A stretch of DNA of 64,000 bases, taken from contig NZ_CP146516.1 in assembly GCF_037081835.1 (NCBI RefSeq), positions 186,001-250,000 of the forward strand, given 5' to 3'. The notes under the pieces are model-generated. The model was not told where the DNA came from and made no database searches. It saw nothing but the letters and a program-made list of their open reading frames with translations. Below are positions 1 through 64,000 of this stretch, piece by piece; within the stretch, counting starts at the first letter, position 1; each line of letters starts with the position of its first letter. The DNA is from Spirobacillus cienkowskii. Its GTDB lineage: Bacteria > Bdellovibrionota_B > Oligoflexia > Silvanigrellales > Silvanigrellaceae. A program made the position numbers and the translations under genes.

Positions 1-8627: not shown

Positions 8628-9482
8628 TTAATTTTTGCTTATCATGAAATTATACAAATCTTTGGATTGTAAGTTAAATTTCTTAGAGATTTCTTTACAA
8701 GCAAATTTAAGATGCACGCCTTCTTTAATAAGTTTTTGAACTTCTTGAATTGCTGTAGAGAAATTTTCTTCGGGGTTTATTTGTTCAGTTTGAAATATAT
8801 TAACGCAAACAACAAATTCTCCAATTATTTCGGGCAAATTTTTAAAAAAATCTGTTACTTCAATGATATTTCCAACTTTATGAGACTCAAATTTTTTTGA
8901 TATTTCTTTTGATACTGAAATTTGTAAATTTGAGTTTTGAAAAAATTCATTTATATTTTTTAATGTTGAGAGTAATCTTTTAGGGCTTTCAAAAAAAATT
9001 GCAATACATGGTGTAACGTTTTTCCAGCGTCTAAATTCTTCAAACTGTTCTTTCTGAGTTCTGCCAAGAAATGCAGAAAAAATACTTCTTGGTTGCAAAA
9101 ATCCACAAGCAGCTAAAGCAGCCGTCATGCTACTTGGGCCAGGAATACTTTGTACCAAAATATCATGTGTATGAGCCGCTGCAATAAGAGTAGATCCAGG
9201 ATCAGAGATGCACGGTGTTCCGGCATCGCTAATAATTGCCGCATTTTTTAGTTGAGAACTTAATAATTTATCAATTAAAAACTGCGTTTTGTTTTTTTCG
9301 TTATGTGAATGAAAACTTTCTAAATGTGTTTTAATCCCAAAATGATTTAATAATTTTCCAGAATGTCTAGTATCCTCGCATGCAATAAAGCTAACGTTTG
9401 ATAAAATTTCTTTGGCGCGGGGTGAAAAGTCGTTTAACGTACCAATTGGTGTAGCGACAATATATAAAGTACCGTTACTCAT
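8628..9482 (-). CDS. rsmI: 16S rRNA (cytidine1402-2'-O)-methyltransferase RsmI
   Basis: SAM-dependent tetrapyrrole-methylase-fold enzyme that 2'-O-methylates C1402 in the 16S rRNA decoding centre. The N-terminus GTLYIVATPIGTLNDFSPRA and the motifs CEDTRHS, SDAGTPCISDPG and PGPSS are diagnostic of RsmI. 284 residues is normal for the family. It is the last gene of a leftward operon: its ATG overlaps the stop of the MBL hydrolase gene (4-bp ATGA), indicating translational coupling. Confidence 0.96.
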   Translation of the reverse strand: MSNGTLYIVATPIGTLNDFSPRAKEILSNVSFIACEDTRHSGKLLNHFGIKTHLESFHSHNEKNKTQFLIDKLLSSQLKNAAIISDAGTPCISDPGSTLIAAAHTHDILVQSIPGPSSMTAALAACGFLQPRSIFSAFLGRTQKEQFEEFRRWKNVTPCIAIFFESPKRLLSTLKNINEFFQNSNLQISVSKEISKKFESHKVGNIIEVTDFFKNLPEIIGEFVVCVNIFQTEQINPEENFSTAIQEVQKLIKEGVHLKFACKEISKKFNLQSKDLYNFMISKN

Positions 9483-10333
9483 GTTGTTCCTAATTTATAA
9501 TTAAATGCTTCAGCAAAAAATTTTCCATTGTCATCTTTTTTTAAAATTCCAATGGGATTTTTAATATCATGGGTAAAAAAAAGTTTTCCATTTTTATTAA
9601 TTAAGTCTTCTAAAAGAGTTTTTTTTTCGTCGATAACAAGTTCTGGATAGCGATCATAGCCCATAGTAATAGGAACATGAACCCAAGAAAAACCTGGAAT
9701 CAGATCGCTTGCAAAAACAAGTGGACCATCATTTAAGTGAATTTCGGATAGCATGAGACCTGGTGTATGTCCATGAGAAAAACGAAAAGTGATAAAAGGA
9801 GATAAGTCTGTATGGCTCTGACTGTCTACAAGTACCAATCGACCAGATTTTTGAAGTAATTGGTTAATCAGTGGAATAAAAGAAGCTTTATCTCGTGGAT
9901 GTGGGTTGAGAGCGCGAGACCAATGTTCTTTCCCAACATAAAATTGAGCATTAGGAAATAATAGACGTGTTTCACCTTCGCCGTAAGCAGATAAAATGCC
10001 GCCAGCATGATCAAAATGTAGATGAGATAAAATGACAATATCAATATCTTTATCAGATAAATTATATTTTTCTAGATTTTTTAATAAAATATGCTCGTTT
10101 TCGACAACACCATAACGTTCTTTTAATTTTGGTTCAAAAAAAGCCCCTACCCCAGCTTCGAGCAAAATATTTTTACCATTAATATTTTTAAGTAATAGAG
10201 AGCGGCACGCTAATGGAATTCGATTTAAAGAATCTGAACTTGTCCAAGATTGCCAAATTGCTTTAGGAGCGTTTCCAAACATCGCTCCGCCATCAAGCAT
10301 TTGGGTGTTACCTTCAAGAGATATAATATCCAT
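9479..10333 (-). CDS. MBL-fold metallo-hydrolase
   Basis: Zinc-dependent hydrolase of the metallo-beta-lactamase superfamily. The metal motif SHLHFDHAGG (HxHxDH) is complete, with further ligands in SHGHTPG and the Asp in FASDLIPG. The N-terminus (EGNTQMLDGGAMFGNAPKAIW) places it near the AHL-lactonase/YtnP-like branch, but the substrate cannot be called. The start was set at the ATG at 10333 because GAGG lies 9 nt upstream; an ATG at 10348 has no ribosome site. Fourth gene of the pilD-rsmI operon, 5-20 bp after the unknown anchored protein and overlapping rsmI. Confidence 0.85.
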   Translation of the reverse strand: MDIISLEGNTQMLDGGAMFGNAPKAIWQSWTSSDSLNRIPLACRSLLLKNINGKNILLEAGVGAFFEPKLKERYGVVENEHILLKNLEKYNLSDKDIDIVILSHLHFDHAGGILSAYGEGETRLLFPNAQFYVGKEHWSRALNPHPRDKASFIPLINQLLQKSGRLVLVDSQSHTDLSPFITFRFSHGHTPGLMLSEIHLNDGPLVFASDLIPGFSWVHVPITMGYDRYPELVIDEKKTLLEDLINKNGKLFFTHDIKNPIGILKKDDNGKFFAEAFNYKLGTT

Positions 10334-10353
10334 TAAATTAAGCCTCATTTTTA

Positions 10354-11952
10354 TTAGAATTTTGTTGGATTGTCGTGGCTATCAACATAAGGGTCAATGC
10401 TTTCTAAAAAAGGAGCCATAGATTTAACTGGAATTTCGGATTGAATAATAACCCATCGACCATTGCGATTGATGTATGGTCCTGGCAAAGGAATTAAACC
10501 TCTAGGAAGGACATAGTTACCAAAAGAAATAGATTTTGTAATAAAAATTCTTAAAGCATTTAAAGTTTCGGGATTTAATTCTTTGCCATTATTTGCAAAT
10601 AAATCACCAATTGGTGTATAGAGTCTAATTTTTGGAATAAGTTTATGACCATCTGTTTCAAATGTTATCGATGCATTTTCTGAATAGCTAGTGATTTTAT
10701 TAATTGTACTTTCAAAATTTGCGAAAGTAATTTCACCAGATGGAGATGAAAAGTAGTCAGATAAAATTGAAGAATTTTTTCTGAGCCTTTCTATAAAGTC
10801 AATAATTTTAATTTGTGCTGAAATCATATCAAATAAAAATGTAATGCTAGAATAATTTTTAAATGATTCTGTGGGCAAAAAGAAATCTGCTCCCGAAGAT
10901 GAAACAGAAGTTAAAATATTACTTGAATCTTGATTTTCTTGCTTTTGAACTAATTTTTCGACAAATAAATTTTGATTAGAAAAAACAATTGTGTGTCCTT
11001 GAATACTCCAAAATACGTCTAGATTAATACTTGAGTCTTTGTTTAATAGTGTAAGAATGTTATGAAAGTTTTTTCTAAAGTCTATTCGTTTGAAACCAAA
11101 TCGCCCACAAAAATCCCAAGGATTTATTTTTTCGGAACATATAGAATTTAAAAAATGTTTAGGGTTTTTAATAGAAAAAATAATTTTAGAGTGATTAATG
11201 TTTTTTTGTTTATCATAATTTACGTGTTCTATAGAAATATTAATTGAATGATTTATTAAAAAATTTTTTACTAAAACTGGAAAATTATTAAATATAATAT
11301 TTTTTAATATTTGTGATGATGTATTTAAAGTTTGTTTAAAATTATTTTCAATAGCTAATAATAAATCTTCTTTTAACGTGAGTTGTAATTGAGTTGCTCC
11401 GCCTAACAATAATGTTTTGCCATTCCACAATTCTTCAACTAATGAAGTTAAAGGCATTGCAAAAGGGCTGTCATTGTTTTGAGAATCAACTATTAAAGGT
11501 TTATTGTTTTCTTCGAATTCAGAGTACAAATTATTTCTAAAAATAATAGGATTATATAAATAAACATCATCTTGTGACTCTGTAGATGAGAGTATATCAT
11601 TTAATATATTGTCAACAATAGTAAAAATTTTTGCAGAATTTTGTGGTTGAATATCAAAAATTAAAAAACCTTGAGCTCCAATGTTTTTAGTTGGTGGTTC
11701 ACTTATTTCTTTTGCTTTATTATTTTCTAAACCTAAATTTTTTGAAAAGTTAAAAAGCTGATTATTTGCGCTTTTTGTGTAGTTAAATGCCATTGCAAAC
11801 GTTGGTTTCCCTACTTTTTGCGCAAGATAAGATAACTGAGGGGTATTAGATTTTAAATTTTGATAAAAAACTACTAGTGCAATTGTTGTAATACAGCATC
11901 CTGTAACAACTATTATTGTAAATAATTTTAGTAAAATTACAAACAATTTCAT
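10354..11952 (-). CDS. Unknown membrane-anchored periplasmic protein
   Basis: A 532-residue protein with one N-terminal transmembrane segment (about residues 5-30) and a long, presumably periplasmic domain. No known family is recognised. It contains several F/Y-rich beta-strand-like stretches, a short Cys pair (SICSEK, WDFCG) and a conserved-looking C-terminal block (PRGLIPLPGPYINRNGRWV). The architecture recalls DUF3352-type anchored proteins, but this is only a resemblance. It is embedded between uvrD and the MBL hydrolase with 32-bp and about 5-bp gaps, so it is expressed in that operon. Confidence 0.7.
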   Translation of the reverse strand: MKLFVILLKLFTIIVVTGCCITTIALVVFYQNLKSNTPQLSYLAQKVGKPTFAMAFNYTKSANNQLFNFSKNLGLENNKAKEISEPPTKNIGAQGFLIFDIQPQNSAKIFTIVDNILNDILSSTESQDDVYLYNPIIFRNNLYSEFEENNKPLIVDSQNNDSPFAMPLTSLVEELWNGKTLLLGGATQLQLTLKEDLLLAIENNFKQTLNTSSQILKNIIFNNFPVLVKNFLINHSINISIEHVNYDKQKNINHSKIIFSIKNPKHFLNSICSEKINPWDFCGRFGFKRIDFRKNFHNILTLLNKDSSINLDVFWSIQGHTIVFSNQNLFVEKLVQKQENQDSSNILTSVSSSGADFFLPTESFKNYSSITFLFDMISAQIKIIDFIERLRKNSSILSDYFSSPSGEITFANFESTINKITSYSENASITFETDGHKLIPKIRLYTPIGDLFANNGKELNPETLNALRIFITKSISFGNYVLPRGLIPLPGPYINRNGRWVIIQSEIPVKSMAPFLESIDPYVDSHDNPTKF

Positions 11953-11984
11953 ACTTTTTAAATTCCTTATCTTAATTAAGTAAG

Positions 11985-13997
11985 TTATCTGAAAAGTTCA
12001 AAAAGCTTTCTGGCAGCGTCCATTCTTTTGGCTTCTTCAGAGTTTGGATCTGTTTGATCTATCTTAATTAAATTATTTGGAATTGCAGAAAGAAATCTAG
12101 ATTTTTTTGGTTCGATATCATTATGATTTGCTCTCCCTTGTTTTCTAAAACCACAATGAGAAATAAATAATCGATATTTTGCTCTAGTAATTGCAACGTA
12201 GAAAAGTCGTCTTTCTTCTGCTACTAAATTAGAAAAAGGTATACTTTTTTCATGAGGAATGATTCCTTCTTCAACTCCAATTAAAAATACATTTGGAAAT
12301 TCTAGACCCTTAGATGAATGCATTGTCATTACTTGAACCTTGTTTGTTGATTCTTGAGATTTGCCAAAAAAATCTCTATCCAAGTGAAGTGCATCAATTA
12401 CAGCTTGTATGTTTTCTTCTCTAAGTTCAAGTTTTTCTATAACACTAAATACTTTTTCAACAAGTTCGATTCTAAATTTTGCAACCTGCATATTTACAGA
12501 AGTACTGAGAATTTCTTTTTTTAAACCTAAATACTCATAACATTCCCTGAGATAATTTGATATCTCAAAAATATTATTGCCTTGTTTTAATTTTTCACCA
12601 AATTTATTCCAATTATTTAAAAAATCTTCTATACCTTTATGTTCTTTTGCTAAAATTGATAATACACTTTTAAAGTCAGTACTATTGTTATTTTGCGTTT
12701 GTTGATTATATGTATTTTTAATTTTTTCTAGGGTAGTTATTCCTATACCCCTTGATGGAGTATTTATTATTCTAAATAAACTATTTAAATCATTTCCATT
12801 ATGTGCAAGTTTTAAATAAGAAAATAAATCTTTAACTTCTTTACAATCAAAAAATTCGTTTCCGCCATAAATTTTATATGGAATTTGTTTTTCAATAAAG
12901 ACTTGTTCAATAGGAATAGTTTGTTTATTTGACCTTACAAGAACCGCAACCTGTTCAAAACTAAAATTATGAATTTCTTTTTTTAGTTTGCTAATTGTTT
13001 CTGCTACAAAAATACTTTCATCTCTTTCGTTTTCGCTAGAATAAATTGTAATAGGGTATAGATTTGGCTGTTTGCTCCATAATTCTTTTCCAAGACGTTC
13101 CGTGTTTTCTCTAATTACAGAATTTGCGGCATTTAATATGTTAGGGCTACATCTGTAATTTTGTTCGAGTGTAATTTTTGTACATTCTGGAAAATGCTTT
13201 ATAAAATCAGAAATGACTGAGGGCCTTGCTCCTCTCCAAGAGTAAATGCTTTGATCATCATCTCCCACTGCACAAACATTTTTTAGCTTAGAAGATAATG
13301 TGCAAATTAAATTAAATTGAGCATAACTTGTATCTTGGTATTCATCGACCATTAGGTATAAAATTTTTGATTGAATATTATTTAATAATTCGTTATTTTT
13401 TTTGAGACCTAAAAGTGTTAAATAAACAATGTCATCAAAGTCTATTAAATTATATAATCTAAGTCTTCTATTGTATGAATTAAATAATTTAGCTAAAATT
13501 TTACCATCAAATATATTACCATTTTTCTTAAAATCATCTTCTGTATAAAGGTTATCTTTGTAAAATGAAATTTTTTGACTTGCTTCTTGAATAGATAAAA
13601 TTTCTTCTAAATTAAGTTCTTTTAATGAGTCTTTTAGAATATTTAAACTTTCATTTTCATCAGAAATCGAAAAGTCTTTATTTAGAGAAAAATAATTATA
13701 ATATTTTCTAAGAATTTTTAAAGCAAAAGAGTGAAAAGTAGATAGCTCAACTTTTTTTGCAATTTTTTCTCCAATAAGAGAAGCTAATCTTGCATGCATT
13801 TCTTTTGCAGCTTTATTGGTAAAGCTTACTGCAACAATTGATTCTGGCTTAACTCCTGAATAAATCATCCAAGCAATTCTTGATGTGATAACTTTAGTTT
13901 TTCCGGTACCTGCTCCAGCAATAACAAGTACAGGACCATTAATCGCTGTGACAGCTTTTTTTTGTTCGTTATTTAAGGAATGCAGTAAATGTTCCAT
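11985..13997 (-). CDS. UvrD/PcrA/Rep-type superfamily 1 DNA helicase
   Basis: ATP-dependent 3'-5' helicase for repair or fork restart, 670 residues. Motifs in order: Q motif LNNEQKKAV, Walker A GAGTGKT, motif II DEYQDTS, motif III GDDDQSIYSWRGA, motif IV QNYRCS, motif V TMHSSKGLEF and motif VI VAITRAK. It is shorter than UvrD/PcrA (about 720) and close to Rep; the C-terminus lacks the Tudor-like end. It starts 10 bp after the pilD stop and is the second gene of the leftward operon. Confidence 0.95.
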   Translation of the reverse strand: MEHLLHSLNNEQKKAVTAINGPVLVIAGAGTGKTKVITSRIAWMIYSGVKPESIVAVSFTNKAAKEMHARLASLIGEKIAKKVELSTFHSFALKILRKYYNYFSLNKDFSISDENESLNILKDSLKELNLEEILSIQEASQKISFYKDNLYTEDDFKKNGNIFDGKILAKLFNSYNRRLRLYNLIDFDDIVYLTLLGLKKNNELLNNIQSKILYLMVDEYQDTSYAQFNLICTLSSKLKNVCAVGDDDQSIYSWRGARPSVISDFIKHFPECTKITLEQNYRCSPNILNAANSVIRENTERLGKELWSKQPNLYPITIYSSENERDESIFVAETISKLKKEIHNFSFEQVAVLVRSNKQTIPIEQVFIEKQIPYKIYGGNEFFDCKEVKDLFSYLKLAHNGNDLNSLFRIINTPSRGIGITTLEKIKNTYNQQTQNNNSTDFKSVLSILAKEHKGIEDFLNNWNKFGEKLKQGNNIFEISNYLRECYEYLGLKKEILSTSVNMQVAKFRIELVEKVFSVIEKLELREENIQAVIDALHLDRDFFGKSQESTNKVQVMTMHSSKGLEFPNVFLIGVEEGIIPHEKSIPFSNLVAEERRLFYVAITRAKYRLFISHCGFRKQGRANHNDIEPKKSRFLSAIPNNLIKIDQTDPNSEEAKRMDAARKLFELFR

Positions 13998-14007
13998 AAG
14001 TCAATTT

Positions 14008-14868
14008 TTATCCAAATAGATAATGTGCAATTTCTACACCAAAGGTGCTGACTAAAAAGGCTCCAAATCCTAAAAATGGTCCAAAAGGAATAGCTTCTTT
14101 TAAGCCATTTTTTGTTATAATTCCCCAAATTATTCCAACAATAGCACCAGTTATACTCGCATAAAATAAAGTAAAAACAATCCCTTTCCAACCTAAAACT
14201 GCGCCTAAAAAACCCAAATATTTAACATCTCCCATTCCCATTCCATCTTTATTTCTTATGAGTTTATATAAAGAAGATATGCCGTAAAGTCCTCCTGCTC
14301 CTGCCACAATTCCAATTAGGCTTTCAAGCCATCCAAGTTCTGGGTTAAGAGAGCCAATTATAAAGCCAATTATGGTTCCAGGTATTGTAATGAAATCTGG
14401 TAAAATTCTCTGTTTTATATCGATAATTGATAAAGCAATACCTGTATAAATAATCCATAATGAAGTAAAAAATGGAACAAAATTAGTAAAATGAAATTTA
14501 CCAAATTGAATTGAATTATCATAATTAAAATAAGGTATAATATTTATTAAATCTAATGGAGTTAAAAATTTAAAAAATACAAAAAGTGTTAAAATTCCAG
14601 TTAATAACTCAACAAATGGATATTGATATGAGATTTTTGTTTTACAATTTGAGCACTTTCCTTTTGTTAAGAAAAAACCAATAATAGGAATAAGATCTAT
14701 ATTTGGAATATTTTTTTTACAATGAGTGCAAAAACTTCTTGGTGAAACAAGAGATATTTTTTGTGGAACTCTATAGGCAACTACATTTAAAAAACTGCCA
14801 ATACTAACTCCAAATGCAAAAATAAATATTCCAATAATAATATTCAATGTATTTAATTCAACAGACAT
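14008..14868 (-). CDS. pilD: Type IV prepilin peptidase / N-methyltransferase
   Basis: Inner-membrane aspartyl protease that cleaves type IV pilin and pseudopilin leaders and methylates the new N-terminus. About 286 residues with eight hydrophobic segments. The N-terminal domain has the GSFLNVVAYR motif and two CxxC pairs (CTHC, CSNC) for zinc; the catalytic aspartates are in DIKQRILPD and GMGDVKYLG (GxGD). The ATG at 14868 is preferred because AAGGA precedes it; an in-frame start at 14904 adds 12 polar residues. It heads the operon pilD-uvrD-unknown-MBL-rsmI and is divergent from smpB. Confidence 0.95.
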   Translation of the reverse strand: MSVELNTLNIIIGIFIFAFGVSIGSFLNVVAYRVPQKISLVSPRSFCTHCKKNIPNIDLIPIIGFFLTKGKCSNCKTKISYQYPFVELLTGILTLFVFFKFLTPLDLINIIPYFNYDNSIQFGKFHFTNFVPFFTSLWIIYTGIALSIIDIKQRILPDFITIPGTIIGFIIGSLNPELGWLESLIGIVAGAGGLYGISSLYKLIRNKDGMGMGDVKYLGFLGAVLGWKGIVFTLFYASITGAIVGIIWGIITKNGLKEAIPFGPFLGFGAFLVSTFGVEIAHYLFG

Positions 14869-14982
14869 GTCATTTTCCTTGACAAAATTAAAGAATTCAA
14901 TCAACTATGCTGCTTGGACTGTTTTTGCCAGTATCTTACTTGTTACATATGGCAATGCAATAGAATTGAACACGAGTGTAAT

Positions 14983-15426
14983 ATGAAATCAATCTCAAAA
15001 AATAGAAAAGCTTGGCATGATTACTACATCGAAGAAAAGTTTGAAGCTGGTATTAGTTTAAAAGGAAGTGAGGTAAAAGTACTGAGAGAAGGACATGGCA
15101 GTATTGTAGAAGGTTATGCCTTAGTTCGAGAAGGTCAGGCTTGGTTAGTGAACGCTTATATTCCCACCTTAAAAAATGCCAGTTATCTTAATCATGCAGA
15201 AAGACGTGAGCGCAGGTTATTATTAAAGCGTAAGGAAATAGAAAAATTAGATGCCGCAACAAGACAAAAAGGATATACATTGATTCCTTTAGAAATGTAT
15301 TTTGATGACAACAATAGAATTAAAATTGAGTTGGGGCTTGCAAAAGGTAAAGCGCATCATGACAAGCGTGAATCTGCAAAAGAAAAAGACGCAAAAAAAG
15401 AGGCTCAAAGAGCATTGCGCCGTTAA
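14983..15426 (+). CDS. smpB: SsrA (tmRNA)-binding protein SmpB
   Basis: Partner of tmRNA in trans-translation that rescues stalled ribosomes. 147 residues from ATG 14983, matching the family start (SISKNRKAWHDYYIEEKFEAGI). The core GSEVKVLREG, SYLNHAERRERRLL and GLAKGKAHHDKRE and the basic C-terminal tail (KEKDAKKEAQRALRR) are all present. The frame is open upstream to 14914, but those residues (Cys-rich) do not match SmpB. No tmRNA gene was found in the window. Confidence 0.96.
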   Translation: MKSISKNRKAWHDYYIEEKFEAGISLKGSEVKVLREGHGSIVEGYALVREGQAWLVNAYIPTLKNASYLNHAERRERRLLLKRKEIEKLDAATRQKGYTLIPLEMYFDDNNRIKIELGLAKGKAHHDKRESAKEKDAKKEAQRALRR

Positions 15427-15433
15427 AATTCAA

Positions 15434-15895
15434 TTAATCAATGTCAACATTTATTGTAAAAGTTTTATCGTTTTCAAGGGATTTTGCAGTCGGTGATTCA
15501 CTTTTCTGACGAGCCACAATAGTGATAGTTGTTTTTCCTTCTCCAATAAAAGAAAATTTGTAAACAACGTTGCCAGAGTTTCCAAGAGCCACTCCTTTAG
15601 GCATACAGCATTTATTTTTCCCATCAAACTTTACCATTGAACCAGAAAAACGAGGTTCAAGATAATTATAGGATGTTGTTGTAATATCTTTGAGTACAAC
15701 AGCAATTTTATCATCTTTGTCAACTTCGATAGAAACAGAATCTTTATTTAAACCACTAATGATTTTATAACCCTGTATTTCATTTTGTGAGGGTAAGTTG
15801 TTGTTTTCTTCTATCGACCTGCTGGAGGTTGAGCACCCAACCATAAAAGAACCAATTGCATAAAAAATTCCGAGTAACTTGACTGTTTTAATCAT
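15434..15895 (-). CDS. Putative lipoprotein with chagasin-like (I42) inhibitor fold
   Basis: A 153-residue protein with a lipoprotein signal (lipobox MVGC, Cys about residue 21). The mature part resembles chagasin-family cysteine-protease inhibitors: a TTTSYNYL segment in the position of the NPTTGYxW loop, then GNSGNVVYKFSFIGEGKTTI in the position of the GxG loop and following strand, and an ending (KTFTINVDID) like the family's final strand. The RPW loop is replaced by ARQKSES. Family membership is inference from pattern, not certain. It converges on smpB 7 bp away. Confidence 0.55.
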   Translation of the reverse strand: MIKTVKLLGIFYAIGSFMVGCSTSSRSIEENNNLPSQNEIQGYKIISGLNKDSVSIEVDKDDKIAVVLKDITTTSYNYLEPRFSGSMVKFDGKNKCCMPKGVALGNSGNVVYKFSFIGEGKTTITIVARQKSESPTAKSLENDKTFTINVDID

Positions 15896-15957
15896 TTTAA
15901 TTCCTCAAGAAAAAATTAATCTTATATAAATTATTATTATAATTAAAAATTCAATTT

Positions 15958-16017
15958 CCAGCAATGTTAAAATGATTGAGTGTAAACGGTATGTAATTAT
16001 AGAGATTGCATTGCTGG
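15958..16017. repeat. 9-bp inverted repeat flanking a 42-nt loop
   Basis: CCAGCAATG at 15958-15966 pairs with CATTGCTGG at 16009-16017. The loop contains a promoter-like pair on the plus strand (TTGAGT, 16 bp, TATAGA). It lies just after the stop of the 214-residue protein gene. Its role is unknown. Confidence 0.5.
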
Positions 16018-16029
16018 ATTTGTTTTTTA

Positions 16030-16674
16030 TTAGCTAACACTGCAAGTTAGTTTTGAAAGAGATTCTTTTCCTGTAGAAATCACAGAGTCCCACGAACGTC
16101 TTGCTTCATCGCCTTGAAATTCTTCATCGTATGTTTCTAAAAGGTCTTGGATACCGTCGGCGTCTTCTAAGAGACTTAACGCATTAACGGCCGAGCGAAA
16201 GTAGCGCGCTGCTTCATTAGGATGCCTTTTTACTTTTAAGCAAAGACGTCCCATTTCTTCATACCATTGAGCCTTTTCTTCGGGCAATGCGTATTCTCCA
16301 CTTTCTCCAAGTAAATAAATGTATGAATTTAAAGCGCGGACGTGATCGCGCGCTGCAATCATTTCTGCTATTTTGGGGGAAAGAGTTTGAATGGTTTTGC
16401 GGGCACGCACTTGTTCTCTTCTTTTGTCTTCAAGACTTTCTTGAGAATTTCTTTCAATAATACGTTCGCAATATGCTTTTAAAAGGCGCAAATCTTCAGG
16501 AAGAACCTGATCGCGCTCTGTTTCCAAAGTTGGATTGATTTGGCGAAATAGATTTAGTAATTCAGGCGGTTGAACGTGTAAGTAGCTTGCAAGGACTTGT
16601 ATTGCCCATGGTCTTTCATCTGGCCATACCCTTTCAGCTCGTTCCATTTGCCTAATCAGTTCGTGCATATCCAT
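16030..16674 (-). CDS. Helical (TPR-like) cytoplasmic protein, unknown function
   Basis: About 214 residues, start ATG 16674 chosen because AAGGAG lies 6 nt upstream; the frame is open further to 16740 without a site. No signal peptide. The sequence is rich in alpha-helix-forming residues and in its second half has TPR-like repeats (ALNSYIYLLGESGEYALPEEKAQWYEEMGRLCLKV is split between two helices, then EAARYFRSAVNALSLL). The N-terminal part (MHELIRQMERAERVWPDERP) is not recognised. Base composition is less AT-rich than its neighbours, consistent with a conserved core gene. Confidence 0.65.
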   Translation of the reverse strand: MDMHELIRQMERAERVWPDERPWAIQVLASYLHVQPPELLNLFRQINPTLETERDQVLPEDLRLLKAYCERIIERNSQESLEDKRREQVRARKTIQTLSPKIAEMIAARDHVRALNSYIYLLGESGEYALPEEKAQWYEEMGRLCLKVKRHPNEAARYFRSAVNALSLLEDADGIQDLLETYDEEFQGDEARRSWDSVISTGKESLSKLTCSVS

Positions 16675-17170
16675 AGCGTCTCCTTGATGGCTTCTCTTCT
16701 TATTAATAACAATACAGCAAACAACAAGCTTAAAAAACATTCAGCAACAAATACATGCGACTTTAACTCGCAATGGTCAAGACAATTTTTTGGCTTCTTT
16801 GGAATTTTGATTCTTATCGTCCTTGATTTTAAGTGAATTGTCTGTCTTATGGCTGACTTTGTAAATTGCAAAAAAAATATTTCTTTTTTTTTTAAATAAT
16901 TTTAGTTTATTATATGTTATTGAGATTGTGTCTCAAAAAGTAGCAAAAAAATTTAACGTGTCTCATATACCACACATTTGTCATAACCTGAATCAAAAAA
17001 GATACACTTTATTTTAAGAATTGTATCAAATTATTTTTTTTTACTATAAAATCATATGTTTTTGATTTGGCATGAATGTTGCTTACTAGAAAGTGTTATA
17101 CATAGTTTCTATTTTTAAGTTTTGTTTAAAAAATAGAGGTTTTTGTATCTTTTTTGAAGAGGAGTGATTC
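16675..17170. promoter_or_regulatory. 496-bp regulatory region with sigma54-type promoter downstream
   Basis: No gene is seen between the helical-protein gene and the 72-residue protein. It contains TTGAGA-5-TCTCAA (16920-16936), a second TGTCTCAT copy at 16960, a GATACA/TGTATC inverted repeat near 17000-17027, and the GG-N10-GC promoter listed separately. Confidence 0.5.
17068..17083 (+). promoter_or_regulatory. Candidate sigma54 (RpoN) -24/-12 promoter
   Basis: TGGCATGAATGTTGCT matches the consensus TGGCAYR-N4-TTGCW, with GG and GC exactly 10 bp apart. The predicted start is near 17095, about 75 bp before the ATG of the 72-residue protein. An inverted repeat about 130-150 bp upstream is where an enhancer-binding activator would sit. 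Confidence 0.55.
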
Positions 17171-17389
17171 ATGAACTCATTTTTAAATACAATTAAAAAT
17201 ATTAGTCAATCTCCAAATTATAGTTCTTCAGCAAATTTAACAAAAGCTATTGCTGAAAATCTTTTTAAAGATTTAAGAGAATATGGGCTCGCTGACAAAG
17301 ATATTGTTGCTATTTCTTCGGAAATACTAAATAAATTAACTGATGATTTAAAAAATCGTAACGCCAAAAATAATAATTCAGAAAGTTAA
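17171..17389 (+). CDS. Small hypothetical protein behind sigma54-type promoter
   Basis: A 72-residue, Asn/Ser/Lys-rich, mostly helical soluble protein with no Cys, signal peptide or known family. It has a strong ribosome site (AGAGGAG, 7 nt before ATG) and its own rho-independent terminator, so it is a compact, independently controlled unit. The core LTKAIAENLFKDLREYGLADKDIVAISSEIL alternates hydrophobic residues as in a short two-helix protein. Function unknown. Confidence 0.7.
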   Translation: MNSFLNTIKNISQSPNYSSSANLTKAIAENLFKDLREYGLADKDIVAISSEILNKLTDDLKNRNAKNNNSES

Positions 17390-17436
17390 AACCTAATTAT
17401 TTTTACCACTATTTATTACTAGGTTTTATTTTTTTA
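17388..17436 (+). terminator. Rho-independent terminator of the 72-residue protein gene
   Basis: Arms AAAACCTA (17388-17395) and TAGGTTTT (17420-17427) pair perfectly and are followed by ATTTTTTT. The first arm overlaps the TAA stop. Confidence 0.75.
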
Positions 17437-17450
17437 TAAGTAAAATGTAT

Positions 17451-17551
17451 GAAAGAGTTTAATAATTAAATTATCAAACTCTTCATAGGTAGGTACAGAT
17501 TTTTAAATAATCTGTAGCAAAAGAGGAGCAAGATAAACCTTAAAGTTTATC
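17451..17551. repeat. Three consecutive hairpins after the H1-like gene
   Basis: Hairpins at 17451-17484 (long arm around AGAGTTT/AAACTCT), 17495-17515 (ACAGATT/AATCTGT) and 17532-17551 (GATAAAC/GTTTATC). The last includes the stop codon of the H1-like gene. On the minus strand they would cap its mRNA 3' end. Confidence 0.6.
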
Positions 17552-17918
17552 CCGCTTGTTTGAGATGCTTATCAGCAGATTTCTTAGCAACAACTCTTTT
17601 AGCAGTCGCCTTTCTCTTCGTGCTTTTTTTGCGAGTAGATTTAGAAACTAGAGAAAGCTTAGATTTACGTCTCTTAGCTGTAGGCTTGCGTTTAGCAGCT
17701 GTTTTACGTTTACCTGAAACTTTTCTTTTCGTTTTTCTTTTCTTTGACGCAGTTGTTTTTTTAGTTGTGCGTTTAGCTTTGGTTTTTCTACTTTTCGTTT
17801 TTTTAGTAACTTTTCTTTTTTTAGTTACTTTAGACTTAGTAGATTTTCTGCGTTTTTTACCAGCTGTAACTTTTTTAGCTTTTGAAGTACCAGCTTTTTT
17901 TCTTCTACGAACCACCAT
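17547..17918 (-). CDS. Histone H1-like Lys/Arg-rich DNA-binding protein
   Basis: About 123 residues, extremely basic, made of repeated K/R-T/S-K motifs (VTKKRKVTKKTKSRKTKAKR and similar), with almost no acidic or hydrophobic residues before the short tail HLKQAG. Such proteins (AlgP/Hc1-like) bind and compact DNA without sequence specificity. The start is the ATG at 17918 behind GAGAGGA; an upstream in-frame start at 18002 would add 28 ordinary residues that look unlike the rest. The long ORF on the opposite strand is a compositional shadow. Unlike its neighbours the gene is not AT-rich, owing to CGT/GCT/ACT/AAG codons. Confidence 0.85.
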   Translation of the reverse strand: MVVRRRKKAGTSKAKKVTAGKKRRKSTKSKVTKKRKVTKKTKSRKTKAKRTTKKTTASKKRKTKRKVSGKRKTAAKRKPTAKRRKSKLSLVSKSTRKKSTKRKATAKRVVAKKSADKHLKQAG

Positions 17919-18169
17919 ATGTTTTCCTCTCCCATCATCAAGGATGATTTTTTTAAAACAGCCACATAGCGTCATCTCGACGCGTTCTGCGCAAATGGGC
18001 ATCCTCCCGATGCATTGTATTTGCGCTTCAATTAATTATCGACATTTACAAAAATAGCTTGAGTTTATTTTACGAGTCTTATTGTCTTTCTAGTGAAATT
18101 TTGGCAAAATGGCGAAGAAATAACTTTTGTATTATTTTGTTTTTCTTAGTTATTTTAAGGGGTTATGTA

Positions 18170-19066
18170 GTGACTGGGATTTCAGATGTAGATTCTTTGG
18201 CGCCAGCTGGGAAAACTCGGCTGTGTTTTTTATTTGGCACAAATATTGGCCACAGTTTGTCTCCTGAAATTCATAAAAAATGGTTTCAATCACTAAACTT
18301 AAATTGTGTCTATCTGCCTTTTGTTTCTAAGAACCAAAATGATTTTTTGCTTGCTGCACAAGGTATTGTTACAGCAGATAACTTTTTAGGTGCTAACGTC
18401 ACTCATCCTTTTAAAAGCAGTGTTTTAAATCTCAATGATGTTATTCAGTCAGAAACTGTTAAAAAAATTAAATCTGCCAATACAATTTATAAAAATACTT
18501 TCAATCAATTGTGTTTAGAAAATACAGATATTATAGGCTTTACAAAGTCGATTGAACAACTGATACAACCGCAAACTTATTTTGAAATGCTTGTTCTTGG
18601 AGGAGGTGGCGCTGCGGTCACGGCCTTGTTTTACGGTATGATGAATTCGTATTGCTCTCAAATGCTTTGTGTCACGCGGTCTCCAGAAAAGACAATAAAA
18701 AATTATGATTATTTAGAATGTTACGAGAAACTTGTTGTTAAAAATCTTAATGAAACTGTATTGAATGAGTTGATTTATAACATAAGAAAACAAAATAAAT
18801 TAACAGTTATCGTAAACACTTTGCCACTTGGAATAGGAGAACATGCAGAAGGGAGTTATAGAGATAACAATCTTTTTGCAGAGCAACTTATTACACAGTT
18901 AAATACAGAGACAACATGTTATCTTGATTTGGTTTATTTTGATACCAAGCCCCTAAAACTCGCTCAGAAAAAACTTATGAGATGTTTAAACGGAAAAACG
19001 ATGTTGGTTGCTCAGGCGCAAGAAAGTTTTCGTTTGTGGACAGGTGTGCTTCCTGCTAAGTGTTGA
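18170..19066 (+). CDS. aroE: Shikimate 5-dehydrogenase AroE
   Basis: NADP-dependent reduction of 3-dehydroshikimate in the aromatic amino acid pathway. Motifs: GTNIGHSLSPEIH substrate site, NVTHPFK with the catalytic Lys, ENTDIIGF with the catalytic Asp, dinucleotide loop LGGGGAA and the C-terminal GKTMLVAQAQESFRLWTG. The GTG at 18170 is preferred (AAGGGG 7 nt upstream); it gives 298 residues, close to the family norm. The frame is open to TTG 18059, but this adds a hydrophobic stretch not expected in AroE. The 3' end overlaps the convergent aminotransferase gene by 11 bp. Confidence 0.9.
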   Translation: MTGISDVDSLAPAGKTRLCFLFGTNIGHSLSPEIHKKWFQSLNLNCVYLPFVSKNQNDFLLAAQGIVTADNFLGANVTHPFKSSVLNLNDVIQSETVKKIKSANTIYKNTFNQLCLENTDIIGFTKSIEQLIQPQTYFEMLVLGGGGAAVTALFYGMMNSYCSQMLCVTRSPEKTIKNYDYLECYEKLVVKNLNETVLNELIYNIRKQNKLTVIVNTLPLGIGEHAEGSYRDNNLFAEQLITQLNTETTCYLDLVYFDTKPLKLAQKKLMRCLNGKTMLVAQAQESFRLWTGVLPAKC

Positions 19067-20255
19067 GCAATAAGTCTGCAACATGTTTTAATGTTTCATC
19101 TTTTTTGCAAAACGCGAACCGTATCCAAGGCAGACTTTTTGGTGCTTTTTTATAAAACGAAGACAATGGGATTGTTGCAATTTTATAGGTTTCAATAAGC
19201 TGTTTTGTATATAGTGTATCAGACATATCTCCAGCAAGGTGTTCGTAATTTGCGGCAAGAAAAAAGGTTCCTTCCGAATTGCTTACAGAATAGCCCGCTC
19301 TTTCTAAGATGCTTTTTAAAAAATTTCTTTTTGTCTGATAACTTTCTCTTTGTGTCTTTAAATAGTTATCTAGCCAGACTTTGTTAGACATGGCAGCGGC
19401 TAATCCTAATTGTGTAAATGGGCTTGTACAGAATACAGTTGCTTGGTGCACAAGACGGATTCCATTGGTTAAATGTGGCGGAGCGCATACCCATCCCGTT
19501 TTTAATCCTGTAAACCCAAATGTTTTTGCTGCAGAACTGACTCGTATAACAAGGTGCTGAATTTTAGGAATCGAACAGAGTGAGATGTGGCGCGCTGGTT
19601 CATAAACAAGATTTTCATAAACTTCATCACTAATAATGAGAGTATTCTTTTTTAATAATTTTGAAGCAATTCTATCGAGTTCTTCTTCTGTAAAAACCTT
19701 TCCTGTAGGGTTATGAGGAGAGTTTATAATTGCAAGTGACACCCCCGCAGCACATGCGGCATCGAATTCGCTCCAATCAACACTCCATCCGCCTCCGCGA
19801 ATGCCAACCGCTGTATCTGGAGCATGGAGTCGAATCGGAACTGCAACTCCTCCTGCATTTGCAATAGCTTGGTAGTATAAATCAAATGCAGGTTCAAAAA
19901 GAAGCACTCGATCTCCAGGATTTACAAAAGCATTGATTGCACAAAAAATTGCTTCTGAAGCACCACAAGTAATTGTAATTTCTGTCTCAGGATTATAAAT
20001 AACACCCGTAAATGATTCTACAAATAAAGATATTTCTTGGCGTAATCGTTCTTCTCCATGCGATGGCGCATACTGATTATGGCAAGTTAACACTTCTTTA
20101 GAGACTGCATCAATAACTTGAGAGGGGCCATAAAAATCGGGAAACCCTTGACCTAAATTAACAGCGTTATAAATATTGGAAAGCGAAGTAATTTCAGAAA
20201 ATATGCTTGTGCCAGTTTCATTCCAGCGGTGTGCAATTCGACTTGATCTTTGCAT
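19056..20255 (-). CDS. Class I/II PLP-dependent aminotransferase
   Basis: Fold-type I aminotransferase of 399 residues. Landmarks: NLGQGFPDF near the N-terminus, NSPHNPTGK, SDEVYENLVYEP (Asp for the pyridine N, Tyr) and SSAAKTFGFTGLKTGW with the PLP-binding Lys, then the C-terminal IRFAFCKKDE with the substrate-carboxylate Arg. The pattern is closest to the methionine/kynurenine aminotransferase branch (YbdL/KAT type), transferring amino groups to 2-oxo acids; the exact substrate is not decided. A short RBS-poor leader precedes the ATG. Confidence 0.92.
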   Translation of the reverse strand: MQRSSRIAHRWNETGTSIFSEITSLSNIYNAVNLGQGFPDFYGPSQVIDAVSKEVLTCHNQYAPSHGEERLRQEISLFVESFTGVIYNPETEITITCGASEAIFCAINAFVNPGDRVLLFEPAFDLYYQAIANAGGVAVPIRLHAPDTAVGIRGGGWSVDWSEFDAACAAGVSLAIINSPHNPTGKVFTEEELDRIASKLLKKNTLIISDEVYENLVYEPARHISLCSIPKIQHLVIRVSSAAKTFGFTGLKTGWVCAPPHLTNGIRLVHQATVFCTSPFTQLGLAAAMSNKVWLDNYLKTQRESYQTKRNFLKSILERAGYSVSNSEGTFFLAANYEHLAGDMSDTLYTKQLIETYKIATIPLSSFYKKAPKSLPWIRFAFCKKDETLKHVADLLLNT

Positions 20256-20323
20256 TATTATACTTTCAATAAAATTTGATGATTTTTTTTAATAATTATA
20301 TAAACTCATTTTATTGCGCAGTT

Positions 20324-20355
20324 TATATTAAAGTTTAAACTAAGTCTTTAATATA
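20324..20355. promoter_or_regulatory. 10-bp inverted repeat, possible operator
   Basis: TATATTAAAG (20324-20333) and CTTTAATATA (20346-20355) are perfect arms around 12 nt that contain TTTAAA. The repeat sits midway between the divergent aminotransferase and tilS genes, so a regulator bound there could affect both. Confidence 0.4.
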
Positions 20356-20427
20356 AGACATCTTTATTGTGTTATCAGGAAAACATACAGCGATCAAGTT
20401 AGGCTGAAGTTGCAGAAAGAGTTTTGC

Positions 20428-21456
20428 ATGACAAATTTTAAAAAAGAATTAGCCAAATTTGAATATGACTTACTAAAAAAAATTCTATTAATGAGTAAAG
20501 ATTGTCATACAAAAATTCTTTTAAATCTTCAAGTTTCTGGTGGCATGGATAGCATGTGCATGTTAAATGCATTTTTTAAAATATTAAATTCAAAACATTT
20601 TGAGAATAAAGAAAAATTTGTTTTCGTTGCGCAACATTTTAACCATAAACAACGAGGACAAGAATCAGAAGAAGATGTTGTTTTTGTGTCTCAATATTGC
20701 TCCCAATATAATATTCCTCTTTACGTAAATGAGTTGCAAGTTAAAGATATGAAAGCAAAAAATTTTCAAAATGATGCGCGTAACTGGAGAAAATCACAGG
20801 CAATTTCTCTTTGTCAAGAATTGCAAAAAAGCTTAAAGATAGGAAAATATTTTATTGTCACTGCCCATCATGCTCGAGATCATGTTGAAAGTGTTTTATT
20901 GCACATATTAAGAGGATGTTCTTTAAATGGGTTGGTTGGGATTCAGCAGTTTGATGAGCAAAATTTGTTTTTTAGACCATTTTTTAATATATCTTACAAG
21001 TGCTTACAAAGGTACTGTCATGATGAGCAGATCTTATTTAGAATGGATAGTTCTAATCTAAGTAATGACTATGATAGAAATTATATTAGAAACAGCATCC
21101 TGCCGCATTTTGAACATTTAAGACCCAGCTATGAGAAATCATTTCAATCATTGTCAAAGCATGTTGTAGAACATTTAGAAACTTTTGTGGAAGATGATGG
21201 CTTCGAGGAAAATCAGCAAATATTGGTTTTGAATGGAATGAGTCTGTCTGATGTATATAGAACAATCATTAATAAAAACAAAGAATTAAAAAATATTCTG
21301 GGTAGAAATGTGATGGCAAATCTTTTACATGAGATGGAGCTTCTAAAAAAAAGTAGGCTTATTCTTAAAGAAGTCAAATTAAAAAATGATTGGGTTGCTT
21401 GTTTAATGAAAGATAATGATAATATAAAGATACAGTTTTTAAAACAAAAATATTGA
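20428..21456 (+). CDS. tilS: tRNA(Ile)-lysidine synthase TilS
   Basis: ATP-dependent enzyme that converts C34 of tRNA-Ile(CAU) to lysidine so that it reads AUA. The PP-loop SGGMDSM is present, followed by the family landmarks HFNHKQRG, NDARNWR and TAHHARDHVESVLLHILRG, and the SNLSNDYDRNYIRN block. About 342 residues from the ATG at 20428 (AAGAG 7 nt upstream); a TTG at 20410 is the alternative. It lies directly before ftsH as in many proteobacteria. It is essential wherever AUA codons are used, and this AT-rich genome uses many. Confidence 0.93.
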   Translation: MTNFKKELAKFEYDLLKKILLMSKDCHTKILLNLQVSGGMDSMCMLNAFFKILNSKHFENKEKFVFVAQHFNHKQRGQESEEDVVFVSQYCSQYNIPLYVNELQVKDMKAKNFQNDARNWRKSQAISLCQELQKSLKIGKYFIVTAHHARDHVESVLLHILRGCSLNGLVGIQQFDEQNLFFRPFFNISYKCLQRYCHDEQILFRMDSSNLSNDYDRNYIRNSILPHFEHLRPSYEKSFQSLSKHVVEHLETFVEDDGFEENQQILVLNGMSLSDVYRTIINKNKELKNILGRNVMANLLHEMELLKKSRLILKEVKLKNDWVACLMKDNDNIKIQFLKQKY

Positions 21457-21556
21457 AAATCATGTTTCTCGACGGCTTGACTAACCTCTCATTGGTTGCA
21501 AATTGTTGAAGAGGGTGTAGAGTTCGCCTGTTTAGTAACATAAGATACTTACTACA

Positions 21557-21575
21557 AGTCTTAGAACTTAAGACT
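21557..21575. promoter_or_regulatory. 7-bp inverted repeat in the ftsH leader
   Basis: AGTCTTA (21557-21563), loop GAACT, TAAGACT (21569-21575), ending 27 bp before the ftsH start. It is a possible operator or mRNA hairpin; no T tract follows. Confidence 0.4.
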
Positions 21576-21602
21576 GCATAAAGGAAACGTTAAGGAGCTC
21601 GA

Positions 21603-23576
21603 ATGGGTAAAGAATCCTGGGTAAAAGCTGCGTTAGTGTGGGCGGCTATTATTGTCTTATTTGTACTTTCGTTAAAATTTTTGTACAAACCACATGAAGA
21701 TGTACAAAAAACATATCCGCAGTTTCAAAGCTATATTCAAAAACCAGCGGGCGATCCCCAAAGTATTATGAGTGTGAGCATTCGTTCTGATAGTATACGC
21801 GGAGACGAAATTACTGCAAAATTAAAAAATAATTCGACTATTACAACTTATGGTTCGTCCCGATGAGGGTGTACGTGGTCAATTGCGTAAAGACTTAGAA
21901 ACACGTAAAGTTCCGATTAATTACGAAAAGCCAGAAGAAGGCAGTGTTTGGTTAAGCTTTATGACTCTCTGGCTACCAGTGTTGCTATTAATTGGATTAT
22001 TGCTATTTTTATTTCGCAATGTTCAAGGTGCAGGCGGTAAAGCCATGTCTTTTGGTAAAAGTCGTGCAAAATTACAACCTGATAGCTCAAATAAAGTAAC
22101 ATTTAAGGATGTGGCAGGAATAGAAGAAGCAAAACAAGAATGCACAGAAATTGTCTCGTTTCTTAAAGATCATAAAAAATTTCAAGAAATTGGTGCACGA
22201 ATTCCTAAAGGAATTTTAATGATGGGCGCTCCTGGAACAGGAAAAACCCTTCTTGCTCGTGCAATTGCTGGAGAAGCAGGAGTCCCATTTTTTACAATTT
22301 CTGGTTCTGACTTTGTCGAAATGTTTGTTGGCGTGGGCGCCTCTCGAGTTAGAGACTTGTTTGAAAATGCAAAGAAAAATTCTCCATGTATTATTTTTAT
22401 TGATGAAATTGATGCAGTAGGTCGTCATCGTGGAGCAGGAGTTGGTGGTGGACACGATGAACGTGAGCAAACATTAAACCAGCTACTTGTAGAAATGGAT
22501 GGATTTGAGGCGAATGATGCCGTTATTGTCATTGCTGCGACAAACCGCCCTGATGTTCTTGACCCTGCTCTTCTTAGACCTGGTCGCTTTGATAGAAGAG
22601 TGATGGTTGGTTTGCCAGATGTGAAAGGCAGAAAAGAAATTTTAGCTGTACACATGAAAAAAATTAAACATTCTGATGACATTAACGTAGAACGTATTGC
22701 TCTTGGAACTCCTGGTTTTTCTGGTGCAGATCTTGAAAATCTTTGTAATGAAGCGGCGTTAATGGCAGCGCGCAATGGTGCTAAGCGGGTTATAGAAAAG
22801 GATTTTGAAGCGGCTAAAGATAAAATCCTTATGCGCCAGAACGCAAGAGTGCTGTATTGCCTAAAGAAACAATTCGCGTCACCGCATATCACGAAGCGGG
22901 ACATGCTCTTGTGTCACATTATCTAAAATCAAGAGAAAACGTGCATAAAATTACAGTCATTCCTAGAGGTCAAGCGCTGGGTGTTACTGCTTATCTTCCT
23001 TCTGAAGATGTTTATGGCTACTCTAAAGATGACCTCTTAATCAAAATTGCTTTTGCTATGGGCGGTCGTGCCGCAGAAGAAATTAAGTTTTCGCAGTTTA
23101 CGACAGGTGCTTCAAACGACATTCAACAGGCAACTGATTTGGCGCGTCGTATGGTTTGCCAATTTGGGATGAGTCGATTAGGGCCAATCAATTTTGGCCA
23201 AAAGAGTGAAAATCCATTTTTAGGTCGGGATTGGGGTGAGGCTCGCAATTATTCTGAATCGTTAGCTCACGAAATTGATATGGAAGTGTCTAAAATTATA
23301 AATACTCAGTATGAGTTGGCTAAGCAAGTTTTAATCGATCATATGGATGTGTTTGAACGAGTTTCAAATATCCTTTTAGAAGTTGAAACGCTTGATAGCG
23401 AAGAATTTTTAGAAATTATTAATAATAGTGCTGATAGTGATAAAATTAAAGAAATTCAATCTAAAAAGTCGATAAGTGAAGATGAAAAAGGAGATAATAA
23501 TTCGGGTACAAAATTAGATGCTCAATCGTCATCTCACCCAATTAATTCTTTAAATACAACGCCAACTCCAGCATAA
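21603..23576 (+). pseudogene. ftsH: FtsH ATP-dependent zinc metalloprotease, two frameshifts
   Basis: Membrane AAA+ protease that degrades unstable and misassembled membrane and cytosolic proteins. The coding information is in three pieces: frame A 21603-21866 (TM1, start of the periplasmic domain), frame B about 21850-22838 (TM2, Walker A GAPGTGKT, Walker [30 protein letters not shown]), then frame A again to 23576 (zinc site HEAGH, C-terminal tail). Homology places an extra base right after ITTY (about 21852) and a missing base before [10 protein letters not shown] (about 22834-22838). All catalytic residues are intact, so this is a very recent mutation, a sequence error or recoding. The start has AAGGAG. 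Repaired length is about 657 residues, normal for FtsH. Confidence 0.9.
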
Positions 23577-23607
23577 AATAATCTGTAATTAAGTTGCCAA
23601 AAGTAGT

Positions 23608-23640
23608 CTCAAATTCTTGATAGGGGATTTGAGGTTTTTA
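23608..23640 (+). terminator. Rho-independent terminator after ftsH
   Basis: CTCAAAT (23608-23614) pairs with ATTTGAG (23627-23633), followed by GTTTTTAATTTT. It separates ftsH from folP. Confidence 0.65.
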
Positions 23641-23674
23641 ATTTTAGTTCTAATAAAATATTTAAGGACGACTT

Positions 23675-24535
23675 ATGTGTTTGACTGGTGCAGAAAAATT
23701 TAAAGAAATTTGTGAAGACAAACAACCGGTTTGGATGGGGATTGTTAACTTAACTCCAGATAGTTTTAGTGATGGTGGTAAATTTAATACGAAACAAAAT
23801 GCCATTCAAAAAGCAATCAGCTTGGTTAAGCATGGCGCTCATATCATTGATTTTGGTGGTGTTTCTACAAGACCATTTTCGCAATGCATTGAGCCTAAAA
23901 TTGAACTCGAAAGGGTTTATGATATTATTAAATCCGTTAGAAATATTTTACCATCAAAGGTCTTAATTAGTATTGATAGTTTTTCTCCTATTGTCATGAA
24001 TGAACTCGCTAAAGATAGTTTGATAGATATTATTAACGATCAGTTTTCTTCTAGACGTGTAGAAAACATTGAAATCGAAAATATTACAAAAAATAGAAAT
24101 GCAGCTCAAGTTGCGGCATATTATGATCTCGGTTATATCATTATGCATATGCAGGGAATTCCAAAAACAATGCAGCTTGATCCGCAATATTATAATTGTT
24201 CACAGCAAGTGTACGACTTTTTATTAGAAAGAATGCAATATGTGCAAAGCGAGGGTGTAAAATTTCTTGCTTTAGATCCAGGAATTGGATTTGGTAAATC
24301 TCTAGAACATAATATAGAACTTTTATCTGAACCATTTATTAAAAAATTAACAAACTTAAATGCCCCAATTTTAATTGGAGTATCAAGAAAATCTTTTATT
24401 GGTATGGTTCATCAAGAGCTTAATAACCCTTTATTACGTGATGAAATGTCTAAAAAATATGAGATGCAAAGCATTGCGAGTGGTGCTAAAATAATTAGAA
24501 CGCATGTTATGCCAGAAGAATTAGGCTTAACATAA
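23675..24535 (+). CDS. folP: Dihydropteroate synthase FolP
   Basis: Condenses p-aminobenzoate with 6-hydroxymethyl-dihydropterin diphosphate in folate synthesis. TIM-barrel enzyme of 286 residues with GIVNLTPDSFSDGG, HIIDFGGVSTRP, SIDSF, LALDPGIGFGKS and IGVSRKSFIG. The normally strict DIGGESTRP motif reads DFGGVSTRP, a modest change in the pterin/pABA loop. ATG with AAGGA upstream. Follows ftsH in the conserved tilS-ftsH-folP order and is 16 bp before the HAD gene, with which it is probably co-transcribed. Confidence 0.93.
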   Translation: MCLTGAEKFKEICEDKQPVWMGIVNLTPDSFSDGGKFNTKQNAIQKAISLVKHGAHIIDFGGVSTRPFSQCIEPKIELERVYDIIKSVRNILPSKVLISIDSFSPIVMNELAKDSLIDIINDQFSSRRVENIEIENITKNRNAAQVAAYYDLGYIIMHMQGIPKTMQLDPQYYNCSQQVYDFLLERMQYVQSEGVKFLALDPGIGFGKSLEHNIELLSEPFIKKLTNLNAPILIGVSRKSFIGMVHQELNNPLLRDEMSKKYEMQSIASGAKIIRTHVMPEELGLT

Positions 24536-24551
24536 ATAGGAATATAAATAT

Positions 24552-25505
24552 ATGGACGCTAATGAGCTTTGGCATAAAATACAAACACAAATAGACACAA
24601 TTAAGCAAGAAACTGATGCTGCACATCATCCTGTTTTGCAAAGAGCATGTGATTCTATTAAACAGGCTATCGATATATTTTTTAGTGAACAAGTTGCAAT
24701 GGGACTTCCCCACCCCCATCCACGCAGTCGAATTTATCGCTCAGAGCCAAGAACTTGGGATATTCGAGATTCTACATCTAAAGAAATTTTAGATCTTATC
24801 TTAAAAAAATGTAAAAAATCTAAAAAACCACCCGCATGTGTTTTTGATTTAGATGGTACTTTATTTGATGTGGGTTATAGAACTATTGGTATTTTAAAAG
24901 AATGGTTGAGCTCAGATTCACCGTTAAATTTTGATAAAAGTTTAATTCAAAAAATTTCTAAAATTAATTATAATCATGTTGGTTATAGTTTATCTCATTT
25001 ATTTGAAAATTCGGGATTTGACTTACGTAATCAGCAAGTAATGAGTATTTTTTCTTCTATTGAACGGATGTGGAAGAAAAAATTTTTTGATGGAGCGTCT
25101 CTTGTAAAATACGATCAAATTTTAGAAAATTCTAATGAGTATGTAAGGTTAATTAATAATAAAAATATTGATGTTTTTTATTTAACTGGAAGATATGAAA
25201 AGACAATGCGATCCGGTACCTTAGAGCAATTAAATAAATTTAATTTTCCTTTTGTAGAAGAAAAAGTAATTTTAAAAAATAACCCTTTTGCTGATGATCA
25301 GTTATTTAAAGCAGAAGAAGTTAAAAAAATATCAGAAAAATATAATATTGTAGGTAATTTTGAAAACGAATATTTAAATTTAGCATTTATGGCATTAGAA
25401 GCAAATAATGCAGTGAATGTGATTGTGGATTCGCAGCACTCAGGACGTCTTACTCCAGTATTAGAAATTCCTATTTACAGGATTTCTGGGTTTGACTCAT
25501 ATTGA
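24552..25505 (+). CDS. HAD-superfamily hydrolase, 3' end altered by IS insertion
   Basis: About 317 residues. An N-terminal helical extension of roughly 95 residues is followed by a HAD core: motif I VFDLDGTLFD (nucleophile Asp), motif II FYLTGR (Thr), a Lys in KVILK, and ENEYLN where the acidic motif IV region is expected. The cap lies between motifs I and II. The substrate is unknown, probably a phosphate ester. The last residues (GFDSY) and the TGA stop coincide with the right end of an IS200/IS605 element; joining the flanks without the IS would read on for about four more codons (VRFW) before TAA. Activity is therefore probably kept. Confidence 0.8.
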   Translation: MDANELWHKIQTQIDTIKQETDAAHHPVLQRACDSIKQAIDIFFSEQVAMGLPHPHPRSRIYRSEPRTWDIRDSTSKEILDLILKKCKKSKKPPACVFDLDGTLFDVGYRTIGILKEWLSSDSPLNFDKSLIQKISKINYNHVGYSLSHLFENSGFDLRNQQVMSIFSSIERMWKKKFFDGASLVKYDQILENSNEYVRLINNKNIDVFYLTGRYEKTMRSGTLEQLNKFNFPFVEEKVILKNNPFADDQLFKAEEVKKISEKYNIVGNFENEYLNLAFMALEANNAVNVIVDSQHSGRLTPVLEIPIYRISGFDSY

Positions 25506-25600
25506 CATCCTCCCCTCCCTAAAAACCTCCTAACGTCGATTTTTTGAGGAAGGGGATTCCCTAGATACAAAAGAAAAACTAGCTAGAATTTTTCTTTGTA
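25503..25600 (-). ncRNA. Candidate omega RNA (TnpB guide) at the IS right end
   Basis: TnpB proteins use an RNA made from the 3' end of tnpB through the element's right end, with the guide taken from flanking DNA. The segment after the tnpB stop is G/C-richer and can fold (GGGAATCCCC, CCTCC/GGAGG). The guide would start at the HAD gene's 3' end. This assignment rests on family knowledge; boundaries are approximate. Confidence 0.4.
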
Positions 25601-26745
25601 CGAGTCGGCCTATCATGCCCGATAGGGAACATGTTCTTGTATGCGTTGAGTATGTTTATACTCGCATTGACATCACGATCATGGATCGTATTGCACTTTT
25701 CACAAGTCCATGTTCTTACTCCAAGCCCGATCCGTGGTAGTATTTCACTACACTTTGAGCACGTCCGAGTTGAATCTCTTTCTGAAATTTCTTTGTATAT
25801 TGAAGCAGCTCTAATGGCTTTGTACTTCAACATATTTTTAAACATCCCTATTCCCGAATCGAGTGATATTCCTGCTAGTTTTTTATTGCGATTCATGAAT
25901 TTACAAGGAACATCACCTACAACAATAAGGGAACATTTTTTAACAAGTTTTGTAGATTCTTTATGCAAATAGTCTTGTCTTATATTGGCTACTTTTACAT
26001 GCAGTTTTCTTTCTTGTTTTGACTTTGGAAGAGAATGATATTTTTTACTTTTTGATTGTTTTCTTTGTGCAAATCGTTGGCATCTTTTTAAATAGCGAAG
26101 TTTTTTTAAAGCATTTTTTCTTAAGTTTGGTCTATCAATCTTTTCACCATTTGAACATGTTGCAAGAGTTTTTATTCCAATATCAATTCCAATTTCTTTG
26201 TCTTCATCCCTTTTAATTCTGATTAATTCACTTTCAAATGCAATATTTAAATACCAATGACCGCTCTTATCTTGACAAAATGAGCCTGTTTTTATTTTTG
26301 CATCTTCTGGTAGTTCTCTTGAATTCCAAAAAGAAAATTCATTCTTATTATAGGATATTTTTCCATCATGAATTTTAATTGCAGATGATTTAAATGGTAC
26401 CCATCCGAGAGATTTTTTACCACGCCAACGCAAGAGTGTTTTAAATTGTTTTCTACGTGTGATGTATTCTTGTGAAATAGCCTGAACTGTTTGAGAATGA
26501 AGACCTAGTTCTTTTGAACTTCCTGCAACTAATCTATCCATTTCTGAAGATGAAAAAAAATACGGAATAGAAATTTTTTCACCCGATTTTTTATCATCTA
26601 TTAATTTAACGGATTTATTTTTAAGAGCATCTTGTTGAGTTTGTTTACAAAAATTCCATACCATATTTACAGAACGAGACATTTGAGATAGCACTCTATT
26701 TGCTTTCCCTGAATCTTTAATTCTGTAGTGATATGTTGTTATCAT
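25579..26745 (-). CDS. tnpB: TnpB RNA-guided nuclease of IS200/IS605
   Basis: 388 residues with an N-terminal OrfB domain, a RuvC core and a zinc finger. Seen: RuvC-I DIGIKTLATCSNG (Asp), zinc finger CSKC...CEKC, RuvC-III HDRDVNASINIL (Asp). At the usual RuvC-II Glu the text reads IVVGDV, with Gly replacing Glu; the next acidic block is YKEISERDSTRTC. TnpB cuts DNA next to a short motif under RNA guidance and favours retention of the element. Its ATG overlaps the tnpA stop by one base (TAATG), so translation is coupled. Confidence 0.9.
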   Translation of the reverse strand: MITTYHYRIKDSGKANRVLSQMSRSVNMVWNFCKQTQQDALKNKSVKLIDDKKSGEKISIPYFFSSSEMDRLVAGSSKELGLHSQTVQAISQEYITRRKQFKTLLRWRGKKSLGWVPFKSSAIKIHDGKISYNKNEFSFWNSRELPEDAKIKTGSFCQDKSGHWYLNIAFESELIRIKRDEDKEIGIDIGIKTLATCSNGEKIDRPNLRKNALKKLRYLKRCQRFAQRKQSKSKKYHSLPKSKQERKLHVKVANIRQDYLHKESTKLVKKCSLIVVGDVPCKFMNRNKKLAGISLDSGIGMFKNMLKYKAIRAASIYKEISERDSTRTCSKCSEILPRIGLGVRTWTCEKCNTIHDRDVNASINILNAYKNMFPIGHDRPTRTKKNSS

Positions 26746-27158
26746 TAATGCTCAACTCCACCTTGGCTTTTAATATACCTTTTCAGAACATTTATAGGAG
26801 CACTGCCTACACTTACTAAGCAATAAGATGTTGTCCAAAAAGATTCTTCCCAAAGTTTTTTTTTGATTTCAGGAAATTCCTTTTTAAGAAGTCTACTTGT
26901 AGCCGATTTCATCGCATTTATATATTTAGAAAGTTCACAGTTTGGTTTTGTTCTAAGCAAAAAATGAACATGATCAGTTTCCCCATTCATTTCCTTAATT
27001 TTTACATTGTGGCTTATCCCAATATATTCTGCAATTTCTCTAAGTCGCAATAACATTTTTTGATTTGTTAAAACTTTTTTTCTATATTTAATAACCAAAA
27101 TCAAATGATAGTTTAAACTAAATACAGAATGATTATTAGAATCTAACTCAATCGTCAT
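26745..27158 (-). CDS. tnpA: IS200-type Y1 transposase TnpA
   Basis: 137-residue HUH single-strand transposase. The metal-binding HVHFLL motif and the nucleophilic Tyr in KRYIKSQG are both present, and the length is normal. It catalyses single-strand excision and insertion of the element. The ribosome site GGGGAG lies 5-6 nt before the ATG and is partly paired in a small hairpin (27166-27182). Confidence 0.92.
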   Translation of the reverse strand: MTIELDSNNHSVFSLNYHLILVIKYRKKVLTNQKMLLRLREIAEYIGISHNVKIKEMNGETDHVHFLLRTKPNCELSKYINAMKSATSRLLKKEFPEIKKKLWEESFWTTSYCLVSVGSAPINVLKRYIKSQGGVEH

Positions 27159-27165
27159 GAATCTC

Positions 27166-27182
27166 CCCTATTAATTATAGGG
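27166..27182 (-). promoter_or_regulatory. Hairpin covering the tnpA ribosome-binding site
   Basis: CCCTAT (27166-27171) pairs with ATAGGG (27177-27182) around a 5-nt loop. On the tnpA mRNA the 3' arm contains most of the G's of the Shine-Dalgarno sequence. IS200 is known to hide its ribosome site in this way. Confidence 0.55.
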
Positions 27183-27509
27183 TACTACCGATTTATTTAA
27201 ATATCAAATTTTCTATATCAAAAATTAATAATTATAATTACGTCTGATTAATAGTACGGCTAAAGCCAACTTTCGACAAGCAAAAATTCCTATCGTCTTT
27301 TTGCATGCCTCGTCAGGCTTTCAATTCAACCTTGCACCGTTTGGTGCTGCGGTCTTTTAAGCTCACTTATATCCCCGGCTTTAGAAGTCGGGGCTTTACG
27401 TTCGTTTCTGGTAAAAAATTTAGCTTTATCTTTAACTATTTGCAAATATATGACATTTAATAATAGAATAATAGGAAAACTAAAACAATAACTAATACAT
27501 TTAATTATA

Positions 27510-28991
27510 TTAGTCGCAACTTTCTAAATTGTTTTTATTTATATATTTTACTAAATAATCTGTACTTACTCTTTCTAATTGTAATTCTGTTGTTAATTTT
27601 GTATCTAATTCATTAGGAATATCGCATGTTCCAATACAGTAAAATTTAATACATTTTCCTATAGTAACGCCATCAAATAATTTTGCTGGAATCTTAGATA
27701 AATTGCTATATTCTGTAATAATAACAGTGTTTAAGTTATTGTTGCTTTTAAAAAAACTATCTGAAATTTTATTTAAAAAAGTAGTGTCAATACCAAAATA
27801 ATCCAAATATTTAATTTTATGTAATAAATTATTAGATATGCTATTAAAATCATTACCTGACAAATACAATGTTTCAAGTATTGCAAAATTATCAAAAATA
27901 CCAACAGGTAAAGAAGTTAATTTATTTCTACTAATTATAAAATCACTTAACAATAACAAATCATCCAACAAATGGGGTTGTAATACACTTATTTTATTAT
28001 TATCTAAACTTAATTTAGTTAATGAATAAAAACCTGATAGTGGACTTATATCCTCGATTTTATTTTCATCTGCGTTTGGTGAATCAGTAATATCCATTGA
28101 TATTTTAAAAGTATATTTAATTTCTTGATCTGTTTTGTCACACAACCCAGCAGCTTGTGCTGTTTTGTATGCAGGCAGTTTTGTATCTGTTTGACACCAA
28201 TACCTATATGTATGATTTAATAGGACAGTGAATGTGCTTTCTAAAGCGCCATCTAAACTATTACGAACTTCAATCTCACAAGGAGTAGCGGTAGTCACTG
28301 TGTTTGGAAATTTTGAGCCTTTTACTTTATTGCCATCTGTGATTAACTCAAGTGTTTTGCATACTTCGTCATTTGATTTTTTATTTAAAAAATTATATGC
28401 TAAATAATCATCTTTTAATTTTAAGTTTTTATGATCAATATAAAAATCACTCAATTCTGCTAAATTTCCAGTTGCTCCACCTAACGTTTTTTCTCCATCA
28501 TTGTTTCGTGATATTTTTCCAACGCTAGTTCCATCTTTTTGTGGAATAAGATAAATAATTCTATTTTGAAAAATTGATAAATGATCATTTAATTTATGAA
28601 AATAATTTTGAAGATTACAAGAAATCATATTATCAACTTCAGGATTATCTATAATTTCTATTTTATCACCATATTCGTTTGATAAATTATAAAAAAATTT
28701 AATTTCATTTTCAATTTCATTTAGTGTGAATTTTTTGTTTTCTAAGAATTTGTTTCTATTTTCTAGTAATGAAATTATTTCAATAAATGAATTGTATTCT
28801 TCATTGGTTTTAAAATCACTTTCTTTCACATTAAATTTATTACATTCTAAATAATTAGAATTAAGTACAACATTGCTTTTAGCTAAAATTTGTTCAATAT
28901 TATTACTTGAATTATAATTATTATTGCATGAATTGCATAATAAAATACATGATAAATATAATAAAAAATTTTTAAAATTTATATGTGGCAT
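27510..28991 (-). CDS. Leucine-rich-repeat lipoprotein
   Basis: 493 residues with a lipoprotein-type signal (hydrophobic FLLYLSCILLCNSC, acylated Cys probably residue 22) followed by an Asn-rich linker. Residues about 300-440 contain five to six LRRs (LTKLSLDNNKISVL, LSDFIISRNKLTSLPVGIF, LETLYLSGNDFNSI) ending with a Cys-containing cap (CIKFYCIGTC). The middle part is not recognised. Surface-exposed LRR lipoproteins usually bind proteins or sugars; a role in adhesion is only a guess. The start is ATG 28991 with GGAG 9 nt upstream, right after a 15-bp hairpin. It lies next to an IS element in the accessory region. Confidence 0.8.
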   Translation of the reverse strand: MPHINFKNFLLYLSCILLCNSCNNNYNSSNNIEQILAKSNVVLNSNYLECNKFNVKESDFKTNEEYNSFIEIISLLENRNKFLENKKFTLNEIENEIKFFYNLSNEYGDKIEIIDNPEVDNMISCNLQNYFHKLNDHLSIFQNRIIYLIPQKDGTSVGKISRNNDGEKTLGGATGNLAELSDFYIDHKNLKLKDDYLAYNFLNKKSNDEVCKTLELITDGNKVKGSKFPNTVTTATPCEIEVRNSLDGALESTFTVLLNHTYRYWCQTDTKLPAYKTAQAAGLCDKTDQEIKYTFKISMDITDSPNADENKIEDISPLSGFYSLTKLSLDNNKISVLQPHLLDDLLLLSDFIISRNKLTSLPVGIFDNFAILETLYLSGNDFNSISNNLLHKIKYLDYFGIDTTFLNKISDSFFKSNNNLNTVIITEYSNLSKIPAKLFDGVTIGKCIKFYCIGTCDIPNELDTKLTTELQLERVSTDYLVKYINKNNLESCD

Positions 28992-29010
28992 AAATATTAT
29001 CTCCGATTAT

Positions 29011-29060
29011 TTTTAACTTTATTAAATATTTATTTTAATTAATAGTTAATAAAGTTAAAA
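29011..29060. repeat. Perfect 15-bp inverted repeat upstream of the LRR gene
   Basis: Arms 29011-29025 and 29046-29060 are perfect complements with a 20-nt loop. It could end transcription of the SDR gene or control the LRR gene, whose start is 20 bp away. Confidence 0.6.
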
Positions 29061-29220
29061 CGTCAAAAAATTTCGAAGCGTCAAAATCCAAACGAATTAA
29101 TTTAATTATATTCAATTATTCTAATTGATTTTTTAAATACGTTTTATACTCGATAAAAAATATACTAGATACTAAGTATCAAATATCTCATAATTTTTCA
29201 AAGTAAATGTATTATCATTG
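29061..29220. other. Spacer with short palindrome
   Basis: AT-rich DNA after the SDR gene. It holds the palindrome GATACTAAGTATC (near 29167-29180) and no ORF. Confidence 0.4.
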
Positions 29221-30645
29221 TTATTTTTTTGATAAAAATTTTATCATCCCATTAAAAATATAGCTGTGAAATGGAAATACTGTGTACCAATAAATACGAC
29301 CAAATAGACCTAACGGTCTAAACGTTGCTGTTTGAACTATTATATTATTTTTATTTATTTTAAATTCTAACCAGGCTTCTCCTGGCAATTTCATTTCTGC
29401 ATAAAGAAGCAATCTTCTATTTGCCTTATCTGCAACCAAAACGCGCCAAAAATCTAAAGCTTCCCCTGTTGATAATTCTGTTTGACTTTTTCTTCCTCTA
29501 CGCAGGCCCACACCGCCAAATATTTGATCAATAAAACCCCTTATTTTCCAGAGCATGTTACCAGAATACCATCCATTTTGACCTCCAATTGACCATATTT
29601 TTTCAAGCGAGACTCCCACATTTTCGCTCTTTTTTTTACGAATGTCTGTAAAGCATCCATCACTTGGTACTTCCAAATATTGAGAAATTCCATCACTAAA
29701 TAATTCACTGGTTAAAGCGTCTTTCCAGCTTGAAAGAACTTGGTTTTGTTCTATTTTATTGAACGCCAACTTAATAGATGTTTTATAGTCAATTAGATTT
29801 ATTTTTATTAATTTATTTAAATTTGCTTCTTTACAGATTGTTTCGTTTTTCATGCTTTCTACAAGATTTTTAGCAAGAGGGTATGATGTTGCTGTTACAA
29901 AATAAAGCCAATAAGAAGAAATTTTTGGTGTCATAATAGGAACAACAAATATTTTTCTATGCAATTTTCTAAATTTAGCAAAGATTAATAACATGTTTTT
30001 ATAGGAAAGTATATCTGGTCCTCCAATATCGTAACTTTTATCATATGTTTCTTTTTTTCCTATAACACCACAAAGGTAATCTAGAACATTTTTAATTGCT
30101 ATCGGCTGTGTTTTTGTGTTTAGCCACTCTGGTGTAATCATTATTGGTAATTTTTCAACCAAATCTCTCATGATTTCAAAAGAAGCACTACCTGATCCAA
30201 CAATAATTCCTGCTCGCAGGGTAGTTAAGGCATATGTTCCTTGAGAAAGAATATTTTCTACATTTTTTCTGGATGCTAAATGTTTAGATAAAGTGACTTC
30301 ATTAATAAGTCCGCTTAAATAAATGACTTGCTTGACCTTAGTATTTTGAATTTTTTCCTTAAAATTATTAGCAGATTTTTTTTCTAGTTCTTCGAAGTTT
30401 TTTGTATTTGTAGCCATTGAATGAATTAAATAAAATGCAATATCTATATCATTTGGAATTTTATTTAAAGATAATTTATCTAAAAAATCAACTTCAATAA
30501 CTTTAAGATTATTTGAATTGTATTTTTTTTCATTAAATCTTTTTTTATCTCTTACGCAACAGATTACAGAATATTTTTTATTTAATAAAACAGGAAGTAA
30601 TCTTTTAGCAATATAACCTGTTCCGCCTGTCAGTAATATTTTCAT
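29221..30645 (-). CDS. NAD(P)-binding SDR protein with DUF2867-type C-terminus
   Basis: About 474 residues. The N-terminal Rossmann fold has the GGTGYIA dinucleotide loop (atypical extended SDR, NmrA-like), with FYLIHSMA and YLSGLIN in the following strands. The C-terminal part, from about residue 310, matches the DUF2867 layout (RRGRKSQTELSTGEALDFWRVL split across two strands, LLLYAEMKLPGEAWLEF, FRPLGLFGRIYW). Such fusions are common in bacteria; the substrate is unknown. ATG 30645 is taken over a TTG five codons upstream because the Rossmann fold starts directly at MKILLTGG. Confidence 0.85.
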   Translation of the reverse strand: MKILLTGGTGYIAKRLLPVLLNKKYSVICCVRDKKRFNEKKYNSNNLKVIEVDFLDKLSLNKIPNDIDIAFYLIHSMATNTKNFEELEKKSANNFKEKIQNTKVKQVIYLSGLINEVTLSKHLASRKNVENILSQGTYALTTLRAGIIVGSGSASFEIMRDLVEKLPIMITPEWLNTKTQPIAIKNVLDYLCGVIGKKETYDKSYDIGGPDILSYKNMLLIFAKFRKLHRKIFVVPIMTPKISSYWLYFVTATSYPLAKNLVESMKNETICKEANLNKLIKINLIDYKTSIKLAFNKIEQNQVLSSWKDALTSELFSDGISQYLEVPSDGCFTDIRKKKSENVGVSLEKIWSIGGQNGWYSGNMLWKIRGFIDQIFGGVGLRRGRKSQTELSTGEALDFWRVLVADKANRRLLLYAEMKLPGEAWLEFKINKNNIIVQTATFRPLGLFGRIYWYTVFPFHSYIFNGMIKFLSKK

Positions 30646-30675
30646 TATTAATTCTTTCAAGTGATGATTTTGTTA

Positions 30676-30840
30676 TGCTAGTTAAAAGCTGAGAAAATTA
30701 TTATGAGGCTTAAAAAATAGCTATAATTTGTTAAATAATTTTTGCGAAAACAAAAATAACAAAGGCGCTACCAATGGACTAGCAAATCCAATTCATCATT
30801 TTTATATCTTACTATCATCAATTTTTTTTCTCAACTCAAT
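30676..30840 (+). mobile_element. Decayed left end of an IS982-type element
   Basis: About 160 bp resemble the first 160 bp of the intact IS at 31417, including the terminus (TGCTAGTTAAAAGCTGAG versus TGCCAGTTAATAGTTGAG), the leader and the first codons of the transposase. The second Trp codon has become TAG. It is an older, broken copy in the same orientation. Confidence 0.75.
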
Positions 30841-31008
30841 CACAAAGTGTTAAACTCTTTAAGTCTTTTTGTTATGGGCAATATTTTATCCATCAGGTTT
30901 GAGTCTTCTCCAAAAAGACGTGTTAATGTTCAAGTCAAGCTTTTAAAAAATTCTCAACAGATTTTAGCTTTAAAATTGGCGATCCAGTGCGCCTTTCTGA
31001 TAGTCTAA
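30823..31008 (+). pseudogene. Coding-like fragment, possibly transposase remnant
   Basis: A run of about 60 sense codons ends with TAA at 31006-31008 and translates to a Lys/Arg- and Leu-rich tail (KVLNSLSLFVMGNILSIRF, SSPKRRVNVQVKLLKNSQQ, then a hydrophobic end). It has no start codon with a ribosome site and is fused to the decayed IS left end. It could be the C-terminus of an unrelated transposase; I cannot name the family. Confidence 0.35.
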
Positions 31009-31408
31009 GAATTGAATTGTAGTATTAAAAGAGATAAATTTTTTATTATAATTTAGTATTTTGTATAAGGTTTAATTTTTTTTCAATACGCTTTATTTTT
31101 ATAATAACAAATATAATAGAAAAAACAATATAAAAAGCTAAAAATCCATGAGAAAATTCTACAAATAATTTGTGTTCACTTAAATACATTTTTAAAATAA
31201 CAAAAAATATATTTAAAATTAAAAAAATATTCTGAGTAATAGTAAGATAATAGCAAAAATATAGGTTTAATACTCTCCAGTTCTTTTTTGATTTAAAAGC
31301 AGTTTTTGATCTATAACCAAATACTTTATTGGGTTCACTATCTTTAGACAGTTGCGCAATTCCTATTATTATAAAGTAACTAAAAATATGTAATATATTA
31401 TCTATGTA

Positions 31409-31416
31409 TATTTCTA
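31409..31416. repeat. 8-bp target-site duplication, left copy
   Basis: TATTTCTA directly abuts the left terminus of the IS; an identical copy is at 32437-32444. Confidence 0.9.
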
Positions 31417-32436
31417 TGCCAGTTAATAGTTGAGAAAGTTATTGTGAGGCTTGAAGAAATAGCTCCAATTTGTTAAATAATTTTTGCACAAACAAAATTA
31501 ACAAAGGAGCTACCAATGGACTGGCAGAGCCAACTCATCACTGTATACCTTACTACCTGCGATTTCTTTTCTCAACTCTCTCCAACCTCTTTTTTAAAAA
31601 TTAGTCCAAACTCAAATCCCTCGTTCACAGACCAAGAAGTCACCACTATTTACATCTTTGGAGTTTTAATGAAACAAAAAAATATAAAAGCTATTTTTAA
31701 CTTCACTAAAAATTTTATTCCAAACTGGTTTCCTCACTTGCCTTCTTATGAAGGATTTTTGTCAAGACTTAATAGCTTAAGTAAACTCTTTCCTGAACTT
31801 GCAAACTTTATTTTAAAAAATAATAAATTTAAAATCCCTAAAACAAAATCCAAACCTTTTATTCTTATTGACTCTTTACCTATTATACTCACAACTGGTT
31901 TTCGGGCGCACAAGTGCAATACTGCAAACGATATTTCTGCTATTGGCTATTGCTCTTCAAAAGATAAATTTTACTATGGGTTAAAACTTCATCTCGCTGC
32001 TTTGTTTCAAAATAAAAAACTTGCCGCACCTATTGATTTTAAAATCACACCCGCCGCAACTCACGACTTAACTGCTGTTAAGAATGATCTTTTAAACTTC
32101 AAACATTCGCAAATCTTTGCCGATCGTGCTTACTGTGACAAATCAACTAAAAAAAACTTGAATCAAATAAACTCTAAATTACACACACCAATTAAACTCT
32201 CTCGGAATAAAAAAACTCTTTCTAGTGATGAGAAAGTTTATTCTAAATCTGTTAGCTCTATTCGGCAGTCCATTGAAATCCTTTTTAACTGGTTAATTGA
32301 ATCCAGCGGTATTCAAATCGCATCAAAAGTTCGATCGACTAAAGGCCTTATCGTCCATGTTTTCGGACGATTTTCTGCCTGCCTGTTTAACTACTTATTC
32401 AAATTCTAATTGATTTTTCTCAACTATTAATTGGCA
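31417..32436 (+). mobile_element. IS982-family insertion sequence, intact
   Basis: A 1,020-bp element. Terminal inverted repeats begin TGCCAGTTAATAGTTGAG (left) and TGCCAATTAATAGTTGAG (right, inverted), with one mismatch. It is flanked by a perfect 8-bp duplication and contains one full transposase gene. It is recent, given the intact ends, ORF and duplication. Confidence 0.92.
31516..32409 (+). CDS. IS982-family DDE transposase
   Basis: 297 residues, full length. DDE-type core: ILIDSLPI (first Asp), YYGLKLHLAAL with the YxGxKxH pattern typical of IS982, IFADRAYCD (second Asp) and the downstream QSIEILFNWL region that carries the Glu. ATG 31516 is preceded by AAAGGAG. It is the only gene of the element. 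Confidence 0.9.
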   Translation: MDWQSQLITVYLTTCDFFSQLSPTSFLKISPNSNPSFTDQEVTTIYIFGVLMKQKNIKAIFNFTKNFIPNWFPHLPSYEGFLSRLNSLSKLFPELANFILKNNKFKIPKTKSKPFILIDSLPIILTTGFRAHKCNTANDISAIGYCSSKDKFYYGLKLHLAALFQNKKLAAPIDFKITPAATHDLTAVKNDLLNFKHSQIFADRAYCDKSTKKNLNQINSKLHTPIKLSRNKKTLSSDEKVYSKSVSSIRQSIEILFNWLIESSGIQIASKVRSTKGLIVHVFGRFSACLFNYLFKF

Positions 32437-32444
32437 TATTTCTA
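32437..32444. repeat. 8-bp target-site duplication, right copy
   Basis: TATTTCTA follows the right terminus of the IS and matches 31409-31416 exactly. Confidence 0.9.
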
Positions 32445-32648
32445 TTTTTTATTCTCCTTAAATATAAATAAATTTTGGAGTAATGAGATTTAATCTTGTA
32501 TATTTTGCTTTTTAATACGTCAATATAAAAACCAGAAAATTTTTAATAATTGAAAGCTAATACTTTTGGTCATCTACTTCAACGAATAATTTTTTTGGTT
32601 AGTTTATTGTAAAATTTTTTAAAGTTACTTTGATTATGGAGTGTTATA

Positions 32649-32750
32649 ATGATTGACAATATTTTTTTTAATATTTATTTAAAAGAAGAAGAATTTTTTT
32701 GTCTTAATATTGTTGATATATATATTTTCTTAATTGATAAATGGATATAA
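32649..32750 (+). CDS. Possible 33-residue leader peptide
   Basis: A short ORF (MIDNIFFNIYLKEEEFF start) with GGAG 7 nt before its ATG, ending 37 bp before the dioxygenase-like gene. It is hydrophobic with an acidic middle. It may be a leader or chance; codon composition cannot decide. Confidence 0.3.
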   Translation: MIDNIFFNIYLKEEEFFCLNIVDIYIFLIDKWI

Positions 32751-32787
32751 ATTTTGTATAATTCTAAAAAATGGAGAATTTTCTTAT

Positions 32788-33381
32788 ATGAACAATAAGA
32801 TTTTGTCAATAATTAATTGTATAAATATCCAAAAAAATATTTGCATTAAAGATATAAAAAAAATATTTGATTCAGATGAATATAGATTAAATTTGGATGA
32901 TGTAATGCCATACTTAACAGATCCTTGCGAAAATCCTTATAATAGAAAGGTTATTTATAATTCTGATTTGTATGAGCTCATTTTAATGACTTGGAAAAAA
33001 GAAAAATACTGCTTACCTCATGATCATGGAATTTCAGAAGGATTAGCTTTTGTATTAAATGGGAATGTTAAAAACGTAAGTCTAAATTTAATAGACAAAA
33101 CATTAAATATTCTAGAATTTAAAAAAGGAGATAGTTTAATAATTCATAAAAACTTAATTCATGCTATGAAATCAATAGGAACAGAAACACTAGTCACAAT
33201 GCATTTCTATACACCAAGTATTTCTAATATGAGAGTGTTTGATGTAAAGAATAAAAAACAATGTATTGTCAATGATAGTTGTGGGGCATGGTGGCCAAAA
33301 GATGAGAATCAAATTATAAAATTTGAAAATTTTGATAAAAGAATGTTGATCTTTTCAGATCTATTTATTGATGAGAATTAA
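32788..33381 (+). CDS. Cysteine dioxygenase-like cupin protein
   Basis: 197 residues of the type I cysteine-dioxygenase family, which oxidises the cysteine thiol to the sulfinate with O2 on a non-haem iron held by three His. Seen: LILMTWKKEKYCLPHDHGISEG, with the two N-terminal metal His in the cupin HxH motif, then KGDSLIIHKNLIHAM with the third His, and TMHFYTPSISNMRVFD, which matches the family's HxYSPP-like region. ATG 32788 is chosen (GGAG 11 nt away); the frame is open to TTG 32734. An ATP-grasp gene follows after 60 bp in the same direction, suggesting a shared pathway. Confidence 0.75.
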   Translation: MNNKILSIINCINIQKNICIKDIKKIFDSDEYRLNLDDVMPYLTDPCENPYNRKVIYNSDLYELILMTWKKEKYCLPHDHGISEGLAFVLNGNVKNVSLNLIDKTLNILEFKKGDSLIIHKNLIHAMKSIGTETLVTMHFYTPSISNMRVFDVKNKKQCIVNDSCGAWWPKDENQIIKFENFDKRMLIFSDLFIDEN

Positions 33382-33441
33382 TATAAATAATTTTCATATT
33401 TTAAAAATTAGAAATTAATATTAAAATAAATGGAGTCGTTA

Positions 33442-34698
33442 ATGTCTGTAAGATATTTAGTACTTTTGGGTGCAGATCAATTTTTGCGTGAAAGAATGAT
33501 TGTTGCAGCCTTACGAAACTTTAATTGTAAGGTTATTGCAATAGTAAAAAACAATGTTTATTTAAAAAATCGATTTTTAGATGACTTATTGCAAGCAGAT
33601 CCTACAAATAGTGCAGAATGTATCCAGGCTTTACAAAGTTTTTTGCTTTTAAAACCTGGATCGATCATAGGTATTGTTCCATGTAATGATTGGACTCTAC
33701 TAGCGGCTACGAATATTTCAAATTTTTTTAAATTACCTAGTTTAAGTTTAGATACAGTTATAAAGTCTCGCGATAAATTTAAAATGAAAAATGCATTTTT
33801 ACAAAGTGATTTACCAATTCCTAGAATTTTTGAATTTAAAAATTTTGATGAGCTAAATTTTTTAGCAAAAAAACTAAATTATCCAGTTGTAATTAAACCC
33901 AAAGATTTTGGTGGAAGTGGCGGGGTTATAAAAGTAAATTCTGAAGAAGAATTATTTTCTGCATTTAAACATTGTTCTGAAATTTTAAATCAATATTTTG
34001 AAATTTTTAATATTTCAAAAGAAGAATATGTGGTAGAAGAATATATTTCTGCAAAAGATGAAATTTCTGTAGAAATATTTGTTCAAAACAATGAAAAGCA
34101 CGTTATCGCTGTGACTGATAAATACTTAGGCGAAGAACCTTGGTTTGCTGAAATTGGCCATGTTGTGCCTTCAATTTATACTAATAGTAATTTGGTAAAT
34201 GATATTGCGATTAAAGCGGTTGATGCTTTAGGAATTGATAAAGGTATGTGTCATGTAGAAATGAGAATAACACCAAATAATAATGTTTATCTCATGGAGG
34301 TAGGCGCTCGACCAGGTGGTGATGGAATTATGGATCTGGTTGAGCGAGTTTATAATATTAATCCATATTATTTGCATATCGCTGCTTGGCTTGGAGAAAA
34401 AGTTAACTTCGACAATATAAAATTAACAGAGCCACAGGGAAGCGCTGCTATTGCTTTTTTAAAAGCTCCAGTGGGTAAAATTTTAAAAATAAATCCTTTA
34501 AATAATTATCCTAAAGAAATGCTATCATTGTATGTCAATGCTAAAATTGGTGATATTTCTGAAAATGCAACATGCTGGCGCTCTCGTGAAGGTATTGCTG
34601 AATTTTATTGGAATAAAAAATTTGATCGCAAAATAACTGATCATCTAGAACTTGCAAATAAAATTTCAAATGAAATTTTTGAAGTGGAAAAATTATAA
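33442..34698 (+). CDS. ATP-grasp carboxylate-amine/thiol ligase
   Basis: About 418 residues. An N-terminal pre-ATP-grasp Rossmann-like domain (YLVLLGADQFLRERMI) is followed by the ATP-grasp core: PVVIKPKDFGGSGGV (Lys and glycine-rich loop), VVEEYISAKDEISVE, and the magnesium-binding HVEMRITPNNNVYLMEVGARPGGD. A C-terminal domain of about 100 residues follows, as in carnosine-synthase/BacD/L-amino-acid-ligase-type enzymes, which form amide bonds between amino acids via acyl phosphate. ATG 33442 has GGAG 6 nt upstream. Pairing with a cysteine-dioxygenase-like gene suggests a substrate carrying an oxidised cysteine (inference). Confidence 0.85.
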   Translation: MSVRYLVLLGADQFLRERMIVAALRNFNCKVIAIVKNNVYLKNRFLDDLLQADPTNSAECIQALQSFLLLKPGSIIGIVPCNDWTLLAATNISNFFKLPSLSLDTVIKSRDKFKMKNAFLQSDLPIPRIFEFKNFDELNFLAKKLNYPVVIKPKDFGGSGGVIKVNSEEELFSAFKHCSEILNQYFEIFNISKEEYVVEEYISAKDEISVEIFVQNNEKHVIAVTDKYLGEEPWFAEIGHVVPSIYTNSNLVNDIAIKAVDALGIDKGMCHVEMRITPNNNVYLMEVGARPGGDGIMDLVERVYNINPYYLHIAAWLGEKVNFDNIKLTEPQGSAAIAFLKAPVGKILKINPLNNYPKEMLSLYVNAKIGDISENATCWRSREGIAEFYWNKKFDRKITDHLELANKISNEIFEVEKL

Positions 34699-34711
34699 TG
34701 CCAATAATTAA

Positions 34712-34753
34712 ATACCAATTAATATTTGATGGTTCGTAACTATTAATTGGTAT
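34712..34753. repeat. 13-bp inverted repeat resembling IS982 ends
   Basis: Arms ATACCAATTAATA (34712-34724) and TATTAATTGGTAT (34741-34753), 16-nt loop. The right arm with its flank (AACTATTAATTGGTATATTT) matches the right end and flank of the IS982-type element at 19 of 20 positions. It may be a minimal derivative of that IS or a terminator for the ATP-grasp gene. Confidence 0.6.
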
Positions 34754-34812
34754 ATTTATTTTATCTTGTAATTTAAGAAAAAATATAGAAAATAAATTTT
34801 TTAGATGATCAT

Positions 34813-34858
34813 TCAATTAGCCACAATATTATTTTTAAAGAATATTGTGGCTAATTGA
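34813..34858. terminator. Perfect 18-bp hairpin between convergent genes
   Basis: Arms 34813-34830 and 34841-34858, 10-nt loop, between the ends of the ATP-grasp and aconitase genes. It is a strong stem without an immediate T tract, so probably a bidirectional terminator or mRNA-end stabiliser. Confidence 0.55.
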
Positions 34859-34886
34859 TGAAAAAAATCAATATTAAAATTTTTTT

Positions 34887-37160
34887 CTAGTTTTTAGACG
34901 CCGCAATTAAATTTAATGCACTACCTGCTTTAAACCAACCAATTTGTTGATCGTTAAAAGTATGGTTGAGCATAATATTTTCTGACGCGCCATCAGAATG
35001 TTTAATAGTTAAAGTTAATTGCTTACCAGGAGCAAGCTCTTTAACATTAATAGAGAACGTATCGTCTTCGCGAATTTTTTCGTAATCAGCAGGTGTTGCA
35101 AAAGTCAGAGGGAGCATTCCTTGTTTCTTTAAGTTTGTTTCGTGAATGCGCGCAAAACTTTTAACAATAATTGCTTTGCCGCCAAGATGACGAGGCTCAA
35201 GTGCTGCGTGCTCGCGTGAACTTCCTTCTCCATAGTTTTCTTCACCAATAACAATCCAGCCTATACCTTTGGCTTTATAATCGCGTGCGGTTGCTGGCAC
35301 TGCACCTGTTGCGCCAGTGACTTGATTTTTAACTTTATTGGCTTCGCCGTTAAAAAAGTTAATGGCACCAATAAGCAGGTTGTTTGAAATATTATCAAGA
35401 TGGCCGCGGTACTTTAACCAACTTCCTGCCATAGAAATGTGATCGGTTGTGCATTTGCCTTTAGCTTTAATAAGCAAACGAAGTTCATTGAAGTCTGAAC
35501 TTAAATTAGGAGCTTTAAAAGGACTTAAGGCTTCTAGGCGGTCGCTTTTGGAGTTGATATTGACAACAATTTTTGAGCCATCTGCCGCGGGAGCCACATA
35601 GCCATGTTCGTCTTTAACAAAACCTTTTATTGGCAGATCAAGCCCCTTAGGAGTTTGTAAAACAACCTTTTCACCTTTTTCATTGGTAACAGGCTCTTTT
35701 GTAAAATCGATACTGAGATCGCCTGCCAATGCAAAACCAATGACTGTTTCTGGCGAAGCCACAAATGCGTGTGTTTTCGGGTTGCCGTCATTGCGGGCGG
35801 TAAAGTTGCGGTTAAAGCTTGTGACAATCGAGTTTTTTTCTTGCGCTCCGTGGCGTTTCCATTGCCCAATACAAGGACCGCATGCATTCGCCATCACGTT
35901 AGCGCCAAGTTTTTCGAGCACGCCTAATTGACCATCGCGTTCTATTGTTGCCCTAACCTGCTCGCTACCTGGAGTGATTAAAAATTCACATTTGGATTTT
36001 ACCCCTTGGGATGCTGCTTGTTTGGCAACAGAAGTCACTCTGTCGATATCTTCGTAAGAAGAGTTTGTGCAAGAGCCTATGAGTGCTGCGCTGAGTTTGC
36101 TTGGCCAGTTATTTTCTTTTACGGCCTTTGCAAAAGCAGAAATAGGTGTTGCGAGATCTGGGGTAAACGGACCGTTAATATGTGGTTCAAGAGTGTCAAG
36201 ATCAATTGTTACCACTTGATCATAGTAATTTTCTGGATTTTGTTCGACTTCGGGATCGGGTTTAAGGTAACTTAAAATGTCATTGGCGGCAGAGGAGATT
36301 TCTGCTCTTTCAGTTTTTTGTAAGTAGTCGGACATACGCGAATCGTATGGGAATAGTGATGTTGTTGCTCCAATTTCTGCACCCATATTGCAAATTGTAC
36401 CCTTGCCTGTGCATGATAACGAAGCTGTTCCTGAGCCAAAGTATTCGACAATTGCGCCAGTTCCGCCCTTAACGGTTAGAATGCCTGCAAGTTTTAATAT
36501 AACGTCTTTAGGGGATGCCCAGCCTTTTAATGCGCCAGTTAATTTAACGCCTATAAGCTTTGGAAATTTTAGTTCCCAAGGGATTCCGGCCATGACATCC
36601 ACAGCATCTGCGCCGCCAACGCCAATTGCAATCATGCCTAGACCGCCTGCGTTAGGAGTGTGGGAGTCGGTGCCAATCATCATACCGCCTGGAAATGCAT
36701 AATTCTCAAGAACAACTTGATGAATAATACCTGCTCCAGGTTTCCAGAAGCCAATGCCATACTTTTTGGACACATTAGCAAGAAAATCGTAAACCTCAGC
36801 ATTTTCTTTATTGGCTGTTGCAAGATCTGTTTTTGCGTTGATTTCAGCCTGAATGAGGTGGTCACAATGTACTGTAGAAGGTACAGCAACCTTAGGAATG
36901 CCCGCAGACATAAACTGTAGTAAAGCCATCTGTGCTGTGGCGTCTTGCATTGCAACTCTATCTGGAAAAAAATCGACGTAGTCTTTGCCTCTACCAAATT
37001 TATTGAGTTCTGTACCCTTTCCTCCGTGAAGAGGTTTTAAATGGGCATATAAAATTTTTTCTGCGTAGGTCATTGGTCTGCCAAGGAGCTTGCGCGCAGC
37101 ATCTACATGTGATGCAAAGTTGGCATAAACTTTTTTAATCATATCAATATCTTGTACCAT
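34887..37160 (-). CDS. Aconitate hydratase, mitochondrial type
   Basis: Fe-S enzyme converting citrate to isocitrate in the TCA cycle. 757 residues, the size of the mitochondrial-type aconitase rather than the larger IRP-like AcnA (about 890). 4Fe-4S cysteines are in [10 protein letters not shown] and [10 protein letters not shown]; substrate residues are in [24 protein letters not shown] and [16 protein letters not shown]. An ATG with AGGA 6 nt upstream sets the start. It is monocistronic and convergent with the ATP-grasp gene. Confidence 0.95.
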
Positions 37161-37341
37161 AAATCCTCCGAAATAGACACGAATAATGTTTGTCTGTTTA
37201 AAATGCGTGCCTTATTTATAGTCATATAGCGTTGTCGGTAGTTATGAAACAAAGTTCAAAACAATAATTTCTTATAAGATATAAAAAATCTCAATATCTA
37301 CCGGCAAATAGTAAGCGGTAGAAAATTTTTTTCAAAAAAGC

Positions 37342-37370
37342 TTGACTCTTTCTCGCTGAAAGAATACTTA
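37342..37370 (+). promoter_or_regulatory. Possible tRNA-Glu promoter
   Basis: TTGACT (37342-37347), 17-bp spacer, TACTTA (37365-37370), 18 bp before the first tRNA-Glu. The -35 is good; the -10 is weak. Confidence 0.4.
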
Positions 37371-37388
37371 CCCGTTCACGGAAGAAAT

Positions 37389-37464
37389 GGCCCTATCGTC
37401 TAGAGGCCTAGGACACCGCCCTTTCACGGCGGTAACACCGGTTCGAATCCGGTTAGGGTCACCA
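37389..37464 (+). tRNA. tRNA-Glu(TTC), copy 1
   Basis: 76-base cloverleaf: acceptor GGCCCTA/TAGGGTC, anticodon loop CTTTCAC with anticodon TTC, T loop TTCGAAT, discriminator A and encoded CCA. The D and anticodon arms are of the usual bacterial tRNA-Glu form. Confidence 0.96.
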
Positions 37465-37472
37465 TTTTTTTT

Positions 37473-37503
37473 AAAAAAGCCAGCTTTAAAAGCTGGCTTT
37501 TTT
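37473..37503 (+). terminator. Rho-independent terminator after tRNA-Glu copy 1
   Basis: AAAAAAGCCAGCTTT (37473-37487) pairs with AAGCTGGCTTTTTT (37490-37503) and continues as a T-rich tail. It separates the two tRNA-Glu genes into different transcripts. Confidence 0.85.
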
Positions 37504-37580
37504 GTTTTCTATGTTTTTCTTATGCGTGCTAACATTGTAGTTAAAATTTCTTTTTGTTAAAAAAGATTGTTTAATATGTA

Positions 37581-37658
37581 GACCCTTTCGTCTAGTCGGT
37601 CCAGGGACATCACCCTTTCACGGTGAAAACATGGGTTCAAGTCCCGTAAGGGTCACCA
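37581..37658 (+). tRNA. tRNA-Glu(TTC), divergent copy 2
   Basis: 78-base cloverleaf with the same anticodon (loop CTTTCAC) but many differences from copy 1: acceptor GACCCTT/AAGGGTC, D region two bases longer (TAGTCGGTCCAGGGAC), T arm ATGGG/CCCGT with loop TTCAAGT. CCA is encoded. It ends 4 bp from the stop of the HD-GYP gene. Confidence 0.92.
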
Positions 37659-37662
37659 AATT

Positions 37663-39768
37663 TTAAGCAACTGAAGAGGTTTTCGGAGGTAAGTTTTGGT
37701 CAATAATCAAATCACCAACTTTTGCTTCTAAAAAGATTTTAAATAACTCTCCGTCTAGTTTTCCATTTTTCACTTCGGCCTCTAAAATATTAAACGCGCG
37801 ATCATACGGAATCGCTTTTTTGTAAGGTCTGTCTCGTGCAACAAGAGCATCAAATACATCAGTTATTGCCATCATTCTTGCTTGGACAGGAATGTTTTTC
37901 CCTTTTAAACTTCTTGGATATCCTGAGCCGTCTAGTCTTTCGTGATGGCCGTAAACAATTTCTGGAATATCTTTTAAATCGATGGACCATGGAATTTGGA
38001 TTAAAAAATTATACGAATGTGTAACATGGCTTTCAATTTCACGACGCTCAGAGTCGCTTAAAGATCCTCTTTTAATACTAAGGACTTCTATTTCTTTAGG
38101 AGTTAATATTGGCAAAGATTCTTGACCTACAATTATTTTTGTTGCGGCCATTTCTGATATTTTTTCAAAAAATTCTTGACTTAATACAGAAGGTTCATTG
38201 ACATCAAGAATGATTTCCCAGAATTTTCCAAGTTTATTAGCTGTTTCATTGATTTCTTTTTTTATTTTGTCTAAATCTACTTGTTGTGGTGATTCATTTT
38301 TTATCATTAATTTATTTATATAAGATTCAAGAATATTAATATGAAGCTTGTCAGTAATAGCTGATAGCCTTGATTTGATTCTTTCTAATTCATGAGGAAA
38401 TAGTTTTTTTTCTTTATTTAAAATGTGTTCTCTAACACCAATTTTTCCAAAATCATGTAGTAATGAAGCATAGCGAATTTCTTCTACCTGAATTTTAGAA
38501 AATTCTAACCCTGCATAGATACCGCTATGGGTTTTATTAACCGCTTCGGCAAGACCAACCGTTAATGTTGCAACTCTTTCGCTATGTCCTTTTGTAGTTG
38601 GATCTCGAGATTCAATAGCAATAATACTTGCAGCAGTGAATGATTCGAAAACATTTTTTAAATCGTTGATTAGTTTTGTATGTTCTAATGCAATAGCTGA
38701 CTGGTTTGCAATTGATTCTAGTAAATCTAAATCATGAGAATAAAATTTAGTTACGTAATTATCAATGTCAGTTTTATTATCAAGTAAAATTTCTTTATCT
38801 ACTCGTTTATTTATGAGTAAAATAAATCCTTCTATTTCTCCAGAAGGAAACATAATAGGGAAGGCGCAATATGATTTTATTTTGTATGTTTTTTGGTCAA
38901 ACATAATTTCTGGTAATTGAGAGAACTTTTTAACCAGATTATTTGTCGAGTCAATATTTTCTTCTCCCACCCATGATATACTAGTTTTTTCTTCGACTAT
39001 AAATTTTGCAATTTTTGAACAATCAGAATCTAAGCAGTTCTTTTTTAAATGTATTTTTTGTCTGTTTAGAATTTTATTTTTTTGCGTAAATTTTATTGAT
39101 TTATTTAAAAGATTAATTGTGCTTAATTGTTTGTTAGAATTTGTATCAATTGAATTTTCTTTTGTAAAAATAAATCCTGCATCAGCATAAGTAATTTCCA
39201 TACTTTTTTTTAAAACTAATCCCAAAAAATCTTCTGCAAAAAAATTTTTATTAGTTATTGCTTTACTAATATCTTTCATTGCTGTGCTTTCTATTTCTCG
39301 AAGCATAGAAAATGTGGATAAGTATTGATAGCTTGAATGTAAGAATAAATTATAAATAGTTTCTTTGAGTTCTTCGTAAAATATTTTTTTTGAATAAGGA
39401 GATTTTAGATATTTAATAATTTTTTCGTTTTCATATAAAGAATATGTTTTTTTTCTTAATTTAATAGTTGGTATATCAAATGGATCTTCAATTAAAAATA
39501 TTCCAATGTGCTTGGTGTTTGTTCCAAATTCTATATATTTTGTAATGTTTTTTTTATTATAAATATATTGCTGTGGTGTCATAACGAGTATTTTTAACTT
39601 TTCAGGATTAGATATTTTTTCTGAAAGTTCATTATCAATATTAACTGATTTAAAAGTAACAGATAAATCTTTTGTAGAAAAATCTTTAACTAAATAATCA
39701 ACTGTTTTATAAAATAATAAAATATCAATTTTGCGATAGGGTGAAAGAGGCACTCTAAGCACTCCCAT
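37663..39768 (-). CDS. GAF + HD-GYP domain protein (c-di-GMP phosphodiesterase type)
   Basis: 701 residues. An unrecognised N-terminal domain of about 160 residues is followed by a GAF sensor domain (about 170-385) and a C-terminal HD-GYP domain: GHSERVATLTV, LLHDFGKIGV (HD), GHHERLDGSGYPRSLKG (GYP) and ITDVFDALVARDRPYK. HD-GYP enzymes hydrolyse cyclic di-GMP. A block of about 140 residues (438-580, containing LFPHELERI to SLSDSERREIESHV) separates HD from GYP, longer than usual. Start at ATG 39768; a GTG five codons later has GGGAG 8 nt upstream and is the likelier start. No membrane segment. Confidence 0.9.
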   Translation of the reverse strand: MGVLRVPLSPYRKIDILLFYKTVDYLVKDFSTKDLSVTFKSVNIDNELSEKISNPEKLKILVMTPQQYIYNKKNITKYIEFGTNTKHIGIFLIEDPFDIPTIKLRKKTYSLYENEKIIKYLKSPYSKKIFYEELKETIYNLFLHSSYQYLSTFSMLREIESTAMKDISKAITNKNFFAEDFLGLVLKKSMEITYADAGFIFTKENSIDTNSNKQLSTINLLNKSIKFTQKNKILNRQKIHLKKNCLDSDCSKIAKFIVEEKTSISWVGEENIDSTNNLVKKFSQLPEIMFDQKTYKIKSYCAFPIMFPSGEIEGFILLINKRVDKEILLDNKTDIDNYVTKFYSHDLDLLESIANQSAIALEHTKLINDLKNVFESFTAASIIAIESRDPTTKGHSERVATLTVGLAEAVNKTHSGIYAGLEFSKIQVEEIRYASLLHDFGKIGVREHILNKEKKLFPHELERIKSRLSAITDKLHINILESYINKLMIKNESPQQVDLDKIKKEINETANKLGKFWEIILDVNEPSVLSQEFFEKISEMAATKIIVGQESLPILTPKEIEVLSIKRGSLSDSERREIESHVTHSYNFLIQIPWSIDLKDIPEIVYGHHERLDGSGYPRSLKGKNIPVQARMMAITDVFDALVARDRPYKKAIPYDRAFNILEAEVKNGKLDGELFKIFLEAKVGDLIIDQNLPPKTSSVA

Positions 39769-39857
39769 TGATAAAATTTTTCGTAACTACTCAAAAAATT
39801 TATCGGTAAGAATAAAAAAAAATTTTATTTACAAAAAATTGGCGCTAGGAATCAATT

Positions 39858-41222
39858 TTAATTATCGAAACGGGCAAGATTGTGAAATGAAGTATAGCTA
39901 CTTTGAAATGCAAGTTTGACAGTATCCATCGCGCCGTGCCTGTTTTTGCCAATAATAATTTCTGCGATGCCTTTGTCGGGCGATTCTTTATTATAAACCT
40001 CATCTCTATAAACAAATAAAATTTGATCGGCATCCTGTTCTATAGAGCCAGACTCTCGAAGGTCAGAAGGCCTTGGGCGTTTGTCTGGGCGTTGTTCCAG
40101 TCCGCGATTAAGCTGAGATAAAGCGATAACTGGGCAATTTAATTCTTTTGCCAGAGATTTTAGCCCCATACTGATAATTGAAATTTCTCGTTCGCGGCTT
40201 TGATTGCCTTTTGCTGAAGGATTTGCAGACATGAGCTGAAGATAATCGACAATGATCATATCGAGTTTGCCTTTTTCCCTTTTGACTTTTCTGCAGCGGC
40301 TAGCCAGATCGATAATACTTATGCCCGGCGAATCATCGAGTAATAGTTTATCTGTCTGAAATGATGCTGCTTCAGGATAGAGTCTGCCAAGATCTTCACT
40401 AGACATTTTGCCATCTCGAAACTTATGCGACTCAATTTTAGCAGCAGTGGCAAGCATTCTTTGCATTAACTGCGCATTGCTCATTTCAAGACTAAAAAAA
40501 GCAACTGTTTTTTGATGAAGTAAAACAGCATTGGCTGCAAAGTTTAATGCTAAAGACGTTTTACCCATTGCTGGACGGGCTGCTAAAATAATGAGATCAG
40601 AGGGTTGAAAGCCAGCCGTGATTTTGTCTAAATCAGTAAATCCGCTTGCTATACCAGTAATTTTACCAGGGTTCTGAAATATTTTTTCTAGATCTAAAAT
40701 TGTTTCTCGAACGACTTGGGCTGCAGGAATAAGACCTGTTACAATTCGAGATTCTGCCAATTGCGTGAACTTAGATTCCGCATAGCTTAAGAATTCATCG
40801 ACATTGGCGCCAGCAACTCTTTTGCCTCGAGCAATAATATCTGCGCATGCTTCTATAACAAGCCTGAGTTCCCAATATTTTTTAACTTCTTCGAGCCAAT
40901 AATCGAGTAATTCGGGACGGGAATTAAATTCGAGTAATTTGCGGACACCCTCTAAGTCGCCCACCTTAAGGTTGTCCCCTTTTTCTCGCAGTTTTCCATA
41001 TACTAAAGTAACATCTGCGGGGCGATTTTCTACAATAAGTTCACGGATAGCTGTAACAATTATTTGATGCTGTGGATCAAAAAAATAATGAGAAACGAGT
41101 TTTTCTGTACACCCAAAAACGCTTGAAGGTGTTGCTAAAATTGTTCCAAGAACGGCTTGCTCAGCTTCTCGAGAATGAGGCAAGCCAGTAATTGAAGGAG
41201 TATTCTGTGGTGTTGAAATCAT
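39858..41222 (-). CDS. dnaB: Replicative DNA helicase DnaB
   Basis: Hexameric RecA-fold helicase that unwinds DNA ahead of the replisome. 454 residues. The N-terminal DnaB domain (PHSREAEQAVLGTIL) precedes the motor with Walker A AARPAMGKTSLA, FSLEMSNAQLMQR, Walker B MIIVDYLQLM, ALSQLNRGLEQR and RPRPSDLRESGSIEQDAD. The C-terminal GKNRHGAMDTVKLAF is typical. ATG start with a plausible AGG upstream. A Fis-like gene lies 60 bp upstream in the same direction. Confidence 0.97.
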   Translation of the reverse strand: MISTPQNTPSITGLPHSREAEQAVLGTILATPSSVFGCTEKLVSHYFFDPQHQIIVTAIRELIVENRPADVTLVYGKLREKGDNLKVGDLEGVRKLLEFNSRPELLDYWLEEVKKYWELRLVIEACADIIARGKRVAGANVDEFLSYAESKFTQLAESRIVTGLIPAAQVVRETILDLEKIFQNPGKITGIASGFTDLDKITAGFQPSDLIILAARPAMGKTSLALNFAANAVLLHQKTVAFFSLEMSNAQLMQRMLATAAKIESHKFRDGKMSSEDLGRLYPEAASFQTDKLLLDDSPGISIIDLASRCRKVKREKGKLDMIIVDYLQLMSANPSAKGNQSREREISIISMGLKSLAKELNCPVIALSQLNRGLEQRPDKRPRPSDLRESGSIEQDADQILFVYRDEVYNKESPDKGIAEIIIGKNRHGAMDTVKLAFQSSYTSFHNLARFDN

Positions 41223-41284
41223 GTAAAGGAACCTATTAACCTACCAAATTATCTTGAGATAGCCTGATGAATACTCCAAAAAAA

Positions 41285-41749
41285 TTACTGATTGACTTCT
41301 AAATTATTCTCAACAAGAGATGGCAGCTGCCTGTTTTGATTAAAAGCACTCGCGATTCTCATTGCCTTTCGTAAATCCCGGGGCTCAATAGCAAACTCCT
41401 TAAGCTTACGGTGTAAAGTATTTCTGTTGCATCCAAGTACTTCAGCCGCTTTGCTTTGATTGCCTTTGGTTTTTTTTAATACCAACGCAAAAAGAGGTCT
41501 TTCAACGTGAGCAAGAACTGTCCTTAAGGTATTACTTGGCGAATCTTCTTCTAATTTTTCAAACAAATTAAAAAGTTTCCAATAAACTAAGTTTTCAAGA
41601 CTCGTTTCCTCGATAAACATTTTGTATTCATCAGGGCAAGAAGAAAAATTAAGAAGTTTTTCGTTAACCATAGTGGAGTTTTCTATTTCGTCCGCAGGTC
41701 CTTGAACAGATGCTCCCTCTATTGTTCTGTGTAGGTTTTCAGAATTCAT
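41285..41749 (-). CDS. Fis-family helix-turn-helix DNA-binding protein
   Basis: 154 residues. The C-terminal HTH (GNQSKAAEVLGCNRNTLHRKLKE) is the Fis/NtrC-type DNA-binding helix pair, and the region just before (LRTVLAHVERPLFALVLKKT) matches Fis helices A/B. The N-terminal 75 residues are longer than in Fis (98 residues) and unrecognised; there is no AAA+ domain. It may act as a nucleoid-associated or regulatory protein. ATG start with AGGAAT upstream. It precedes dnaB and may be co-transcribed. Confidence 0.8.
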   Translation of the reverse strand: MNSENLHRTIEGASVQGPADEIENSTMVNEKLLNFSSCPDEYKMFIEETSLENLVYWKLFNLFEKLEEDSPSNTLRTVLAHVERPLFALVLKKTKGNQSKAAEVLGCNRNTLHRKLKEFAIEPRDLRKAMRIASAFNQNRQLPSLVENNLEVNQ

Positions 41750-41992
41750 GTAATATTCCTTTAAAACAATTATAAATTCCTAGTTGAAGTAGGACAGTGT
41801 CAACATATTGGGACGGAGAAGCCTCAACTTCAGTTAACTCTATTAATGGCACATCGATTGGTTTAACACGAGAGTTGGAAGTGTCAACCAATGAGGCAGA
41901 AGTTAGAGTTTGTCTTGATTTGCAAAAGAATTCATTTTAGTGTACCCCGCCGCTATTTTTGAGGGCAAATAATTTTAAAAAAGAGGAATAAA

Positions 41993-43102
41993 ATGGGTTT
42001 TAACTGTGGAATTGTTGGATTACCCAACGTTGGAAAATCAACTCTATTTAATGCTGTCACAAGAACTGCCAACGCCCAGGCGGCTAATTATCCTTTTTGT
42101 ACGATAGAGCCAAATGTTGGGCGTGTTGCTGTGCCTGATGAACGTCTAGAAAAGATTAATCAAATTGTGAATGCAAAAAAAGTTGTGCCAACTTTTATGG
42201 AATTTGTCGATATTGCGGGACTTGTTAAAGGAGCTAGCCGAGGCGAGGGTCTTGGCAATCAGTTTTTAGGGCATATTCGTCAAGTTGATGCCATTGTTCA
42301 TGTTGTGCGTTGTTTTGATGATTCAAATATTACCCATGTTGATGGCACTACAGATCCCGCTCGAGACGTTGATACTATTAACACAGAGCTCATTTATTGT
42401 GACTTTGAAACCGTTACAAAAAGTATTGATAAAATGGCGCGTTTGCTAAAAAATAACGATAAAAAAATATTAAGTTCTTATGAGTGTGCTCTGAGGCTAA
42501 AAGATCATCTCGAAGGTTTAAGACCAGCTCGCTCATTTAAAGAAAATAACGAAGTTGAGCAAGAATATATACAAAGCCTTCATCTCATTACCCGGAAGCA
42601 AGTTCTCTATGCTGCAAATGTAAATGAACATGAATTGGCTAATGATGGAGAAACTTCTAAGCATGTTCAGGTGCTGCGTGAGGTGGCGCAAAAAGAAAAT
42701 GCTAAAGTGGTAGTCGTTTCTGCGCGTTTAGAAGAGGAACTTGGTCAATTAGAACCAGACGACGCGCGTATGTACATGGACGATTTAAAAATTAAAGAAT
42801 CAGGTTTAGATAGACTTATTAAAGCAGGGTATTCTTTGCTTGGGTTAATGACTTATTTTACAGCAGGTGTTCAAGAAGTGAGGGCTTGGACTGTTCCAAA
42901 AAACTGTAAAGCTCCACAGGCCGCAGGCGTTATCCATTCTGACTTTGAAAAAGGATTTATCTGCGCTGAAGTTTACGCATACGACGATTTGGTGCGTCTA
43001 GGAAACGAAGCAAAAGTGAGAGAAGCTGGGCTTTACCGTAAAGAAGGGCGTGATTATGTTTGTAAAGATGGTGATATAATGAACTTTCTTTTCAATGTGT
43101 AG
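41993..43102 (+). CDS. ychF: Ribosome-associated ATPase YchF
   Basis: Obg-family P-loop ATPase of 369 residues that binds ribosomes and responds to oxidative stress. G1 [10 protein letters not shown]3 [10 protein letters not shown] and the altered G4 (NVNE instead of NKxD) explain the ATP preference. A coiled-coil insert and the C-terminal TGS domain ([16 protein letters not shown]) are present. An AAGAGGA ribosome site lies 6 nt before the ATG. Its 3' end overlaps nth by 11 bp (convergent). Confidence 0.97.
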
Positions 43103-43742
43103 CAATACCATTTTTAAAGCATAACGAATTAATTGGACAACTTTCACATTTTGGTTTTTTGGCAGTGCAATGATATCTACCATGAAAAATAAGGACATGA
43201 TGTGCTTTTAATAAAAATTTTTTAGGGATTATTTCTAATAATTTTTTTTCAATTTTTAAGCGATCATCTGTTGTTTCAACAAGGCCAATTCTATTTGATA
43301 CTCTTGCAACGTGAGTGTCTACTGCCATTGTTGGTTGTTTAAATAAAACATTTAATACAACATTTGCAGTTTTTCTTCCGACCCCAGGTAATTCTTCAAG
43401 ATTTTCTCGAATTTTGGGAACTTCTCCATTATATTTTTCGATTAAAATTTTTGAAAGAGCAAGACAATTTTTAGCTTTCGTTTTTGCAAGTCCAATGCTT
43501 TGAATTATTTTTAAAAAATTAGTCTCTCCAATTTTAATAAGATCTTGAGCAGAAAAATTAGGTTGTGAAGAAAATAAAGGCTCTAATGCTTTATTGACTG
43601 ATTTGTCAGTTGCTTGTGCACTCAATACTACGGCAATTAGTAATTGAAACGAATTAAAATGAATCAATTCGCATTGTGCGTCAGGCCATGTATTTGAAAG
43701 AGTTGTAAAGATTTGATTTATGGACTTTTCTGATTGGTTCAT
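43092..43742 (-). CDS. nth: Endonuclease III (DNA glycosylase/AP lyase)
   Basis: Removes oxidised pyrimidines and cleaves the abasic strand. 216 residues with the helix-hairpin-helix ELPGVGRKTANVV (catalytic Lys), the catalytic Asp in VDTHVARVSNRIGL, and the 4Fe-4S cluster C-x6-C-x2-C-x5-C at the C-terminus. Last gene of a leftward unit: its start overlaps the stop of the sulfatase gene upstream by 4 bp. Confidence 0.97.
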   Translation of the reverse strand: MNQSEKSINQIFTTLSNTWPDAQCELIHFNSFQLLIAVVLSAQATDKSVNKALEPLFSSQPNFSAQDLIKIGETNFLKIIQSIGLAKTKAKNCLALSKILIEKYNGEVPKIRENLEELPGVGRKTANVVLNVLFKQPTMAVDTHVARVSNRIGLVETTDDRLKIEKKLLEIIPKKFLLKAHHVLIFHGRYHCTAKKPKCESCPINSLCFKNGIATH

Positions 43743-46633
43743 TTGGCGTAACCCCAGTTTTTTAAAGCATTTTGTAGTGTTTCACCAGCGTGAATTGTTG
43801 ATAAGGTTACAGACTTTTCTGTTGAAATTAGTTTTTTAATGACAATTGGTTTTTCGTTTTCTATATAATTTAAATTAACAATTGAATTTGGCGGTGGAAA
43901 AAAAGCGCATAAGTTATTGTTTAAAATATTTGATACTTCAGATAACTCAATTTTATTTCCATTAGAACACATGATAGCACTTATATCTTTCATTAAGGAT
44001 ATATCTTCAATTATTAGTTTGTGTAAATTAAAAGAAATACTCTCACCGTTTTTTATAAAGCCTTTAAAATTTAATTCTGAATAATTATTAAATTCATTTT
44101 GCGAAAATTTAATGGTATTTGGGTGATTCTGTTCAAAATTTTCTATAATATTATTTGGATTTTTAATTTTAAATTTCATTTCAAAAAGTCCGTTATAATG
44201 TGGTTCTATTATAACCTTGCTAGAGTAAGGTGAATTTTGATAATATTCTTTTCTTATTTTTTTTAAATTGTTGCTAGAAATATTTGGTAAGATATTATCT
44301 GTCTGTTTATTAAAATTTATTTCTTCAAAAATTTCTGGTTGAAACCAGGATAATTTTTTTCTAAATATCGAATTGCTCGTTAATAATTTAACTTCATCTC
44401 GAGACAATTGTTTAATGTATTTTATAGGATTGTTTTTAAAGCTTTCTCCCCAATAGAGCATCCCCATATAATCAAAACTTTCAAAAAATAATTTATCTCT
44501 TTGAGAGAGAATAGTAGAAAAATTTTTGTTATTAATTTTAAAAATGCTTTCAGAAAAATTAATCCCTTTCCAGTTATTGTTGGTTTCTATTCCTCCTAAT
44601 AAGTGATAAATAGTTGGAAAAATATCAAGATGTGCAGTAGGTTCAGTAACAATTTTATCTGACACCACATCTTTTTGTGCTAAGTGAAAAATAAATGGTA
44701 CTTTAACTTCTTCATCAAATAAAGAATGTCCCTTATCGGCGTAAGAGCCGAAAGTATTATTTTCAATCCCTTTTAAGTAATACCAAGGTTTGTAATCCAT
44801 TTGAATGCCATGGTCGGATGTAAAAACAATATCAACTTCATCTTGAATATTTAAATCTTTTAGCTTTTTTAAAATATTTGCAAATTCATCATCAAAAAAA
44901 CGAGCAGTTCCTTTGTAAAGTTCTTTTCTATAATTTACTCCAAGTGGACTCGATAAAAATTGTGCAACATCTAATTTTTCAAATGGAGGCCGAAAAGGAC
45001 CGTGAGTTGTATTATAATGAACATATAAAAAGAAGGGAGCATCGCCATACATTTCTAGCCAAGATCCTAGGTGTTCTGTTGTTTGCCGAGTTTCATATTG
45101 TTCTGCTTCAGAAATTATGGCATTATGAAATCCTAAATCTGCACCACCCTTTAATGCTTCTGTTAAAAAAGAGACCATTCCAATTGCACCAACTCGATAC
45201 CCGAGTTTTTGAATTTCTGTTGCCATTAATGGTATATTTTTATTATTAAATTCTTTTCTCATTTCATCGCTTGCGCCATATGAAAGGCTTATGCTTCCTA
45301 TTTCTCTAATATATAAAGATGTCATTAAAGAAAAAATACTTGGAACAGTCATGTTACTTTGAGAACGATGTTGAATAAATTTAATACTATTATTTTCAGA
45401 AAACCTATTTATGTTAGGCATTATATCTTTATTGTAGGCAATATCTGCTTTTAAAGCATCTACAACAATAAAAATCATACCTCTACGTTTTGGTGGATTT
45501 AGAACTACATGCTCAAAACTAAAATCACCTAAAACAAAAACACAATTATTATTTGTTACATCAATACTTTTATCTTTTGCCAAAGAGTCGTTGCTATTAT
45601 AATATATATTATTTTTTTTACTAGTAATATTAGAGATACTTTTATCAGAAATTTCTAAAGAAGATGCGATAATTTTCTCGGGAGGAAATTTTAAATTAAT
45701 AATAAACTCATCAATTTGTCCACCATCTGGGTAAGAGTTTGGAACAAAGCGCTCATATAATCCAGCTTTAATAGAGTTAGGGTCTCTATTCGGCAATCTT
45801 TTTGGGGTTGATTTGATAAAACTTGTTAATAACTTTCCATTTTGATCTTTAATGTCTAATTGACATTGATATGTTTTCCCATCAAATGATGGGAGTAAAT
45901 AATACTGAATTCGGAGTCGATTTCCTTCTTCAATTTCAATGTCAACATTACGATTTTTTTGAATTGTAATTGGTTTTTCATCTCCCACTATAAAACCTCT
46001 TACAAAATTAAGTTTATAAGGATAATAACCAATTCCAAAATGACTTAAACCTGCAGGAGAATTTTTTTCTAAAACAGGAGTATTATAAACACCTCTTTCA
46101 TTATTTTCATTTAGGTAATGATAAGTAGAATTATTTATGTCTTTTTCTGTAAAAGGCGATTCTGTATACAACCAATCAACTTTAAAATTAGAATTTTTAG
46201 ATAAATGTGTCGTTATATTGTTAAAAGGTATCCTTTCAGGAACTGGAAAAATACATCTAATAATAATAAAAATTAAAATAGGAATAATGATAATAAAAAA
46301 TGCGACTGTTGTTTTTCCGGCTATTTTTAGCCAAAATTTATTTTTTAAATATAACTGGTAAAAATTTTCAAAAATTCTTCTAAACCAAAGCGGACCAAAT
46401 TGAATTGTATATCTTTCTCCTTTAATTTTATAAATTATTAAAGTTCTTTCGTATGCTGAAAGTGCATTTAACGATATATTATTTTTGATTTTTTTAAAAC
46501 CAGGAAGGTTTATTCCAAAAACTGACATTTTTAAAACAATTCTTCCATAAAAATGGGTTAAAGAAAGTTTTAATGCAATTAAAGGTCTAAAAATTATTAT
46601 AAAATAATTTTTTTTATTTTTTGAATTTTTCAT
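43739..46633 (-). CDS. Membrane-anchored sulfatase/phosphatase-superfamily protein A
   Basis: 964 residues with one strong transmembrane segment near 105-130 and a large outer domain of the alkaline-phosphatase/sulfatase superfamily: metal site IFIVVDALKAD, nucleophile region SNMTVPSIFSL (Thr), HYNTTHGPF, TSDHGIQ. Arylsulfatases need Cys/Ser in CxPSR; that motif is absent, so it is more likely a phosphotransferase or phosphodiesterase of the LtaS/EptA-like branch. Before the catalytic part there is a beta-rich region of about 200 residues, and the C-terminal 200 residues are unknown. Coupled by 4-bp overlaps to the sister protein upstream and nth downstream. Confidence 0.8.
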   Translation of the reverse strand: MKNSKNKKNYFIIIFRPLIALKLSLTHFYGRIVLKMSVFGINLPGFKKIKNNISLNALSAYERTLIIYKIKGERYTIQFGPLWFRRIFENFYQLYLKNKFWLKIAGKTTVAFFIIIIPILIFIIIRCIFPVPERIPFNNITTHLSKNSNFKVDWLYTESPFTEKDINNSTYHYLNENNERGVYNTPVLEKNSPAGLSHFGIGYYPYKLNFVRGFIVGDEKPITIQKNRNVDIEIEEGNRLRIQYYLLPSFDGKTYQCQLDIKDQNGKLLTSFIKSTPKRLPNRDPNSIKAGLYERFVPNSYPDGGQIDEFIINLKFPPEKIIASSLEISDKSISNITSKKNNIYYNSNDSLAKDKSIDVTNNNCVFVLGDFSFEHVVLNPPKRRGMIFIVVDALKADIAYNKDIMPNINRFSENNSIKFIQHRSQSNMTVPSIFSLMTSLYIREIGSISLSYGASDEMRKEFNNKNIPLMATEIQKLGYRVGAIGMVSFLTEALKGGADLGFHNAIISEAEQYETRQTTEHLGSWLEMYGDAPFFLYVHYNTTHGPFRPPFEKLDVAQFLSSPLGVNYRKELYKGTARFFDDEFANILKKLKDLNIQDEVDIVFTSDHGIQMDYKPWYYLKGIENNTFGSYADKGHSLFDEEVKVPFIFHLAQKDVVSDKIVTEPTAHLDIFPTIYHLLGGIETNNNWKGINFSESIFKINNKNFSTILSQRDKLFFESFDYMGMLYWGESFKNNPIKYIKQLSRDEVKLLTSNSIFRKKLSWFQPEIFEEINFNKQTDNILPNISSNNLKKIRKEYYQNSPYSSKVIIEPHYNGLFEMKFKIKNPNNIIENFEQNHPNTIKFSQNEFNNYSELNFKGFIKNGESISFNLHKLIIEDISLMKDISAIMCSNGNKIELSEVSNILNNNLCAFFPPPNSIVNLNYIENEKPIVIKKLISTEKSVTLSTIHAGETLQNALKNWGYAK

Positions 46634-48852
46634 TTATTTATATTTTCCGAATAAAAAAATGTTTTTTTAGAGTTTTTTACAATTTCAATTCCTCTAGATG
46701 ATAAGTATGCATTCATGTTATTTAACATTTGAAGAGATATTTTTTCATAATTATCATTAATAAATTTATTTGACAAAAGATTATTTTCTGAATTTTTATC
46801 TGATCTTAAGTAAAGCGATAAATTAACACCATTTTTATCTGTTCTAGCAATAAGCTTATAAGTAGCATTAACCCATGAGCGTTCTTTAACGCCAGAAATA
46901 GGTTGATTATAATCTGATTGAAGATAAAATTCATTATTAAAACCTTCGTCTATAGATAAGATTTCAAAAATCTTGGGATAATTAATTCTTGCTTGGCCTT
47001 CTGGGGATAAATAACCAGAAGTAAACCATATTCCTGATTCTGTGTAAGCAGTATTTGCTGGAAAATTATTACCAAAAGAATTATAATCAAAAATATCTAC
47101 ACCATCTACATTTTTATAATCAAAATTTAAATTTATTCTTTTAGATATTGTTGGGGCAATATCAATGCTTCTAACAATACTTATATTTGATTTATTAAAA
47201 TTAGCAACCTTCGCTTTGCCATTTAAAGAGATAATTAATGGTGTTACAGAAGAAAACTCTCCTCCTACACCATCTCCATGCCCCAATCCTAAAGAGCCAT
47301 CATAAAGATTTTCTCCATGATCTCCAAATACTAATATTACCGAATTTGTTAACCATCCTTTATTTTTCAATTCATAAAAAATATTTTTTAAAGTATTATC
47401 AATACAATTAAGTCCACCATTGTAAAGTTCAATTGTTTTTTTCTTTGTTAAATAAGGGACAGAATCAGAGGAAATTTCTCCAGTAATTGGATTTTGATCG
47501 GGTTTTTTTATAAAAATAAACTCGCCATTATCTTTAATATTTTGAAATTTAGAATACCAAGGCCCTGGTACCGCATAGGGAAAATGTGCTGTAGAAAAAA
47601 AAGTTGTTAAAAATATTGGTTGAGTTGATTTTGAGTATTTTTTAAGTAATTTTGTTACAGTATGAAAAATTAATTTAGGATCTGCAATTTCTGGTGATTC
47701 GAGTATAGAAGAAAATATGTTTTGCATATTTGGCAAAATTAAAGCTGATTTTAAAGGTGCAAAAAATGAAATAATATTATTTTCTAAAAGCGTTGTTAAG
47801 TTTAAGGTTGGCGCAACAATTTTTGAACCTCCAAAAAGGTACCTTGGAAAAATATCGCCTGCAAAATCAGATACAAAAAGAGTATTGTATCCGCTGTCTT
47901 GTGCTTTTTTAAAAACCGTTTCTGCTTCGCTCATTCGAGGGCTTCTATTTGGAAACATGTGTTTTATTTGTGTGCTTGATGCATAGTTACCGGTTGCGAT
48001 TTCTACCCAGCTTGGAAAAGTTCTTGGTATACCAACAATCATTGGTTTAACAAAATCTGCTTGCTTTTTAAATTGATGTAAAAAAGGCATCACATAGGAG
48101 TATTGTGAGTTTTCTACCCTATCATATCGAAGGCTATCAATTGCAAAAATAAAGACATGAGGTTGTTCTTGGTTAGTGTGATTTTCAGGTATGTTTGTAT
48201 CAAACCAAGACGATATTTGATATAGAAATATTGATCCAATTATAACAAAACCTATTAAGTGAATACCTTGGAAAGAAAATATTTGAGACTCATAATCAAG
48301 TTTTTCAATTAATATTGAAGACTGCGCCTTTTTTACAAGTTTGCTTTGTATTACAAGCTGCTTCATTAAAGTAATAAGGTTAACAGTAAATAAAATAAAA
48401 ACCATAATAAAAGGAAACCATTCTATTAAAATTCTGATAAAAGAATGTTCTGGTAAACTTGAAAAATATTCAATATAAGAACGAAGTGATTCAAATAAAT
48501 TAAAAATAATAAAGTTTTCTGTTGTACCAGGATACATCGTACCCATTCTAATGACTAAAGATAAGAAAAATAGTAATCCAAACAAAAATTTATATTTATT
48601 TTTTAATGAGAAGCTTAATATTTGTAATGAAAAGCAACATAATAAAACAATAAAAATTATTTTTAATACTATAGAAATAACAAGTTTAGGACTGTACTTT
48701 GATAGTTCTATAAAAATTTTTGAAACATCTTGATCCATATAAGTTATTTTTGAAGAAAAAAATAAAGTAACAGACAAAAATGATAGCAAAAATATAAGAG
48801 TCCCAGTTGTATACTTAACAAAAAATTTATCTCGCTTCTTTAGCGTCAACAT
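46630..48852 (-). CDS. LtaS-like membrane sulfatase-superfamily protein B
   Basis: 740 residues. Five N-terminal transmembrane helices (about 14-30, 50-75, 90-107, 140-165, 195-215) precede a periplasmic catalytic domain: VFIFAIDSLRYDR (metal Asp), IPRTFPSWVEIATG (Thr nucleophile candidate), FSTAHFPY, LVFGDHGENLYDG. This topology equals that of lipoteichoic-acid-synthase-like phosphoglycerol transferases, which in Gram-negatives modify glycans or lipids (family knowledge; the substrate here is unknown). First gene of the coupled set B-A-nth, divergent from the AbiEi-like gene. Confidence 0.8.
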   Translation of the reverse strand: MLTLKKRDKFFVKYTTGTLIFLLSFLSVTLFFSSKITYMDQDVSKIFIELSKYSPKLVISIVLKIIFIVLLCCFSLQILSFSLKNKYKFLFGLLFFLSLVIRMGTMYPGTTENFIIFNLFESLRSYIEYFSSLPEHSFIRILIEWFPFIMVFILFTVNLITLMKQLVIQSKLVKKAQSSILIEKLDYESQIFSFQGIHLIGFVIIGSIFLYQISSWFDTNIPENHTNQEQPHVFIFAIDSLRYDRVENSQYSYVMPFLHQFKKQADFVKPMIVGIPRTFPSWVEIATGNYASSTQIKHMFPNRSPRMSEAETVFKKAQDSGYNTLFVSDFAGDIFPRYLFGGSKIVAPTLNLTTLLENNIISFFAPLKSALILPNMQNIFSSILESPEIADPKLIFHTVTKLLKKYSKSTQPIFLTTFFSTAHFPYAVPGPWYSKFQNIKDNGEFIFIKKPDQNPITGEISSDSVPYLTKKKTIELYNGGLNCIDNTLKNIFYELKNKGWLTNSVILVFGDHGENLYDGSLGLGHGDGVGGEFSSVTPLIISLNGKAKVANFNKSNISIVRSIDIAPTISKRINLNFDYKNVDGVDIFDYNSFGNNFPANTAYTESGIWFTSGYLSPEGQARINYPKIFEILSIDEGFNNEFYLQSDYNQPISGVKERSWVNATYKLIARTDKNGVNLSLYLRSDKNSENNLLSNKFINDNYEKISLQMLNNMNAYLSSRGIEIVKNSKKTFFYSENINK

Positions 48853-48956
48853 ATTAACACCTTATAAACATATCAAACGTAACACACATGATAATATCTC
48901 CAAAAGGTATCCCTTTGAATGGTACTTGATTCAGGGGTACTAGCTTGGAGAGATAC

Positions 48957-49778
48957 ATGAAATTGCCTAAAATATACGAACATTTTAGACAGGGGCAAAT
49001 ATTTACTATTGAAGAAGCTCGTGACAAACTTAAAACATCTGGAAATACTTTAAGAAAAAGGCTAAGCGAACTTTCTTCAAGAGGGTACATTTTTCCAATA
49101 CGGCAAGGATTATATCGTGTAGCCAAAATTGGAGAAAGGCCAGAACTAGAAAAAAGCTCTCCATTTGCTGTGGCGTGCAAAATTACTCCCTTTTCTTATA
49201 TTGGATTCCATTCGGCATTATTATTACATGCTAAGGAGACACCTAAAGAAAATGATACGATTTATGTTGTAAGTCCAACAAAATTCAATTCTTTTAAATT
49301 TGAAGGAGTCAATTATTTTTGGAGCCAAAGTCCTGAACCTCATGGACTTGAGACAGTAATTATAAGCAAAAATGATAATGATTTCGCTGTTTTAACTACA
49401 AATTTTGAAAAATCTTTGGTTGATTGTTTAAAAAGACCAACTCATTGTCCTCCGTTTCACGAATTGGTTAGGCTATGCAGAAGAGCAGGAACTCCCCCAA
49501 ACGTCGAAAAAATTCTTAGATACGCGTCTGATTGCAATATTCAAGCGTTATTCAATCGTCTTGGATTCTTGTTTGAAAAAAATCTTGCTTATTGGGATAT
49601 AGAAGAGTCAAATTTTAAGTTTATTGAAGATAGAATGAGTCGTAAACAAACAGAATGGCCAATACCTTACGAACGGCAAAAAGATGTTGGGGAGGAGGCG
49701 CCTTTTTCTGGGAGAATTCTTCATTCACCTCCTCTTTTGGATATAAAAAATCGCTGGAAGGTTAGTTTTATTCTTTAA
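48957..49778 (+). CDS. AbiEi-like winged-helix protein (orphan type IV antitoxin)
   Basis: About 273 residues. The N-terminal wHTH has FTIEEARDKLKTSGNTLRKRLSELSSRGYIFPIRQGLYRV, here named in two parts: helix pair TSGNTLRKRL and wing IRQGLYRV. The following domain (FSYIGFHSALLLHA, DTIYVVSP, SLVDCLKRP) fits AbiEi transcriptional antitoxins that repress the abiE operon. No AbiEii nucleotidyltransferase toxin is next to it, so it is an orphan or a chromosomal regulator. ATG 48957 is chosen (GGAG 6 nt upstream) over an in-frame TTG at 48945. Confidence 0.75.
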   Translation: MKLPKIYEHFRQGQIFTIEEARDKLKTSGNTLRKRLSELSSRGYIFPIRQGLYRVAKIGERPELEKSSPFAVACKITPFSYIGFHSALLLHAKETPKENDTIYVVSPTKFNSFKFEGVNYFWSQSPEPHGLETVIISKNDNDFAVLTTNFEKSLVDCLKRPTHCPPFHELVRLCRRAGTPPNVEKILRYASDCNIQALFNRLGFLFEKNLAYWDIEESNFKFIEDRMSRKQTEWPIPYERQKDVGEEAPFSGRILHSPPLLDIKNRWKVSFIL

Positions 49779-49833
49779 TATTGGATAATTAAGTTTTTAA
49801 AACAATGATTCTTGAATTTTCTTTCAAAACAGC

Positions 49834-49862
49834 TTGACTCATTAATTCTCTTTTTGTAGATA
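49834..49862 (+). promoter_or_regulatory. Promoter of tRNA-Gly
   Basis: TTGACT (49834-49839), 17-bp spacer, TAGATA (49857-49862), 17 bp before the tRNA start. Confidence 0.6.
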
Positions 49863-49879
49863 GTTTCTTACTCTTAGAC

Positions 49880-49956
49880 GCGGGAATAGCTCAGTTGGCT
49901 AGAGCATCGCCTTGCCATGGCGAGGGTCGAGGGTTCGAGTCCCTTTTCCCGCTCCA
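49880..49956 (+). tRNA. tRNA-Gly(GCC)
   Basis: 77-base cloverleaf: acceptor GCGGGAA/TTCCCGC, D stem GCTC/GAGC, anticodon stem TCGCC/GGCGA with loop TTGCCAT (anticodon GCC), T loop TTCGAGT, discriminator T, encoded CCA. Confidence 0.97.
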
Positions 49957-49999
49957 AAAAAAGCAGAAAAATCTTAAAAAGGTTTTTCTGCTTTTTTTT
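49957..49999. terminator. Bidirectional terminator between tRNA-Gly and phosphodiesterase gene
   Basis: AAAAAAAGCAGAAAAA pairs with TTTTTCTGCTTTTTTT; T-rich on both strands, so it can end the tRNA transcript and the convergent gene at 49998. Confidence 0.8.
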
Positions 50000-52271
50000 A
50001 ATTAAGATGGGTAAATTTAATTTTTTCAGAGCATCCCTTTTGTCGTTTTCCTTCGGCAGAATCAAAATAAAGATAAGTTACACCGTTTTTTAAAGTTAAT
50101 GATTTAATATTTAGTTCTGTATAATAACTATCAACATCTTGATCAATAAAGTTATTTTTTGTTTTTGAGTGAAAATTTATTGGATGTGTTGTGGGTTCAA
50201 AAATTTCTAAGTTACACGCTATATCGGATGTAACAGTAAATGTTTTAACTTTATAGCTATTTGCTGTGTAGTTAGAGTTTTTTAAAGCTTCGAGTAAAAT
50301 TCTACCATCGGTGTTAGGCAACTCAATTTCTAGAATTTTTGCAATTGTTGGAGCGACGTCGACGTTGCCTGTTGGAAGGTTATTTTTGATTTTACTCTTA
50401 AAACTAGGACCAAATGCAAGTAAAATATTATGAACATCATTTCTTCCAAAAGAACCATGATTTCCTCTTAAAGAAAAACCATTTGTTGATTCAAATTCTG
50501 TTCCTTGTAAACCATTGATTTCTACGTTTGGATTGCTTGTTAAGCTAACGACTATGTCTGGATTTCTTTTATTTAGATTATCAAGTTTAATATAAGATAG
50601 CGGTAGTGTTCCTTTAGGTAAAAATCCTGATTTTTTATACTTTTTTTCGTCAACAAAAACTGCAGAATATTCTTGACGTCTTTGAAAAAATTTTACTAAT
50701 TCATTTATTACTTCATTATTATTGCTAGGTACATAAATATAATCACTGCCTCCGTTTGCGGCAATAATCACTTTTTCAATATTATCATTATTTGATAAAT
50801 TTTCTGGAACTAAATAACTAGGAGAAGTATAATCTCTATTAATTTTTTTGCTATCAATACAAGTTCCATCTGCCACATTAAATCCCGCAGATTTTTTATT
50901 AATACTTCCATCTAAATTTCTAACACCTTTTATTTCCATACTAAAAGAACAATTTCCTCCATCATATGCCTTTATAATATTGCCATTGGAAATATTTAAA
51001 TTTGCTTTTGAAATTAAGTCTGATGTTCTTATATTTCCAGAAGCAGAATATCCATTTGTAACAAGAATTTTTTTATTGTTTTTTATAATTTTTTTATTTT
51101 CTGCGGCATTTCCAATTATACTGTTATTATTGTTATTAATTATTTTATGAGTTGGATACATAAGCTGAGGATATCCTTGCAAATCATTTCTTTTAGTTGC
51201 TAAAATTGTACTATGCGAATGATCAGAGCCAATAATAATATTTGTCTTATCGTATAAATCCATTTTTTTGAGTTGACTTATTATTTTTCCTAAAATTATA
51301 TCGTTTTCTTTTAAAGCATCATAATAAGCGGATGTTCCTGGCCCGTACGTGTGTTCTGTTGTGTCAGGGTTTCTTAGCCATAATATACTTAAGTCTGGTT
51401 TTTTATATGGTAAAATGTAATTAATATATATATCTGATAAATAAGTATTTTTTTTGCTAAATGGAGAAGATAATCCTTTAGTTGGATCAGAAACTTTATT
51501 GTCGTCATCAAGATAATATATTTTTTCTGTTGCAGTAGGATCACCATTATTTAAGGATAGAATTAATTCATTCTTTTTATAGGCATTGGGGCTTAGTTTA
51601 GGTAGGGCGTATTTATGATTTTGTAATTCTTTCGCAAAAGTTAGAGGCCACACATGATATTCATCAATTATATATCCCCCTCCCCGAAAGTCTTGAAAAA
51701 ATGCAGGACCAGATTTTCCAACTACGGCAGTTATCAAATTTGCTTTTTGAGCTTCTTGTAAAAGAGTCGAGACATAGACTAATGGTTCATGTAATTCTGG
51801 TTTGTCCTGATTTGGTTGATCAAGTGCTTTAAGAATTTGATAGTCTTCTGTAAATATAGGGGAAGCAAATTGTTGAGTGATATTGTTGCCCTTGGAATTG
51901 ATGGCGGTGCCATAAACTTTATTAGTTCTCCAAGGTTGATATAAAGAATTTCCATAAAAGCCACTTTTTCCAGCATAATCACCTGTTGCAAAGACTTGAG
52001 CATTGTTCATCGTAAATGTAGGATAAGCAGAATGATGATCTTTAAACTCAATACCGTTTGAAGCTAATTGTAATAAGTTTGGGATTATTTTTTTAGCTTT
52101 TTTGTCGCTAAGAATGTCGTACCGTAATCCATCCCAAACAAAAAAAATGACATATTTTTTTTTAATTTCTTTGTTGTCAGTAGCAAGTACTTGATTGCTA
52201 AAAATTGTAAATAAAATAAAATAATAATAATTTATTTTTATTGATAATGAATTTTTAATAAATTTTAACAT
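49998..52271 (-). CDS. Secreted type I phosphodiesterase/nucleotide pyrophosphatase-family protein
   Basis: 757 residues, signal peptide (YYYFILFTIFSNQVLA, cleavage before TDNKE). The alkaline-phosphatase-superfamily core has FFVWDGLRYD (metal Asp), AYPTFTMNNAQVFATGDY (Thr nucleophile in PTFT), IIGSDHSHST (metal Asp/His) and LRGNHGSFGRNDVHN (metal His). This matches the NPP/phosphodiesterase branch, cleaving phosphodiester or pyrophosphate bonds outside the cytoplasm. C-terminal extension of about 100 residues has two Cys. ATG with AGGA upstream. Third member of this superfamily within 9 kb. Confidence 0.85.
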   Translation of the reverse strand: MLKFIKNSLSIKINYYYFILFTIFSNQVLATDNKEIKKKYVIFFVWDGLRYDILSDKKAKKIIPNLLQLASNGIEFKDHHSAYPTFTMNNAQVFATGDYAGKSGFYGNSLYQPWRTNKVYGTAINSKGNNITQQFASPIFTEDYQILKALDQPNQDKPELHEPLVYVSTLLQEAQKANLITAVVGKSGPAFFQDFRGGGYIIDEYHVWPLTFAKELQNHKYALPKLSPNAYKKNELILSLNNGDPTATEKIYYLDDDNKVSDPTKGLSSPFSKKNTYLSDIYINYILPYKKPDLSILWLRNPDTTEHTYGPGTSAYYDALKENDIILGKIISQLKKMDLYDKTNIIIGSDHSHSTILATKRNDLQGYPQLMYPTHKIINNNNNSIIGNAAENKKIIKNNKKILVTNGYSASGNIRTSDLISKANLNISNGNIIKAYDGGNCSFSMEIKGVRNLDGSINKKSAGFNVADGTCIDSKKINRDYTSPSYLVPENLSNNDNIEKVIIAANGGSDYIYVPSNNNEVINELVKFFQRRQEYSAVFVDEKKYKKSGFLPKGTLPLSYIKLDNLNKRNPDIVVSLTSNPNVEINGLQGTEFESTNGFSLRGNHGSFGRNDVHNILLAFGPSFKSKIKNNLPTGNVDVAPTIAKILEIELPNTDGRILLEALKNSNYTANSYKVKTFTVTSDIACNLEIFEPTTHPINFHSKTKNNFIDQDVDSYYTELNIKSLTLKNGVTYLYFDSAEGKRQKGCSEKIKFTHLN

Positions 52272-52384
52272 AATTTCCTCCTATAAAGTACTATTTAATT
52301 AACATTATAATTGTTAAAATAAAAATAAAAATTTAATTATTTACCAAAAATTGTATTTGTTATTTTAATATTGGACTTAGAGAA

Positions 52385-52458
52385 TGGCTGGGGAGCTAGG
52401 AGTCGAACCTAGACTTACGGAGTCAGAAACCGTTGTCCTGCCATTAGACGATTCCCCA
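52385..52458 (-). tRNA. tRNA-Gln(CTG)
   Basis: 74-base cloverleaf on the minus strand: starts TGGGG (the weak U1-A72 pair typical of tRNA-Gln), D stem GTCT/GGAC, anticodon stem ACGGT/TCCGT with one T-T mismatch, loop TTCTGAC (anticodon CTG), T loop TTCGACT, discriminator G, encoded CCA. Upstream on its strand TTGTTT-17-TATACA is a plausible promoter. Confidence 0.9.
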
Positions 52459-52543
52459 AATTGAAGAAAATTTTGTATAACTTAACTATTTAAAAAAAAC
52501 AAGGTATTGTTTTTTAATTTATTTGAATTGAAAATTTAAATTG

Positions 52544-54025
52544 TTATAGTTTTTTTAATAATATTTTGAGTCTTGAATTTGCTTCTAATAAAGATTCTTT
52601 GTAGTTTTTTGATTCTATAATACTTTGACAAAAAGCCCCATTTTTACCAAGCCATTTTCCGCCAATACACATATTATAAATTGCACCAGTTGTGTCTCCC
52701 ATGACCAAGCATCGTGTCACGTTTTCTCCTGGCCACATTGAAGGATGATTTAAATCCCATATAATTAAATTTGCTAAGTAATTGGGCTTTATTAATCCTG
52801 CCTTAAAAGATTTATGAAAACTACCTGGTCCATCTAATATTTTATTTAATAAAAAAGTGTTATTTGAAAATTTTATTTGCAGTTTTTTAACTAGATTTTT
52901 TTTAGCCTGAATTTCTGATTTTGTTTTATTGTTATATTTTTTTATTATATAATGTTCTTTTTCAAAGGTATTTAAAAAACTAGGAAATCCCGCAATTAAC
53001 TTAAGTTCTTTTTGTAAGTTCATTGAGTCATTGCTTGCAACACAGTCCGTTGCAATAAACCATTTTAAATTATTTAACTCCCACTCAATAATATTTGAAG
53101 GAAACTGAAATATCATTTGTGAAAATGGGCAAAAAACTAGAGCGCAATGTTTATCTGATAAAAGATGATGATCATTTGGATTTATAAATATACCGTGAAC
53201 CAGCATTGCAGAAGCCGAATTTTTTGTAATTCCCAAAGAATGAAGAAATTGAACAGGTGTTTTTTTGTATTTATTAAATACTCTTGTTACTTCATCAAAG
53301 GATTGAGCTAAATGGCAATGAATTGGAATATTTAATTTATCTGAAATTTGTTTTATTTCTTTCCATAGTTTTTCGCTTACAGTGTCTGTTGCATGAGGTC
53401 CTAATGCCGCAAAAACACAATTTTTTTGCAAAACTGCGTCTGCATGGATGTCATAAGTTTCTTGTAACATTTGTGTTTGGATGTGTGTCCCTGGACCACT
53501 TACATCTTGTAATGTTGGAGCAATAACTGCAGTGAGACCTGTATCTACGCATGCGTTTGCAACTTCTTTTCCATAATAATAATGATCCCAAATAAGACCG
53601 TTGCCATTGAGAATATTTTCGTATGCACCAAGTCTTGCAAAAGCTCTGACATCTGATTCTGTTAGCTGCGATTCTGCTTTAAAGAATGTATCTTCAATGA
53701 GGTTTTGCGATTTAATTTGATTGTATAGAAGCGCTCTAAAAAAACTCATAGCAATATGTGTATGACAGTTAATAAATGCAGGAGTAATTAAACGATCGCC
53801 AAAATCATGGGCAGGAATTTTTTTTGATTCCATTTCTTTTTTAACTGATTCTTGGTAAGATTCTAAAGATAGTTTTTCAACTTTGATAATTTTATTTCCT
53901 GAGATTTCTATATATCCAGGATATACTTTGTATTGATTGCCTTCTTTTAGGAGAATTTTTTTGGAAAAAATAACCTCGTTACAATTCAAATTAATTCTCC
54001 CCCATGTTTTTTTAACTAAAGACAT
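52544..54025 (-). CDS. ATZ/TRZ-type metal-dependent amidohydrolase
   Basis: 493 residues of the amidohydrolase superfamily that includes S-adenosylhomocysteine/5'-methylthioadenosine deaminases and chlorohydrolases. Motifs: PAFINCHTHIAMSF (HxH), HCHLAQSFDEV, MLVHGIF and FIATDCVASNDS (catalytic Asp). C-terminal beta-sandwich with ANLIIWDLNHPSMWP. The usual substrate is a purine-type amine; the exact one is not decided. The ATG at 54025 is back-to-back with the ATG of the divergent gene (CATATG) and has no clear ribosome site, so the true start may be downstream. Confidence 0.85.
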   Translation of the reverse strand: MSLVKKTWGRINLNCNEVIFSKKILLKEGNQYKVYPGYIEISGNKIIKVEKLSLESYQESVKKEMESKKIPAHDFGDRLITPAFINCHTHIAMSFFRALLYNQIKSQNLIEDTFFKAESQLTESDVRAFARLGAYENILNGNGLIWDHYYYGKEVANACVDTGLTAVIAPTLQDVSGPGTHIQTQMLQETYDIHADAVLQKNCVFAALGPHATDTVSEKLWKEIKQISDKLNIPIHCHLAQSFDEVTRVFNKYKKTPVQFLHSLGITKNSASAMLVHGIFINPNDHHLLSDKHCALVFCPFSQMIFQFPSNIIEWELNNLKWFIATDCVASNDSMNLQKELKLIAGFPSFLNTFEKEHYIIKKYNNKTKSEIQAKKNLVKKLQIKFSNNTFLLNKILDGPGSFHKSFKAGLIKPNYLANLIIWDLNHPSMWPGENVTRCLVMGDTTGAIYNMCIGGKWLGKNGAFCQSIIESKNYKESLLEANSRLKILLKKL

Positions 54026-55594
54026 ATGGTTACAAGATATATTATGAGGAAATTTTACTATTATGCAATAACTTTTTTAATATTTTTATTTCACTTTAAG
54101 TCTTATTCTTTAGAAGAAGGTTATTTATGGATTCCTTTGTCTTGGACATTTACACTTGATAAAAATGAATCAGAGTTAAAACAAATTAATATTAAATCAG
54201 TTAAACTATATTTTCAAGATATTAATTCTAAAAAAGATATTTATTCTTACCTAGATCTTCCGGAAAAAAATAAAAAATTGTTAGCTTTAAATAGTAAATC
54301 AATTAGAACATCTTTTTTTTCAAAAAAATTAATAAAATTTCCTGCAGGAAATTATTATTTTTATGGGTGTATAATTGAAATTGTAAAAAATAATAGTCCA
54401 ACTGAATTATTTATAGAGTTCCCAAAATTTTTTGAACAAGGAAATAATGTTTTTTTTCAAGTTAGCGATAAAAAAATTTCACCATTTCCCGCCATATCTA
54501 CTGAAACTATTTTAGGATTTAAAAAAGAAAAATTTTACCAACATACAACACTGGATTTAATTGATGATGAATACATTCCGGTAAATGAGGTTTTTGTATA
54601 TATTAGCTCTTTAAAAAACTCAATAAAAAATAAGCCTCAAGGTTTTGTTATTGCTAATAATAAATTCCCTCCTTTACAAGTTTTGGGAGACTCTTTAAAA
54701 TCTGTTAACTCAAACAGGCTTGGTTTAATTATTGATATAACATGTAATATTCAGGGAACAATGAAATTTGTTTGGACAAGTCAAGAAAATAATTTGCAGT
54801 ATGTTTTTTATAACAATTTAAATAATAAAAATCAAAACTGTAAATCACATAATTTTATACCAATAAATTTTCATCTTCCAGATGGTAAATGGTTTTTACA
54901 TTCTATGACTTTAAACAAGCAAAATAAAGTGAAAAGAATATTCGAAACTTACTTATTAAATAGCAAAGATAAATTTGCAAAAAAATATTTTAAAATTTTA
55001 GATGGATTTTATTTTTCCTTAAATATTAAAGAGCGTTCTTTGCTCAAGGTTATTGAAATTTCTCTTTACGGTAACAAAAGCAAAAATGGAATTTTTTACT
55101 TGGGGAGTACCGAGGTTAAGAAAAATGAAAATGACGAACTATTTTTTTATTTTAAAAGAAATTATGAAATTTATAACATTAAAAAAATATTTTCTGTAAA
55201 GCAAATTTATAATGCATATACCTTAGAGTTAATGAAAAAAGATAGAATTATAGGTGATATTCAGTTTAAAACCGTAACAATGGATAAAAAATATAATCCT
55301 AAATCATCTATTTATTTAGATCAAATAAGAGAATTTGTAAAAAGTGATTTGAGCATATGTATATCAGATCAAGAAGTATTTGATCCGCTTTTTCTATTGA
55401 ATGGCTATGTCATAATTAAAAATAATAAAAATTTTAAAAATATTTTAGTTAATAAAAATGATTTTAATTTTGATTTAAAAGGAATGTCGCAAAATAAAAT
55501 TATTGATTGTATGATAGAAACATTTTCAAAATTTTCTTTTAAACAAAATGTAACCGTTCCTTTTAAGTTTAAAATTATTTTTGAAAGTTATTAA
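54026..55594 (+). CDS. Unknown secreted protein
   Basis: 522 residues, signal peptide (hydrophobic YYYAITFLIFLFHF, cleavage near KSYS-LE). The mature part is rich in Lys, Asn and aromatic residues, with many beta-strand-like stretches and few Cys (positions about 115, 240, 276, 447). No family is recognised. Ends 3 bp from the convergent 177-residue gene. The start is uncertain: ATG 54026 shares CATATG with the divergent amidohydrolase gene; ATG 54044 is the other choice. Probably periplasmic or surface-located. Confidence 0.65.
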   Translation: MVTRYIMRKFYYYAITFLIFLFHFKSYSLEEGYLWIPLSWTFTLDKNESELKQINIKSVKLYFQDINSKKDIYSYLDLPEKNKKLLALNSKSIRTSFFSKKLIKFPAGNYYFYGCIIEIVKNNSPTELFIEFPKFFEQGNNVFFQVSDKKISPFPAISTETILGFKKEKFYQHTTLDLIDDEYIPVNEVFVYISSLKNSIKNKPQGFVIANNKFPPLQVLGDSLKSVNSNRLGLIIDITCNIQGTMKFVWTSQENNLQYVFYNNLNNKNQNCKSHNFIPINFHLPDGKWFLHSMTLNKQNKVKRIFETYLLNSKDKFAKKYFKILDGFYFSLNIKERSLLKVIEISLYGNKSKNGIFYLGSTEVKKNENDELFFYFKRNYEIYNIKKIFSVKQIYNAYTLELMKKDRIIGDIQFKTVTMDKKYNPKSSIYLDQIREFVKSDLSICISDQEVFDPLFLLNGYVIIKNNKNFKNILVNKNDFNFDLKGMSQNKIIDCMIETFSKFSFKQNVTVPFKFKIIFESY

Positions 55595-55597
55595 AAA

Positions 55598-56131
55598 TTA
55601 ATCGAACCATTTTTTAACATTTTTTCCTAGATTATAAACAAAATCAATATTTGCTGTTGTGCTCACAGCACGAACTGCTGCACGAGCTACAAGTATACTA
55701 GTAGGGACTGCAACAGGAATAAGGACGCAAGGGCCACATCTTTTGCTTCTATTATTAGCAAATGCATCATTTTCATAGGCATAGTTTGCGTAAGCCAAGT
55801 TTTCGGGTTCAAAAAATTTACAGGTCTCATTAGAGAGACAAACTACTGCTCCGGTTGAAGTATTATTTTCTGAAAAATCAAAGGTTTCAATATTAATTTT
55901 TGTAGTATTGTGTAATTGATTTTTTTCTTCAGATAATTTTATATTGTATTTTGTCATTCCATTTTCGATTATGTTAAAAGAACATCCTCCTACTCCGCAA
56001 GTTAAATCATTTAAATTTTGACTTTCTTGTAACTCAACGTTTTTTATAAGTTCATTTCCAAATTCTTCTATTGTTATTCCAAATATTGAACTTGAAAAAG
56101 AAAGAGCTGTGGCAGCAACTAAGATTTTCAT
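55598..56131 (-). CDS. Unknown exported protein with C-terminal hydrophobic helix
   Basis: 177 residues, signal peptide (MKILVAATALSFSSSIFG). The mature part has CGVGGCSF, CLSNETC and CGPC cysteine pairs, suggesting disulfides, and a C-terminal hydrophobic stretch LIPVAVPTSILVARAAVRAV that could be a membrane helix. Polar linker DLTCGVGG. No family recognised. ATG 56131 with poor ribosome site. Confidence 0.6.
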   Translation of the reverse strand: MKILVAATALSFSSSIFGITIEEFGNELIKNVELQESQNLNDLTCGVGGCSFNIIENGMTKYNIKLSEEKNQLHNTTKINIETFDFSENNTSTGAVVCLSNETCKFFEPENLAYANYAYENDAFANNRSKRCGPCVLIPVAVPTSILVARAAVRAVSTTANIDFVYNLGKNVKKWFD

Positions 56132-56420
56132 AAAATTATCCTAATTTATTTATGGTTAATTTAACAATATGTAATAAATTAAAATGTAATAATTTTTAAT
56201 TTATTACGAAAGTAACATAATGTTGATTTTTATTAATCGCAATTTTTATAGATTACCATTTTAATAAATGATATAAATTTTTTAAGTATTAAAATTACAA
56301 TAAATTTTAATATTGAGTTGCTATTTGAAATTCATAATTTAAATTGCTACTGTTTTTTATACAAAATTTGTGTATATTAAGTAATGTATGCAAATAATTT
56401 TAATTTATAGAAGAAATTTG

Positions 56421-56672
56421 ATGAATAATAATTATATTTTATGTTTTGTGTTTTTATTTTTGGTAGGTAATTTAAATTATTTATTGTATTTAGTCTTTCC
56501 AACAAGATATTTTTTATTTTATGATTTTGAGACAAACTTTATTTTGGGATTTTTAATTCCTATTATGTTTTTATTATATTGTTTCTTAAAAATAGAATTT
56601 ATCAAAGAACATTGCTTTGAAATTTTTGTTATATTTTTTGAGGCGATTAAAAAAATAATAAAATGTTATTAG
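56421..56672 (+). CDS. Small hypothetical membrane protein
   Basis: About 83 residues with three hydrophobic segments (about 6-24, 38-56, 65-75), strongly Phe/Ile-rich. Start ATG 56421 behind AGAAGAA; the frame is open to 56388. Located between a secreted protein gene and the pnp region, with no obvious partner. Confidence 0.5.
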   Translation: MNNNYILCFVFLFLVGNLNYLLYLVFPTRYFLFYDFETNFILGFLIPIMFLLYCFLKIEFIKEHCFEIFVIFFEAIKKIIKCY

Positions 56673-56689
56673 TTGGTAGCGCTTAATAA

Positions 56690-56995
56690 TTAATAAGGAA
56701 TTGGTTTATCTGGCAACGGATGAAAATGGATTGTTTTTCTATCACCCCAGTAAAAATCGGCACCTAGCGCAAGTTTTTGAAACACTTCTATCGCTTCTTT
56801 TTTGGATTCAAAGTCAACATATGCTTCGCGGTATTCACCAACTCTTAAATTGGTATATTTAATAATAACTCTATATTTTCCATTATGTAAAATCATAATA
56901 TCGACCCAATTTGCACTAAATCCTTTTGCATAAGCATTTGTGCAACAAAGAGAAAGTAACGTAATAAAGAATTTTAGAAAATTTTTTTTTAGCAT
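56690..56995 (-). CDS. Small secreted hypothetical protein
   Basis: 101 residues, signal peptide (FLKFFITLLSLCCTNAYA, cleavage before KGFS). The mature domain of about 77 residues has alternating beta-strand character (YRVIIKYTNLRVGEYREAYVDF) and a His-Pro-rich tail (TIHFHPLPDKP). No family recognised. Its ribosome site GGGAG is inside the 3' arm of the pnp terminator. Confidence 0.65.
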   Translation of the reverse strand: MLKKNFLKFFITLLSLCCTNAYAKGFSANWVDIMILHNGKYRVIIKYTNLRVGEYREAYVDFESKKEAIEVFQKLALGADFYWGDRKTIHFHPLPDKPIPY

Positions 56996-57028
56996 AAAAA
57001 AACTCCCAATATTTATATCGGGAGTTTT
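56996..57028 (-). terminator. Rho-independent terminator of pnp
   Basis: On the minus strand AAAACTCCCGATAT pairs with ATATTGGGAGTTTT (one G-U) and ends in a T tract. It lies 45 bp after the pnp stop and directly before the ATG of the 101-residue protein. Confidence 0.85.
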
Positions 57029-57072
57029 GTGATAAAACTATAACAGTATAACATATTAATTATACAGAATTT

Positions 57073-59196
57073 TTATAACACCCAAGGACGAGTGCCTTCG
57101 TTTGAAGGGGTTTTGCCAATAGCGTCTTTACGGCTTAGTTTGATGCGCCCAGTTCTATCGAGCTCAATCACTTTTACCATCACTTCATCACCTTCTTTAA
57201 CAACTTCTTCAGTTTTTTGAATACGTGTTGCAGCAAGTTGCGAAATGTGAACAAGTCCTTCTACGCCTGGTTTAATTTCTACAAACGCGCCAAAATCCGC
57301 TGTTTTCTTAACAATACCAAGATAAATTTCTCCAATTTCTGGATCGGTGGTTAAGTAATTAACCATTCTTTTTGCCTTGGCTGCAGAATTGCCATCTGTT
57401 GACGCAATACTAACAATGCCTTCATCATTGACTTCTAATTTACAACCTGTGTCAGCGACTATTTTTTTAATGTTTTTACCGCCAGGGCCAATAAGATCAC
57501 GCACTCTTTCTGGCTTAATTTTAATTTGTTCAATGCGAGGTGCGAGTTGGCTTAGGTTATTTGGTTTAGAAATAGCATGTAGCATATTGTCAAGAATAAG
57601 GTTACGACCCTCTTTGGCTTGAGCAAGAGCTTTTTCAAGTATTTCCATAGAAATACCAGAAATTTTGATATCCATTTGCATTGCGGTAATTCCATTTTTA
57701 CCACCAGCAACTTTAAAGTCCATATCTCCTAGGTGATCTTCGTCGCCTAAAATATCAGAAAGAACAGCATATTCTTTGCCTTCAAGGATAAGTCCCATTG
57801 CAATTCCGGCAATAGGTTCTTTTAGTGGCACACCAGCGTCGAGCATTGCGAGCGTCCCAGAGCATACAGATGCCATGGAGCTTGATCCGTTACTTTCTGT
57901 AATTTCGGAGACCATTCTAATTGAGTATGGAAAACGATTTTTAGGCGGTAAAGTGGCTTTCAATGCGCGTTCAGCAAGATTGCCGTGGCCAACTTCTCTG
58001 CGGGCTGGGCTGCCTAAACGTTTGACTTCTCCTACAGAATAACCTGGCATGTTGTAATGTAACATAAAGGTTTTTTCTTCTAGGACATTCACAATAGATT
58101 CGCTTCTTTGCGCGTCTTCGTTGGTTCCTAATGTCACAACGCCAAGCGATTGTGTTTCGCCACGAGTAAATAGAGCAGAACCGTGAGTTCTTTTTAAAAC
58201 ACTAACTTGGCAATTGATGTTGCGAATATCTGTTGTTGAGCGTCCATCAACTCTTTTGTTATCTTTAATAATACTATTGCGCAGGGTTTTGTATTCTTGC
58301 ATTTCAAACAAGTAGCTAAACGCTTTTGCTGCTGCAGCATCATTTTCTGGAACAAGATCTGCTTTTGCTTCTTGCTTAATGGTATCAATTGCTTTTTTTC
58401 GTTCGGCTTTGGCGCTGATGTTGTAAGCGTCCCGTAATGATTTCGCGTACTTTTTAGTTAACGTATTTTTAATTTCTGCGTTTTCTGGTAATTCTTTAAT
58501 TTGGCGTTTTTCTTTGCCACAAATAGAACGAATTTCTTCTTGAAGGGCGCAAAGTTTTTTAATTTCTTTATGGCCTGTTTCGATAGCTTCAAGAATTTGC
58601 GCTTCTGTTAAAAAGTTTGCAGCAGCTTCAACCATAAGAATGGCATCTTTGGTGCCTGCAACGACCAAATCGAGTTGGCTTGAAGCAAGCTCTGCTTCTG
58701 AAGGATTAATAATAAATTTATCGTCTTTGTAGCCCACTCTGACGCCTGCAACAGGGCCTGCAAAAGGAATATCAGAGAGATGCAATGCGCAACTTGCTCC
58801 AAGGATGGCAAGTGGGGCTGGAGAAATTTTGGGATCAAAAGAAACAACTGTTGCAATAACTTGAGTTTCTACCAAATATGTCTCTGGAAAGAGAGGACGG
58901 ATAGGTCTATCAATAAGTCGGCTTATCAAAATTTCGCGATCAGACGGTCTGGTTTCTCTTTTTATATAACCACCTGGAATACGGCCGGCTGAATAAAATT
59001 TTTCTATGTAGTCAACAGATAAAGGAAAAAAAGAAGCAGATTCTAAAGCTTCTTTTGCAGACGTGGCAGCGACAAGTATTTGTGTTCCGCCACAAGTCAC
59101 CAAAACCGAGCCTCCGGCTTGGCGAGCGATGCGTCCTGTTTCTATGGTAATTTGTTCATCGCCAATCCGAATAGATTTTTCTATAGTATTAAACAT
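57073..59196 (-). CDS. pnp: Polyribonucleotide nucleotidyltransferase (PNPase)
   Basis: Phosphorolytic 3'-5' exoribonuclease of the RNA degradosome. 707 residues: two RNase PH-like domains (FFPLSVDYIEKFYSAGRIPGGYIKRE in part; second with DEDHLGDMDFKVAGG, catalytic Asp residues), KH domain (IRDLIGPGGKNIKKI with GxxG) and C-terminal S1 domain (FGAFVEIKPGVEGLVHISQ). ATG at 59196; AAGGT is 7 nt upstream. Unlike many proteobacteria, rpsO is not next to it; the leader contains a hairpin and a GC-rich block. Confidence 0.97.
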   Translation of the reverse strand: MFNTIEKSIRIGDEQITIETGRIARQAGGSVLVTCGGTQILVAATSAKEALESASFFPLSVDYIEKFYSAGRIPGGYIKRETRPSDREILISRLIDRPIRPLFPETYLVETQVIATVVSFDPKISPAPLAILGASCALHLSDIPFAGPVAGVRVGYKDDKFIINPSEAELASSQLDLVVAGTKDAILMVEAAANFLTEAQILEAIETGHKEIKKLCALQEEIRSICGKEKRQIKELPENAEIKNTLTKKYAKSLRDAYNISAKAERKKAIDTIKQEAKADLVPENDAAAAKAFSYLFEMQEYKTLRNSIIKDNKRVDGRSTTDIRNINCQVSVLKRTHGSALFTRGETQSLGVVTLGTNEDAQRSESIVNVLEEKTFMLHYNMPGYSVGEVKRLGSPARREVGHGNLAERALKATLPPKNRFPYSIRMVSEITESNGSSSMASVCSGTLAMLDAGVPLKEPIAGIAMGLILEGKEYAVLSDILGDEDHLGDMDFKVAGGKNGITAMQMDIKISGISMEILEKALAQAKEGRNLILDNMLHAISKPNNLSQLAPRIEQIKIKPERVRDLIGPGGKNIKKIVADTGCKLEVNDEGIVSIASTDGNSAAKAKRMVNYLTTDPEIGEIYLGIVKKTADFGAFVEIKPGVEGLVHISQLAATRIQKTEEVVKEGDEVMVKVIELDRTGRIKLSRKDAIGKTPSNEGTRPWVL

Positions 59197-59217
59197 GAAA
59201 TAACCTTAAAAAAACTA

Positions 59218-59255
59218 AATAATCCTATCAAAAATCGGGAGTTTGTAGGATTATT
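59218..59255 (-). promoter_or_regulatory. 10-bp hairpin in the pnp leader
   Basis: AATAATCCTA (59218-59227) and TAGGATTATT (59246-59255) pair perfectly around 18 nt, about 20 nt upstream of the pnp ATG. In E. coli pnp is autoregulated through a 5' hairpin cut by RNase III; this may be analogous. Confidence 0.55.
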
Positions 59256-59261
59256 TTATTA

Positions 59262-59340
59262 CTATTTATCCTCACGGCCAATCCGAGAGTCCCAGCGCAC
59301 CATGCGCCAGCTTGAGTGTGTCCCGTTCGTCAGGTGAGTA
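59262..59340 (-). ncRNA. GC-rich structured leader element upstream of pnp
   Basis: About 70 bp of roughly 60% GC in otherwise AT-rich DNA. It has terminal arms CTCAC/GTGAG (59271-59275, 59334-59338) and an inner hairpin GCGCA/TGCGC (59295-59299, 59303-59307). On the pnp strand it also encodes a short ORF (MVRWDSRIGREDK, ATG 59303 to TAG 59262). Either an RNA element or a leader peptide; no known family recognised. Confidence 0.35.
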
Positions 59341-59474
59341 TGCTAACAGATATTGCAAATAATAAAAAGCACTACTTTAAATTAGGTTGAATCTCGATGT
59401 AATTGATGTTTTAAACATTGCCGATGACTTGTGATTTGTGCTTGTGTTCATAAATTTTTTTGGAGCTATTATTT

Positions 59475-60128
59475 ATGACTTTTTATAAAGTTTTACATTA
59501 TCCTCATGTCCTTTTGCGTAAAAAAGGAACCCCAGTTGAAAAATTTACCGACTCACTCCGAGAATTTTTAAAAAATTTTATTGCAACAATGTATGAGTTT
59601 GATGGAGGCGGACTTGCTGCACCACAAGTTGGTGTTGCGAAAAGAATTTTTGTAGTTGATTTTAAGACTGCATTTGAAAGCGAAAGCTTTGAGTATAAAG
59701 AAGGTTGTTTTAAAGTTTTTAATAGTGAAAATAAAGAAATTCCAGCTCAGTTTCCAATGGTTTTTATTAACCCTGTTTTGGTAGAAATGTCAGAACCTGT
59801 AAAAGTTGGCTGGGAGGGATGTTTATCGTTTCCAAATGTTGAGGCTCATAATATTGATAGATTTTTAAATGTAGAGATTCATGCCCAAAACGAATTTGGT
59901 GAAAAATTTTCTGTTAAATCTTCACACCTTTACGCTAGCGTCTGTTTTCAGCACGAATATGATCATCTAGATGGAATCATGCTTGTTGATAGATGGAATA
60001 AAAACAGCTTTTCTGAATCTGATGTGATTGCAGACATTAAAGACTTTATTAACGATCCTAGTGAAAGAAAAAGAATGAAAAAAATTAAAGTAACAGAGGC
60101 GAGTCGTATTAAATTTGATTTTCTTTAA
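59475..60128 (+). CDS. def: Peptide deformylase
   Basis: Removes the formyl group from nascent N-formyl-Met chains using Fe/Zn. About 217 residues from ATG 59475 (GGAG 9 nt upstream); an in-frame TTG at 59460 is the alternative. The three motifs are present: GGGLAAPQVGV (GxGLAAPQ), WEGCLSFPN (EGCLS, Cys ligand) and QHEYDHLDG (HExDH). It is longer than typical Def because of an insert of about 30 residues after FVVDF. Overlaps the cytochrome gene by 4 bp (convergent). Confidence 0.95.
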   Translation: MTFYKVLHYPHVLLRKKGTPVEKFTDSLREFLKNFIATMYEFDGGGLAAPQVGVAKRIFVVDFKTAFESESFEYKEGCFKVFNSENKEIPAQFPMVFINPVLVEMSEPVKVGWEGCLSFPNVEAHNIDRFLNVEIHAQNEFGEKFSVKSSHLYASVCFQHEYDHLDGIMLVDRWNKNSFSESDVIADIKDFINDPSERKRMKKIKVTEASRIKFDFL

Positions 60129-60625
60129 TACATGTTCTGATATTTTTTTAAATGTAGCAGATATTCTACAATATTTTCTTTTGCGAGTTGTGGTATATAG
60201 TTGAATTTTGGCATTTCTGAATTTGGTATTCCTTCATTTATTGTTTTAAATAAAAGATCTTTTTCAAATCCGTTAATATATTTTGCACTTGGCGAAAGAA
60301 AATTTGGTATTCTTTTTCTTAAATTAACAGATAATGGTCCGTTTCCTTTGCCTGTGGGGCCATGACATGAAGCGCAATACTCTATAAAGTAACCGCGTCC
60401 TGATTGTTCGCTCTCTGAGTAATTAAATTTAGCTAGCTCTTTTGGGCTTAGAGCCCAAGGTGCAGGTTGGTTATTAAATAATGATCCAACTGGGTTTTTA
60501 TCAAAAAAAGCAGGAATAATCATAACGCCAACCACTATCAAGATAAAAAGTAATCCTATTAAAATGCCAATAATTTTCATGGGCAGCGGTTTGCTATTTT
60601 TACTATTACGGGTGTTCTTTGGCAT
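60125..60625 (-). CDS. Membrane-anchored cytochrome c-family protein
   Basis: 166 residues: an N-terminal transmembrane anchor (about 17-42, IGILIGLLFILIVVGVMIIPAFF) and one class I cytochrome c domain with CASCHGPTGKGNGPL (haem-binding CxxCH) and the axial Met in NSEMPKFNY. Faces the periplasm and carries electrons; partner unknown. Lys/Asn-rich N-terminus precedes the anchor. ATG 60625 with a GAGAG ribosome site. Confidence 0.9.
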   Translation of the reverse strand: MPKNTRNSKNSKPLPMKIIGILIGLLFILIVVGVMIIPAFFDKNPVGSLFNNQPAPWALSPKELAKFNYSESEQSGRGYFIEYCASCHGPTGKGNGPLSVNLRKRIPNFLSPSAKYINGFEKDLLFKTINEGIPNSEMPKFNYIPQLAKENIVEYLLHLKKYQNMY

Positions 60626-60783
60626 AGTTCTCTCGTAGTGAAGTATTTACATATTTTGCACTAAGCCTTTTCTTTTAACCACAAAAAACTGCAAAATCAA
60701 ATTTGTCATGTTATGGTTTGGTTCTGGCGGTATTTTAACCGTAATTTTATAAATTTATGAGTAGATTTGCTTTGGAGAAATTA

Positions 60784-62373
60784 ATGTTATTTATAAATAA
60801 GTGTAAATATCAATCTAAAAAATCTGTGACAAAGTTATTAATGCTGAGTGCTTTACCATGTGCTTTGACATCAATGACGTCTTCTGCTGCGACATCTTTA
60901 ATGGTGAGTGGACATGCTGGATTTGTTGGTGAATGGAGCAGGAATAACCCTCCAAATGCAATGTCTTTTTCTGCACTAAGAGTGCCCCTTGGCCTTACTC
61001 TTGAAGCTCGTCCAACAGATAATTTTTCTTTATTTCTTGGTTTTGAATATGCTTATAATAATTATCCAGGACCGAGTGTTTTTTTAGGACAAACAACAGC
61101 AACATCATCAAATAAACCAAATGCAAATGACAATGGCCTAAATTATCCCTTGCCATTTGCAAATACTGTTGGTGCATCCAATCCTTACTCACAAAGAGTT
61201 GATGCATTATTTATTAGCCAAGCTTATTTTTCTTATCAAACTTCTTTAGGACTAATTAGAGCTGGTAGAATGCCACGTCATTGGGGTCTAGGAATTTGGA
61301 AAAATGCTGAGTGGACGCCTTTTTCTGGTTTGCCTTCAACTTCTGATGCAGTTGCATTTACAGCAGACTTTAATTCGTTTGATGTAAATTTGTATTATGA
61401 AAAATACGCAGAAAGTGTTGGTGGTACTTCGATTGATGCAGAAGCGAATGCGTATACCGTTGAGGCAAAATTAAAATCTGATCCATCAGATGTGACAAGT
61501 TCTGGTGTTAGCCAAGAACTTGGTCTTTTGTATACTAAATTTAGCCATAACAAATCTAATACTGATTTAAATATTCTAGATGTTTATGCAAAATTTTACA
61601 TATCAAAATTTTATCTTGGGGCTGAACTTCTTTATCCAACAGGAACTACACAAAGTCCTAATTATCGTTCATTAGGGGGTGCTGGGGAATGCAGCTCTTC
61701 AACTGGTCTTACTTGTAATAGTCAAAAAATATCTGCTTTTGCTTCTTTGTTAAAGGTTAAGTATCAATTTGATAGCGATAAATTTACTTCTATTGCTGCA
61801 ACAGAAAAATCTCAAAATGTTCTTGGCACAGAAGAAAGAAAGATCTCAAATGTAGCGAGTTTAATGGCTGGATATGTAAGTGGAGGTAGTAATCAATTTG
61901 AATCTAGTATTGTTAGTAACTCTAATGAAATTAAAGCAATAAGTTTAAATTCAAATATTCAGCCTGCTATTTTGATGTTTAATAGTACCACTCCTGCAGT
62001 AAATGGAATGCCTGGCGGTATGTTAACAAATACTACATTTGTACGCTTAGACTATACTTATGAAAATCCTAATTATGGTTCGTTTTCTCCTGCCTTTATA
62101 TGGGGAAAAATTAATAATTTAAATAATAATTATGCAACTTCATGCAATACTAGCTCACCTTCTATTGATTCGCCAATTAATGTCATGTGTGTTGGAAATA
62201 ATAAAAACTTAGGTTTTGAGTTAGATTTCTCTTATCGTTATACAACGCTCGATAGAGTGACTTTTGGAATGGATGCTGCTTATTGGTATGTTGGCAAAGC
62301 ATGGGAAGTTTACAATCAAGCATTAAATACAAGTAGTTTTGCCTTAAGAGCCTCTGTTTCAACTCAATTTTAA
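60784..62373 (+). CDS. Outer-membrane beta-barrel protein (porin-like)
   Basis: About 529 residues, signal peptide (LLMLSALPCALTSMTSSAA). The mature protein is made of alternating amphipathic strands (NFSLFLGFEYAYNN, LGLIRAGRMPRHWGLG, FVRLDYTYENPNYG) and ends in ALRASVSTQF, with the C-terminal Phe that marks outer-membrane barrels for BAM. The conserved GRMPRHWGLGIW block resembles barrels of related predatory-bacteria genomes, function unknown. ATG 60784 is chosen (GGAG 6 nt upstream) over 60757. Confidence 0.75.
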   Translation: MLFINKCKYQSKKSVTKLLMLSALPCALTSMTSSAATSLMVSGHAGFVGEWSRNNPPNAMSFSALRVPLGLTLEARPTDNFSLFLGFEYAYNNYPGPSVFLGQTTATSSNKPNANDNGLNYPLPFANTVGASNPYSQRVDALFISQAYFSYQTSLGLIRAGRMPRHWGLGIWKNAEWTPFSGLPSTSDAVAFTADFNSFDVNLYYEKYAESVGGTSIDAEANAYTVEAKLKSDPSDVTSSGVSQELGLLYTKFSHNKSNTDLNILDVYAKFYISKFYLGAELLYPTGTTQSPNYRSLGGAGECSSSTGLTCNSQKISAFASLLKVKYQFDSDKFTSIAATEKSQNVLGTEERKISNVASLMAGYVSGGSNQFESSIVSNSNEIKAISLNSNIQPAILMFNSTTPAVNGMPGGMLTNTTFVRLDYTYENPNYGSFSPAFIWGKINNLNNNYATSCNTSSPSIDSPINVMCVGNNKNLGFELDFSYRYTTLDRVTFGMDAAYWYVGKAWEVYNQALNTSSFALRASVSTQF

Positions 62374-62379
62374 GTTTTT

Positions 62380-63417
62380 TTACCACAGTACAATAAACGT
62401 TTCAGGATCAAATTTTTTGCCGCTCATTTCTATTTCATAATGAACATGAGAGGTCGTACTGTGCCCTGTGTTACCTACTGCAGCAATAATGTCACCTTTT
62501 TTAACTTTGCTACCTACTTTTACATAAATTTCACTGGTATGTGCATAGCGAGTGATCATTTTTTTCTCATGAATAATTTCAATAAATTTACCATAATCGT
62601 CTGTTTGCGTAACTCTATATACAACACCATTTGCGGTTGCAAAAATTGGTGAGCCATGACGTGCGGCAATGTCTAAACCAAAATGTATTCTGCCTTTTCC
62701 TCCAAATGGGCTTGGTCTCCACCCAAATGTTGACGTTAAGCGACCACGAACAGGTGCGATATCTGGAATATTTTGCAATTTAAGCGCTGCTTTTTGTGCT
62801 TCAACTAAGAATTTTTTAAGATCATTCAATTGTTTTGAAGTTTTTATTTCAGAGTCTTGAGTGATTTCAAATAAAGATTTTAACTCTAAATTTTCGTGTT
62901 TTAGAGTTGTAATTTTGTTTGAAAGTTCATATTCGTCTTTAGTTAATGGTCCTATACCATTTTCTGACGAATTCATATTAGAGTTATTTGATGTTTCTTT
63001 GTGGTTTTTTCCGTGCTTTCTGTCGTCAGTGCGTGTAGTCACTTTTTTAATTTTATCAGAATAATATTTAACTTGATTCATTGTTTCTTGAATATTTCTA
63101 ATTTTATTATTTAAAGCTTCAACTTCACTTTGTAAACCTAGGCTTTCGTCGCGAATATATTCGAGCTCTCTTGCAGATTGATTGGTAATATAAAATCCAA
63201 TACTCATTGCAATGGCTATTGTTATGATTGCACTACCAAAAAAAATGATAAGCGGCGGAAAAAAACTAGGGATTTTAAATATGTGTGTCTTACCTGTTCT
63301 TTTAGAAATAAATACAACCGTATGATATTCTAATAATTTTTTTAAAAATTTGTTTTTAAATTTAGAATTTTTGTCTTGATTTAAGGACACCTTAAACAGC
63401 CTCCAAGCGAGGTACAC
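62380..63417 (-). CDS. M23-family (LytM-type) peptidase with coiled coil
   Basis: 345 residues, one transmembrane segment (about 55-80), a coiled coil (about 85-200, with EVEALNNKIRNIQETMNQV) and a C-terminal M23 domain: HFGLDIAARHGSPIFATANG (HxxxD), RYAHTSE and TSHVHYEI (HxH). All zinc ligands are present, so it may be an active peptidoglycan endopeptidase; the layout also fits MepM/EnvC-like regulators of amidases. ATG 63417 with AAGG upstream. Its 3' end is 6 bp from the porin gene. Confidence 0.92.
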   Translation of the reverse strand: MYLAWRLFKVSLNQDKNSKFKNKFLKKLLEYHTVVFISKRTGKTHIFKIPSFFPPLIIFFGSAIITIAIAMSIGFYITNQSARELEYIRDESLGLQSEVEALNNKIRNIQETMNQVKYYSDKIKKVTTRTDDRKHGKNHKETSNNSNMNSSENGIGPLTKDEYELSNKITTLKHENLELKSLFEITQDSEIKTSKQLNDLKKFLVEAQKAALKLQNIPDIAPVRGRLTSTFGWRPSPFGGKGRIHFGLDIAARHGSPIFATANGVVYRVTQTDDYGKFIEIIHEKKMITRYAHTSEIYVKVGSKVKKGDIIAAVGNTGHSTTSHVHYEIEMSGKKFDPETFIVLW

Positions 63418-63505
63418 ATACCCTTGTCTTAGAGGTTATCGGTTAATTATAATGCATTTAAATGGTAAATTTTTGCAGTGTTATCAATACGATGGGATTT
63501 TTTTG

Positions 63506-63582
63506 TGGCCTGGCCGGCGCGATTCGAACACGCGACCATCGGATTAGAAATCCGATGCTCTATCCAGCTGAGCTACGGCCAG
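63506..63582 (-). tRNA. tRNA-Arg(TCT)
   Basis: 77-base cloverleaf on the minus strand: acceptor CTGGCCG/CGGCCAG, D stem GCTC/GAGC, anticodon stem TCGGA/TCCGA with loop TTTCTAA (anticodon TCT), T loop TTCGAAT, discriminator G, encoded CCA. Its D and T loops are canonical, unlike tRNA-Arg(CCT) at 2799. Confidence 0.97.
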
Positions 63583-63658
63583 AACACACGGTTATTTGGT
63601 TAGCATAACTCAAATGCGTTTGTAAAGCTTTTCGCCATCTATCATTTGCTAATTATTT

Positions 63659-64000
63659 TTATCTATTCATCTTTAACGGCGGTGTGTCATAAGAATATCC
63701 AAAAAATTTAAAGTTCAATGAAACTACATAAGTAGCAAAATTTTCGGGAATACCAAAAGCCTTATTGCGTGCAAAGCTAATGTCTAAACAATTTTGTAAG
63801 TTATAAAAGGTAATGTTTTGCGATGATGCGTAGCCCCTGCCATTTGATAGATTTGTGGTTGGATCTACTGTGGGATCTGTATTTTTTGACCACTGATAAC
63901 CAAGTTTTATCCAATTCTTGGGTGAGTAAAAAGCGCTGGCAACTTGTTGAGTTTTTTTAATAAAGCTGTTGGAGTTTTGTTCTAAGGGATTTGCGACGTA
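63659..64000 (-). CDS. LptD-like outer-membrane protein, C-terminal fragment at window edge
   Basis: An open minus-strand frame of exactly 113 codons plus stop runs from the right edge to TAA at 63659-63661. It ends in beta-strands typical of a barrel C-terminus: LQNCLDISFARNKAFGIP, FATYVVSLNFKFFGYSY. The Cys near the end followed by two strands and a short tail fits the LPS-assembly protein LptD, which inserts LPS in the outer membrane. Most of the gene is outside the window, so the call is tentative. Confidence 0.55.
   Translation of the reverse strand, partial: YVANPLEQNSNSFIKKTQQVASAFYSPKNWIKLGYQWSKNTDPTVDPTTNLSNGRGYASSQNITFYNLQNCLDISFARNKAFGIPENFATYVVSLNFKFFGYSYDTPPLKMNR

Follow-up and report, generated by a model that had tools for sequence, protein, structure and literature searches.

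A cysteine-dioxygenase-like cupin beside an ATP-grasp ligase in Spirobacillus cienkowskii, possibly one half of a dispersed sulfur-metabolite pathway

Described enzymes and gene neighbourhoods

Similar to the cupin discussed here, the bacterial cysteine dioxygenases (CDOs) of chains 3eqe and 4qm8, from B. subtilis, contain three His residues, an Arg and a Gly in place of Cys93; their SHY-type motif has a T-H-Y counterpart in the cupin. The L-amino-acid ligase BL00235 (chain 3vot) and the alanine-anticapsin ligase BacD share the ATP-grasp domain of the neighbouring ligase, together with its presumed active-site acidic and Arg residues. In eukaryotic CDO, position 93 holds the Cys of the Cys93-Tyr157 cross-link, whereas bacterial CDO has an unmodified Tyr (excerpts of PMC8050391). 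The Arg60 of CDO contributes to cysteine specificity (excerpts of PMC8050391 and PMC10966181), and the 3-mercaptopropionate enzyme is termed Gln-type in the title of a reference.

Combinations of a cupin and an ATP-grasp ligase have also been described. SbzM is a cupin dioxygenase which converts L-cysteine to sulfamoyl aldehyde (excerpts of PMC6331615), and some of its homologs in actinomycetes adjoin ATP-grasp genes (text on Fig. 7D of PMC9113183). The SbzM homologs, compared by description only, resemble the present pair in having a CDO-like cupin that acts on cysteine with an amide-forming ATP-grasp gene beside it. The present pair differs in belonging to a parasite of the Silvanigrellales and in having no SbzJ-type dehydrogenase among the neighbours scanned. 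Oxygenase-cupin operons in which the cupin is the predicted dioxygenase and accompanies ATP-grasp peptide ligases, some with a predicted efflux transporter, are described in excerpts of PMC2922099. Those cupins are fusions with diiron oxygenase domains, and the operons also encode a Rieske protein, whereas the cupin described here is a stand-alone protein of 197 aa.

A literature search by titles and abstract beginnings returned nothing on the present gene combination. The preliminary description of the locus knew of no described pathway made of these two genes alone. A cupin dioxygenase and an ATP-grasp ligase as neighbours are already in print, in PMC9113183 and PMC2922099.

The gene pair of Spirobacillus cienkowskii

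The parasite of water fleas (Daphnia) Spirobacillus cienkowskii, a member of the Silvanigrellales, contains two intact ORFs on the plus strand where a two-gene unit had been proposed (32788-34698). The unit is real, and it is also found in a second genome. All positions are those of the window, i.e., the whole stretch of 64,000 nucleotides that was analysed, unless a contig is named. The features are as follows.

31415..32438, strand +: insertion sequence of ~1.02 kb with a DDE transposase and 23-nt inverted repeats, upstream of the pair
32734..32762, strand +: promoter-like site TTGATA-17-TATAAT, 11/12 matches, ending 25 nt before the ATG at 32788
32788..33381, strand +: CDO-family cupin, 197 aa, with R53, H78, H80, G85, H125, T137-H139-Y141 and a C-terminal DxCGAWWP tail
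33442..34698, strand +: ATP-grasp ligase, 418 aa, nearest to the L-amino-acid ligase BL00235; the ORF opens at 33430
34813..34858, no strand: hairpin with 22-nt arms, 95% complementary, and a 2-nt loop, between the convergent ligase and aconitase genes

The cupin and ligase genes are separated by 60 nt. The ATG at 32788 is the likely start of the cupin, as the alternative longer start, a TTG at 32734, coincides with the TTGATA hexamer of the best upstream promoter-like match. For the ligase, the ATG at 33442 is a better start than 33430 because a GGAG precedes it at a fitting distance and the two congener orthologs have their Met at the aligned position. The TTGATA-17-TATAAT site is weak evidence of a promoter, since the scanned region contains 19 promoter-like sites against a mean of 19.1 in shuffled sequences, and a second 11/12 site lies within the cupin gene (32914). 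The best such site in the gap between the two genes reaches only 9/12. No terminator with a T-run was found in a scan of 32400-34900; the hairpin at 34813-34858 is a possible end of transcription.

The window genome (G000) is a single contig of 2,806,830 bases. A scan of contigs returned two loci in all, the match in an S. cienkowskii metagenome-assembled genome (MAG) being 99% identical. This MAG is probably G057, in which contig C60 carries the ligase at the coordinate it has in the MAG locus (6313), and the pair is present and intact in both S. cienkowskii genomes examined. The two genomes differ at one synonymous and two nonsynonymous positions in the cupin gene and at seven of each in the ligase gene, and on these counts the constraint on the pair seems moderate at best. 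A complete S. cienkowskii genome of 2.81 Mbp has been reported (PMC12321486), and the terms ‘cysteine’ and ‘ATP-grasp’ are absent from its main text.

The assignment of the two products to a cysteine-dioxygenase-like and an ATP-grasp family holds. With the long ORF start, the cupin scores 25.6 bits against Pfam CDO_I (cut-off 23), a family for which B. subtilis provided the only match among 14 control genomes. Its match to the chain 3eqe, deposited as ‘putative cystein dioxygenase’, has an E-value of 1.1e-14. H78, H80 and H125 align with the Fe-binding H86, H88 and H140 of mammalian-type CDO (chain 4ubg), R53 aligns with Arg60 of the same chain, and both the His triad and the Arg are invariant in the four rows of the subtype alignment. 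T137, H139 and Y141 fall on S153, H155 and Y157 of CDO, so that the His and Tyr of the SHY motif are kept with Thr for Ser, again in 4/4 rows.

The preliminary description had singled out the iron ligands and the Cys-Tyr cross-link of the dioxygenase. The three His are in place, both in the alignment with solved CDOs and in all four subtype rows, whereas the cross-link cannot form at its usual place: Gly85 occupies the position of Cys93 in 4/4 rows, as a Gly does in 3eqe. The missing Cys93 does not exclude membership of the family, as the bacterial forms use an unmodified Tyr. The cupin differs from 3eqe in the Thr of its triad and in its DxCGAWWP tail, which is lacking in 3eqe because that chain ends seven residues past the matched part. 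Both the tail and the active-site residues are identical in the proteins of S. cienkowskii, Fluviispira multicolorata and two Priestia plasmids. From these residues, the cupin is a CDO-family enzyme which probably oxidises cysteine.

The ligase scores 78.3 bits against ATP-grasp_4 (cut-off 27; long ORF start used). Its nearest solved relative is 3vot, ‘L-amino acid ligase BL00235’ (E 7.5e-22; by profile 4.9e-29), followed by 4dim (6.6e-20), deposited as phosphoribosylglycinamide synthetase, and in third place by BacD (1.2e-14). The match to the solved L-amino-acid ligases covers the central part only (profile positions 86-309). The BacD equivalog of NCBIfam is matched at 42 bits against a cut-off of 850, and no NCBIfam cut-off is reached among the 25 of 62 matches listed. 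E273, E286 and R290, which we presume to be the acidic and Arg residues of the active site, are kept in 3/3 orthologs. By its family, the ligase probably joins amino acids. Structure predictions gave a mean pLDDT of 36 for the cupin and 51 for the ligase, from alignments of one and three sequences, respectively, and neither is usable.

Neighbourhoods in the phylum and on plasmids

The preliminary description let its proposal depend on the two genes keeping company in other genomes. A survey of 58 genomes of the phylum yielded 16 CDO-family loci, each considered with flanks of ~1.5 kb as far as its contig extends (the stretches of loci L059 and L072 are short). These, and two plasmid loci of 8 kb, were searched with a profile of ligase orthologs and with a broader collection of 31 ATP-grasp frames. 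An ATP-grasp frame adjoins two of the 16 loci, both from S. cienkowskii, and none of the other 14. The cupin-ligase pair is not conserved in the phylum. As the neighbourhoods surveyed outside S. cienkowskii do not pair the two, a pathway of only these genes, as first suggested, is unlikely; in a relative, the cupin is linked to a methyltransferase and a major facilitator superfamily (MFS) transporter instead. The GAWWP tail is found in three of the 16 loci (G000, G057 and F. multicolorata), the subtype profile missing one locus of the 16 (L072).

Phyla beyond that of S. cienkowskii were sampled through plasmid records. Relatives of the cupin occur in 11 records, all from Priestia. In both of the two records examined, a DMT transporter gene lies directly 5′ of the cupin, and the 8 kb considered in each hold no annotated ligase and no ATP-grasp frame by profile. 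Plasmid matches numbered 336 records for the ligase and 80 for the methyltransferase, the best 20 of each being considered; two ligase-bearing records contain no CDO by profile in the stretches examined.

Ligase orthologs at E 1e-40 or better are present in four of 58 genomes (G000, G057, G004 and F. multicolorata, G005), and weaker ATP-grasp relatives are common (38/56 genomes at E 0.001). The orthologs of G004 and F. multicolorata are 56-57% identical to the window ligase and share their neighbourhood, with genes that are hsp20-like and tsaE-like by eye. The 13 and 19 kb examined around them contain no cupin: G004 has no CDO-family match in its genome, and in F. multicolorata the ligase is unlinked to the cupin. 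In the window genome, the hsp20-like gene has its best match at C1:1357053, and the surrounding stretch that was read contains nothing matching the ligase.

G004 and F. multicolorata also have many more ATP-grasp frames on several contigs, and ligases of this kind seem to be abundant in both. Some of the frames are 902 aa long and may resemble the argininosuccinate-lyase fusion PRK02186.

The partners of the cupin in F. multicolorata form a tight run on contig C19 (equal in length to NZ_WFLN01000005.1), in the order cupin, SAM methyltransferase and MFS transporter, with gaps of 33 and 43 nt. This cupin is 40-43% identical to that of the window. S. cienkowskii contains the methyltransferase and MFS genes as a pair with a 27-nt gap (C1:406193-408685), ~187 kb from the cupin and outside the window. 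The methyltransferase (C1:406193-407407) is 48% and the MFS protein 44% identical to its F. multicolorata counterpart, and G057 carries both genes likewise. At E 1e-30 the methyltransferase is found in 3/58 genomes, and the MFS protein at E 1e-10 in three of the eight genomes of the genus, to which that search was limited. The tailed cupin, the methyltransferase and the MFS protein thus occur in the same three genomes (G000, G057 and F. multicolorata), all of which have the ligase too.

The genus search returned no MFS ortholog in G004. A partial methyltransferase match there (38% over 107 aa, E 5.6e-11, from a single-sequence query at E 1e-10) is taken for an unrelated methyltransferase. The pattern is thin, since the three carriers represent no more than two species; the sharing of cupin, methyltransferase and MFS genes is suggestive, not proof. 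A candidate fifth member, the DUF4436 gene that flanks the F. multicolorata cupin opposite the methyltransferase, was dismissed: it is present in two of the eight genomes (F. multicolorata and G004) and departs from the pattern.

The methyltransferase has weak matches to TehB, thiopurine methyltransferase (TPMT) and thiol-methyltransferase families. The scores stay far below the NCBIfam cut-offs for TehB (47.4 bits against 303, 41.6 against 219.5 and 37.7 against 218) and for TPMT (22 against 223). The window-genome protein has a long N-terminal part. The match of the methyltransferase to PRK12335 (TehB) begins at residue 120, ahead of the methyltransferase domain proper.

Beside the methyltransferase-MFS pair, at 11794-13725 of stretch L088 (~C1:408793-410724), a gene encodes a protein whose motifs, by eye, suggest an ADP-ribosylating toxin that also has a lectin-like portion.

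The pair itself lies in a slot (25506-34886) between a HAD-like gene (24552-25505) and the aconitase gene (34887-37160), the content of which varies across the genus. In the window genome the slot contains an IS200/IS605-like transposase pair, an LRR protein, an NmrA/DUF2867 protein, the IS element and the gene pair. In G002, G003 and G006 it holds an aminotransferase-like gene, an MFS-like gene and others (named by eye), and in G004 and F. multicolorata it is nearly empty, with flanks no more than ~0.7 kb apart. The IS element at 31415-32438 is absent from the MAG and is apparently a recent insertion. It was considered as the carrier of the pair and rejected, as the second genome keeps the pair without it; the element is not part of the pathway.

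A possible four-gene pathway and its rivals

The reading tentatively preferred is that the pair forms half of a dispersed four-gene pathway to a sulfur metabolite, the other half being the methyltransferase and the MFS transporter. From its active-site residues, the cupin would use Fe(II) and O2 to oxidise L-cysteine to cysteine sulfinate. The ligase, judged by its family, would then turn a carboxylate into an acyl phosphate and couple it to an amine, with the sulfinate amino acid, or a compound derived from it, as one partner and a dipeptide-like amide as the product. The SAM methyltransferase, encoded 187 kb away, could methylate the product or an intermediate, in either order relative to ligation, and the MFS protein of the adjacent gene may export the product. 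The first step is drawn from residues, and the others from family knowledge and linkage.

In its fuller form, S. cienkowskii and F. multicolorata would possess one and the same pathway and export an undescribed methylated cysteine-sulfinate amide, perhaps for use against or inside the water-flea host; this is rather unlikely. In this reading, the two species would divide the four genes of the pathway over two loci in two different ways, as cupin-ligase plus methyltransferase-MFS in one and cupin-methyltransferase-MFS plus ligase in the other. If true, the proposal would give a Daphnia parasite and its relative a small non-ribosomal route to an amino acid product with oxidised sulfur. It would also mark a GAWWP-tail subtype of CDO which adjoins a transporter or a ligase in all three kinds of genome seen. 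It would likewise show that linkage in a relative can expose partners that the adjacency in the window masks.

A serious rival, close behind the four-gene reading, is that the two genes may be neighbours by chance. The cupin would oxidise cysteine, alone or together with the methyltransferase and exporter, and the ligase would be an independent peptide or amide ligase which landed downstream in the variable slot. What brings the rival so close is the variability of the slot, together with the occurrence of the ligase in G004 and F. multicolorata without the cupin at its side. The same facts count against the four-gene pathway: G004 has the ligase but neither cupin nor MFS protein, and its methyltransferase match is weak and partial, the F. 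multicolorata ligase is unlinked to the cupin, the carriers are two species only, and strangers can become neighbours in a variable slot. Chance is further favoured by the surroundings of the ligase in both other species with orthologs, which lack a cupin and share hsp20-like and tsaE-like genes, and by the lack of any CDO-family match in G004. Other genes occupy the slot in G002, G003 and G006, no such gap exists between its flanking genes in G004 and F. multicolorata, where it is closed, and an IS element was inserted just 5′ of the pair in the window strain. Chance accounts less readily for two genes on one strand with a 60-nt gap and no promoter-like site between them better than 9/12, for the identical arrangement in both S. 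cienkowskii genomes, and for the presence of the ligase in all three carriers of the tailed cupin. If the adjacency is due to chance, the locus would hold an ordinary bacterial cysteine dioxygenase beside a ligase with no assigned role.

It is improbable that the cupin serves cysteine disposal or the formation of sulfite, hypotaurine or taurine, where other enzymes would turn over the cysteine sulfinate, a transporter would export, and the ligase would be incidental or make an amide of hypotaurine or taurine. The closest solved relatives of the cupin are plain cysteine dioxygenases, and the two Priestia plasmid cupins are immediately preceded by a DMT transporter gene, while no ligase is annotated within 8 kb; saccharomicin, with a taurine amide for which cysteine sulfinate decarboxylation is proposed, is discussed in excerpts of PMC3469384. 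A single PF00282 decarboxylase is encoded in the window genome, but 7/8 genomes of the genus have the family, which therefore does not set the cupin carriers apart, and the methyltransferase of the F. multicolorata run is left unexplained. The weak TehB, TPMT and thiol-methyltransferase matches could point to detoxification, the methyltransferase and exporter clearing oxidised S, Se or Te species while the cupin oxidises a thiol or selenol. With TehB at 47 bits against 303 and TPMT at 22 against 223, both far under their cut-offs, this is highly improbable. Least probable of all is chemistry like that of SbzM, in which the cupin would turn L-cysteine oxidatively into a sulfamoyl aldehyde and the ligase would load a derived acid onto an amine. 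The ATP-grasp genes beside some SbzM homologs (excerpts of PMC6331615 and PMC9113183) speak for it, whereas the cupin has the active-site residues and the closest solved relatives of a plain CDO, and no aldehyde dehydrogenase family is present among the neighbours scanned on either side.

Elsewhere in the window, 4576-8583 contains three tandem genes whose products resemble, by eye and by motif, astacin-type zinc metalloproteases. They have possible signal peptides and are possibly host-directed.
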